From a virus, in the IMG/VR virus record IMGVR_UViG_3300032156_000046, positions 1-35,214 of that record: DNA of 35,214 nucleotides. One strand, given 5' to 3'. How positions within the stretch are numbered: position 1 is the first letter of the stretch; the number at the start of each line of letters is the position of its first letter. Under the pieces are notes generated by a model. The model was not told the DNA's origin and did not search any database. It worked only from the letters and a program-made list of their open reading frames with translations. The translations under genes were made by a program, and so were the position numbers. Shown here one piece after another: positions 1-35,214 of this stretch.

Positions 1-2
1 TT

Positions 3-143
3 GAGCGTGTCGAGGATGACGGCTCCGCTCTCAAGGAGAACATGACGCTGCAGACGCAGCTGATAAAGCAGATGGCCCACGTGCTCGAGAAGCTGTCCGA
101 ATGCGCTGTCCGGCAGGAAGCCAGCGAAAAGGCGAGGCGTTAG
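3..143 (+). CDS. C-terminal end of an unidentified gene (5' partial)
   Basis: An open frame enters from the left edge and ends at TAG 141-143, one base before the start of the small terminase gene. The 46 visible residues are charged and lack proline, with a heptad-like pattern around LIKQMAHVLEKLSE, so this is probably the helical or coiled-coil tail of a small protein. The tight spacing to the terminase gene suggests co-transcription with the packaging genes. No family can be named from this fragment, and its real start lies outside the window. Confidence 0.55.
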   Translation, partial: ERVEDDGSALKENMTLQTQLIKQMAHVLEKLSECAVRQEASEKARR

Positions 144-144
144 C

Positions 145-663
145 GTGGTTGCCAAGGGCGAGGGGCCGCTGACAGTACGGGAGATGAGGTTCGTCGAAGA
201 GTACCTCGTCGACCTGTGCGGCGCGGCCGCAGCGGTGCGTGCCGGTTACTCGCCCAAGAAGTCCAACGTCAGGGCCATGATGATACTGCGCCGGCCACGC
301 GTCAAGGCGGCGCTAAAGGAAGCGCAGGACGCCCGGTCCAAGCGGACCAGCATCACGGCCGAGCGCGTGCTCGAGGAGCTGGCCACCATCGCTTTTTCCG
401 ACGTGACGGCCTACCTCGAGCAGAGCAAGACGGGCACCAAGCTCAAGCGATTCGAGGACATGCCTGCCGGCGCGACCCGCGCCCTCGAGGGCGTGTCGGA
501 GAGCCGGGGCCCGCAGGGCGACCGGGTGACGGTCAAGCTGAACGACAAGCAGCGGGCGCTGGACAAACTCTGCGCTCACCTGGGCATCTGCAAGGAGCAG
601 CTCGACCTGTCGGGCAAGATGAAGGTGGACACCGAGCTAACCATCAAGGTCGTGAAGGTCTAG
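145..663 (+). CDS. terS: Terminase small subunit
   Basis: This 172-residue protein is the likely DNA-recognition subunit of the packaging motor. The N-terminal third looks like the helix-turn-helix region of the Terminase_2 family: LTVREMRFVEEYLVD followed by GAAAAVRAGYS, a typical pattern of these proteins. The central part (LEELATIAFSDVTAYLE) resembles the oligomerisation region that follows in many siphovirus small terminases, and a basic stretch ends the protein. The start is GTG 145, one base after the preceding stop, with a purine-rich AGGCGAGG just upstream. The gene lies directly before the large subunit with a one-base gap, the standard order. The family call is from sequence pattern; DNA binding is inferred. 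Confidence 0.88.
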   Translation: MVAKGEGPLTVREMRFVEEYLVDLCGAAAAVRAGYSPKKSNVRAMMILRRPRVKAALKEAQDARSKRTSITAERVLEELATIAFSDVTAYLEQSKTGTKLKRFEDMPAGATRALEGVSESRGPQGDRVTVKLNDKQRALDKLCAHLGICKEQLDLSGKMKVDTELTIKVVKV

Positions 664-664
664 G

Positions 665-1888
665 ATGGAAATAGTAGTCAGCTCCTCCTTCGAACCGCTG
701 CTCTGGGACGAGTCGCCCGTCCTGGTCATGTGCGGAGGGCGCGGCTCTGGCAAGTCCGAGTTCGCCGGCCGCAAGCTCTTCGTGCGCGGGGAAAAGGAGG
801 CCGGCCACCGGTTCCTGGTAGTGCGCAAGATACGGCGCACCTGCTCCGATTCGGTCGTGTTCCTCATCAAGCGCATCCTCGACGAAAACGGCGTGTCCTA
901 CGACTACAACAAGACCGACCACACCATCGTGGCCCATGGCCCGGCCGGCCCGTACGAGTTCGTATTCGTCGGCCTCGACGACCCGGAGAAAATCAAGTCG
1001 TTCACCGGCATGACGAGTGCCTGGATTGAGGAGGCCACGGAGCTTACGCGTGACGACTTCCTCAAGCTCGACCTGTGCCTGCGCGAGCCGGGCCCGAGCT
1101 ACCGTCAGATAATGCTCACCTTCAATCCGCAGGAGGTCGAGGCGCGGTGGCTCAAGGACGCGTTCTTCGGCGCGGCGCCGTACCCGGGCGCCCGCGTCCA
1201 CAACTCGACCATCGACGACAACCCGCTCAAGCGGCTGGACCCTAAGACCTGGGCGGCCTACGCTGGCAAGCTGGACGCGCTCAGGGACCAGGACGAGGCG
1301 CTGTGGAAGATAAGCCGCCTCGGCCTGTGGGCCGCCCGCTCTGGCCAGATTTTCAGCTGGGACGTCGCCGACCTGCCGAAGGACGCCAAGTTCGACGACG
1401 TGTTCCTCGGTGGCGACTTCGGCTACAGCGTCGACCCGTCCGGCCTGGTGCGCATCCACCGCAAGGCCGACGAGTTCTGGCTCGAGGAGCTGCTATACGC
1501 CAAGAACCTCACCAACCAGGACCTCAGCCGCGAAATGGAGCTGCTGGGGGTGCAGAGGCGGGAGCCCAGCTATTGGGACTCGGCCGAGCCCAAGTCAATC
1601 GAGGAGCTGCGGCGCCTGGGGTGGAATGCCGCGCCGGCGCAGAAGGGGCAGGACTCGGTGCGGGCGGGCATCGACTTCATCAAGTCAAAGAAAGTCCACA
1701 TCGTTACCGGCTCGCACAACCTGAAAAAGGAACACGACAGCTACTGCTGGCGCAAAGACCGGGGCGGGCAGCCCATGTCCGAGCCCGTGGCCTTCGACGA
1801 CCACCTTATGTCGGCCGTCCGCTACGGCATCTTCACGCGCTGCGCCAGGCCGCAGTCCAAAATCTGGACCATGAGGGCAGGAGTCTAA
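665..1888 (+). CDS. terL: Terminase large subunit (packaging ATPase-nuclease)
   Basis: This 407-residue protein is the motor that pumps DNA into the prohead and cuts the concatemer. The ATPase half has Walker A GGRGSGKS (residues 24-31) and a Walker B with catalytic Glu in AWIEEATEL (around 119-127). The RNase H-like nuclease half shows GGDFGYSVDPSG with Asp251, a second acidic site at YWDSAEP (Asp305) and a third at FDDHLMSAVRYG (Asp378/379). Length and motif spacing fit PBSX/Terminase_6-like large subunits. It starts one base after the small subunit and ends one base before the portal gene, so the packaging genes form a single transcription unit. All key residues are present; no truncation is seen. 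Confidence 0.95.
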   Translation: MEIVVSSSFEPLLWDESPVLVMCGGRGSGKSEFAGRKLFVRGEKEAGHRFLVVRKIRRTCSDSVVFLIKRILDENGVSYDYNKTDHTIVAHGPAGPYEFVFVGLDDPEKIKSFTGMTSAWIEEATELTRDDFLKLDLCLREPGPSYRQIMLTFNPQEVEARWLKDAFFGAAPYPGARVHNSTIDDNPLKRLDPKTWAAYAGKLDALRDQDEALWKISRLGLWAARSGQIFSWDVADLPKDAKFDDVFLGGDFGYSVDPSGLVRIHRKADEFWLEELLYAKNLTNQDLSREMELLGVQRREPSYWDSAEPKSIEELRRLGWNAAPAQKGQDSVRAGIDFIKSKKVHIVTGSHNLKKEHDSYCWRKDRGGQPMSEPVAFDDHLMSAVRYGIFTRCARPQSKIWTMRAGV

Positions 1889-1889
1889 C

Positions 1890-4580
1890 ATGGGGTGGGT
1901 AAACAAGCTGCTCCGCAAGGACAACCCGGCAAACCGGGCCGTGGTCGCGACCGTAACGCCCGGCCAACCTATCTGGACTAAGAAGGACTACGCCAAGCTC
2001 GCGGAGGCCGGCTATCAGAACGTGGCCGTGGTGTTCGCCTGCACTAAGACCATCGTGTCCACGGCCGCCCGCATCAACTGGGTTTTGTCCTCCGTCAAGG
2101 GGGGCAAGGAAATCTACGACAACCCGCTGCTCGACCTGCTGGCCCGGCCCAACCCTCGTGACAGCGGCTTCGTGTTCACCGAGAAGGTGCTGTCCTACGA
2201 GCTCCTGGCCGGCAACAGCTACGTCTACATGGCGAGCTCGGGCATGACCCGGCTGGAGGGCGGCAAGTACCCGCCCGCCTACCTGTACTCGTTGCGGCCC
2301 GACCGCATGCGGGCCATACCGGGCGACTGGCGCAACCCTATCGCCTATTGGGAGTACACGGCCGCCAGCCAAAAGGTGCCGTTCCGCACTGAGGACATCA
2401 TCCACCTGCTCGAGTTCCACCCGACCAACGACTGGTACGGCCTCTCGCGCCTCGAGGTGTCGGCCCGCGACATCGACATCTCGAACCAGGCCAAGAGCTG
2501 GAACAAGTCGCTGCTCCAGAACTTCATGACGCCGGCCGGCATGATGAACTTCAAGATGGGCCTGGCGCCGGAGCAAAAAGAGGAGTTCCGCAAGGAGGTC
2601 GACCAGGTCAACGCCGGGCCCGAGAACGCCGGCAAGTGGATTATCACCGAGGGCGAGTCGAGCTGGACGCAGATGTCCATGAACCCGAAGGACATCGACT
2701 GGCAGAACGGCCAAAAGTTCACGATGCGCCAGATTTGCTCGGTAATGGGCGTGCCGTCCATGCTGCTCGGCGATACCGAGGCCACGACCTACAACAACTA
2801 CAAGGAGGCGCGGCGGGCGCTGTACGAGGAGACCATCCTGCCGCTCATGGACACCTACACGGACGAGCTAAATGCCCGGCTGGTGCCGTTGTTCGGTAAG
2901 GGCCTGCGGCTCGACTACGACCGCGACGCCATCGAGGCGCTACAGGAGGACCGGGGCGCTAAGTACGCCTACCTGTCCGTGGCCGACTGGCTGACCATCA
3001 ACGACAAGCGCGAGGCGACAGGGTACGAACCGCTCACCGAAGGCGACACGTTGTTCGTGCCCATAACCAACGTGCCGCTCGACCAGGCCGTGGCAGAGCC
3101 GGAGCCGATTCCTGATGCGCTGATACCCGGCGCGGGCGGGGGCGGCCAGGACGATGAAGAGGACGAGGACGACGAGGAGCCCGTGCAGCCGGCCAAGCGA
3201 AGAAAAAGGAAGAGCGCCGGAGTGCGGGCCATCAAGGCCCTCCGCAAGTCGTTCTGGACCGACAACAACAGGCGGGCCAAGCTGTGGGACGCCTTCGATG
3301 TCAGGACCCGGGCCCGGTCCAAGAGCTTCAATGCCATGGCCGTCCGGTACATGATGAAGCAGGCCGACGAGATAAGGGACCGCGTCAAGCGGTACCCGAC
3401 CGTGGGAGCCATCTCGGCCCAGGACCTGGTCGACGTCAAGGCCGAGTCGGAGCGTTACGTCAAGACGTTCAAGCCGTGGTACGTCGACCACGCGCTGCGC
3501 TCTGGCCAGGCCGGTCTGTCGGCGACCAGGGGCGAGATACTGGACGAGTCCAAGGTCGAGGGCCCGCTGACAGCCAAGGCCAAGCCGCCCAAGTGGATGT
3601 TCAACCTCACGCCGTCGCGGGAGGAAGAGCTCCAGCGCATGGTGTTCAACTCGGGCACCAAGGTCAACGAGTCGCTCATCAGCATCGTCTACGACACGCT
3701 CCAGGCGGCCAAGGACAGCAACGCCACCATCGACCATTTCGCCCAGCAGATTTGGGAGCAGGTCGACGAGTTCTCGCCCAACCGGGCCCGGCTGTGGGCC
3801 GAGACAGAGTCCGTCAAGGTCGACAACTGGGGCATGCTCGAGGGCTACAAGGACTCGGAGTTCGTGGAGCTCAAGGGCTGGAACTGCCAGATGCTCGACA
3901 CCTCGAGGGAGGAGCACATCATGGCAGACGGCGAGGAAGTGCCGCTCGACGAGCCGTTCGTGAAGACCGGCGAAGAGATGATGCACCCGGGCGACCCTGC
4001 TGGTTCTGCCGGCAACGTCTGCCGCTGTCGCTGCTCGATGTACCCGGTAGTCAGGCAGGATGACCTGGACGCCCGGGCGCCGGCTGCGGAAGAGGCCGTC
4101 GAGTGGAAGCCGTCGATGAGCCAGGACGAGGCCGACAAGTGGGCCAAGAACAGCGAAATCAAGGACGTGCTCAATCACAACACCAGCATGGCCTCGCAGG
4201 TTGACCGCATTTCTAGGGAGGGCTTCATCGTTGGAAACGGTGACGCCTACGGCAAGGGCGTCTACATGAGCACCATCGAGGAGCGCGGCTACGGCGACAT
4301 GAACGTGCAGCTGCGCGTCAACGTCAAAAACCCGGCCCGGTACACCGAGGCCGTCTGGAACGACTCGGCCTCGTGGTGGGGCAACCTGCCCGACGCGCAG
4401 CGGGCCGCCATCGAGGGCAAATACGACTATTTCACCGGAGGCGCCAGGATAACCGAGTACCTCAAGAGCAAGGGCCACGACTCCGTCGTTATCCCGGCCG
4501 ACGTCTTTACCGGCGCGGACCGCAACTGGGTCGTAGTGTTCGACCCGAAGCAGGTAACGGTAGTGAAAGGTGGAAAGTGA
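1890..4580 (+). CDS. Portal protein fused to MuF head-morphogenesis domain and ADP-ribosyltransferase-like domain
   Basis: This 896-residue protein combines parts that are usually separate. Residues about 1-400 are an HK97/SPP1-like portal (QNVAVVFACTKTIV near the N terminus; GVPSMLLGD and NYKEARRALYEETILP in the wing and stem region), the dodecameric ring through which DNA enters the head. An acidic then basic linker follows (around 418-442, DDEEDEDDEE then KRRKRK). Residues about 455-721 match the MuF/SPP1 gp7 type, with ARLWAETESVKVDNWGMLEG, HIMADGEEVPLDEPF and the closing CRCRC (711-715). The last 160 residues look like an ART-PolyVal ADP-ribosyltransferase: LNHNTS (761-766), YGKGVYMS (787-794) and WVVVFDPKQV (from 880), a candidate H/Y-type NAD site. 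ATG 1890 follows the terL stop by one base. The portal and MuF calls are strong; the ART call is pattern-based and activity is untested. Confidence 0.88.
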   Translation: MGWVNKLLRKDNPANRAVVATVTPGQPIWTKKDYAKLAEAGYQNVAVVFACTKTIVSTAARINWVLSSVKGGKEIYDNPLLDLLARPNPRDSGFVFTEKVLSYELLAGNSYVYMASSGMTRLEGGKYPPAYLYSLRPDRMRAIPGDWRNPIAYWEYTAASQKVPFRTEDIIHLLEFHPTNDWYGLSRLEVSARDIDISNQAKSWNKSLLQNFMTPAGMMNFKMGLAPEQKEEFRKEVDQVNAGPENAGKWIITEGESSWTQMSMNPKDIDWQNGQKFTMRQICSVMGVPSMLLGDTEATTYNNYKEARRALYEETILPLMDTYTDELNARLVPLFGKGLRLDYDRDAIEALQEDRGAKYAYLSVADWLTINDKREATGYEPLTEGDTLFVPITNVPLDQAVAEPEPIPDALIPGAGGGGQDDEEDEDDEEPVQPAKRRKRKSAGVRAIKALRKSFWTDNNRRAKLWDAFDVRTRARSKSFNAMAVRYMMKQADEIRDRVKRYPTVGAISAQDLVDVKAESERYVKTFKPWYVDHALRSGQAGLSATRGEILDESKVEGPLTAKAKPPKWMFNLTPSREEELQRMVFNSGTKVNESLISIVYDTLQAAKDSNATIDHFAQQIWEQVDEFSPNRARLWAETESVKVDNWGMLEGYKDSEFVELKGWNCQMLDTSREEHIMADGEEVPLDEPFVKTGEEMMHPGDPAGSAGNVCRCRCSMYPVVRQDDLDARAPAAEEAVEWKPSMSQDEADKWAKNSEIKDVLNHNTSMASQVDRISREGFIVGNGDAYGKGVYMSTIEERGYGDMNVQLRVNVKNPARYTEAVWNDSASWWGNLPDAQRAAIEGKYDYFTGGARITEYLKSKGHDSVVIPADVFTGADRNWVVVFDPKQVTVVKGGK

Positions 4581-4786
4581 TGGACAAGATGGGCCCAGGC
4601 GACAGCTGCTGGGACTGCAAGCACCTGACGAGCAAACCGCACGGACGGCCGCCCGTCTTCTGCAAGGCGTTCCCAAAGGGCAGCGGCATCCCGTTCGTTA
4701 TCATGTCCGGCGAGGTATTCCACAACGCCCTGCTGGGCGGTGAAGTGGACAGCGTGTTCTTCGAGCGCAAGGACAAGGGGGCATGA
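4580..4786 (+). CDS. Small cysteine-containing phage protein of the CKAFPxGIP type
   Basis: A 68-residue protein whose start ATG overlaps the stop of the portal-MuF gene (TGATG at 4578-4582). It has CWDCKHL near the N terminus, then FCKAFPKGSGIPFVIMSGEVFH, read here in two parts. The C-x-x-C, C-K-A-F-P and G-I-P ... I-x-x-G ... H pattern is familiar from small proteins encoded next to MuF-type genes in many phages, where no function is established. The three cysteines and a histidine could hold a metal ion. Its position between portal-MuF and the protease suggests a role in head assembly, but that is inference. Confidence 0.75.
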   Translation: MDKMGPGDSCWDCKHLTSKPHGRPPVFCKAFPKGSGIPFVIMSGEVFHNALLGGEVDSVFFERKDKGA

Positions 4787-5415
4787 CCATGAAAAAGACC
4801 GAGACCAAGGACTTCAAGTTCACCCTGGAGAGCATGGATGAGGGTACCGGCACGTTCACCGGCTACGCGTCCGTGTTCGGGGTCGTCGACTCCTACGGCG
4901 ACACCGTCATGGCCGGCGCCTTCAAGCGCACCATCAAGAACAACAAGGGCAAGGGCTGGCCCATGCTGTGGTCGCACAAGGTGGACGAGCCCATCGGCCT
5001 CATCACCGGCGAGGAGGACGAGCGCGGCCTGAAGGTCAAGGGCGCGTTCAACCTCGAGGACCCGCTGGCCCTCCGCATCCGGTCGCACATGAAGCAGGGC
5101 TCGGTGACGGGCCTGTCCATCGGCTATCAGACCATGGTGGAGGAGATGGACAAGGAGTCGAACACGCGCAAGCTCAAGGAAATCAAGCTGTGGGAAATCA
5201 GCCCGGTCGTGTTCCCGGCCTGCGACCCCGCCCGCGTCGAGGACGTCAAAGGCCTCGACACGGAGGGGGAGCCCACAGAAAAACGCAACGACGGCAAGGC
5301 ACAGCTGGGCGGGGACCCGGGCAAGCCCACTCCCCAGAGCGACACGGACAAGCTCCACTCGTTCATCGTCCTCGAGACGGCCCGCGTGCTCAAGCATCGT
5401 AATACCTGGCAGTGA
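4783..5415 (+). CDS. Prohead maturation protease (HK97 family)
   Basis: This 210-residue serine protease is expected to cleave the capsid scaffold region during head maturation. Its N-terminal part has the family pattern FTGYASVFGVVDSYGDTV and then AFKRTIKN. The catalytic His is His65 in MLWSHKVDEPIG and the nucleophile Ser112 in GSVTGLSIGY, both correctly spaced for Peptidase_U35. The C-terminal 50 residues are low-complexity and charged, as is usual. ATG 4783 overlaps the preceding stop (ATGA), and the next gene is the major capsid protein, the normal order for HK97-type heads. No separate scaffold gene is visible, in agreement with a scaffold delta domain inside the capsid protein. Confidence 0.93.
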   Translation: MTMKKTETKDFKFTLESMDEGTGTFTGYASVFGVVDSYGDTVMAGAFKRTIKNNKGKGWPMLWSHKVDEPIGLITGEEDERGLKVKGAFNLEDPLALRIRSHMKQGSVTGLSIGYQTMVEEMDKESNTRKLKEIKLWEISPVVFPACDPARVEDVKGLDTEGEPTEKRNDGKAQLGGDPGKPTPQSDTDKLHSFIVLETARVLKHRNTWQ

Positions 5416-5430
5416 AAGAAAAGGAGCAAC

Positions 5431-6585
5431 ATGGAACAGGAACTCATCAAGCTCCAGGAGGAGAGCAACGGACTGCTCACTCAAATCCGGAGCAAGTACG
5501 AGGACCTCGAGAAGAGCCGCATCAGCAGAGGCGATTTCGACTCGTTCGTCGGAAACGTCAAGGGCCGGCTCGACGAGGTGGACAAGAACCTCGCCCTCCT
5601 GAGGACGCCCCCGTTGCCGATTCCGGGGGAGGGCAAGAGCGCAGACACGGAGTTCGAGGTCAAGACCTTCGACAAGTTCCTCCGTAAGGGCTGGGCCGTC
5701 CTGACCCCCGAGGAGCAGAAGGTCATGACCGTCAGCGACCAGACCACGGGTGGCTTCTTCGCGCCGGCCGAGTGGACGGCCGAGCTCATCAAGGGCGTGG
5801 TCGAATACTCGCCCATCCGCACGGTCGCCCGGGTCGTTCAGACCTCGGCGCGGTCCAAGCAGTGGCCCAAGAAGACCACCAGCGCGGCCGCCGCGTGGGT
5901 CGCCGAAATCGGCTCCCGCGCCGAGACCACCAATCCGGCCTTTGGCCTCGAGGACATTCCGGTCCACGAGATGTACGCCATGGCCAAGGTGTCCAAGCAG
6001 GACATCGAGGACGCCAAGTTCGACCTTCTCGGTTTCCTCCGCGAGGAGTTCGCCGAGCAGTTCGGAGTCACCGAGGGCACGGCGTTCGTGTCGGGCACTG
6101 CAATCGGCAAGCCGCAGGGCATCCTGGTCAACCCCAGCGTCACCGGCTACACCGGCGTGGGCACCAGCTCCAAAATCGACGCCGACGACCTAAAGCGCGT
6201 CCTCTACGCGCTGCTGGACGTGTACGCCAAGCAGGCCACCTGGCTCTGGAAGCGCAGCTCGACGCTGGCCATTTCGCTCCTCAAGGACGCGACGGCCGGC
6301 TACTACGTCTGGCAGCCCGGCCTGCAGCTGGGCTCGCCGGCCAACGTTCTCGGCCTGCCGTACCTCGAGTGCGTGGACATGCCCGCAGAGGGCAGCTCGG
6401 CCAAGGCGGTCGTGGTCGGAGACTTCCGGCGCGGCTACATCATCGTGGACCGCCTCGACATCGAGGTCATGGACGACCCCTACTCGTCCAAGTCCACGGG
6501 CTGCGTCGAGTTCAGCGCCCGCAAGCGTGTCGGCGGTCAGGTCGTCCTGGCCGAGGCCATCAAGGTTCTCACGCTGAAGGCGTAA
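5431..6585 (+). CDS. Major capsid protein (HK97 fold)
   Basis: This 384-residue protein builds the icosahedral shell. Residues about 1-65 are predicted coiled coil (LIKLQEESNGLLTQIRSKYE and similar), matching the delta scaffold domain that the upstream protease removes; cleavage near the proline-rich RTPPLPIPGEGKS (58-70) is plausible. The rest follows the HK97 pattern: VSDQTTGGFFAPAEW, SPIRTVARVVQT, AWVAEIG, MAKVSKQDIEDA, GTAIGKPQGIL, and C-terminal VLAEAIKVLTLKA. The ribosome-binding site is AAGGAGC upstream of ATG 5431. A terminator-like hairpin lies after the next gene, which may help give these head genes high expression. Confidence 0.95.
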   Translation: MEQELIKLQEESNGLLTQIRSKYEDLEKSRISRGDFDSFVGNVKGRLDEVDKNLALLRTPPLPIPGEGKSADTEFEVKTFDKFLRKGWAVLTPEEQKVMTVSDQTTGGFFAPAEWTAELIKGVVEYSPIRTVARVVQTSARSKQWPKKTTSAAAAWVAEIGSRAETTNPAFGLEDIPVHEMYAMAKVSKQDIEDAKFDLLGFLREEFAEQFGVTEGTAFVSGTAIGKPQGILVNPSVTGYTGVGTSSKIDADDLKRVLYALLDVYAKQATWLWKRSSTLAISLLKDATAGYYVWQPGLQLGSPANVLGLPYLECVDMPAEGSSAKAVVVGDFRRGYIIVDRLDIEVMDDPYSSKSTGCVEFSARKRVGGQVVLAEAIKVLTLKA

Positions 6586-6598
6586 CAGAGAGGACAAC

Positions 6599-7033
6599 AT
6601 GAAGAGCTTAATTTCCGACGTCCTTCCCGTTCACAGCCTCGTCCCCATCCTGGGCAACACCACGGCCGAGGGCACGGGCCTGGCGGTCGACCTTCAAAAC
6701 TTCGAAGGCGCCCTCATGCTGGCGTGCCTCGGCGATTCGGGCGACACGCTGTCCGGTTCACTCTACTGGACGGTGCAGTTCCAGCACAGCGACACGACCA
6801 CGGCGGGCGACTTCGTCGACATCCCGGCGGCCGACCTCAAGGGAGGCGCCAACGCCATCGTCATCGATGCGCCGGCCGAGGACCAAATCGTCGTGGCCCG
6901 CTCCTACGTGGGCGCCAAGCGGTACGTCCGCATCCTGTTCACGCAGACGGGCACCCACACCAACGGCACGCCCATCGCGGGCGTCGTTGTCAAGTGCTTC
7001 CCCAGGCACGCGCCGCAGACGCAGGCAATCTGA
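6599..7033 (+). CDS. Probable head decoration or accessory capsid protein
   Basis: This 144-residue protein lies 13 bases after the capsid gene and before the terminator-like hairpin, so it probably shares the high-level capsid transcript. It is beta-rich, with alternating hydrophobic strands (FEGALMLACLGDSG, LYWTVQFQHSDTTTAGDF, KRYVRILFTQTGTHTNGTP). This layout, a DLxxFExAlm...f.i..SDd...f..i pattern, is common in small proteins next to phage major capsid genes that are often annotated as head or decoration proteins. No catalytic motif is seen. The role is inferred from location and fold impression. Confidence 0.65.
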   Translation: MKSLISDVLPVHSLVPILGNTTAEGTGLAVDLQNFEGALMLACLGDSGDTLSGSLYWTVQFQHSDTTTAGDFVDIPAADLKGGANAIVIDAPAEDQIVVARSYVGAKRYVRILFTQTGTHTNGTPIAGVVVKCFPRHAPQTQAI

Positions 7034-7067
7034 CCCTGACAGATTAGGCAAGCAAGACATGCACGCA

Positions 7068-7103
7068 GGGAGGGGGCCCAGGGTCGGCCCCCTCCCTATC
7101 TTT
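7068..7103 (+). terminator. Terminator-like hairpin after the capsid genes
   Basis: A perfect 11-bp inverted repeat, GGGAGGGGGCC (7068-7078) and GGCCCCCTCCC (7086-7096), with a 7-base loop CAGGGTC, sits between the decoration gene and the next gene. It is followed by TATCTTT, a short and interrupted T tract. The stem is very stable, so it probably acts as a partial intrinsic terminator or as a 3' stabilising structure for the capsid mRNA rather than a full stop, because the downstream tail genes have no promoter of their own that I can see. Confidence 0.7.
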
Positions 7104-7117
7104 AGAAGGAGGCGGCC

Positions 7118-7420
7118 ATGAGAATCCGCTTAAACGTGGACTACAGCTACTATCCGGACGGCATCACGCTCAAGCACGTGAAGCAGGGCGACGTCGAGGA
7201 TGCGCCGGAGCAGGTGGCCCGGGTCCTGCTGGCTGACGGCAGAGCTCGCGAGGACAAGATGCTCGACTCCGCGCCGGCCGTGAAGGCGGACCCGAGGGAG
7301 GGTGCCCAGGTCCATCGCGGGCCCAACGTCACGCTCAAGGTCGAGCAGGGCACCAGCCCGTACGAGGTGCCTCCTCCAGGCGTAACCCCGAAAAAGCCCG
7401 TTCTGGCCAAGAAGAGATAG
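7118..7420 (+). CDS. Small head/neck-region protein, unknown function
   Basis: A 100-residue protein with a strong ribosome-binding site (AAGGAGG) before ATG 7118. The N-terminal half follows a pattern seen in small phage head-tail region proteins: a strand with a YxxGxxxK element, then DAPEQVARVLLADGRARE, where a helix ends in a glycine turn. The C-terminal half is proline- and lysine-rich and probably disordered. It lies right after the terminator-like hairpin and before the connector gene. I recognise no defined family; a minor head or neck role is inferred from position only. Confidence 0.6.
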   Translation: MRIRLNVDYSYYPDGITLKHVKQGDVEDAPEQVARVLLADGRAREDKMLDSAPAVKADPREGAQVHRGPNVTLKVEQGTSPYEVPPPGVTPKKPVLAKKR

Positions 7421-7429
7421 GACACTACC

Positions 7430-7993
7430 GTGGCCATAGACGTCACAATCGCCGTAGTCACCAGGGACGAGGCCAAGGAGTTCCTGAAGAAAAAGGACGA
7501 TGACGACATCGTCATGCTGGACGCCATCATCAACGGCGTCTGCGAGTTCATCCGGGGGTTTACCGGTCGTGTGTTCCCATCGGCCACCTACACGGCCGTC
7601 AAGTACGACGGCAACGGGCGGCCCGACTTTTGGCTGCCCAACTACCCGGTGTCCGCGTTGACGTCGGTGCATGAGGACGACGTCCTGCTCACGCTCGACA
7701 CCGACCACTACGCCTACCTCGACACCGGCCGGCTCCGGCGCAACGGCGTGTGGACCACGACGCCGCAGGGCATCAAAGTCACGTACACGGCCGGATACTC
7801 CGTGGCGTCCATGCCCACGGACCTCAAGCTCGGCTGCCTGATTCAGGTGGCCGACTTCTGGCAGAAGTTCCAGCACAAGAGCTTCGGCGAGATTTCGCGC
7901 AGCTTGGCCTCGCAGAGCGTCACGGTCATGGAGCAGGACGTGCTGCCGGCCGTCAAGACGCTGCTGGCCCGCTATAGGAGAGCTAGGCCGTGA
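7430..7993 (+). CDS. Head-tail connector (HK97 gp6-like adaptor)
   Basis: This 187-residue protein is the likely adaptor ring that docks below the portal. It has the expected helix-strand-helix layout: an acidic N-terminal helix (DEAKEFLKKKDDDDIVMLDAI), CEFIRGFTGR, then the signature WLPNYPVSALTSVHEDD, followed by GIKVTYTAGYSVASMPTDLK and a long C-terminal helix ending LLARYRRARP. The YPV...v.s..v and VTYTAGY...P.dl motifs are typical of Phage_connect_1-like proteins. The start is GTG 7430, shortly after the previous stop; the end overlaps the next start (GTGA). Confidence 0.85.
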   Translation: MAIDVTIAVVTRDEAKEFLKKKDDDDIVMLDAIINGVCEFIRGFTGRVFPSATYTAVKYDGNGRPDFWLPNYPVSALTSVHEDDVLLTLDTDHYAYLDTGRLRRNGVWTTTPQGIKVTYTAGYSVASMPTDLKLGCLIQVADFWQKFQHKSFGEISRSLASQSVTVMEQDVLPAVKTLLARYRRARP

Positions 7994-8607
7994 CCGAGCC
8001 CTCTGTCAGCATCAAGGTCGACATGGCCGGCGCCATGCGCAAGACCGCCACGCTGCGCAGCATACCCAGGGCCTTCCGCAGGCAGGGGCAGGACTGGGCC
8101 AGCAAGACCGTCCGCTACATCAAGCAGAGCTACAAGGGAGGCGCCGTCTTCAGGCGGCCGCCTGCGGAGTTCGACGCTCGGCTGGACATGCGCGTCAAGA
8201 TGCAGGACGAGGAGCTGCTCATCGTCATCGGTACCGGCACCGAAATCGGCCTCGAGGAGGTCAAGTACGCCCGCATCCAGGAGGAGGGCGGTACGGTCAG
8301 GCCGATAGGCCATCCGTTCCTGACCATTCCGCTGCCTGGTGTCAAGGGCTCGGCCTCGCAGTACCCGCACGCCTTCCTGGCGGTGACGGCCAGAGGTCAG
8401 TGGCTCCTGGCCGAGCCGAAGGGCAAGACGGGCATCCGGCCGTTGTTCCTTTTAAGGAGACAGGTCACGCTGCCGGCGCGGCGTTGGTTCTCCAGGCCAA
8501 TCGCACAGCGGCAGTCCGAGCTAACGCAGATGATGTCGGAGGACGCAGTGTGGGCCCGGGCTGAGCGAATGGCCGCTGGTAAAGTCACCGAGGGAGGCGA
8601 TACATGA
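7990..8607 (+). CDS. Head closure / neck protein (HK97 gp10-like)
   Basis: A 205-residue protein starting at GTG 7990 and overlapping the connector stop. It shows the gp10-like minor structural pattern: an N-terminal amphipathic helix region (AGAMRKTATLRSIPRAFRRQ), a central beta part (IVIGTGTEIGLEEVKYARIQEEGG, read in two pieces) and VRPIGHPFLTIPL, then a C-terminal helix. The YARIQEEGG...P..H.fL.iPL arrangement is seen in many neck or tail-completion proteins. Its order, after the connector and before the tail terminator candidate, supports this. The exact sub-role is uncertain. Confidence 0.7.
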   Translation: MTEPSVSIKVDMAGAMRKTATLRSIPRAFRRQGQDWASKTVRYIKQSYKGGAVFRRPPAEFDARLDMRVKMQDEELLIVIGTGTEIGLEEVKYARIQEEGGTVRPIGHPFLTIPLPGVKGSASQYPHAFLAVTARGQWLLAEPKGKTGIRPLFLLRRQVTLPARRWFSRPIAQRQSELTQMMSEDAVWARAERMAAGKVTEGGDT

Positions 8608-9086
8608 GCCCGTCCGAGCCGCTGCTGCTCACCGTCATGCGGCGCGTCGAGTGGGTGCTCAAGGGCATCCTGGCCGGCGACGTCTACAACTACACTACGG
8701 GCGACTTCAAGGTTGTCCGAGGCCTGCGGGTGTTTACCGAGGCCGTGGGCTACCCGTTCGACATGGTCTACCTCGGAGGCGACCACCGACCCCCGGAGTA
8801 CCTGCCGGACCATCGCGTCTTTCGCTACCCTACCATCCTGGTCGCTGCCTATGTGGACGAGGAGATGGGGGAGCCGGTGACCAAGATGCTCAAGCACCTG
8901 GCCGACGTTCAGCTCGCGCTGGAGACTGACCTGCGCTCGGGCGACCAGGCGTCGCTCGGGGCGCTCATCAGCTGGGGCCACCTGGGCCAGGTCGTGACGG
9001 ATGAGGGCGAGCTGACCGTGGCAGGCGGGGCTGGGTTCCGGCAGGAGCTCCAGCTCTGCCTTAGCGGCGACTGGGGAGAGCTGTGA
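8604..9086 (+). CDS. Probable tail terminator / tail completion protein
   Basis: This 160-residue protein starts at ATG 8604 inside the previous stop (ATGA). It is a mixed alpha/beta protein with an N-terminal helix (LLLTVMRRVEWVLKGIL), a central YPTILVAAYVDEE strand followed by TKMLKHLADVQLALETDLRS, and a C-terminal AGFRQELQLCLSGDWGEL. A helix, then a strand stating a value, then a long helix matches the general plan of small tail terminator proteins that cap the tail tube, and the gene is in that place. The call rests on position and secondary-structure impression rather than a diagnostic motif. Confidence 0.6.
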   Translation: MSPSEPLLLTVMRRVEWVLKGILAGDVYNYTTGDFKVVRGLRVFTEAVGYPFDMVYLGGDHRPPEYLPDHRVFRYPTILVAAYVDEEMGEPVTKMLKHLADVQLALETDLRSGDQASLGALISWGHLGQVVTDEGELTVAGGAGFRQELQLCLSGDWGEL

Positions 9087-9151
9087 TGAGCGACGTCAAC
9101 GTAATCACCCTGGACGTCGCCGATACTGTAAAGCGATTCAAGGAGGCCAAC

Positions 9152-9352
9152 ATGGCAGAGAAGACGTTCACGTGGTGCGGGGAGTCGACCTGGACGCGGT
9201 CGTTCGGGGCCAAAGCTCCGTCCGCGCTGGAGAAGGGGAAGACCTACCCCATCGAAGGGTTCCCGGCCGAGGTCGTGGCCGAGTGGGTCAAGACCGGGCA
9301 CGCCAAGTATGCGGGCAAGGACAAGCCCGCCAAGGAGGAGTCCAATGGCTAA
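9152..9352 (+). CDS. Small structural-region protein, unknown function
   Basis: A 66-residue protein read from ATG 9152, chosen because a perfect AAGGAGG (9140-9146) lies five bases upstream. Longer in-frame starts exist at GTG 9083 and ATG 9086, the latter overlapping the previous stop as TGATG; they would add 22-23 residues. The core reads GKTYPIEGFPAEVVAEWVKTG, a small-domain pattern also visible in the protein at 22234, which likewise precedes a 124-residue protein. It ends KEESNG with the next start embedded in AATGGCTAA. Function unknown. Confidence 0.65.
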   Translation: MAEKTFTWCGESTWTRSFGAKAPSALEKGKTYPIEGFPAEVVAEWVKTGHAKYAGKDKPAKEESNG

Positions 9353-9719
9353 GTACATGCCCGACGCCATCATCGACCTGATGCTCGACATCATCGGCGC
9401 CGCGACCGAGCTCACCATCTGCTCGTCCCAGCCGACCGACTACACCACGGCGCACACGACCTACATGCTCGCGGCGCACGTCCTGACTGGCGGCGACTTC
9501 TCGAAGGGAAACGGCGACACGTCCGGGCGCAAGCTCATCCTGGCCGCTCAGAACGGGTTCTCCGTCACGAACGGCGGGACCGCGCTGCACTACGCCCTGA
9601 CGATAACCGGCAGCACGACGCTCCTGCTCGTCGGTACCGTGACCAGCCAGGTGCTCAGCGCCGGCAACACCATCAACTTCCCGGCCACGGACGTCGACGA
9701 AATCCGCGACTACGCCTAA
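9345..9719 (+). CDS. 124-residue virion-region protein, paralogue of the protein at 22502
   Basis: Start ATG 9345 overlaps the previous stop and has AAGGAGG at 9331-9337. The protein begins MAKYMPDAIIDLMLDIIG, continues with CSSQPTDYTTAHTTYML and GDTSGRKLI, and ends FPATDVDEIRDYA. The protein at 22502 has the same length and the same landmarks (MAKxxxDxIxD, C-S/D-x-x-PTxYTxAxTTYML, GDTSGRK, N-x-G-T-A-xH, PAxD), so the two are paralogues. The beta-rich body fits a small structural protein that is repeated around virion accessory genes; no enzymatic motif is present. Biochemical role unknown. Confidence 0.75.
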   Translation: MAKYMPDAIIDLMLDIIGAATELTICSSQPTDYTTAHTTYMLAAHVLTGGDFSKGNGDTSGRKLILAAQNGFSVTNGGTALHYALTITGSTTLLLVGTVTSQVLSAGNTINFPATDVDEIRDYA

Positions 9720-9730
9720 AGGACAACGCG

Positions 9731-10591
9731 ATGCTCGGACAACTCGGCTATCCCGGCGCTGGCTGGGGATGGAAATACGATAACGTCGACGTCCCAGCCG
9801 CGACCCCGGGCACGAGCGTGGCTATCGGGATAAGCGACGCCGAGGGGTCCTGGGTTCAAGTCGCGTCGAGCGCGAACATCGCGCAGGACGTCTATCTTTT
9901 CACACTCAACTTCAGTAACTACAACCTGAGCGGGTATAACCTTAATTGCTGCCTTGACGTCGGCGTCGACCCCGCAGGCGGGTCGTCTTATACCGAGGTC
10001 ATCCAAAACATCATCTGCGGGATGGCGGGCGCTCCGCCCAGGGAAAACGCCGCGACCTTTGTGTTCCCGCTATTCATCAAGGCGGGCTCATCGGTCGCCG
10101 TTCGCGGGTCGAGCTCCTACACAGTGGCCGCCAACGCCCGCGTCCAGATGACTTTTTATGGACGCCCGCGCAGGCCGGACCTCGTCCGCGCCGGACAATA
10201 CGCCGAGGGCGTCGGCTCCATCACGAACAACGTGGGCGTATCGTTCACGCCGGGTAATGGCGCCGAGGGCTCCTGGGCGTCGCTCGGCTCGACCACGCGG
10301 CCGTGCTGGTGGTGGCAAATCGGGGTCGGCATTTCCAACTCCGCAGTCGCGGCTCAATACACCCACGTCGACCTCGCCGTTGGCGACGGTTCGAGCTACG
10401 ACATCATCATCGAGAATTATGGCATCTACCATTACGGGACCGCAGAAATAACTTCGAGGTTTTATCCGCACAGAGGACTCATCGAGGGCAACTGGGAAGT
10501 CCCGGCCGGAGGGACGCTCTACGTTCGCGGGAGATGTAGCACTTCGCCGGGGACCACTTACAACGCCAGGGCCATCGGGATAGGTGGGTGA
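9731..10591 (+). CDS. Two-domain beta-rich virion protein with an internal duplication
   Basis: A 286-residue protein of two related halves of about 140 residues. Both contain AEGSW (about residues 37-41 and 178-182), a following hydrophobic strand, a GxDP/GDGSSY turn (AGGSSYTEVIQNI and GDGSSYDIIIENY), and later an aromatic strand closed by a VAVRGSSS or LYVRGRCS segment. This is consistent with two jelly-roll or lectin-like domains such as those in head fibres or decoration proteins. Base composition is visibly lower in GC than its neighbours (for example around 9900-9960), which hints at recent acquisition. ATG 9731 follows AAAGGACAACGCG. It may be displayed on the virion, but this is inference. 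Confidence 0.7.
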   Translation: MLGQLGYPGAGWGWKYDNVDVPAATPGTSVAIGISDAEGSWVQVASSANIAQDVYLFTLNFSNYNLSGYNLNCCLDVGVDPAGGSSYTEVIQNIICGMAGAPPRENAATFVFPLFIKAGSSVAVRGSSSYTVAANARVQMTFYGRPRRPDLVRAGQYAEGVGSITNNVGVSFTPGNGAEGSWASLGSTTRPCWWWQIGVGISNSAVAAQYTHVDLAVGDGSSYDIIIENYGIYHYGTAEITSRFYPHRGLIEGNWEVPAGGTLYVRGRCSTSPGTTYNARAIGIGG

Positions 10592-10592
10592 G

Positions 10593-10808
10593 ATGGCTGT
10601 TTACCGACTTCGCTCAGAGATAATAAAGGCGGTCAAGGAGGAGTCGGCGGTGCCGGCTTTTGAGGAGTTGGTTGACGTCGTCAGACACTTGCCGTCGTTC
10701 AAGGTAACGCTCGACGCTCTGGTTATCAAGGGCGGTCTGGTCGAGCTGTCGCTTTCTGGCGACCTGACGAAGGAAGCCGTGGAACACTCGAATCTGGAGG
10801 CGGTCTAA
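10593..10808 (+). CDS. Small protein, unknown function
   Basis: A 71-residue protein. ATG 10593 is preferred over the in-frame GTG 10584, which lies inside the previous gene; the latter would add MGE. It has a charged helical N-terminal half (YRLRSEIIKAVKEES) and a beta-like C-terminal half (FKVTLDALVIKGGLVELSLS). It sits between two beta-rich structural genes and overlaps the next start (TAATG), so it is translationally coupled to them. No family is recognised. Confidence 0.6.
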   Translation: MAVYRLRSEIIKAVKEESAVPAFEELVDVVRHLPSFKVTLDALVIKGGLVELSLSGDLTKEAVEHSNLEAV

Positions 10809-11152
10809 TGGCCATTACCTTTACGAACGACAGCGCGAGCATAAGCACGACCGAGTATTTCCTGGCGTCGGATTCGACGACCGCAACGTATCAGACGACC
10901 GACGGCATCTACCAGCTGTTCCTCGACCTCAATGCGCTGGTGGCCGGCGACTCGTTCCGCGTCCGGCTGTACGAGAAGTACGACAGCGGCGGGACGACGC
11001 GGCTGGTCGAGGAGTGGATTCTGACGGGCGCCCAGTCCAAGCCCGGCTGGTTCAGCCCGGCCTTCACGCTCGGCGAGGGCTGGGAGTTCTCCATCCTCCG
11101 GCTGGCCGGTAGCGACCGCACCATACCCTGGAGCATAAGGAAAATCGCCTGA
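10808..11152 (+). CDS. Small beta-rich structural protein, unknown function
   Basis: A 114-residue protein starting at ATG 10808 (TAATG overlap; GGAGG upstream at 10796). The sequence alternates strands and turns: TNDSASISTTEYFLASDST, YQLFLDLNALVAGDSFRVRL, LVEEWILTGAQSKPGWFSP and FSILRLAGSDRTIPWSI. The plan resembles small phage proteins with a single beta-sandwich domain that often precede fibre genes, where a set value ('ALVAGDSFRVRLYEKY') is followed by an F..P....geGwe.sI motif. It is probably a minor virion component; the precise role is unknown. Confidence 0.65.
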   Translation: MAITFTNDSASISTTEYFLASDSTTATYQTTDGIYQLFLDLNALVAGDSFRVRLYEKYDSGGTTRLVEEWILTGAQSKPGWFSPAFTLGEGWEFSILRLAGSDRTIPWSIRKIA

Positions 11153-12687
11153 TGTTTATTTGGGGCCCTCTTCTTTCTGGCGGCGCTCAGCTAAACGCCG
11201 TCACGGCCATCGACCTAGTCGCGGCAGAGGGCTCCCAGGACCAGGCGGGCGATAACGCTGCACTCGAGCAGCTGCACATCCTGGCGCCGGCCGAAGGCGT
11301 CCAGACTCAGCTTGGCGACAACGCGGACCTAACCCAGGTGCATGCGCTGGTTCCGGCAGAAGGCGCCCAAGACCAGTCCGGGGACAACGCTGTCCTCGAG
11401 GTCGTAATCGTCCTGGTGCCGGCTGAGGGCTCACAGGACCAGGCAGGGGACAACGCAGCTCTGACTCAAGTGCACGTGCTGGTTCCGGCCGAGGGCGCTC
11501 AAGAGCAGGCGGGGGACAACGCAGCTCTGACGCAGGTGCACGCCCTGGTGCCGGCTGAAGGTGTCCAAGACCAGGCCGGCGATTCGCCGTCGCTGACCCA
11601 GGTGCACGTCCTGGCTCCTGCGGAGGGGGCCCAGGACCAAGCGGGTGACGGCGCCGACCTGACTCAGGTACACGTGCTCGCGCCGGCCGAGGGTTTCCAA
11701 ACGCAGCTCGGGGACGAGGCCACTATAGAGGTCTTCGTCCCGGCCATCGACCTCTACGCGCAGGGCGGCGTGCAGGACCAGCTCGGCGACGGGGCCGCCC
11801 TGACCCAGACCCACATCATGGCGCCGGACGAGGGCGTGCAGGAGCAGTTCGGCGACGAGGCCACCCTGGGCCTGGACCTGCCGATAGACCTGCAGCCGTA
11901 CGGCGGCGACCAGGAGCAGGCCGGCGACACGCCGGCGCTCACCCAGGTGCACAACCTCGAAACGCAGGAGCCCGAGCTCATGGTTGACGGCGGCCTCGAG
12001 GACTGGATTGACGCGAACAACCTGCGGTACTGGACGGAAACGGGAGCAGGCGGCCGGGTCACCCGCGACGCCGGCGCCTATGCAGGCAGCTACTGTGCCC
12101 GGCTCCACTACGTGTCGATGGACACCGTCATCGGTCAGTTTCGGACGCTCCAGAAGGAGCGCGAATACCGGATGCGGTTCATGACCAAGTGCCCAGGAAC
12201 GACGGGCTCCGACTTTCTCGAGCTCTGGATTACCACGCAGTTCGTCGGCGAGATGATGCCCCGCTACCTTCAATGGGACGGGAGCTGGGAAAACGGGGGA
12301 TTTATTTTCGTTCCGGTGTTCGATTCGTGGGAGCCGTTCGAGCAGTTCTTCACGCTACCGGCGCAGTCGAACGGCTCATTTGGAGTCGAGTTCCACTGGG
12401 CGTCCGCGAACGACTGCCTCGTAGACGCCGTGACGATGCGGCTCACCGACGCGGCGCGGCAGACGCAGGCCGGGGACACGGCCTCGCTCATTGTCGGCGT
12501 GCTCAAGACTTACGAGTTCGTCGACCGGCTCCTGCTCGAGGAGCGCATCAAGGCGCGGCGCCTGGCCGAGAGGACCGTGCGGCTGAACGTGGAGGACAAG
12601 GTAGAGGAGCTCCGCGTCGGGCGCATGGTCGAGAGGGCCAGGGTCCACAACAAGACAAAGACCCAACAGCTCGGGAGGTTCCAATGA
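11152..12687 (+). CDS. Repeat-containing virion protein with a carbohydrate-binding-like module
   Basis: A 511-residue protein overlapping the previous stop by one base (TGATG). Residues 22-268 are eleven tandem repeats of about 22 residues with core PAEGxQDQxGDxAxLTQ. Then comes a beta-sandwich module of about 160 residues beginning ELMVDGGLEDW and NNLRYWTETGAGG, which also occurs several times in the tail hub at 17537. A degenerate repeat copy, RQTQAGDTASL, reappears after the module, so the module seems inserted into the array. The C terminus is a charged coiled coil (RLLLEERIKARRLAERTVRL). The likely role is an extended spacer or fibre carrying a sugar-binding head on the virion. Repeats and module are seen directly; the role is inferred. 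Confidence 0.75.
   Translation: MFIWGPLLSGGAQLNAVTAIDLVAAEGSQDQAGDNAALEQLHILAPAEGVQTQLGDNADLTQVHALVPAEGAQDQSGDNAVLEVVIVLVPAEGSQDQAGDNAALTQVHVLVPAEGAQEQAGDNAALTQVHALVPAEGVQDQAGDSPSLTQVHVLAPAEGAQDQAGDGADLTQVHVLAPAEGFQTQLGDEATIEVFVPAIDLYAQGGVQDQLGDGAALTQTHIMAPDEGVQEQFGDEATLGLDLPIDLQPYGGDQEQAGDTPALTQVHNLETQEPELMVDGGLEDWIDANNLRYWTETGAGGRVTRDAGAYAGSYCARLHYVSMDTVIGQFRTLQKEREYRMRFMTKCPGTTGSDFLELWITTQFVGEMMPRYLQWDGSWENGGFIFVPVFDSWEPFEQFFTLPAQSNGSFGVEFHWASANDCLVDAVTMRLTDAARQTQAGDTASLIVGVLKTYEFVDRLLLEERIKARRLAERTVRLNVEDKVEELRVGRMVERARVHNKTKTQQLGRFQ
11215..11955 (+). repeat. Tandem repeat array, 66-bp unit, about 11 copies
   Basis: Inside the gene at 11152, the first eight units are exactly 66 bp each (22 codons; 11215, 11281, 11347, 11413, 11479, 11545, 11611, 11677), with the next three slightly irregular (75, 66 and 72 bp), ending at 11955. 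Units share CCGGCNGAGGGC, then CAGGACCAG and GGNGACAACG. Copies have drifted at third positions, so the array is old enough to have diverged but still open to length change by slippage or recombination. It is coding, in frame and without spacers. Confidence 0.9.
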
Positions 12688-12959
12688 GCGATGCCCAACG
12701 CGAAAAGCACGTCTCGGGTAAGGGATACTACGGCTTCGACATCGTCGGCCTGGACGCGGCCGAGACCATCACCGCCTGCACCTGCACCGTGTCGCCCTCC
12801 GGTCTGACGCTCACCGGGGTGGTGCAGATAGTGGGGACCAAGATAACTCAGTTCATCAGCGGCGGCGTGGCCGGCACCGACTACCGGCTGCGCTTTCACA
12901 TAACAACGAACCTCGCGTACGAGGACGATTTCGATTACGTCATCAAGGTCATTGAGTAG
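12684..12959 (+). CDS. Small beta-sandwich virion protein
   Basis: A 91-residue protein starting at ATG 12684 (ATGA overlap; GGGAGG upstream). It reads FDIVGLDAAETITACTCTVSP, then GLTLTGVVQIVGTKITQFISGG, then GTDYRLRFHITTNLAYED and a closing strand DFDYVIKVIE. This layout (LxxxEtItsxtwtvs...g......i.g..v...isGGvaGtdYrl.v.i.ts.g......v.v.V) is a familiar Ig-like or fibre-associated small protein in many siphoviruses. It lies between the repeat protein and the tail tube gene. It is probably a minor tail or head structural protein. Confidence 0.7.
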   Translation: MSDAQREKHVSGKGYYGFDIVGLDAAETITACTCTVSPSGLTLTGVVQIVGTKITQFISGGVAGTDYRLRFHITTNLAYEDDFDYVIKVIE

Positions 12960-12971
12960 GAGGAGGTACCC

Positions 12972-14030
12972 ATGCCTACACCAACCGGAGCCGAAAGACG
13001 ATTTCTCGCGGCAGGAGCGAGGAAGGCCACCACGTGGCGCACCGCCGTCGCGCTGGGGGCTACGTACGGCTTGAATTGCAAGGCCATCAGTGGCTTCAAT
13101 CCGAGCCGTGACCTGCTCGTCGCACAGGAGGTGGACTCGCCGCTTGCGTTCAGCGGGGCGCTGAACATCTACAAGCCGCAGGACTTCACCATCCTGAGCG
13201 ACATGCTCTACTCGCCCGGCATGCTGGGCATGCTCATCGCCCAGCTGTTCGCCACGGCCGGCGCCCCCGCTGGCCCGACCGACACGACGGCCTACACCCA
13301 CACCTTCCAGTGGGCGAACTCCAACAACGCCCTGTTCGCCACGGTCGCGGCCGAGATGCCGGGCATCATCTTCGAGTGCCCGAGCGCGAAGGTCATGGAG
13401 TGGTCGCTCAAGAGCGCGGCCCAGGGCCTCGTCCAGAGCGAGGTCAAGCTGCGGGGCAACCGCATCATCGACTCCTCGGCCGTGAACCAAGCGGCGCAGA
13501 TGGACGCCCTGACCTACGACGAGCGGACCAACCACGTCAAGTACGAGGTCCAAAACGTCAAGATGAACGCGCAGAGCGCGGGCGACGTCGCCGGCGCCAC
13601 GGCGCTAGAGGTGTCGGGGGTCGAGGTCAGCTACAAGCGGACCGGCCACGACGGCGTCGCGGTCAGCGGCTACGCGGACATCATGGAGCCGGCCGAGGGC
13701 GGCTACCCGGACATCCGCATCAAGCTCAAGTTCCCGCACATGGACGCGGTCAACAAGGTGTTCCTGGCCACGGCCATCGCCGAGACGACGCAGAAGATGC
13801 TCATCAAGTACACGCACAACGTCCTGGCCGGCGCCGCGACGGTCTACTACTCGATGAGCTTGTACTTTCCGCGCCTGCGGATGCTCTGCCCCGAGGCCAG
13901 CTGGGACGAAATCGTGAGCTACGGGCTCGAGCTCGTCGCCGAGGAAGCGTCGGCCGCACCGACCGGCATGACCTACACGCGGCCTTACGTCCAGCTCGTC
14001 AACAAGCGGACGACCGACTACTTGGCTTAA
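12972..14030 (+). CDS. Major tail tube protein
   Basis: This 352-residue protein is the probable tail tube subunit. Evidence is the position (just before the frameshifted assembly chaperones and the tape measure), the size, and a beta-rich sequence starting TPTGAERRFLAAGARKATTWRTAVALG, continuing with DSPLAFSGALNIYKPQDF, SAKVMEWSLKSAAQGLVQSEVKLRGN and EVSGVEVSYKRT, a tail-tube-like ordering of strands. The ribosome-binding site is GGAGGAGG at 12959-12966. No contractile sheath gene follows, supporting a flexible non-contractile tail. Confidence 0.82.
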   Translation: MPTPTGAERRFLAAGARKATTWRTAVALGATYGLNCKAISGFNPSRDLLVAQEVDSPLAFSGALNIYKPQDFTILSDMLYSPGMLGMLIAQLFATAGAPAGPTDTTAYTHTFQWANSNNALFATVAAEMPGIIFECPSAKVMEWSLKSAAQGLVQSEVKLRGNRIIDSSAVNQAAQMDALTYDERTNHVKYEVQNVKMNAQSAGDVAGATALEVSGVEVSYKRTGHDGVAVSGYADIMEPAEGGYPDIRIKLKFPHMDAVNKVFLATAIAETTQKMLIKYTHNVLAGAATVYYSMSLYFPRLRMLCPEASWDEIVSYGLELVAEEASAAPTGMTYTRPYVQLVNKRTTDYLA

Positions 14031-14031
14031 C

Positions 14032-14406
14032 ATGAGCGAGGTCAAGTTCAAGCCGCTGGAGCCGTTGTCGGCGTGGGTGGAATACCCGCTGATAACAGAC
14101 AAGCTGGACCCTCCCGTCTTTCGCTGTCGCCTGCGGTCCGTCGACATGTTCAACCTCATGGACACCGTCGACGGCTCGGGCAAGTTCAAGGCGGGCAAGG
14201 CGACGCTGGAGTGCGCGGTGGAAGCCGTGGCCGAGTGGGAGCTGACGCGTAACGGGGAGCCCATACCCGCGACGCCGGAGAACAAGCTCGCTTGGCTGCG
14301 GCCCATCATCGCGGAACAGGTCGCGGACAAGCCGGACGGCATCGTATTGGGCGTGGCCATCCTGCTCGATGCGAGGAACAGGGAGAACTTCCTAAAAAAC
14401 TCGTAG
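14032..14406 (+). CDS. Tail assembly chaperone, short form (G-like)
   Basis: A 124-residue protein starting at ATG 14032, one base after the tail tube stop and without a clear ribosome-binding site, so it is probably translated by coupling. It reads KFKPLEPLSAWVEYPLITDK, then VFRCRLRSVDMFNLMDTV, then a helical C-terminal half ending LLDARNRENFLKNS. Placement between tube and tape measure and the overlapping downstream frame match the lambda gpG position. The stop TAG 14404-14406 follows the slippery heptamer directly, so most ribosomes should end here. Confidence 0.85.
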   Translation: MSEVKFKPLEPLSAWVEYPLITDKLDPPVFRCRLRSVDMFNLMDTVDGSGKFKAGKATLECAVEAVAEWELTRNGEPIPATPENKLAWLRPIIAEQVADKPDGIVLGVAILLDARNRENFLKNS

Positions 14407-14696
14407 CCCTCCTCCGCTGGCTGGCAGCGGGGGAGAAGTCGGGGGGCGCCCCGAAGCTCGAGGCAGATGACGCCGAAGCGTGGAGGTTCTACTTGCGGTC
14501 TGCTGTGCCGTTCGTGCAAGAGTACGGGTTGATGCCTGTCCTACTCAGTGACATGGGGTTCAAGGGCGTGGCCAAGGAGGTGTTCCTCCTGCGGCTAAGC
14601 GCGATTCACGACGCCATCCTGGGCATGCGGGTCCGGGCCGCCGAGCGGGCGAGCTCCGTGCCCGATGGCGCGGTTATGGTAGAAGAGAGCACTTAA
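14032..14696 (+). CDS. Tail assembly chaperone, -1 frameshift fusion (GT-like)
   Basis: A -1 slip on A AAA AAC at 14394-14400 joins the short chaperone to a second frame that has no start of its own. The joined product (14032-14400 then 14400-14696) is 221 residues, and after the junction reads LKKLVALLRWLAAGEKSGG and later AEAWRFYLRSAVPFVQEYG and a C-terminal helical stretch ending in AVMVEEST. In lambda-like phages the G and GT forms together chaperone tape measure and tail tube assembly. The frame, the heptamer phase and the downstream stem (14409-14435) all fit; the efficiency cannot be judged from sequence. Confidence 0.88.
14394..14435 (+). other. Programmed -1 ribosomal frameshift signal
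   Basis: The canonical slippery heptamer A AAA AAC lies at 14394-14400 in the right phase (zero-frame codons CTA AAA AAC). Eight bases downstream begins an 11-bp stem, CTCCTCCGCTG (14409-14419) with CAGCGGGGGAG (14425-14435), containing one U-G wobble and a 5-base GCTGG loop. The zero-frame stop TAG lies between heptamer and stem. Heptamer, spacer and stem match the standard stimulatory arrangement. Confidence 0.9.
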
Positions 14697-14708
14697 AGGA
14701 GGAATGCG

Positions 14709-17153
14709 ATGGCAGATGTCAGATACGCAGTGACCGTCGACTCCTCCGGCGCCGTCAAGCAGATAGAGGCGCTAGACAAGGCGTGGGAGAAGCTGGGCAA
14801 AGAGACTGCCCCGCAGATGAAGACGTCCGGCGACTGGCTCGGGCAGTCGATAACGAAGCTGGCGGCCGGGTTCACCCTGGCCAACATGGCCACCAAGGCG
14901 TTCACCGCTATCGGCCATGAGGTCAAGAAGTTCTTCATGGACAGCATCGACGGGGCCATCAAGGAGGAGCAGTCGCTGTTCCGGCTGAAGACGGCGCTGG
15001 AGATGACCGGCCGCGCCGCCGATGGGGTCGCCCTGGAGGCGTTCGCGCAAGAGATGCACAAGACGACGCTGTACACGGACGACCAGGTCAGGGCGACGAT
15101 GACCATGCTGGCGCAGATGACGAATCTGGACGCTGCCGGCATTAAGGCCGTGACCAAGGGCGTCATCGGCCTGGCCTCCGTGCTGGGCCCTGGGGAGGGC
15201 CTCGAGGGCGCCACCATGCGCGTCACCCGGGCCATCGAGGGCAACGCGGCCGGGCTAAAGCGCGTCGGCATCAACATCGACGACACGCTGCCCAAGGGCG
15301 AGCAGCTCGCCCAGGTGCAGGAGAAGCTGCTGCAGCTGTTCCCGCGTGCCACGGCCGAGCTGGACACTACGGGCGGCTCCATACAGTACGCTGCCAAGCA
15401 GTACGGCGAACTCAAGGAGAAGATAGGCGGCATAATCAACGAAACGTTCAACTTCAAGGGCATGGCCGTCCAGCTGTCCGGCGCGCTTACGGAAAACGCA
15501 GACAGGACCAAGGAAACTGCCCGGTCGTTCCGCGAGCTGGCCATCGAGCACTCGGGGTTCATGAGCAAAGGCGGCTTCGGCGTAATGTACCGCGACGCCG
15601 CCATCGCCACGAACATGCTGGAGGACAACAAGCAGGCCATCGATGAATGGCTGGCTTCGCTCCAGGAGGTGCACCCTCCGCTAAAGGAGGTCCATGCTGC
15701 TCTGCTCTCCGGCAGTAAGCAGTGGGAGGAGTACAAAAAACGGATAGAGGAAACGGACAAGACCATGGTGGCGTTCAAGCCCACGGTCGAAAAGGCCATG
15801 GACGCCGTGGTCAAGTTCCTCCAGGCAGGCAAGGAGAAGCCCGACGTCCAGCCCGTCCTTGACCTGGCCCAGGCATTCAAGGACCTCGGGGTGAAGAGCG
15901 AAAAAGAGCTGGCCGCCAAGCTGAAACTCGCCAAGGACGCCTTGGCCGAGTACCTCAAGACTCAGGGCCCAGCGGCCGGCGTGGTGGCGAGCTTGCAGGG
16001 GAAGGTGAACGAGCTCACGCTGGCCCTGAACGGGCCGCCCGACCCGCTGCTCCGTCTTGGTAAGACCATTCACTCAATAACCACGGAGACCAAGTCCGCC
16101 GTCGAGGCGTTCGAAGACTTCAAGCGGGAGGCCCTCGAGGCCGTCACCGTGGAGCTCCCCGAGGTAGACCTAGACGAGATTTTCAAGGTGCCCGATTCGC
16201 CGGCCCTGCCGGCGTTCCTGCTAGAGATAGTCGGTGACTACAACAAGGTCGGGCAAGCCGCCGAGATAAACGCCGGCAAGGTAGCAGCGTCGTGGGACGA
16301 GATGACCAAGACTGCGCTGGAGTCCAAGCTGGTTGCGCTGCGGACGCGCCTGGACGACATGACGAGGTCCGGCAACTACACCGCCGCTGCTATGGGCCGG
16401 GTACGCAAGGCCATCAAGGACACGGAGCAGGAGCTCAAAGACACGCCCAAGGCCGTCCAGGACATACAGAAGGCCTTCACCGACATGGCTCCGTACGTGG
16501 AGGCCGTGTTCTCCGGGCTCAACCGAGTGTTCGCCCAAAGCCAACAGAACAGGGAAATCGCCATCGAGAACGAGTACAAGAAGCGACTGCGGCTCATCAA
16601 CGCCACGGTCAAGGACGAGGACGCGAAGCAAAAGGCCATCCAGACGCTCGAGGCCGAGTTCGAGATTAAGAGGACCGAGGCCAGGGCCGCCTCGGCCAAG
16701 CAGGCCAAGGCCGTAGCCATAGCCGAGGCCATCTGGAACACGGCCCGCGCCGTGTCCGAGGCCCTGCCCAACATCGTACTCGCGGCCGTGGTCGCCGCGC
16801 TTGGCGCCCTGTCAATAGCGGCCATCATCTCGCAGCCGATACCGTTGGCCCGGGGCGCCGTTTTTCGCCGGCCGACCCTGCTGACGGACGACAGCGGCAA
16901 GTCCTACGAGGTCGGGGAGGGTGGCGAGCCCGAGTACCTCATTCCGGAGAAGCACCTGGCTCCGTTGCTTGGGAGGCAGTCCTCGCCTGCCGGGTTCATT
17001 TCCACCGGGGGTCGCCAGACGTCGAAGGTCATAATCAACGTCAATGCTCCGCTGGTGTCCACCAGCGGGCTCACGCAGGCAGACATCGAGCGGGCCGGGG
17101 CCGAGCTGTTCCGTACAATCGAGCGCCGCTCGCGGCAGCGGGGGAGGTGGTAA
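14709..17153 (+). CDS. Tape measure protein
   Basis: An 814-residue protein that sets tail length. It begins ADVRYAVTVDSSGAVKQIEALDKA, typical of tape measures, and is mostly alpha-helical: TLANMATKAFTAIGHEVKKFF, FRLKTALEMTGRAADG and MTMLAQMTNLDAAGI resemble the TMP core repeated in siphoviruses. A hydrophobic C-terminal region (around residues 675-725, ALPNIVLAAVVAALGALSIA) could interact with the host membrane at DNA ejection. It is the second-longest gene and lies between the chaperones and the distal tail protein. The start ATG 14709 has a strong AAAGGAGG upstream. Confidence 0.93.
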   Translation: MADVRYAVTVDSSGAVKQIEALDKAWEKLGKETAPQMKTSGDWLGQSITKLAAGFTLANMATKAFTAIGHEVKKFFMDSIDGAIKEEQSLFRLKTALEMTGRAADGVALEAFAQEMHKTTLYTDDQVRATMTMLAQMTNLDAAGIKAVTKGVIGLASVLGPGEGLEGATMRVTRAIEGNAAGLKRVGINIDDTLPKGEQLAQVQEKLLQLFPRATAELDTTGGSIQYAAKQYGELKEKIGGIINETFNFKGMAVQLSGALTENADRTKETARSFRELAIEHSGFMSKGGFGVMYRDAAIATNMLEDNKQAIDEWLASLQEVHPPLKEVHAALLSGSKQWEEYKKRIEETDKTMVAFKPTVEKAMDAVVKFLQAGKEKPDVQPVLDLAQAFKDLGVKSEKELAAKLKLAKDALAEYLKTQGPAAGVVASLQGKVNELTLALNGPPDPLLRLGKTIHSITTETKSAVEAFEDFKREALEAVTVELPEVDLDEIFKVPDSPALPAFLLEIVGDYNKVGQAAEINAGKVAASWDEMTKTALESKLVALRTRLDDMTRSGNYTAAAMGRVRKAIKDTEQELKDTPKAVQDIQKAFTDMAPYVEAVFSGLNRVFAQSQQNREIAIENEYKKRLRLINATVKDEDAKQKAIQTLEAEFEIKRTEARAASAKQAKAVAIAEAIWNTARAVSEALPNIVLAAVVAALGALSIAAIISQPIPLARGAVFRRPTLLTDDSGKSYEVGEGGEPEYLIPEKHLAPLLGRQSSPAGFISTGGRQTSKVIINVNAPLVSTSGLTQADIERAGAELFRTIERRSRQRGRW

Positions 17154-17537
17154 ATGCCCGACATCTACCTGGGGCCGTCCGGAAACGAGACCAAGCTGCC
17201 GGCCATCAACTGGGACGCTGGCGGTGAGTATGAGCTGCCCACCGGCTACGCGAAGAGCGTGGACAAGTCAACCCAGCTGGACGGTTCGGTGAGGGCCAAC
17301 ATCAGGACCGTTCACCAGAAGACCTTCACCTTGGAGTGGTCGCAGCTCACCCAGGCGCAGACACTAATCCTGCGGGCCCTGGCCGAGCTCAATGAGCCAC
17401 TGCGCTATAAGGATAACAGACTGGACTCAGACTGGCGCTGGGTCTGGGTCGCCTCGCTGGACGTGTCGTCCATCGAGTCCACGCACGCCGGCTCGGCGCG
17501 ATACCGGGCCTCTCTGGCCCTCGAGGAGATGCGGTAG
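17154..17537 (+). CDS. Distal tail protein-like
   Basis: A 127-residue protein directly after the tape measure (adjacent stop and ATG 17154, GGGGAGG upstream). It reads LPAINWDAGGEYELPTGYAKS, then RANIRTVHQKTFTLEWSQLTQ, then QTLILRALAELNEPLRYKDN and VWVASLDVSSIESTHAGSARYRA, with a closing LALEEMR. A short strand block, an RxW-type core and the 'L.LeWs.Lt..q...l..l' pattern fit small distal tail or hub-adaptor proteins. The position between tape measure and hub strongly supports this, while the sequence itself is less specific. Confidence 0.72.
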   Translation: MPDIYLGPSGNETKLPAINWDAGGEYELPTGYAKSVDKSTQLDGSVRANIRTVHQKTFTLEWSQLTQAQTLILRALAELNEPLRYKDNRLDSDWRWVWVASLDVSSIESTHAGSARYRASLALEEMR

Positions 17538-20500
17538 TGCAGAATCTAAACCGGGCTACCAAGGAAGACCTGCTGGCCCAACCGCAGACCATGGCTTTGC
17601 GGTTCGAGGTGGCCAACGACCCGGTCGAGGTCCTGGTCGACGGAGGGCTAGAGAACTGGGCCAGCGCCACCAACCTGACCTATTGGACCGAGGGCGTGGG
17701 CGGCACGTCAACCATCAACCGCGAGTCCACCGACAAGGTAGCCGGCTCCTATTCGGCCCGGTTCGACATAGACGGCACGAACGGCAACGCGGGCATCTCG
17801 CAGGGCTTCTTTCTGGCTCCGGACACGGACTACGTCCTTTCGTTCTGGTGGAAGGCGGCGGCCGGGAAGACGGCGGTGGTCTGGCTCTGCGAGTCGGGCT
17901 GGGTCTACTATCTCAATACGAGCGGGCAGTGGACGTCCAGCCAAACGGGCTTTATCCTCACAGGCGACGGGACGTGGCAGTATTTCAGCGTCACCTTCCG
18001 TGCGCTGGCCGGATTCACCTCTTACGCCCTCGACCTCAACAACTCGTCGGCCGCGTCGTCGTCCATCTACTTCGACTCCGTGTCGCTCCAGGCCACCGGC
18101 TGGACGGACCTGTCGAAGTCGCCCAAGCGGGAGGCGCTGGTGGACGGCAACCTCGAATGCTGGACGACATCGACCGACCTGACCTACTGGACGGAAATCC
18201 TCGGAGGTACGGGCACGGTCACGCGGGCGGGGCCCGCCGGCGCGTACTGTGCACTGGTCACCTGTGACGGCGCCGGCAACCTGACCTACTTTTACCAGCA
18301 GTCGCAGATGGCCACGCTCCACCGCTACACCCTGAGGTTCTGGTACAAGACGAACTCGGGCAAGACCGGCGCGTTCTATATCATGAACACGACGGGCAGC
18401 TACTACCTGACGAGCTCCGGTACGTGGTCGACCTCGGTTTCCTACGTCACGCTGCCCGACACCGCGGGGGCGTGGACGGCCTACGAGATGTCGTTCATCA
18501 CGTGCCCGGTCGGCACGACCTACAACGTGTCGATGGCCGGGCAGGTCGCGTCGGCCACCATTTACTACGACGAAATCACCCTGAGGCCGGACGTCAGCCA
18601 CCTAAAGTCCATGTCCTGCAACGTGTCCGGCGCGGGCCCCAGCACCGAGCCCCTGGCCGGCTCCTGGAGCGTGTCGTTGGCAGACCCGGACCTGCTGTTC
18701 AACCCGTACAACGACACCTCGCCGTGGGCCGAGCTCATAAGACTCGGCCGCAAGGCGCGGCTATCCTGGGGCGTGCAGCTTGGCGGCCATCTGCGCTTTG
18801 ACGGTACCAACGACTACGTCGAGGTAGCGGACAACGCCGCGCTCGACATAACGGCCGCCATAACGCTCGAGGCCTGGGTCTGCCAGACGACGAGGACGTC
18901 CTGGGCCACCGTGGTCACCAAGGGGACGTCCACGGCGTGGTCGTCCAACAACTACACGCTCGGCCTCCAATCCGGCAGGGCCGATTTCAGGTGGGGCGGC
19001 GCAGGGTCCTGCCTAGTCGGTGCCGGCGATGCCCTGGTCATCGGCCAGTGGTACCACATCGTTGCCGTGGCCGAAACCGGCACCACCAACGCCATCAAGG
19101 TCTACATCAACGGCGTGCTAAAAAACACCGGGGCCAGGAGCGGCGACCCGTCTGCCAACGCCCAGCCTTTGCGCTTCGGCACGGACGCCATCACGACGAG
19201 CAGCGATTACCTGAACGGCCGCATCTCGGATGCTCGCATCTACGACCGGGCCCTGAGCGCCACGGAGGTAGCAGAGCACTACGCCCAGCGATTCGGCAAC
19301 GAAACCGGCCTGGTCGCCCACTGGCCGCTGTCCGAGCGCAGCGGCAACGTAGCGGATGACGCTGGGCCCAACGGGCTCGACGGTACGGTGTACGGCGCCA
19401 CCTGGGCGCGGCCGCAGTACCTGGCCAACGAAACCCTGGAGTTCTGGACGTCGGCCACGGACGCCGTGTCCTGGACCGAGGAAAAATACGGGAGCTCGAC
19501 AGTAGCGCGGGAGTCCAGCATCGTCCACGGCGGGACCTACTCCGTGAAGTGCACCGTCGTGGCCGGGGCGAACGCCGACCTATTCCAGCAGGTCACGCTC
19601 CTGCCCAACACGCGTTACCGGTTCGGCGGCTGGTACAGGTCCGACGGAACGGCCAATGGCTGGGTAGTCGTCTACGCGGGCGCCTCGTTCGCGTATGAGC
19701 TTAGAGGCGATATCGGCGCGCCCTCTTGGGTCGCTGGCACTGGCCAAGGCATGACGCCCCTGGGGCCCACGACCTCATGGACGCGGTTTGACTGCCTGTT
19801 CACGACGCGTAGCGAGTACGTGTTGTACCTGTTCGCCGTCGGCACCCACACCTCCGTCAACGGCTCGACCTACTGGGACGACCTCGAGGTCGTGCCCGTG
19901 GATGAGGAAACGGACGCCCTGGTGTGGCAGCGGGTCGTCGGCTTTATGGACAGCCCGCGCTTCGAGCTCGGCTCCGGCGCCCTGTCCATCAGCGGCACCG
20001 ACTACATGAAGGTCCTGACGGACACCAAGCTGTTCTCGCCCTGGACCTACTGGGGGGTCGTTGAGACCTTCGACTCTCAGGCATCCCCAGGCGGCACCGG
20101 CAGCGAACTGTATGCTGAGGCCGACGCCTGCGAGGTAGGCGCCGCCGAGGCCGACAACGTGACCAACTGGGCCGTGGGGGGCGGGGGCGGCACCGTGTCG
20201 TCCGAGGGCCCCGCGCCCGCTTCTTCCTACTACCTGTACTTTGAGCGGGACGCCGGGCCCTGGGTGAGCGAATACGCCCAGAACACCAACGTCGCCAGCG
20301 TCACGGCTGGCAACACCTACAAGGTTACGTTCCAGGCCACGAAAACAGGCGAGCACACCGCCATCCTCAAGGTCTATCAAACGGTAGGCTCGTCGGCGGT
20401 CCTGCTGGGTACTGAGTACCTGGACGGTGGCGAGGACTGGCTGGACCACGAAGTGGTCATTAACGTTACTGCCACCGGTGCCCTACGGATGCGCGTGGAG

Positions 20501-22225
20501 TCTTACGGCAAGTACGCGGCAAGCGGCGACTCCATCTCGCTCGACAACGTGTCCGTCAAGCTGTTCGACTCCTCCACCTGGAATCAGTACGAGCTTCCTC
20601 CGGAGTGCAACGGCGTCTACTACGTGGTGCTCGACGGCGAGCCGGTGTGGCAGGGTGACGAGGACGGCCAGGGCGGCTGGCACACGGAGGGCGGGCCCGG
20701 CTCGATGCGCTTGTTCTTCTCTGAGGAGCTTATAATCAACGCCGGCACCGACAACCTCGACGTCTACTGCTTCACCGACACGGCCCCGGAGGATGTCGTC
20801 GCCGACCTCATGGTGGCCGGCGACCTGTACGCCACCAGGGCAGCGGCCAAGGCGGCCATGAACTACACGGCCACGGGCATCCTCCTGGCCAAGGTCTGGT
20901 TTGAGCCGGGCACGCCGGCCCTGGACGCTGTGCGGCTCCTTTGCGAACGGGTCAACTACCGGTTCTGGTTCAGCGCGGACGGCACGCCCAACTTCGTGCC
21001 GGCGCCCGTTAAGGCTACGCCGGCCCACTTCGACCTGCCGGCCGTCAGCCACATGACCGACCTGGCGCTTTACCAGGATATCGACGAGGTGCGCAACCAC
21101 GTCACCATCGAGGGCTGCGAGCGCTCGGTCCTGAACGTGTCCACGGGCCAGGTCGAGCGGTCCACTTGGAAGAGCGCCGGCGAGGACCCCGACTCTATCC
21201 TGCTTTACCAGCGCAACACCTACTCGCTGTCCAACCACCTATTCCAGGACCAAGTGTCCGTGGACGATGCGGTGGCGGCGCTGCTGGCCTACTATAAAGA
21301 GCCCAAGTATTACCTAAGCATGACGCTCAACCACATGCCGGTGCCGCTGGCAGTCGGGGATACGGTGAGCTTCCTGCTGCCCATCGGCGGCGGCGCCACG
21401 ACAGCCAAGCAGGGCATTGTCCGCTCGCTCAGTTTGAACGACTTCGAGATGCAGCTGCTGCTGGAGCTGTACGTGCCGATAACGACACTGCTGACGGTCC
21501 AGGACGCCACGATGGGCTTGGCTGCCGATAGCGTTACGCTAGACTATGCGGGGGCCCTGGCGCCCAGCGATGCCCTGATGGGCATGGCGGCTGACTCGCC
21601 CACAATCCAGCAGGTGTTCACCTACACGACCTACCAGAACGGCACGTCGCTTTCGGTCCCTAGCGGAGCGTCTCAGGTCATCATCGAGTGCTGGGGCTCG
21701 GGCGGTGACGGCGGCGACGGTGAGCTCGTCGGTCGTGCTGGTGGTGGCGGCGGCGGGGCCTACTCCAAGACGACCGTGTCGGTGTCCAGCGGGCAGTCAC
21801 TCCTGATTTACCTCGACAACTTATCAGACGCCGTCGTTACCCGCAGCTCTACCACGCTGTGTCTGGCCAAGTGCGGCGAGGACGGCGACCTGACTGGGGG
21901 CGGCGCTGGTGGCGCGGCCGCGAGCGGCACCGGCGACACCAAATACAGTGGCGGCAACGGCTACTATTACGCGACCGGAAACACCGGAGGAGGGGGCGGC
22001 AGTTCGGCCGGTACGGCTGGAAACGGTAACAACGCAACTAGCTCCAGCGGCGCCAGCGCGGTCACTGGTGGCGGCCCGGGTGGCGCAGGCGGTGCTCGTT
22101 ACAACGACGGCTACACGCCTGCGTCTGGACCTGGCGGCGGCGGCGGCGGCGCCGGCTCTGACCTCTCGACCGAGCGCTACGGCGGCGCCGGCTACATCGG
22201 CAAAGTACGTATCACTTTCAGCTAG
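17537..22225 (+). CDS. Tail hub with inserted LamG and carbohydrate-binding-like modules and a glycine-rich tip
   Basis: This 1562-residue protein starts at GTG 17537 (TAGTG overlap). Two beta-sandwich modules come first (about 30-190 and 197-350), each opening LVDGxLExW and LTYWTE. A hub segment follows (about 355-412: GSWSVSLADPDLLFNPYNDT and RKARLSWG). It is then interrupted by a LamG-like lectin domain (about 417-582: LRFDGTNDYVEV, LEAWVCQT, YHIVAVAETG, GRISDARIYDRALS) and a third sandwich module (about 628-790), and resumes at VWQRVVGFMDSPRFELG (796). A fourth module (about 855-1011) precedes the rest of the hub (to 1318, with YQDIDEVRNHVTIEG and LAVGDTVSFLLP). Degenerate repeats and a Gly-rich region (1362-1562) end the protein. 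It probably forms the tail tip and binds host-surface sugars. Domain limits are approximate. Confidence 0.82.
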   Translation: MQNLNRATKEDLLAQPQTMALRFEVANDPVEVLVDGGLENWASATNLTYWTEGVGGTSTINRESTDKVAGSYSARFDIDGTNGNAGISQGFFLAPDTDYVLSFWWKAAAGKTAVVWLCESGWVYYLNTSGQWTSSQTGFILTGDGTWQYFSVTFRALAGFTSYALDLNNSSAASSSIYFDSVSLQATGWTDLSKSPKREALVDGNLECWTTSTDLTYWTEILGGTGTVTRAGPAGAYCALVTCDGAGNLTYFYQQSQMATLHRYTLRFWYKTNSGKTGAFYIMNTTGSYYLTSSGTWSTSVSYVTLPDTAGAWTAYEMSFITCPVGTTYNVSMAGQVASATIYYDEITLRPDVSHLKSMSCNVSGAGPSTEPLAGSWSVSLADPDLLFNPYNDTSPWAELIRLGRKARLSWGVQLGGHLRFDGTNDYVEVADNAALDITAAITLEAWVCQTTRTSWATVVTKGTSTAWSSNNYTLGLQSGRADFRWGGAGSCLVGAGDALVIGQWYHIVAVAETGTTNAIKVYINGVLKNTGARSGDPSANAQPLRFGTDAITTSSDYLNGRISDARIYDRALSATEVAEHYAQRFGNETGLVAHWPLSERSGNVADDAGPNGLDGTVYGATWARPQYLANETLEFWTSATDAVSWTEEKYGSSTVARESSIVHGGTYSVKCTVVAGANADLFQQVTLLPNTRYRFGGWYRSDGTANGWVVVYAGASFAYELRGDIGAPSWVAGTGQGMTPLGPTTSWTRFDCLFTTRSEYVLYLFAVGTHTSVNGSTYWDDLEVVPVDEETDALVWQRVVGFMDSPRFELGSGALSISGTDYMKVLTDTKLFSPWTYWGVVETFDSQASPGGTGSELYAEADACEVGAAEADNVTNWAVGGGGGTVSSEGPAPASSYYLYFERDAGPWVSEYAQNTNVASVTAGNTYKVTFQATKTGEHTAILKVYQTVGSSAVLLGTEYLDGGEDWLDHEVVINVTATGALRMRVESYGKYAASGDSISLDNVSVKLFDSSTWNQYELPPECNGVYYVVLDGEPVWQGDEDGQGGWHTEGGPGSMRLFFSEELIINAGTDNLDVYCFTDTAPEDVVADLMVAGDLYATRAAAKAAMNYTATGILLAKVWFEPGTPALDAVRLLCERVNYRFWFSADGTPNFVPAPVKATPAHFDLPAVSHMTDLALYQDIDEVRNHVTIEGCERSVLNVSTGQVERSTWKSAGEDPDSILLYQRNTYSLSNHLFQDQVSVDDAVAALLAYYKEPKYYLSMTLNHMPVPLAVGDTVSFLLPIGGGATTAKQGIVRSLSLNDFEMQLLLELYVPITTLLTVQDATMGLAADSVTLDYAGALAPSDALMGMAADSPTIQQVFTYTTYQNGTSLSVPSGASQVIIECWGSGGDGGDGELVGRAGGGGGGAYSKTTVSVSSGQSLLIYLDNLSDAVVTRSSTTLCLAKCGEDGDLTGGGAGGAAASGTGDTKYSGGNGYYYATGNTGGGGGSSAGTAGNGNNATSSSGASAVTGGGPGGAGGARYNDGYTPASGPGGGGGGAGSDLSTERYGGAGYIGKVRITFS

Positions 22226-22233
22226 GAGACAGT

Positions 22234-22509
22234 ATGGCAGACACACCGAGAAAGTTCGAGTGGCTGGCAGCGGACGACAAGGACTCGACGCACCTGGAGC
22301 TCGTTACGGGCGGCACGTACGACTCCTCGGTCGTATCGCACCACCTACTGCGCAAGTGGGAGCAGGAGGGCAAGCTGCGGTTCCTGGAGGACGATGTCAC
22401 GGTCGTCCTGCCGGCGACCGTGGTGCTCCAGGTACAGAACGCGACCATAGGCCTCGCCACCTTGGTCAAGGCCGTGAAAGACGGAATCAAGGAGGAGCGA
22501 AATGGCTAA
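22234..22509 (+). CDS. Small protein near tail tip, unknown function
   Basis: A 91-residue protein with ATG 22234 following TAGGAGACAGT. It contains LELVTGGTYDSSVVSHHLLRKWEQ, read in parts, then GKLRFLEDDVTVVLPATVVLQ, and ends KEERNG where AATGGCTAA carries both its stop and the next start. The TY...v..hLl.kW.q.G pattern resembles the 66-residue protein at 9152, which has the same junction to a 124-residue protein. VQNATIGLATLV near the end looks like the repeat remnants in the tail hub C-terminal linker (VQDATMGLAADSV). No function is known. Confidence 0.65.
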   Translation: MADTPRKFEWLAADDKDSTHLELVTGGTYDSSVVSHHLLRKWEQEGKLRFLEDDVTVVLPATVVLQVQNATIGLATLVKAVKDGIKEERNG

Positions 22510-22876
22510 GTCCGTACACAACGACATCCTCGACGCTGCGCTCAACTACATCAAGAACAACGCCACGCGCATCTGCGTCGACAGCACCGAGCCGACGACC
22601 TACACGCAGGCCGAGACGACCTACATGCTGGTCATCAAGACCATCAGCTCGTCGGATTTCACGGGCCCCGCAGACGGCGACACAAGTGGGAGGAAGGTCA
22701 CATCGAACCAGCACACCGATGTGACGATAACGAACTCCGGTACGGCGGCGCACATCGCCTTCACGGTTGCCGGGTCCAAGCTCCTGTTCGTTACGACCTG
22801 CTCCAACCAGGCGCTGGTCGCTACCAACAAGGTGACCGTCCCGGCCTGGGACATCGAGATAGCAGACCCGGCATGA
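22502..22876 (+). CDS. 124-residue virion-region protein, paralogue of the protein at 9345
   Basis: ATG 22502 overlaps the previous stop, with AAGGAGG at 22490-22496. The protein begins MAKSVHNDILDAALNYIKNN and shares CVDSTEPTTYTQAETTYML, GDTSGRKV, NSGTAAHIAF and VPAWDIEIADPA with the protein at 9345, of equal length. The two copies flank the whole tail module. The C-terminal half is beta-rich. The repeated two-gene arrangement suggests a duplicated cassette; the role, perhaps a structural or fibre-associated protein, is not established. Confidence 0.75.
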   Translation: MAKSVHNDILDAALNYIKNNATRICVDSTEPTTYTQAETTYMLVIKTISSSDFTGPADGDTSGRKVTSNQHTDVTITNSGTAAHIAFTVAGSKLLFVTTCSNQALVATNKVTVPAWDIEIADPA

Positions 22877-23097
22877 GCCCTCACGAAAGACAGGACCCAT
22901 GCCACCTGGCGCCGCGTGAGGCCGAGGCCTTCCGGCTGGTGGGCGAGGGCCTGTCCAACGTTGAGATTTCGGAGCGAATGGGCATCCAGGTCAACACGGT
23001 GAGGACCTACGTGAAGAGTCTGCACGACAAGCTCTTCATCACCGGCCGCGCCCGACTGGCCATCGAGTCACACAAACGCTTTTCTAAGGAGGAATAA
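22873..23097 (+). CDS. LuxR/GerE-type helix-turn-helix protein
   Basis: A 74-residue DNA-binding protein consisting almost entirely of a LuxR C-terminal domain. It shows LAPREAEAFRLVGEGLSNVE, ISERMGIQVNTVRTYVKSLH and a closing helix DKLFITGRARLAIESHKR. The L-t.rE.e.l.Lv.eGlsn.eIa..l.i...TVr.yv..i..KL....R...a pattern is diagnostic of the family. There is no receiver or sensor domain, so activity is not controlled through a fused domain. ATG 22873 overlaps the previous stop. As a regulator at the end of the late operon it could act on late or host promoters; its target is unknown. Confidence 0.88.
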   Translation: MSPHERQDPCHLAPREAEAFRLVGEGLSNVEISERMGIQVNTVRTYVKSLHDKLFITGRARLAIESHKRFSKEE

Positions 23098-23098
23098 C

Positions 23099-23422
23099 AT
23101 GGCGTTCCAAAAGGGCTACGCGGAAGTCAGCTTGGAGGTGACGGCATCGCCTGGCTGCTTTCTCATCGCTACTCCGTTTACTCAAAAGGTGGGGCGCGGC
23201 GATACTGCGCTTTTTACGGTCACTATTCAAAGGACGGGCGGCTATGAAGGACCGGTCTACCTTCAGGCCGTGAACCTCGCCAACGGTCACGTCATCACGC
23301 CAAATCCGGTCCAGTTCCCGGAGGCCGTGGCCATCATCGCCATCGACACTGGTGGATGGGAGCCGACGACCGAGCCGTTCATCATCGGCATCGAGGCGCA
23401 GGACGTTCCGTTCCCGGACTGA
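23099..23422 (+). CDS. Small beta-rich protein, last gene of the virion module
   Basis: A 107-residue protein with AAGGAGG upstream of ATG 23099. It is made of strands: YAEVSLEVTASPGCFLIATP, FTQKVGRGDTALFTVTIQRT, GGYEGPVYLQAVNLAN and PTTEPFIIGIEAQDVPFPD. The TVTI.RtgGYeGpV.L.a.nLp.G....p.pv pattern resembles an Ig-like or invasin-like beta-sandwich seen in surface and secreted proteins. Its stop is followed by the strong terminator at 23445. It might decorate the virion, but this is inference. Confidence 0.65.
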   Translation: MAFQKGYAEVSLEVTASPGCFLIATPFTQKVGRGDTALFTVTIQRTGGYEGPVYLQAVNLANGHVITPNPVQFPEAVAIIAIDTGGWEPTTEPFIIGIEAQDVPFPD

Positions 23423-23444
23423 CGCCGGCCGCGCTTGACCCAAT

Positions 23445-23491
23445 AGCTCCTGGCGCCCTCGAGGACGTCAGGAGCTCTTTTCCTTTTTCTT
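23445..23491 (+). terminator. Strong intrinsic terminator of the virion gene operon
   Basis: Perfect 8-bp arms AGCTCCTG (23445-23452) and CAGGAGCT (23469-23476) enclose an inner segment that can itself pair imperfectly around CCTCGAGG. They are followed directly by CTTTTCCTTTTTCTT. It comes 22 bases after the last gene of the late block, exactly where a transcript end is expected. Confidence 0.88.
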
Positions 23492-23537
23492 AGTCCTCCC
23501 GGACCCGTATCCGCCCCCTATCCTTCCCCCCGGGTTT

Positions 23538-23579
23538 AAGGCCCCTCCCGTGACCGGGGAGAGGCCTTCCGACCCGGTC
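23538..23579. other. Two overlapping, mutually exclusive inverted repeats in the intergenic region
   Basis: Arms at 23538-23549 and 23557-23568 pair over 12 positions with one mismatch (outer AAGGCC with GGCCTT). An alternative pairing uses GACCGGG (23552-23558) with CCCGGTC (23573-23579), a perfect 7-bp stem. The two cannot form at once. There is no T tract. The stretch lies between the late terminator and the promoter at 23628, so it could be a protein-binding, attenuation or replication element. Confidence 0.55.
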
Positions 23580-23627
23580 CCACGGTTTACCCCCGGAAAC
23601 GGATTTGCAGCGAATGCACGGAAATAC

Positions 23628-23657
23628 TTGACAGAACACGTACGACCGTGTTATAAT
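23628..23657 (+). promoter_or_regulatory. Strong sigma-70-type promoter P1 with an internal inverted repeat
   Basis: TTGACA (23628-23633), an 18-bp spacer and TATAAT (23652-23657), with an extended -10 TG one base upstream (23649-23650). Both hexamers are consensus. The start site should be near 23664, giving a leader of about 17 bases to ATG 23681 with AGGGAGA as ribosome-binding site. The spacer holds AACACG (23635-23640) and CGTGTT (23647-23652), a 6-bp inverted repeat with a 6-base gap that could be an operator. Confidence 0.88.
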
Positions 23658-23680
23658 GGACGTGAAGGGAGAACAAAGAA

Positions 23681-24247
23681 ATGAAAAAGCAGGAAGTCAA
23701 ACACGGTCAGGTGGTGGCGGTCCGCAACGAGTTCAACCTCGCCACGGTCCTCTACACGAACGTCGACACGGCCACGGTGGGATTCGTCAACCGTGAGCAC
23801 GCCGACGTCGCATTCCGCAACCTCGAGCTGGTGAGCGACCGCTTCGCCGAGTGCCACGGCTGCAACTGCACGGGCACGCTCTACCTCAAGGCGGGCAACA
23901 CCCTCGAGTGCCACAACTGCGGCACGGTGGTGCAGCTCGCGGCGCCCAAGCTCAAGCCCGTTGCCTTCAATGCGAAGGCCATCGAGCTCGGCAACCTCGT
24001 CACGCTCTACATGGAGCTGCGCTACGAAGAGGCCGAGCACGACAACATGATGCTCATGGCCAAGCGCAACGCCGACGACCTGGACCGCAACGCGGCAGAC
24101 CGGCGGGAATCCGACGGCACCCGGCACTACATGGACGGCGCCGGCTTCGGATTCATGAGGAGCCGGCAGCACGTCGAGGGCCTGATGGAACAGCTCGGGC
24201 TCGTCGACGCCTACCGCCTGACCAGCCGCTACGACACCACCAAGTAA
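23681..24247 (+). CDS. Zinc-ribbon-containing early protein, unknown function
   Basis: A 188-residue protein, first gene behind promoter P1. Its N-terminal part forms strands (VKHGQVVAVRNEFNLATVLY), followed by a zinc-ribbon-like cluster: CHGCNC, then 16 residues, then CHNC with GTVVQL. The C-terminal half is helical and charged (EEAEHDNMMLMAKRNADDLDR). Being first on a strong promoter it should be expressed early and strongly. No family is recognised; nucleic-acid or protein binding is the default guess for such clusters. Confidence 0.72.
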   Translation: MKKQEVKHGQVVAVRNEFNLATVLYTNVDTATVGFVNREHADVAFRNLELVSDRFAECHGCNCTGTLYLKAGNTLECHNCGTVVQLAAPKLKPVAFNAKAIELGNLVTLYMELRYEEAEHDNMMLMAKRNADDLDRNAADRRESDGTRHYMDGAGFGFMRSRQHVEGLMEQLGLVDAYRLTSRYDTTK

Positions 24248-24260
24248 TAAAGGAGACAAC

Positions 24261-24602
24261 ATGAACGCCAAGCCCAAGACCCTCATCAGCAAGAAGGCCT
24301 TCATCCAGCACCTGGAGCAGGCCACGGGACTCACGAGCCCGAGCTCACTGACCACCGACCAGGTCAAGGTGGACGCGTGGCACGCCGCGCACAAGGCGCA
24401 CATTGACGCTGGCTGCCCGACCTGCACCGGCCGGCTCGCGACGCGGCGCTGGGAGCGCAACCTCAAGCACCCGTCGCTGCAGACCATGGAGCGCTGGAGC
24501 TGCGACGGCGTAGCGAAGGCGCTGGACGGCTGCAGGGTCGAGCCCGATGGCACCTGCAAGCACGGCATGCCCAGCTGGCTGCTCTACCTCGGCCACTGCT
24601 AA
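24261..24602 (+). CDS. Small cysteine-containing protein, unknown function
   Basis: A 113-residue protein with AAAGGAG before ATG 24261. It has a helical N-terminal part (KKAFIQHLEQATGL), a DAWHAAHKAHIDAGCPTCTGRL segment read in parts, where a histidine pair and CPTC could bind metal, and a C-terminal half with four further cysteines (SCDG, GCRV, GTCKHG, GHC). Position in the early gene block is the only clue to its job. Confidence 0.65.
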   Translation: MNAKPKTLISKKAFIQHLEQATGLTSPSSLTTDQVKVDAWHAAHKAHIDAGCPTCTGRLATRRWERNLKHPSLQTMERWSCDGVAKALDGCRVEPDGTCKHGMPSWLLYLGHC

Positions 24603-24610
24603 GGGACACC

Positions 24611-24916
24611 ATGGATACCAAGCGCTGCAACTGCCCCAAGTGCCGGCTCCGCTACAAGGACGCCGCCGCCAACAAGGCGGCGTCCAAGGTCCGGCTCAGC
24701 CCTGACTTCGAGCGCCGCGCCAAGGCCGCTCGCACGCCCGTCATGTCGCTGGACGTGTGGAGTCGGGCCGCTCACGACATGGTCCGCATGGCGGTGTTCG
24801 CCGGATTCGACGCCAAGGCGCTCATCCTCGCCTGCCTGCGCATGAGCCGAGGCGCCAAGGTCACCATCACCACGGTCGACAAGGTCCTGACCGTGATGTC
24901 CGGAAGGGAGCTCTGA
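24611..24916 (+). CDS. Small protein with N-terminal CxCxxC motif
   Basis: A 101-residue protein beginning MDTKRCNCPKCRLRYKDAA. The CNCPKC cluster could hold a metal ion with the following CRL. The rest is helical and basic (SPDFERRAKAARTPVMSLDVW) with a hydrophobic helix (FDAKALILACLRMSRGAKVT). The gene is tightly packed between neighbours and ends one base before the next start. No family is recognised. Confidence 0.62.
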   Translation: MDTKRCNCPKCRLRYKDAAANKAASKVRLSPDFERRAKAARTPVMSLDVWSRAAHDMVRMAVFAGFDAKALILACLRMSRGAKVTITTVDKVLTVMSGREL

Positions 24917-24917
24917 C

Positions 24918-25052
24918 ATGGGCGCCTTCCTTTTTAGCTCGATGTTCGCCATCCTGCTCACGGCCGTTATGGTGTTCGACGCTGCGACGGCCGACGCTCG
25001 CAAGACCAACCGGGCCGCTAAGGCGTCCGGTATCTCAAGAAAGGAGGCATAA
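24918..25052 (+). CDS. 44-residue single-pass membrane protein
   Basis: A very short gene from ATG 24918, one base after the preceding stop, to TAA 25050. It encodes an N-terminal hydrophobic stretch (GAFLFSSMFAILLTAVMVF, residues 2-20) followed by a basic tail (DARKTNRAAKASGISRKEA). The charge distribution suggests one transmembrane helix with the C-terminal tail in the cytoplasm. The next gene's AAAGGAGG is inside its last codons, as expected for coupled small genes. Function unknown. Confidence 0.6.
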   Translation: MGAFLFSSMFAILLTAVMVFDAATADARKTNRAAKASGISRKEA

Positions 25053-25053
25053 C

Positions 25054-25725
25054 GTGCCTAAAGTCAATTTCGTGAAGGCGGCGGCCAAGGACAACCGGGT
25101 CGCCAAGAAGGGCGAGAGCTACTACTGGTGGAAGTTCCGCTACGGCAGCAAGCACATGAGCAAGACGCCGCCGCGCCCCAGCCAGCTCACGCAGTCCGAC
25201 TTCCTGTCGCGGCAGATGGAGCTCGAGGAGCGCATCGGCGACCTGACGGCCGACACCTTCGAGGACCTCAAGTCCGAGGTCGAGGAAATCGTCTCGGAGA
25301 TTCGGTCGCTCGGTGAGGAGCAGGGCGACAAGGTCAACAACCTGCCCGACTCGCTGCAGCAGGGCCCGACCGGGGAGCTGCTCGAGGGCCGCGCCTCCGG
25401 CTGCGAGGAATGGGCCGACGAGCTCGAGGCCGTGGACCTGGACGTGGACGAGCCCACCGATGACGAGGCCAGGAACGACCTCGGCATCGACGAGCCCACC
25501 GAGGACGAGGCCAGGGAGTCGCTCGACGACGCCGACTTCGCCGACGTACCGGAGGGCGAGCGGCAGGCGGCCATCAGCGACGCCGTCGAGGCGAAGCTGG
25601 AGGAGCTCAAGGCCGACTACGAGCTGCAGATGGAAGAGAAGCTCGAGGAGCTCCGGGCCGAGCACAGCGAAAAGCTCGCGGAGGCCATCAGCGAGCTCCA
25701 GGGCTGCAGCTACCAGGGCGAGTGA
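25054..25725 (+). CDS. Acidic coiled-coil phage protein of the GESYYWWKFR type
   Basis: A 223-residue protein starting at GTG 25054, selected because AAAGGAGG lies just upstream and homologues of this kind begin MPKxxFVK. The N-terminal domain (AKKGESYYWWKFRYGSKHM, then SKTPPRPSQLTQSDF) is recognisable in hypothetical proteins from many phages. The rest is strongly acidic with a small internal repeat (DEPTDDEAR and DEPTEDEAR) and a coiled-coil C terminus (EELKADYELQMEEKLEELR). No enzymatic motif is seen; function is not known. Confidence 0.75.
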   Translation: MPKVNFVKAAAKDNRVAKKGESYYWWKFRYGSKHMSKTPPRPSQLTQSDFLSRQMELEERIGDLTADTFEDLKSEVEEIVSEIRSLGEEQGDKVNNLPDSLQQGPTGELLEGRASGCEEWADELEAVDLDVDEPTDDEARNDLGIDEPTEDEARESLDDADFADVPEGERQAAISDAVEAKLEELKADYELQMEEKLEELRAEHSEKLAEAISELQGCSYQGE

Positions 25726-25730
25726 ACACC

Positions 25731-25991
25731 ATGTCCAACATGAGCTACTGCCGATTCGAGAACACGGCCAGCGACCTGCTCGACTGCCGCAGCCACATCA
25801 CCGACAAGCTGACGGGCGACTACGAGCCGGCCGCCCGCCAGCGGCTGGTCGAGCTCTGCGCCGGCATCCTGGAGGACCTGGGCCTGGAGGTCACCGACGA
25901 GTATGGCCTGCCCATCACTGACAGCGCCATCGAGAAGGCCATCGGGCACAACGAGGACGACGACGAAGAGTCGGACCTCAAGGAGGACTGA
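25731..25991 (+). CDS. Small phage protein of the MSYCRFENT type
   Basis: An 86-residue protein. ATG 25731 is preferred because related phage proteins begin near MSNMSYCRFENT; GTG 25722, overlapping the previous stop, would add three residues. It reads SYCRFENTASDLLDCRSHIT, then a helical middle (ARQRLVELCAGILEDLGLEV) and a very acidic C terminus (HNEDDDEESDLKED). Proteins with this N terminus are widespread in phages and of unknown function. It is packed in a co-directional early block. Confidence 0.7.
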   Translation: MSNMSYCRFENTASDLLDCRSHITDKLTGDYEPAARQRLVELCAGILEDLGLEVTDEYGLPITDSAIEKAIGHNEDDDEESDLKED

Positions 25992-25992
25992 C

Positions 25993-26211
25993 ATGGCCAA
26001 AAAGCGGATACCGGTAGCTGTCGACGTGGTGTGGGACGAGGTGGGCAACACCTACTACCAGCTCATCGAGCCGGGCAAGGCGTTCGCAGTGGCGCCGGTG
26101 CCCGGCCTGAGCCAAGGCATTTTCATCAACGAGTGCGACCTGGACGAGTGGCTCGAGGAGCACGCGTCCAAGGTCGTCGTAACCAAAGACTACAGAATCA
26201 AGGAGGACTGA
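25993..26211 (+). CDS. Small early protein, unknown function
   Basis: A 72-residue protein with AAGGAGG (25980-25986) before ATG 25993. The sequence RIPVAVDVVWDEVGNTYYQLI, then GKAFAVAPVPGLSQGIFINE, forms probable strands with a short helix DLDEWLEEHASKVVV. The next gene has the same GGAGGACTGACATG junction, showing a repeated start context in this block. No family is recognised. Confidence 0.65.
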   Translation: MAKKRIPVAVDVVWDEVGNTYYQLIEPGKAFAVAPVPGLSQGIFINECDLDEWLEEHASKVVVTKDYRIKED

Positions 26212-26212
26212 C

Positions 26213-26524
26213 ATGAAGACCGTGAACGGCAACTACTACGAGGGCCTGCCCGCAGAGGCCTACCTGGTGCACCCCGGGCCCTACGACCCGGGCCGTTGGT
26301 TCAAGGTCATCAAGGTCGTGGCCGGCGAGCCCGGCTACTACGTGGTGGCCTGGGCCGAGTTCCAGCTCGAACACCGGGCGAAGGCGTACGCCGACGAGCT
26401 CAACGGCGGGCCGCTGGACCCGGCCGTGGCCGAGGCCATGCTGGCCGGCTCGATGTTCGGCTGGCTGGTACCGGCCGCTGACCCCGCCACCTACAGGAAG
26501 CCCAGCCGGCTCGTGAAGGGCTGA
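26213..26524 (+). CDS. Small early protein, unknown function
   Basis: A 103-residue protein with AAGGAGG before ATG 26213. Its middle, RWFKVIKVVAGEPGYYVVAW followed by QLEHRAKAYADELNGGPL, is a strand pair and a helix. The pattern resembles small single-domain phage proteins that clamp a strand and a helix, but gives no function. The C-terminal 20 residues are proline- and basic-rich. It is part of the early polycistronic block. Confidence 0.65.
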   Translation: MKTVNGNYYEGLPAEAYLVHPGPYDPGRWFKVIKVVAGEPGYYVVAWAEFQLEHRAKAYADELNGGPLDPAVAEAMLAGSMFGWLVPAADPATYRKPSRLVKG

Positions 26525-26526
26525 CC

Positions 26527-26751
26527 ATGAGAATCACAGGCGTTAAGGTCCAGAGGCCAGACGACGCGCAGGACGATACCAGCGCCACCGTCACCATCGA
26601 GTTTATGGAGTACGAGCTCCAGGAGCTCGCCAACCAAGAGCGCGAGCGCATCGAGCGCGGGCTGCCCATCGGGGAGGCCCGCATCGCCATCGAGCGGTTC
26701 ACTCTGTACCGGCTGGCCATGAACAAGGCCGCCGAGGCAAAGAGGGTCTGA
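26527..26751 (+). CDS. Small early protein, unknown function
   Basis: A 74-residue protein two bases after the preceding stop. It begins with a strand (MRITGVKVQRP), continues SATVTIEFMEYELQELANQE and ends in basic helices (RIEAR-type segments such as IAIERFTLYRLAMNKAAEAK). The high helix content and charge suggest a small binding protein, with no clear motif. It is coupled to its neighbours. Confidence 0.6.
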   Translation: MRITGVKVQRPDDAQDDTSATVTIEFMEYELQELANQERERIERGLPIGEARIAIERFTLYRLAMNKAAEAKRV

Positions 26752-26753
26752 CC

Positions 26754-27128
26754 ATGCCTAACCCCAAGCTCATCAAGGACGAGGACTTCATCGAGGACTG
26801 CCGGCAGGCCGGCAAGGAGGAGGCCGCCGAGCGCGGCACGCTCCCGTACTACTTGCGCCGGCGCCCCGCCCCGGCACTCGTACCGTGCAAGGCCTGCGGC
26901 CGCGAGCTCGACTGGTGCGGGCTCACCGAGGACGGGCTCTGCCCTGATTGCGACGGAGCCGTGAGGGAAGCGGAGGCAGGGAAGGTCTGCAGCCCGGCTC
27001 CGCTTAAAAAAGCCGCCGTGTGCTCGCAGTGCAAGCTCATCTGCTGGCAGGATGAGCTCATCGGCGACATCTGCGCCGTCTGCTTCAAGGAGCACTACGG
27101 CGAAGTCAAGGGCGATGACGTAGGGTAA
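26754..27128 (+). CDS. Double zinc-ribbon protein, unknown function
   Basis: A 124-residue protein with two zinc-ribbon-like cysteine sets: CKACGRELDWCGL followed by GLCPDCDGA, then CSQCKLICWQDE followed by ICAVCFKEH. Each set gives two C-x-x-C knuckles. The N-terminal 40 residues are charged and helical (DEDFIEDCRQAGKEEAAERG). Such proteins often bind nucleic acid or RNA polymerase, but no specific family can be named. The start ATG 26754 lies two bases after the preceding stop. Confidence 0.7.
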   Translation: MPNPKLIKDEDFIEDCRQAGKEEAAERGTLPYYLRRRPAPALVPCKACGRELDWCGLTEDGLCPDCDGAVREAEAGKVCSPAPLKKAAVCSQCKLICWQDELIGDICAVCFKEHYGEVKGDDVG

Positions 27129-27132
27129 TGCC

Positions 27133-27315
27133 ATGAAGAGCACCAAGCTACTAGACATGCACGTGTCCTTCACCCTGATGGTACCTAAGAGTGCAGCCAC
27201 CGAGGAAGTACGCGCCGCTATAAAGGAAACGGTGAAGGTGGTGTTTGGTAACGCGCCCGGCGTGCGCATCCGTGACGTTGAGGTGGGCGTGCCGCACGAC
27301 CCAAAGAAGGTCTGA
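27133..27315 (+). CDS. 60-residue early protein, unknown function
   Basis: A small protein from ATG 27133 reading LLDMHVSFTLMVPKSAATEE, VRAAIKETVKVVFGNAPGVR and IRDVEVGVPHDP. The strand-helix-strand pattern is ferredoxin-like in appearance. Its stop is one base before the helicase start (TGACATG), so it is co-translated with the helicase and might be a partner. Nothing in the sequence shows a catalytic role. Confidence 0.6.
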   Translation: MKSTKLLDMHVSFTLMVPKSAATEEVRAAIKETVKVVFGNAPGVRIRDVEVGVPHDPKKV

Positions 27316-27316
27316 C

Positions 27317-28696
27317 ATGAACCGCGCCCTGTACGGCTTCCAGCGTGTCGGCGTCGACTTTCTGACGCGTGCCCGCCGAGCCATACTGGGCGACGACATG
27401 GGACTGGGCAAGACCGCCCAGGCCATCACGGCCTGCGCAGACGCGGAGCGCGTCCTCGTAGTGTGCCCTAACACGCTCAAGGGCAACTGGGCGGCAGAGG
27501 TCGGCAAGTGGGCCCCCGGACGGCCAGCGGTGGCAGTGCGGGGGCCCGCACGCAAAAAGGAGGCGACCATCCGGGGGTTCGAGGGCGGGTTCCTGGTGGT
27601 CAACGTCGAGGCGGTCCGTCGCGTGCGGCGGTCAGCCACCGGGGCCCAAGCCCTGCTCGACGTCCTCCTCAGCATGCGGTGGGACGTGCTCATCGTGGAC
27701 GAGGCCCACTGCATCAAGAATCGGAGCTCGCAGCAGACCAAGGGCGTGCTGGAGCTGGCGACCAGGACGCCTCGCGTCTACCTGCTCACCGGCACGCCCA
27801 TCATGAACCGAGTGGACGACCTGTGGGCGCCGCTGCACGTCCTGTACCCGAGGAGGTACGCGTCGTTCTGGTCCTTCGTCAGGCGCCACACCATCGCCTT
27901 CAAGGGCCGGTACGGCTGGGTCATCGACGGAAAACCGACGCGGCCGGCAGAGCTGCGGCTAGAGCTCGCTCCGGTGTTCATGCGCCGCGAAAAAGAGGAA
28001 GTGTTCCCTGACATGCCCCGCAAGGTCTACCAGCAGGTCTGGCTCGACCTCGAGGGCGAACAGCTCCGCATCTACCAGGACATCGAACGGCTGGCCATGG
28101 CCCAGGTCAACGACGACACGACCGTCGTGACGCCCGGCATCCTGGCCCAGCTTACGCGATGCAAGCAGGTGGCCGTGTCGCCCGGGCTCATAGGCGGCCG
28201 GCCGGACGGCGTCAAGCTGGACGCCCTGCTCGACATCGTACACGGCACCGACCAAAAGGTGCTGGTGTTCTCTCAATTCGCCGAGGCCATCAAGCTCGCG
28301 GCCGGGCGGCTGGAGCGGGAGAACATCGGCCACGTCATACTAATCGGAGAAACAAAAGAGGAGGAACGAGATGAAGCAATCGCTAGGTTCCAGACCGCCC
28401 CCGAGGTGCAGGTCTTCCTAGCCACCACGCAAGCCGGAGGGGCCGGCATCACACTGACGGCGGCGTCCTTGGTCGTGTTCCTGGACAAGCACTGGACGCC
28501 GGCCACCAACGAACAGGCCGTTGACCGCACCCGCCCGCACATGCAGACTCGACCGGTCCAGATAGTCGAGCTGCTCGCCCGCGACACCGTCGACGAGATG
28601 GTGGAGGCGGTGCTGGCAGGCAAGGTCGGCATCATCGAGGCAGTCATCAGCAAGAAAAAAGGAGCACTACGACATGCCAGAACTAACGGCGCGTGA
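27317..28696 (+). CDS. SNF2/SWI2-family DEAD-like helicase
   Basis: A 459-residue ATP-dependent DNA translocase. It opens MNRALYGFQRVGVDFLTRAR, the Q-motif-like start of SNF2 enzymes, with Walker A GDDMGLGKT (residues 25-33), LVVCPNTLKGNW (motif Ia), VDEAH (127-131, motif II), LTGTPIMNR (motif III), and C-terminal-lobe motifs VLVFSQFAEAIK (IV), ATTQAGGAGITLT (V) and NEQAVDRTRPHMQT (VI). The size is the compact phage form with both RecA-like lobes and no extra domains. ATG 27317 is chosen because the upstream in-frame extension overlaps the previous gene. It likely assists replication or recombination. The last 23 bases overlap the next gene. Confidence 0.92.
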   Translation: MNRALYGFQRVGVDFLTRARRAILGDDMGLGKTAQAITACADAERVLVVCPNTLKGNWAAEVGKWAPGRPAVAVRGPARKKEATIRGFEGGFLVVNVEAVRRVRRSATGAQALLDVLLSMRWDVLIVDEAHCIKNRSSQQTKGVLELATRTPRVYLLTGTPIMNRVDDLWAPLHVLYPRRYASFWSFVRRHTIAFKGRYGWVIDGKPTRPAELRLELAPVFMRREKEEVFPDMPRKVYQQVWLDLEGEQLRIYQDIERLAMAQVNDDTTVVTPGILAQLTRCKQVAVSPGLIGGRPDGVKLDALLDIVHGTDQKVLVFSQFAEAIKLAAGRLERENIGHVILIGETKEEERDEAIARFQTAPEVQVFLATTQAGGAGITLTAASLVVFLDKHWTPATNEQAVDRTRPHMQTRPVQIVELLARDTVDEMVEAVLAGKVGIIEAVISKKKGALRHARTNGA

Positions 28697-29072
28697 AAAA
28701 ATCACGCGGTACTGCGAGGTTAAGAAGGAAGCGGGCAGGCGGGGCGACGTCCTCATCTACGGGAGCCACAAGCACCGCATGAGCCGCAACCTGGCGACCC
28801 TCACGGAGGAGGAATGCGCCAAGGTCGTCAAGGTCATGGAGCTGGACGCCTACATCGCCAAGCACCAGGAAAAGGCGGCCAAAGCGGCCGGCCGCAAGGT
28901 GTCGGCCGTCGTCGAGGCGAAGCCCTGCGAGTGCGGCTGCAAGGCCATGGCCAAGGCGGGGCGCATGTTCCTGCCCGGGCACGACGCCAAGCTGCACTCG
29001 GCCCTGCGCAAGGCGGCCGAGGACGACGACCCCAAGGCCAAGGCCGAGCTGAAGGCGCGGGGGTGGGAATGA
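28674..29072 (+). CDS. Small basic protein with CECGCK motif
   Basis: A 132-residue protein beginning inside the helicase gene at ATG 28674, after AAAAAAGGAG. It has an N-terminal helical basic part (TAREKITRYCEVKKEAGRRG) and a later CECGCKAMAKAGRMFLPGHD followed by AKLHSALRKAAE. The C-x-C-G-C ... G-x-x-F-x-P-G-H-D-A-K/R pattern is seen in small phage zinc-finger-like proteins, where a metal site is likely formed by Cys and His. The gene ends 9 bases before promoter P2. Its role is unknown. Confidence 0.7.
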   Translation: MPELTAREKITRYCEVKKEAGRRGDVLIYGSHKHRMSRNLATLTEEECAKVVKVMELDAYIAKHQEKAAKAAGRKVSAVVEAKPCECGCKAMAKAGRMFLPGHDAKLHSALRKAAEDDDPKAKAELKARGWE

Positions 29073-29081
29073 GGCGGGTAC

Positions 29082-29111
29082 TTGACAGGGTTTGTCAGGC
29101 CGTGCTATACT
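29082..29111 (+). promoter_or_regulatory. Promoter P2 with inverted repeat TGACA-N5-TGTCA
   Basis: TTGACA (29082-29087), an 18-bp spacer and TATACT (29106-29111), with extended -10 TG at 29103-29104. The inverted repeat TGACA (29083-29087) GGGTT TGTCA (29093-29097) covers the -35 box, so a bound dimer would block RNA polymerase. The start site should be near 29118, leaving only about five bases before ATG 29123. The same element occurs at 33370. Confidence 0.85.
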
Positions 29112-29122
29112 AGGCGCTCACC

Positions 29123-30133
29123 ATGGAAAACCGCAACATAAGCTGGTCCGAGATTCAGGCCTGGTGCACATGCCGGCAGCGGTGGGCCTGGGTCTACATC
29201 AGGGGCATTGTACCAAAGAAAACGGAGCGGGCGCCCTCTACGGGCGCCTGCGGCCACGTGGCCGTCGCCGCAGCGCTGCGCGGTGAGGACTGGCGCGAGG
29301 CCGTCGGCATCTGGCTCGACCGTGAAGTCAGGAAGGGGCCGCTGTTCGACGAGGACATCGAGGAGCGAAAGGCCATCGCCGACCTGGTACTGGGCATCAT
29401 GCCGCGCTACCTGGACGCCTACCCCGACACGTTCGAGCCGGTGCTGGTCGAGCATAAGTTCGAAATCCCGATACGAGGCATCGCGGCCAAGCTTATCGGC
29501 TATTGGGACGCCATCGTGCGGGACAAGGACGGCAAGCTCTGGCTCATGGAGCACAAGTTCCCGCAGCGCAGCTTTCGTAGTGAGGAGGACCTGGAGCTGG
29601 ACGGGCAGATTGGCGTTTATCAGTACGCTGCGCACCGGCTGGGCTACCACGTGGTGGGCACCGTCTACAACCAGCTCCTGGCCCGCCTGCCGGCTCTGCC
29701 GGCTGTCAATAAGGACGGTTCGCTGTCCAAGGCCAAGGTCTACACCGACTGGCCTACCTATAAGGGGGCCGTGGTAGCGCACGGCCTGGACCTGACCAAC
29801 TACCTCGACATGGAGAACAAGCTGTCCGACTTCGTGTTCTTCAAGCGCAACCACATCTACCGGCCGCTAGTCGAGGTCCGGCTGTTCACCCGCGACATGG
29901 AGCGCCGGATTTGGGACATGCGCAGCGCCAAAAAGCACATCTACCGCAGCGAGTCGTTCCTCGTCTGCGGTCGGTGCCCGTACCGAGAGCTGTGCTTGGA
30001 GTCGGTGAAAGGAGGAGATGTAGAGTACATCATCGAGAATCAGTTCGAGGCGAAAAAATCTAGAGAGGAGGAAACGAATGGCACTCACCAAGACCCCCAG
30101 GCCGATTGGACCGACACTGAGCCCAGCGCCTGA
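29123..30133 (+). CDS. RecB/Cas4-like PD-(D/E)xK nuclease with probable Fe-S cluster
   Basis: A 336-residue nuclease. The catalytic core shows GYWDAI (Asp129) and LWLMEHKF (Glu143, Lys145), the PD-(D/E)xK triad. Cys15 and Cys17 (AWCTCRQRW) with Cys282, Cys285 and Cys291 (CGRCPYRELC) match the split Fe-S cluster of AddB/Cas4/RecB-type enzymes. The opening SWSEIQAW is typical of phage exonucleases of this group. It is the first gene of a recombination set with a P-loop ATPase and a likely single-strand binding protein. Promoter P2 puts the transcript start just five or so bases upstream, without a ribosome-binding site, so a leaderless start is probable. Confidence 0.85.
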   Translation: MENRNISWSEIQAWCTCRQRWAWVYIRGIVPKKTERAPSTGACGHVAVAAALRGEDWREAVGIWLDREVRKGPLFDEDIEERKAIADLVLGIMPRYLDAYPDTFEPVLVEHKFEIPIRGIAAKLIGYWDAIVRDKDGKLWLMEHKFPQRSFRSEEDLELDGQIGVYQYAAHRLGYHVVGTVYNQLLARLPALPAVNKDGSLSKAKVYTDWPTYKGAVVAHGLDLTNYLDMENKLSDFVFFKRNHIYRPLVEVRLFTRDMERRIWDMRSAKKHIYRSESFLVCGRCPYRELCLESVKGGDVEYIIENQFEAKKSREEETNGTHQDPQADWTDTEPSA

Positions 30134-30962
30134 GGGGGCGACAATGGAGCCCGAGCAGGCAGCGGTGCAAGCACCACCGACCGGCCTGCCGGACATCAGG
30201 ATTTACAAGCCGCACATCGGCAGCTACAAGCTCAAGATGCTCATTTACGGCCCGCCCGGCGTCGGCAAGACGTCGCTGCTGGCCACGGCCAACCTGCATG
30301 AGCTCACGGCGCCGATACTGCTCATCAACGTGGAGGGCGGTATGCTCAGCGTGTCCGACTCGGGCACCCTGGGCCTGAAGACGCCGCCCGACGTCGTCGA
30401 CCTTCAGGGGTTCGACCACCTGGAGAGCATTTTTTGGTACCTGGCCAAAGGCGACCATCCGTACAAGTCGGTCGGCATCGACTCGCTGTCCGAGCTCCAA
30501 ATGGTCAACCTAGAGCACATCGTCAAAAAGCTGGTCGGCAAGACCAGCAGCGCCGGGGCCAAGCGCGAGTCGCTCGACGACGTGTGGCGGGACGACTACG
30601 GTACCAGCACCCAGCAGCTCCGGCGCGTCGTGCGCCAGTTCCGCGACCTGCCCATGCACGTGTTCTTCTCCTGCCACGACGCTACCTCGCAGGACAAGGA
30701 CAAGAACGAGGTGTCGCACCCGGCGCTCACGCCCAAGCTGCGCTCGGCCGTCATGGGCTACATGGACGTCATCGGCTACATGTACGTCGACAGCGCCGAT
30801 GGCGCGAGCCGCCCGGAGGAGCAGGGCGAGAGCTCCAGGCGCCTATTGTGCCGGCCGTTCGGCAAGTGGGTCGCCAAAGACCGCAGCCCGGGCCAACGGC
30901 TAGGCCTCGTCATCGAGGACCCGTCCATCCCGGTCATCATCAACCACGTACTCGGCAAATAA
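30078..30962 (+). CDS. Sak4-like P-loop ATPase / putative recombination ATPase
   Basis: A 294-residue AAA_24-type protein. A flexible N-terminal region precedes KPHIGSYKLKMLIYGPPGVG with Walker A GPPGVGKTS (58-66). Walker B-like SVGIDSLSEL follows (Asp135 after Gly133-Ile134), and a later motif MHVFFSCHDATSQDKDKNE and LRSAVMGYMDVIGYMYVD corresponds to sensor segments of Sak4-type recombinases. ATG 30078 is preferred for its strong GGAGG; it overlaps the nuclease end by 56 bases, and ATG 30144 is possible. The nuclease-ATPase-SSB order fits a single-strand annealing or recombination module. Sak4 activity is inferred, as ATPases of this group vary. Confidence 0.82.
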   Translation: MALTKTPRPIGPTLSPAPEGATMEPEQAAVQAPPTGLPDIRIYKPHIGSYKLKMLIYGPPGVGKTSLLATANLHELTAPILLINVEGGMLSVSDSGTLGLKTPPDVVDLQGFDHLESIFWYLAKGDHPYKSVGIDSLSELQMVNLEHIVKKLVGKTSSAGAKRESLDDVWRDDYGTSTQQLRRVVRQFRDLPMHVFFSCHDATSQDKDKNEVSHPALTPKLRSAVMGYMDVIGYMYVDSADGASRPEEQGESSRRLLCRPFGKWVAKDRSPGQRLGLVIEDPSIPVIINHVLGK

Positions 30963-30972
30963 GGAGGACACC

Positions 30973-31497
30973 ATGCCGAAAAACCCCAACATCCCAATGC
31001 CCAAGGGGGCACCCGCGCCCAGCGCGGACACACCCAAGGCCAACACGCCGGCCGGCCTGCCGCAGAACACGGCCGCCGCTGAGGACGTCTTCGAGGAAGA
31101 CTTCACCGACGTCCAAGGCGGCTTCCCCATGGCCGACGAGGGACTGCACCACGCCAAGGTCATCGACTTCGAGCGGGCCGAGTCGAAGAGCGGCAACCCG
31201 CAGTACGTCTGGCAGTTCCGCATCACGGCCGGCAACAACAAGGACATGGAGCTCCGGTTCTGGACCTCCCTGCTCCCCCAGGCCAGATGGAAAACGGCCG
31301 AGGCCCTGGACGCCATCGGCATCGCGGCAGCCGGCAGCATCGCCAAGTTCCGCAAGAGCGACGTGCTCGGGCGGCCCTGCATCATCGAGGTCGCGCACGA
31401 AACGTACGACAACCGGCTCCAGCACAAGGTCCAGCGCGTGCACCCGCCCAACGAGGACAGCGTCAAGCTGGCCAAGGGCGACACCACCCCGTTCTAG
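30973..31497 (+). CDS. Probable single-strand DNA-binding protein (DUF669-like)
   Basis: A 174-residue protein with GGAGG before ATG 30973. A proline/alanine-rich N-terminal region (about 1-35) is followed by DVFEEDFTDVQGGFPMADEGL and then HAKVIDFERAESKSGNPQYV and WQFRITAGNNKDMELRFWTS, an OB-like series of strands. The C terminus binds KLAKGDTTPF. Proteins with this pattern next to Sak4-like ATPases are often SSB-type or DUF669/DUF2815 proteins. The OB fold is inferred from sequence pattern and neighbourhood. Confidence 0.75.
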   Translation: MPKNPNIPMPKGAPAPSADTPKANTPAGLPQNTAAAEDVFEEDFTDVQGGFPMADEGLHHAKVIDFERAESKSGNPQYVWQFRITAGNNKDMELRFWTSLLPQARWKTAEALDAIGIAAAGSIAKFRKSDVLGRPCIIEVAHETYDNRLQHKVQRVHPPNEDSVKLAKGDTTPF

Positions 31498-31554
31498 GGG
31501 GTCCGAGCCCAAGGGAAGGGCACGGAGAGGCCAAGGAAGGCCACAGGAGAGCGA

Positions 31555-31580
31555 GCCCGGGGTCCACGGGGGCCCCGGGC
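31555..31580 (+). other. GC-rich hairpin in the leader of the polymerase gene
   Basis: A perfect 8-bp stem, GCCCGGGG (31555-31562) and CCCCGGGC (31573-31580), with a 10-base loop, in the 106-base gap between the SSB gene and the polymerase start at 31604. No T tract follows, so it is not a simple terminator. It may pause transcription or shield mRNA and thereby tune polymerase expression. Confidence 0.6.
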
Positions 31581-31603
31581 CGCCACATCGGAAGGAGGAC
31601 ACG

Positions 31604-33373
31604 GTGCTGATACGGAGCAAGGACGAGTACCAGGCCCTGCTGGCCGACCTGCGCAACGGGCCAGCCGTCACCGTGTACGACCTCGAAACGTCCGGGCTCG
31701 ACGCATTCGGCCGCGACTGGCTGATAGGCGTGGCCGTGCTCATTCCGGACATGACCGGCGAGACAGACGGCGACTCCTTTTATGTGCCGTTCAGGCACCG
31801 CGCCGGCTGCAACCTACCAATAGAGGAGCTCTACCGGCTGGCGCCGCTGCTGGCCGACCCCGACCGCACCCTGGTCGGCTTCAATCTCAAGTTCGACGTC
31901 CACTTCACCGAGGCCGAGCGCCTGGTCGTGCACAACCAGCTCGTCGACGTCATGCTCGCGGCCCACCTGGCCAACGAGAACGAGATGTCCTTCGCCCTCA
32001 AGCACCTGGGCTCCAAGTACATCAACGCCAACGCCTCGCAGGCCGAGCGCGACCTGCTGGCCAAGCTCAAGGAGCGCAAGCTCGGCAAGGGCGACATGCA
32101 GCACCTGACGCCGGAGGAGGTCGCGCCGTACGCCGAGCAGGACGTCCGGCTGACCTGGCAGCTGGCCCGGTTCTACACCAAGGAGCTCGAGGCGCAGGGC
32201 ATCGGCCACCTGTGGCCAGACACGAACGAGTACCTGGGGGCCATCGTCGCCATGGAGAGGCGCGGCGTGCTGATAGACCCGGCCGGCTGCGCGGCCAACC
32301 TGAAACAGGCCACCACACGCAAGGCCGAAATCTACGAGCAGATGAAGGCGCTGGTCGGCCATGACTTCAACCCGGACTCCGTGCCGCAGCTCCGCAAGAT
32401 ACTGAAGCAAAAGGCCACCGACAAGAAGGCCCTGGCCGTGTGCAAGCACCCCATCGCGCAGCTGCTCGTCAAGAGCCGGTCGTGGGGAAAGGCGGCCAAC
32501 ACCTTCTACGGCGGGTTCCTTGAGCTCATGGACGAGCACCGCCGCATTCACCCGGACCTGTCGCTTATAGGCACCATCTCGAGCCGGCTGTCCTGCCGGC
32601 ACCCCAACATGCAGGCCCTGCCCAAGGGCAGCGACACACACAGGATTCGTGACCTCATCGTGGCGCCGCCCGGCTACGTGCTCATGAGCTGGGACTGGTC
32701 GCAAATCGAGCTCCGCATCCTGGCGCACTATGCCAAGGACGAGTTCCTGCTGGATGCCTTCAAGAACGAAAAGGACATCCACGGCGAAACGGCCACGCGG
32801 CTCAACCTGCCGAGGGACCTGGCCAAGCGCATCAACTTCGGCGTAGTCTACGGCGTCGGGCCCGACACGCTGGCCGAGGAGCTCGGCATTCCGAGGGCCG
32901 AGGCCAAGGACTACCTCGACCGCTACAACCGACTGATACCGGGCGTGCGCAAGCTCTACAGCACGGCCCAGCGCATCGCCACCCGCGACCGCAGGATTCC
33001 GATGTGGACCGGCCGGCTGCGGCACTACCGGCAGGAGGACGAAACGCACAAGGCCATGTCCAACCTCATCCAGGGCGGCGTGGCCGAGATGATGCGCATA
33101 GCCATCACGCGCCTGCACGGTCTGCTAGTCGGCAGCGACGCACACCAGGTCTTGCAGGTGCACGACGAGGTCCTGTTCGAAATACCGGTCGGCCAAGAGG
33201 CCGAGTGGTCAACGGCCATCAAGCAGGCCATGGAGGACTTCGCGTTTGACGTGCCCGTCGTGGCCGAGGGCAAGATGGGCTACACCTGGGGAAAGGACGC
33301 CATGAAGACGATAACGTTCGATGAGCACGGCGCCCCGGCTGTGCCGGAGCTCGGTGAGCGGGTTACCACTTGA
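31604..33373 (+). CDS. dpoZ: Family A DNA polymerase, Klenow-like, PurZ-linked (DpoZ-type)
   Basis: A 589-residue DNA polymerase. The start is GTG 31604 with AAGGAGG five bases upstream; an open frame continues further left but only as a shadow of other genes. The 3'-5' exonuclease has VYDLETSGLD (Asp26, Glu28), NLKFDVHF (Asp98) and YAEQD (Asp180). The polymerase domain has motif A SWDWSQIELR (Asp364), motif B KRINFGVVYG (Lys408, Phe412, Tyr416) and motif C VHDEV (His520, Asp521, Glu522). No 5' nuclease domain is present. It lies 59 bases before a purZ-like gene. Polymerases in this setting (DpoZ) in Z-genome phages prefer 2-aminoadenine triphosphate over dATP, according to published work; here that preference is inference. 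Confidence 0.92.
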   Translation: MLIRSKDEYQALLADLRNGPAVTVYDLETSGLDAFGRDWLIGVAVLIPDMTGETDGDSFYVPFRHRAGCNLPIEELYRLAPLLADPDRTLVGFNLKFDVHFTEAERLVVHNQLVDVMLAAHLANENEMSFALKHLGSKYINANASQAERDLLAKLKERKLGKGDMQHLTPEEVAPYAEQDVRLTWQLARFYTKELEAQGIGHLWPDTNEYLGAIVAMERRGVLIDPAGCAANLKQATTRKAEIYEQMKALVGHDFNPDSVPQLRKILKQKATDKKALAVCKHPIAQLLVKSRSWGKAANTFYGGFLELMDEHRRIHPDLSLIGTISSRLSCRHPNMQALPKGSDTHRIRDLIVAPPGYVLMSWDWSQIELRILAHYAKDEFLLDAFKNEKDIHGETATRLNLPRDLAKRINFGVVYGVGPDTLAEELGIPRAEAKDYLDRYNRLIPGVRKLYSTAQRIATRDRRIPMWTGRLRHYRQEDETHKAMSNLIQGGVAEMMRIAITRLHGLLVGSDAHQVLQVHDEVLFEIPVGQEAEWSTAIKQAMEDFAFDVPVVAEGKMGYTWGKDAMKTITFDEHGAPAVPELGERVTT

Positions 33374-33399
33374 CAGGGTCTGTCATGGCGTGGTACGAT
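33370..33399 (+). promoter_or_regulatory. Promoter P3 for purZ, overlapping the polymerase stop codon
   Basis: TTGACA (33370-33375), an 18-bp spacer and TACGAT (33394-33399), with extended -10 TG at 33391-33392. The -35 box contains the polymerase stop TGA (33371-33373). The repeat TGACA (33371-33375) GGGTC TGTCA (33381-33385) is the same operator-like element as at 29083. The start should lie near 33406, giving a leader of about 27 bases with AGGAGG before ATG 33433. Confidence 0.82.
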
Positions 33400-33432
33400 A
33401 GCCGGGCATCTCAATTCCAATTAGGAGGACGA

Positions 33433-34515
33433 ATGAAAAACGTCGACTTTGTAGTGGGCGGCCAGTTCGGGGACGAGGGCAAGGGCATGATAGCCAAGCT
33501 GCTCGCCGACCGAGCGACGGCCAACGGGGAGCCCTACCGCTGGACCGGGCGGGTGGGCGCACAGAACGCGGAGCACCGGTTCATTCATCAGGCCTGCGAC
33601 TTCTGCGCCAGGGTCCTGCCGTCAGCCGCATGCTACCGGCCGGACATCGTGGCGGTGCTGGGTGCCGGCCACTGCTTCATTCCGGAGCACCTTATTCGCG
33701 AGGCGACGCACCTTGGCCTGCCGCTCGACCGCGTCGTGGTGGACCCGCACGCCATGTGGCTAAAGCCCGAGCACGCCACCGCGAATCTGGCCATCGGCAA
33801 CGAGCGCGGCACTACCGGCTGGGGCATCGGGGCGGCGGTGGCCGAGAAGGTGCGGCGCCGGCCCGGTACGCAGCTCATAGGCGACTGCGAAACGCTGCGC
33901 CAGGCCCTGGGCCGCAACCTGCGCTCCGTGCCGGAGTACGTCGCGGAGGACGACGGGCCCGGGCTGGTCGAGGGCTCGCAGGGGGCGCTGCTGTCGCTCG
34001 ACCACGGCTATTATCCGTTCTGCACGGCCAAGAACGTCACGGTGCCGGCCATCGCCGGCGAGATGGGGTTCGACCACAAGCGCATCCGGCGCGTCGTGGG
34101 CGTGTTCCGCATGGTACTGATGCGCGTGCCCGGCCCCAGCGGTCCGTCTGCCGGCCGCGAGGTCAGCTTCGACGAAATCGAGCAGCGGACCTCATTGCGC
34201 CTGCCACACCACAGGCGGCTGCAGGGCGACACCTCGCGCTGGCAGGCGTCGCTCAAGCCGGAGCAGGCCGAGGAGGAGCGGCTGTTCGACTTCTCGCTAG
34301 AGGAGCTCCACAAATCGCACCTGCTCAACGGCTACGACTCGCTGGCCCTGACCTTCGCCGACTTCCACAGGCGGGGCAACTACCGGGTCACCACATGGGG
34401 CGGGCTGCACCCGGACACCAGGGCCCTCGTCAACCAAATCGAGAAGACCATCGACGTGCCCGTCGAGCTGGTCCGCACCGGGCCCGGCGAGCACGACAAC
34501 ATCTGGAGGGCGTGA
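33433..34515 (+). CDS. purZ: PurZ-like adenylosuccinate synthetase homologue (2-aminoadenine nucleotide synthesis)
   Basis: A 360-residue homologue of PurA, shorter than the bacterial enzyme (about 430) and near the archaeal and phage type. PurZ joins aspartate to dGMP to form the precursor of 2-aminoadenine nucleotides, while PurA acts on IMP. Seen: GGQFGDEGKG (9-18; Asp14), NAEH (His48 region, NAGH in PurA), GTTGWGIG (126-133), EGSQGALLSLDHGYYPFCT (from 180) and a C-terminal TFAD (307-310) where PurA has TKLD. The substrate-loop region LPHHRRLQGDTSRW differs from PurA RRRxGW. ATG 33433 has TTAGGAGG upstream; an in-frame TTG at 33370 is rejected since it lies within the promoter. Retention of Asp14 and the TxxD Asp may point to a PurZ0- or PurA-like nucleotide and substrate use. 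Confidence 0.82.
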   Translation: MKNVDFVVGGQFGDEGKGMIAKLLADRATANGEPYRWTGRVGAQNAEHRFIHQACDFCARVLPSAACYRPDIVAVLGAGHCFIPEHLIREATHLGLPLDRVVVDPHAMWLKPEHATANLAIGNERGTTGWGIGAAVAEKVRRRPGTQLIGDCETLRQALGRNLRSVPEYVAEDDGPGLVEGSQGALLSLDHGYYPFCTAKNVTVPAIAGEMGFDHKRIRRVVGVFRMVLMRVPGPSGPSAGREVSFDEIEQRTSLRLPHHRRLQGDTSRWQASLKPEQAEEERLFDFSLEELHKSHLLNGYDSLALTFADFHRRGNYRVTTWGGLHPDTRALVNQIEKTIDVPVELVRTGPGEHDNIWRA

Positions 34516-34796
34516 TGGGTCAGCCACTAGAGAGGGCCGTTACCGAGCCGTCCGAAACGGAAAAACTCAAGGCCAAGATAGAGCAGCTCAAGCAGGACCT
34601 CGGACACAACCGCAGCGACGGCTACACGGTGGTGGCCGTGCGCGGGGCCATTGACAGTATGATAGCCGAGGCCGAGAAGGGCGGGCCGTTCCTGCCCGGC
34701 GCCGAGCCGCCAGAGCTCGGTGTGTTGCGGCATCTGCGGCAGATAGCCTACAAGGACCACGCGTCCGACATGTTCGAGAAGCCGGAGAAGAAATGA
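34515..34796 (+). CDS. Small protein, unknown function
   Basis: A 93-residue protein starting at ATG 34515 with TGATG overlap to the purZ stop. The N-terminal part is a charged coiled coil (SETEKLKAKIEQLKQDLGHN), then VVAVRGAIDSMIAEAEKGGP and a C-terminal helix LGVLRHLRQIAYKDHASD. It is translationally coupled to purZ, so it may serve the same pathway, but no motif links it to nucleotide metabolism. Confidence 0.62.
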   Translation: MGQPLERAVTEPSETEKLKAKIEQLKQDLGHNRSDGYTVVAVRGAIDSMIAEAEKGGPFLPGAEPPELGVLRHLRQIAYKDHASDMFEKPEKK

Positions 34797-34951
34797 AGGC
34801 CTGGGCGGCGAGGGCAAAGGACATCATGAAGTTCTCCCTTCTGGTCCTCCTCGCCGCCCTCGCCTTGATGGCGTGGGCCATCTACACCGACGAGCACGCC
34901 TCGAGGAACGTGTCCGAGTGGGCGGCCGTCGTGGAGGGGGGCAAACCATGA
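34793..34951 (+). CDS. 52-residue single-pass membrane protein
   Basis: A short gene from ATG 34793 (ATGA overlap with the preceding stop) to TGA 34949. It encodes a basic N terminus (MKAWAARAKDIM), one hydrophobic segment (KFSLLVLLAALALMAWAIY, residues 13-31) and a polar acidic C-terminal tail. By charge, the N terminus is probably cytoplasmic. The next gene also encodes a membrane protein and overlaps this stop. A lysis role, for example holin-like, is possible but no lysin is seen nearby. Confidence 0.6.
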   Translation: MKAWAARAKDIMKFSLLVLLAALALMAWAIYTDEHASRNVSEWAAVVEGGKP

Positions 34952-35139
34952 ACGAGGGATGGGCAGCACTGACACTGCTGCAAAAGGTCGTGGTAGTGGC
35001 GCTGGGCTGGTTCGCGCTGGCCCTGGTGGTGCTGTCGCTGTGGTGGCTGCTGGTCGGGCAGCACAGGGACGACGACGACGAGCTCCGCGAGGCAGTGCGC
35101 CGCAAGGTGCGCGACGACGAGCGGGGCGGGAACAGCTAA
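34948..35139 (+). CDS. 63-residue membrane protein
   Basis: The start ATG 34948 overlaps the previous stop (ATGA). The protein has one long hydrophobic stretch (KVVVVALGWFALALVVLSLW continuing WLLVG, about residues 13-37) followed by a highly charged tail (QHRDDDDELREAVRRKVRDD). With the previous gene it forms a pair of small membrane proteins. A holin, spanin-related or envelope-modifying role is conceivable, with no specific evidence. Confidence 0.6.
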   Translation: MNEGWAALTLLQKVVVVALGWFALALVVLSLWWLLVGQHRDDDDELREAVRRKVRDDERGGNS

Positions 35140-35150
35140 CAGGAGGCAAC

Positions 35151-35214
35151 ATGCCGACAAAAATCTACTTCAAGGGCGGGGCCAACGTCCAGGTCAAGGG
35201 CGACTCGGACAGCA
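35151..35214 (+). CDS. N-terminal start of an unidentified gene (3' partial)
   Basis: A perfect AGGAGG at 35141-35146 precedes ATG 35151. The 21 visible residues begin MPTKIYFKGGANVQVKG and run off the right edge. The strand-like start, with a positively charged KIYFKGG, gives no family. It is the next member of the same co-directional block. Confidence 0.5.
   Translation, partial: MPTKIYFKGGANVQVKGDSDS

Follow-up and report, generated by a model that had tools for sequence, protein, structure and literature searches.

A 35,214-base stretch of viral DNA, hereafter the window, encodes a PurA/PurZ-superfamily protein (P0001) whose clade is placed by phylogeny as a third phage lineage grouped with PurZ and PurZ0, and not with cellular PurA. 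To our knowledge, PurZ and PurZ0 are the only known phage enzymes that commit a purine deoxynucleotide to the replacement of A. We consider it probable, if far from assured, that the clade is a third class of phage PurZ-type purine deoxynucleotide ligase acting in a base-replacement pathway. What was observed in support of this reading is the fold and the lineage of the protein, its altered residues, a linked family A DNA polymerase (PolA), and, in relatives, accessory genes.

The window is a whole IMG/VR record of class linear, probably a fragment, and it ends 0.7 kb past the pur gene. Genes for terminase, portal, protease, and major capsid protein lie in its left part and the replication block in its right part, in the order SNF2 helicase, PD-(D/E)XK nuclease, AAA_24 ATPase, DUF669 protein, and then PolA and pur (Table 1). 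The original prediction described a Klenow-like PolA, lacking the 5' nuclease domain, 59 bases before a PurA/PurZ homologue; both the coordinates and the gap were confirmed, and Pfam agrees. The P0002 reading frame (589 aa) starts with a GTG preceded by GGAAGGAGG, and that of P0001 (360 aa) with an ATG preceded by AGGAGG. No near-identity match to the window was found among phage records. The structural region contains two similar small proteins, apparent paralogues (9309-9719 and 22502-22876), that have TTYML...GDTSGRK and related stretches in common, and a small LuxR/GerE-type helix-turn-helix protein is located among the structural genes (22873-23097). Two short membrane-protein-like ORFs directly follow pur (34793-35139).

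Table 1. Features of the replication block and of the pur gene in the window; residue numbers marked E. coli refer to E. coli PurA.
Feature	Position	Strand	Basis
SNF2-type helicase, conserved replication block	27317..28696	+	
PD-(D/E)XK (RecB/Cas4-like) nuclease, conserved replication block	29123..30133	+	
AAA_24 ATPase (Sak4/RecA-like), conserved replication block	30078..30962	+	
DUF669 protein (probable ssDNA-binding), conserved replication block	30973..31497	+	Pfam scan, neighbourhood comparison
P0002, family A DNA polymerase, 3'-5' exonuclease and polymerase domains, no 5' nuclease	31604..33373	+	Pfam; catalytic residues; own clade
Intergenic stretch, 59 bases, contains pur ribosome-binding site AGGAGG	33374..33432	+	Sequence
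P0001, predicted PurA/PurZ-superfamily ligase of the third phage lineage	33433..34515	+	Domain hits, tree, residues, predicted model
Phosphate loop GGQFGDEGKG with a retained Asp14 (E. coli D13) that is Ser in PurZ/PurZ0	33457..33486	+	Alignments
NAEHR motif (NAGHT in PurA and PurZ); Glu47, Arg49 = E. coli G40E, T42R	33565..33579	+	18/18 clade
RVPGPSGP: Val232 (E. coli V273) and PurZ/PurZ0-type insertion beside ribose 2' position	34123..34146	+	Alignments; role PMC8342488
Aspartate-loop region, remodelled, with Glu282 (E. coli R305E) and a retained Arg283	34222..34284	+	Alignment, residues, model
TFAD: Phe308 (PurA Lys331), Asp310 (D333); phosphate-donor base site	34351..34362	+	Residue comparison

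P0001 matched Pfam Adenylsucc_synt (6.2e-31) and PHROG 1211, but it fell under all curated NCBIfam cut-offs, for PurA as well as PurZ. Clade members were sought in 2.9 million viral contigs and in bacterial and archaeal genomes. The clade analysed comprises 18 sequences (the window, L003, L005, L028-L039, and L105-L107), with L004 as a partial member; its members are 33-88% identical to P0001. The patterns of the initial scan included GDEGK or NAE. An ascertainment artefact was considered and rejected: patterns from the C-terminal half gave the same contigs, and members caught by one pattern have the other too. In a search of P0001 and its homologues from L035 and L039 against 50,697 phage records, no isolate with a clade member was found, and the matches listed contained only PurZ/PurZ0-type relatives (about 25-31%). 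A literature search, Tong 2023 and the 2021 Science papers aside, found no described third class of such enzyme. L105, L106, and L107 are contigs filed under bacterial MAGs in which the new pur gene is present; they probably represent DNA of phages or prophages that was binned together with that of the host. The pur gene adjoins a window-type PolA in L105, and NDT, PrimPol, and RNR genes in L106.

We used IQ-TREE with the LG+C20 model to place the clade in a phylogeny of 70 proteins, calculated without the archaeal Ser/Gly PurZ sequences. The clade was monophyletic (100/99) and joined PurZ plus PurZ0 (100/98). When long branches were removed, the clade, PurZ, and PurZ0 still grouped together (100/99.6), and a grouping of the clade with archaeal PurA was rejected (AU test, p = 0.0013). 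P0001 does not fall within cellular PurA, in agreement with the original prediction. In the best tree the clade lies outside both PurZ and PurZ0, which together are its sister (98/92); neither the tree grouping it with PurZ (AU p = 0.18) nor the tree grouping it with PurZ0 (AU p = 0.064) was rejected.

Residues were compared, in E. coli numbering, between the 18 clade members and 52 PurA, PurZ, or PurZ0 proteins. The P-loop, Lys16, Asn38, His41, Thr129, Arg143, Gln224, Val273, and Asp333 are retained in nearly all clade members; Asp333 is also found in PurA and PurZ0 and is replaced by Asn or Gln in PurZ. Three charge changes (G40E, T42R, and R305E) are present in 18/18 clade members and in 0/52 of the comparison proteins, all 52 of which have Gly40 and Arg305. 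Arg303 is lost in the clade. In 16/18 members Ser414 is replaced by Arg, and in 16/18 Lys331 is replaced by Phe, as in PurZ. Position 13 is Asp in the 17/17 clade members that cover it and Ser in 11/11 PurZ/PurZ0 references; Ser13 was found in 100% of 147 phage PurZ/PurZ0 sequences (PMC12884076).

The clade contains an RVPGxSGP insertion after Val241/V273 that resembles PurZ/PurZ0; the corresponding PurA sequence is RVGxGP. In PurZ/PurZ0, this insertion presses a conserved Val onto the ribose 2' position, and the Val excludes a 2'-OH (PMC8342488). Because the insertion matches that of PurZ/PurZ0, the alignment suggests that the substrate of P0001 would be a deoxynucleotide. The aspartate-loop region of the clade reads QTDSGxxER or RLQGDST..EER, without the TTGRxRR of PurA or the TTVTxxRR of PurZ (T(T/A)VT..(R)R in PurZ/PurZ0). 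Arg305 binds aspartate in PurA, and Arg303 has the same role there. The latter contact is described in PMC8342488. With the aspartate-binding Arg loop lost, P0001 may not use L-aspartate as its amine, unless the new Arg residues have assumed that function.

The AlphaFold model of P0001 (pLDDT 90, pTM 0.90) is weak only at loop 267-276 (pLDDT < 50) and in a few short stretches. Its best structural matches were ligated archaeal PurA 5k7x (Z 42.3), PurZ 6fm1 (39.3), and PurZ0 7vf6 (38.7). The motifs of both enzymes had been described as intact; this holds for the generic PurA and PolA catalytic residues, while the PurZ and DpoZ hallmarks are absent. The identification of the gene as PurZ was not sustained, given the Asp in place of Ser13, the missing aspartate loop, and a score of 119 bits against the NCBIfam PurZ model NF038379 (cut-off 300); the gene is not PurZ0 either.

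P0002 matched DNA_pol_A (8.5e-71) and DNA_pol_A_exo1 (1e-12) in Pfam, with the 5' nuclease domain absent, and every exonuclease and polymerase catalytic residue checked was intact. It belongs to a clade of 11 sequences (100/99) that lies outside DpoZ-1 and DpoZ-2. The change of the helix-O Tyr to Phe is the sole change common to both DpoZ clades (PMC8599892); P0002 and 10/11 of its clade have the Tyr (Tyr766), a marker that is imperfect, as the DpoZ references Spocter and OH have Tyr and Ser, respectively. P0002 has no helix-O insertion, and its scores against the two NCBIfam DpoZ models were 196 and 67 bits, below the cut-offs of 500 and 350. With its position in the tree, the retained Tyr, and these scores, P0002 is not the DpoZ that had been proposed. 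The PolA sequences of L038 and L039 are of a different type, sister to DpoZ-1 (95/85), and have the Tyr too. The original prediction also listed S-2L among phages with a linked PolA-type DpoZ, which is wrong: PrimPol is the sole S-2L polymerase (PMC8065100).

Fifteen clade loci have 2 kb of sequence ahead of pur, and in 11 of these a P0002-type PolA ends at most about 1.1 kb upstream of the gene. In two further loci, L038 and L039, a more distant PolA is located no more than 5 kb from pur, and no PolA of the window type was found near pur in L031 and L032. Among 40 control viral contigs with ordinary PurA, only two contained any family A polymerase. The adjacency of pur and PolA persists across members that are merely about 35-40% identical. 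The pairing is not a product of chance.

In Z-phages, genes of the DmtZ, DutZ, and DUF5664 types destroy dATP or dAMP, and the presence of such genes in remoter relatives of the window therefore fits A replacement and not adenine supply. NDT-family genes were found in 7/15 clade records versus 3/40 controls (Fisher p 0.002); those of the clade are mostly within 2 kb of pur, whereas none was near in the controls. The DmtZ residues Y6, D12, P57, N77, and E103 are all kept in five of them (L033, L035, L036, L038, and L106); Asp12 is important for DmtZ activity (PMC12884076). The L038 contig combines the new-class pur, the PolA sister to DpoZ-1, and an NDT-dUTPase fusion (L038:11633-12613), whose best full-length phage matches are DmtZ-DutZ fusions from Arthrobacter and Streptomyces PurZ0 phages. 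dUTPases are present in L032 and L039, with a weak match directly upstream of pur in L031, and DUF5664 occurs in two records (L036 and L037) versus 1/40 controls. Searches of the clade records for MazG and adenylosuccinate lyase gave no hits. In the window and its nearest relatives, G001 (L003) and G002 (L005), no DmtZ, DutZ, DUF5664, or MazG gene was found, the window being a fragment, and Pfam scans recognised no nucleotide-pool enzymes among the neighbours of pur in the window and L003. For the window itself, the argument is therefore one of descent and of linkage to PolA.

Other genes were observed near pur. In L033 (8458-9018), L035, and L105, pur is adjoined by a gene for an MT-A70 adenine-N6 methyltransferase, which in L033 and L105 separates it from PolA; such a gene would be odd in a genome without adenine. 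Three tandem DNA methyltransferase-like genes, recognised by eye from their motifs, are found downstream of pur in L034 (14710-17654). In Bacillus phage vB_BpsS-140 (L011), whose PurZ is of the Ser type, an NDT protein that has the DmtZ residues is encoded on the minus strand (534-1019).

As a PurZ-type ligase, P0001 would take the gamma phosphate from a nucleoside triphosphate, probably of guanine type, to activate O6 of its deoxynucleotide substrate (dGMP or dIMP), and would place an amine on C6. The product would be a replacement for dATP, supplied to the neighbouring replicative PolA, which may incorporate it selectively; in relatives, DutZ/DUF5664-like and DmtZ-like enzymes would clear unwanted dATP and dAMP. 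Against this reading stand the accessory genes not found in the window and its nearest relatives, the PurA-like Asp13, a PolA without the DpoZ Phe, and the two loci (L031 and L032) without such a PolA. The amine may be L-aspartate, in which case host PurB would complete 2-aminoadenine, or another compound that would give a new N6-substituted purine; we regard the two as about equally probable. It is possible that P0001 joins L-aspartate to dGMP as PurZ does, with a rearranged aspartate site, in a true 2-aminoadenine pathway with a ZTGC genome, which would be the original prediction with altered active-site residues. The union of the clade with PurZ plus PurZ0 argues for this, as do the DmtZ, DutZ, and DUF5664 genes of relatives, the first two of which have been assigned to Z metabolism (PMC12884076), and the new Arg residues at E. 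coli positions 42 and 414 could stand in for those lost. However, the Ser13 invariant in phage PurZ/PurZ0 (100%; PMC12884076) is Asp here, and both aspartate-binding residues, Arg303 and Arg305, are gone, with Glu at 305 in 18/18. These same replacements, a carboxylate-binding Arg pair lost and Arg305 inverted to Glu, together with the newly fixed Glu40, Arg42, and Arg414 (16/18), point tentatively to an amine other than L-aspartate on dGMP or dIMP, so that a purine so far unreported in DNA would take the place of A and be copied by an independently recruited PolA. The clade records contain no adenylosuccinate lyase gene, though host PurB could serve. On the other side, a gene dedicated to making an amine was not recognised next to pur, the new Arg residues could bind aspartate, and the model, in which the loop is disordered, says little about the shape it would take in the ligated enzyme. 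The complete replacement of A by Z that the original prediction proposed is possible, with a different purine as a serious alternative; the evidence does not support the names PurZ or DpoZ, nor the statement that the DNA is Z-DNA.

An ordinary phage PurA that boosts adenine supply by making AMP or dAMP from (d)IMP, in an A-containing genome whose PolA is an ordinary replicase linked to pur only through a conserved block, appears unlikely. Plain PurA is common among phages, Asp13 and Asp333 are PurA-like, and the PolA lacks DpoZ hallmarks; yet the tree rejects this placement (AU p 0.0013), the aspartate loop and the NAGHT motif are lost, PolA is rare in plain-PurA phage contigs (2/40), and genes that destroy dAMP or dATP beside pur in relatives do not agree with adenine supply. 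We give still less credence to a P0001 that is no longer a ligase and has another role, for example in nucleotide sensing or as a phosphatase. The charge changes would then record the loss of the amine site, as the aspartate-site residues are gone while the phosphate-binding site is kept; however, the substrate-pocket residues are conserved across members about 35-40% identical, and the gene is linked to PolA and DmtZ-like genes.

Should a third lineage of this kind hold, with inverted active-site charges, a polymerase of its own, and, in some members, the same helpers for cleaning the pool, the trait would have been remodelled again. The clade could also be used to test directly whether natural DNA contains purines besides 2-aminoadenine, and it supplies new enzymes for the synthesis of modified nucleotides.

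Among known systems, P0001 resembles PurZ (the succino-amino-deoxyadenylate synthase of phiVC8 and S-2L) in fold (Z 39.3 and 38.0), position in the tree, the RVxGxSGP-type insertion, and Phe at 331. It is about 30% identical to PurZ and differs from it in Asp13 (Ser in PurZ), the missing TTVTxxRR, Glu40, Arg42, Glu305, and Asp333 (Asn/Gln in PurZ). With PurZ0 of Wayne/Ghobes-type actinophages, the clade has in common its place in the tree, Asp333, the insertion, and the DmtZ/DutZ-type neighbours of pur in two contigs, L038 and L039, which carry the PolA sister to DpoZ-1. Unlike PurZ0, the clade has Asp13, NAEHR, and a lost aspartate loop, and no dutZ was found in most of its records, whereas all 98 PurZ0 phages have dutZ (PMC12884076). 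The short archaeal PurA of P. horikoshii (5k7x) is the top structural match (Z 42.3), with Asp13 and a similar length; P0001, in contrast, is without the TVTGRxRR loop, NAGHT, and Lys331, and a sister grouping was rejected by the AU test. P0002 is unlike DpoZ-1 and DpoZ-2 in forming a separate clade, retaining Tyr766, scoring below the NCBIfam cut-offs, and having no helix-O insertion; like them, it is a family A polymerase with proofreading that adjoins a pur gene.
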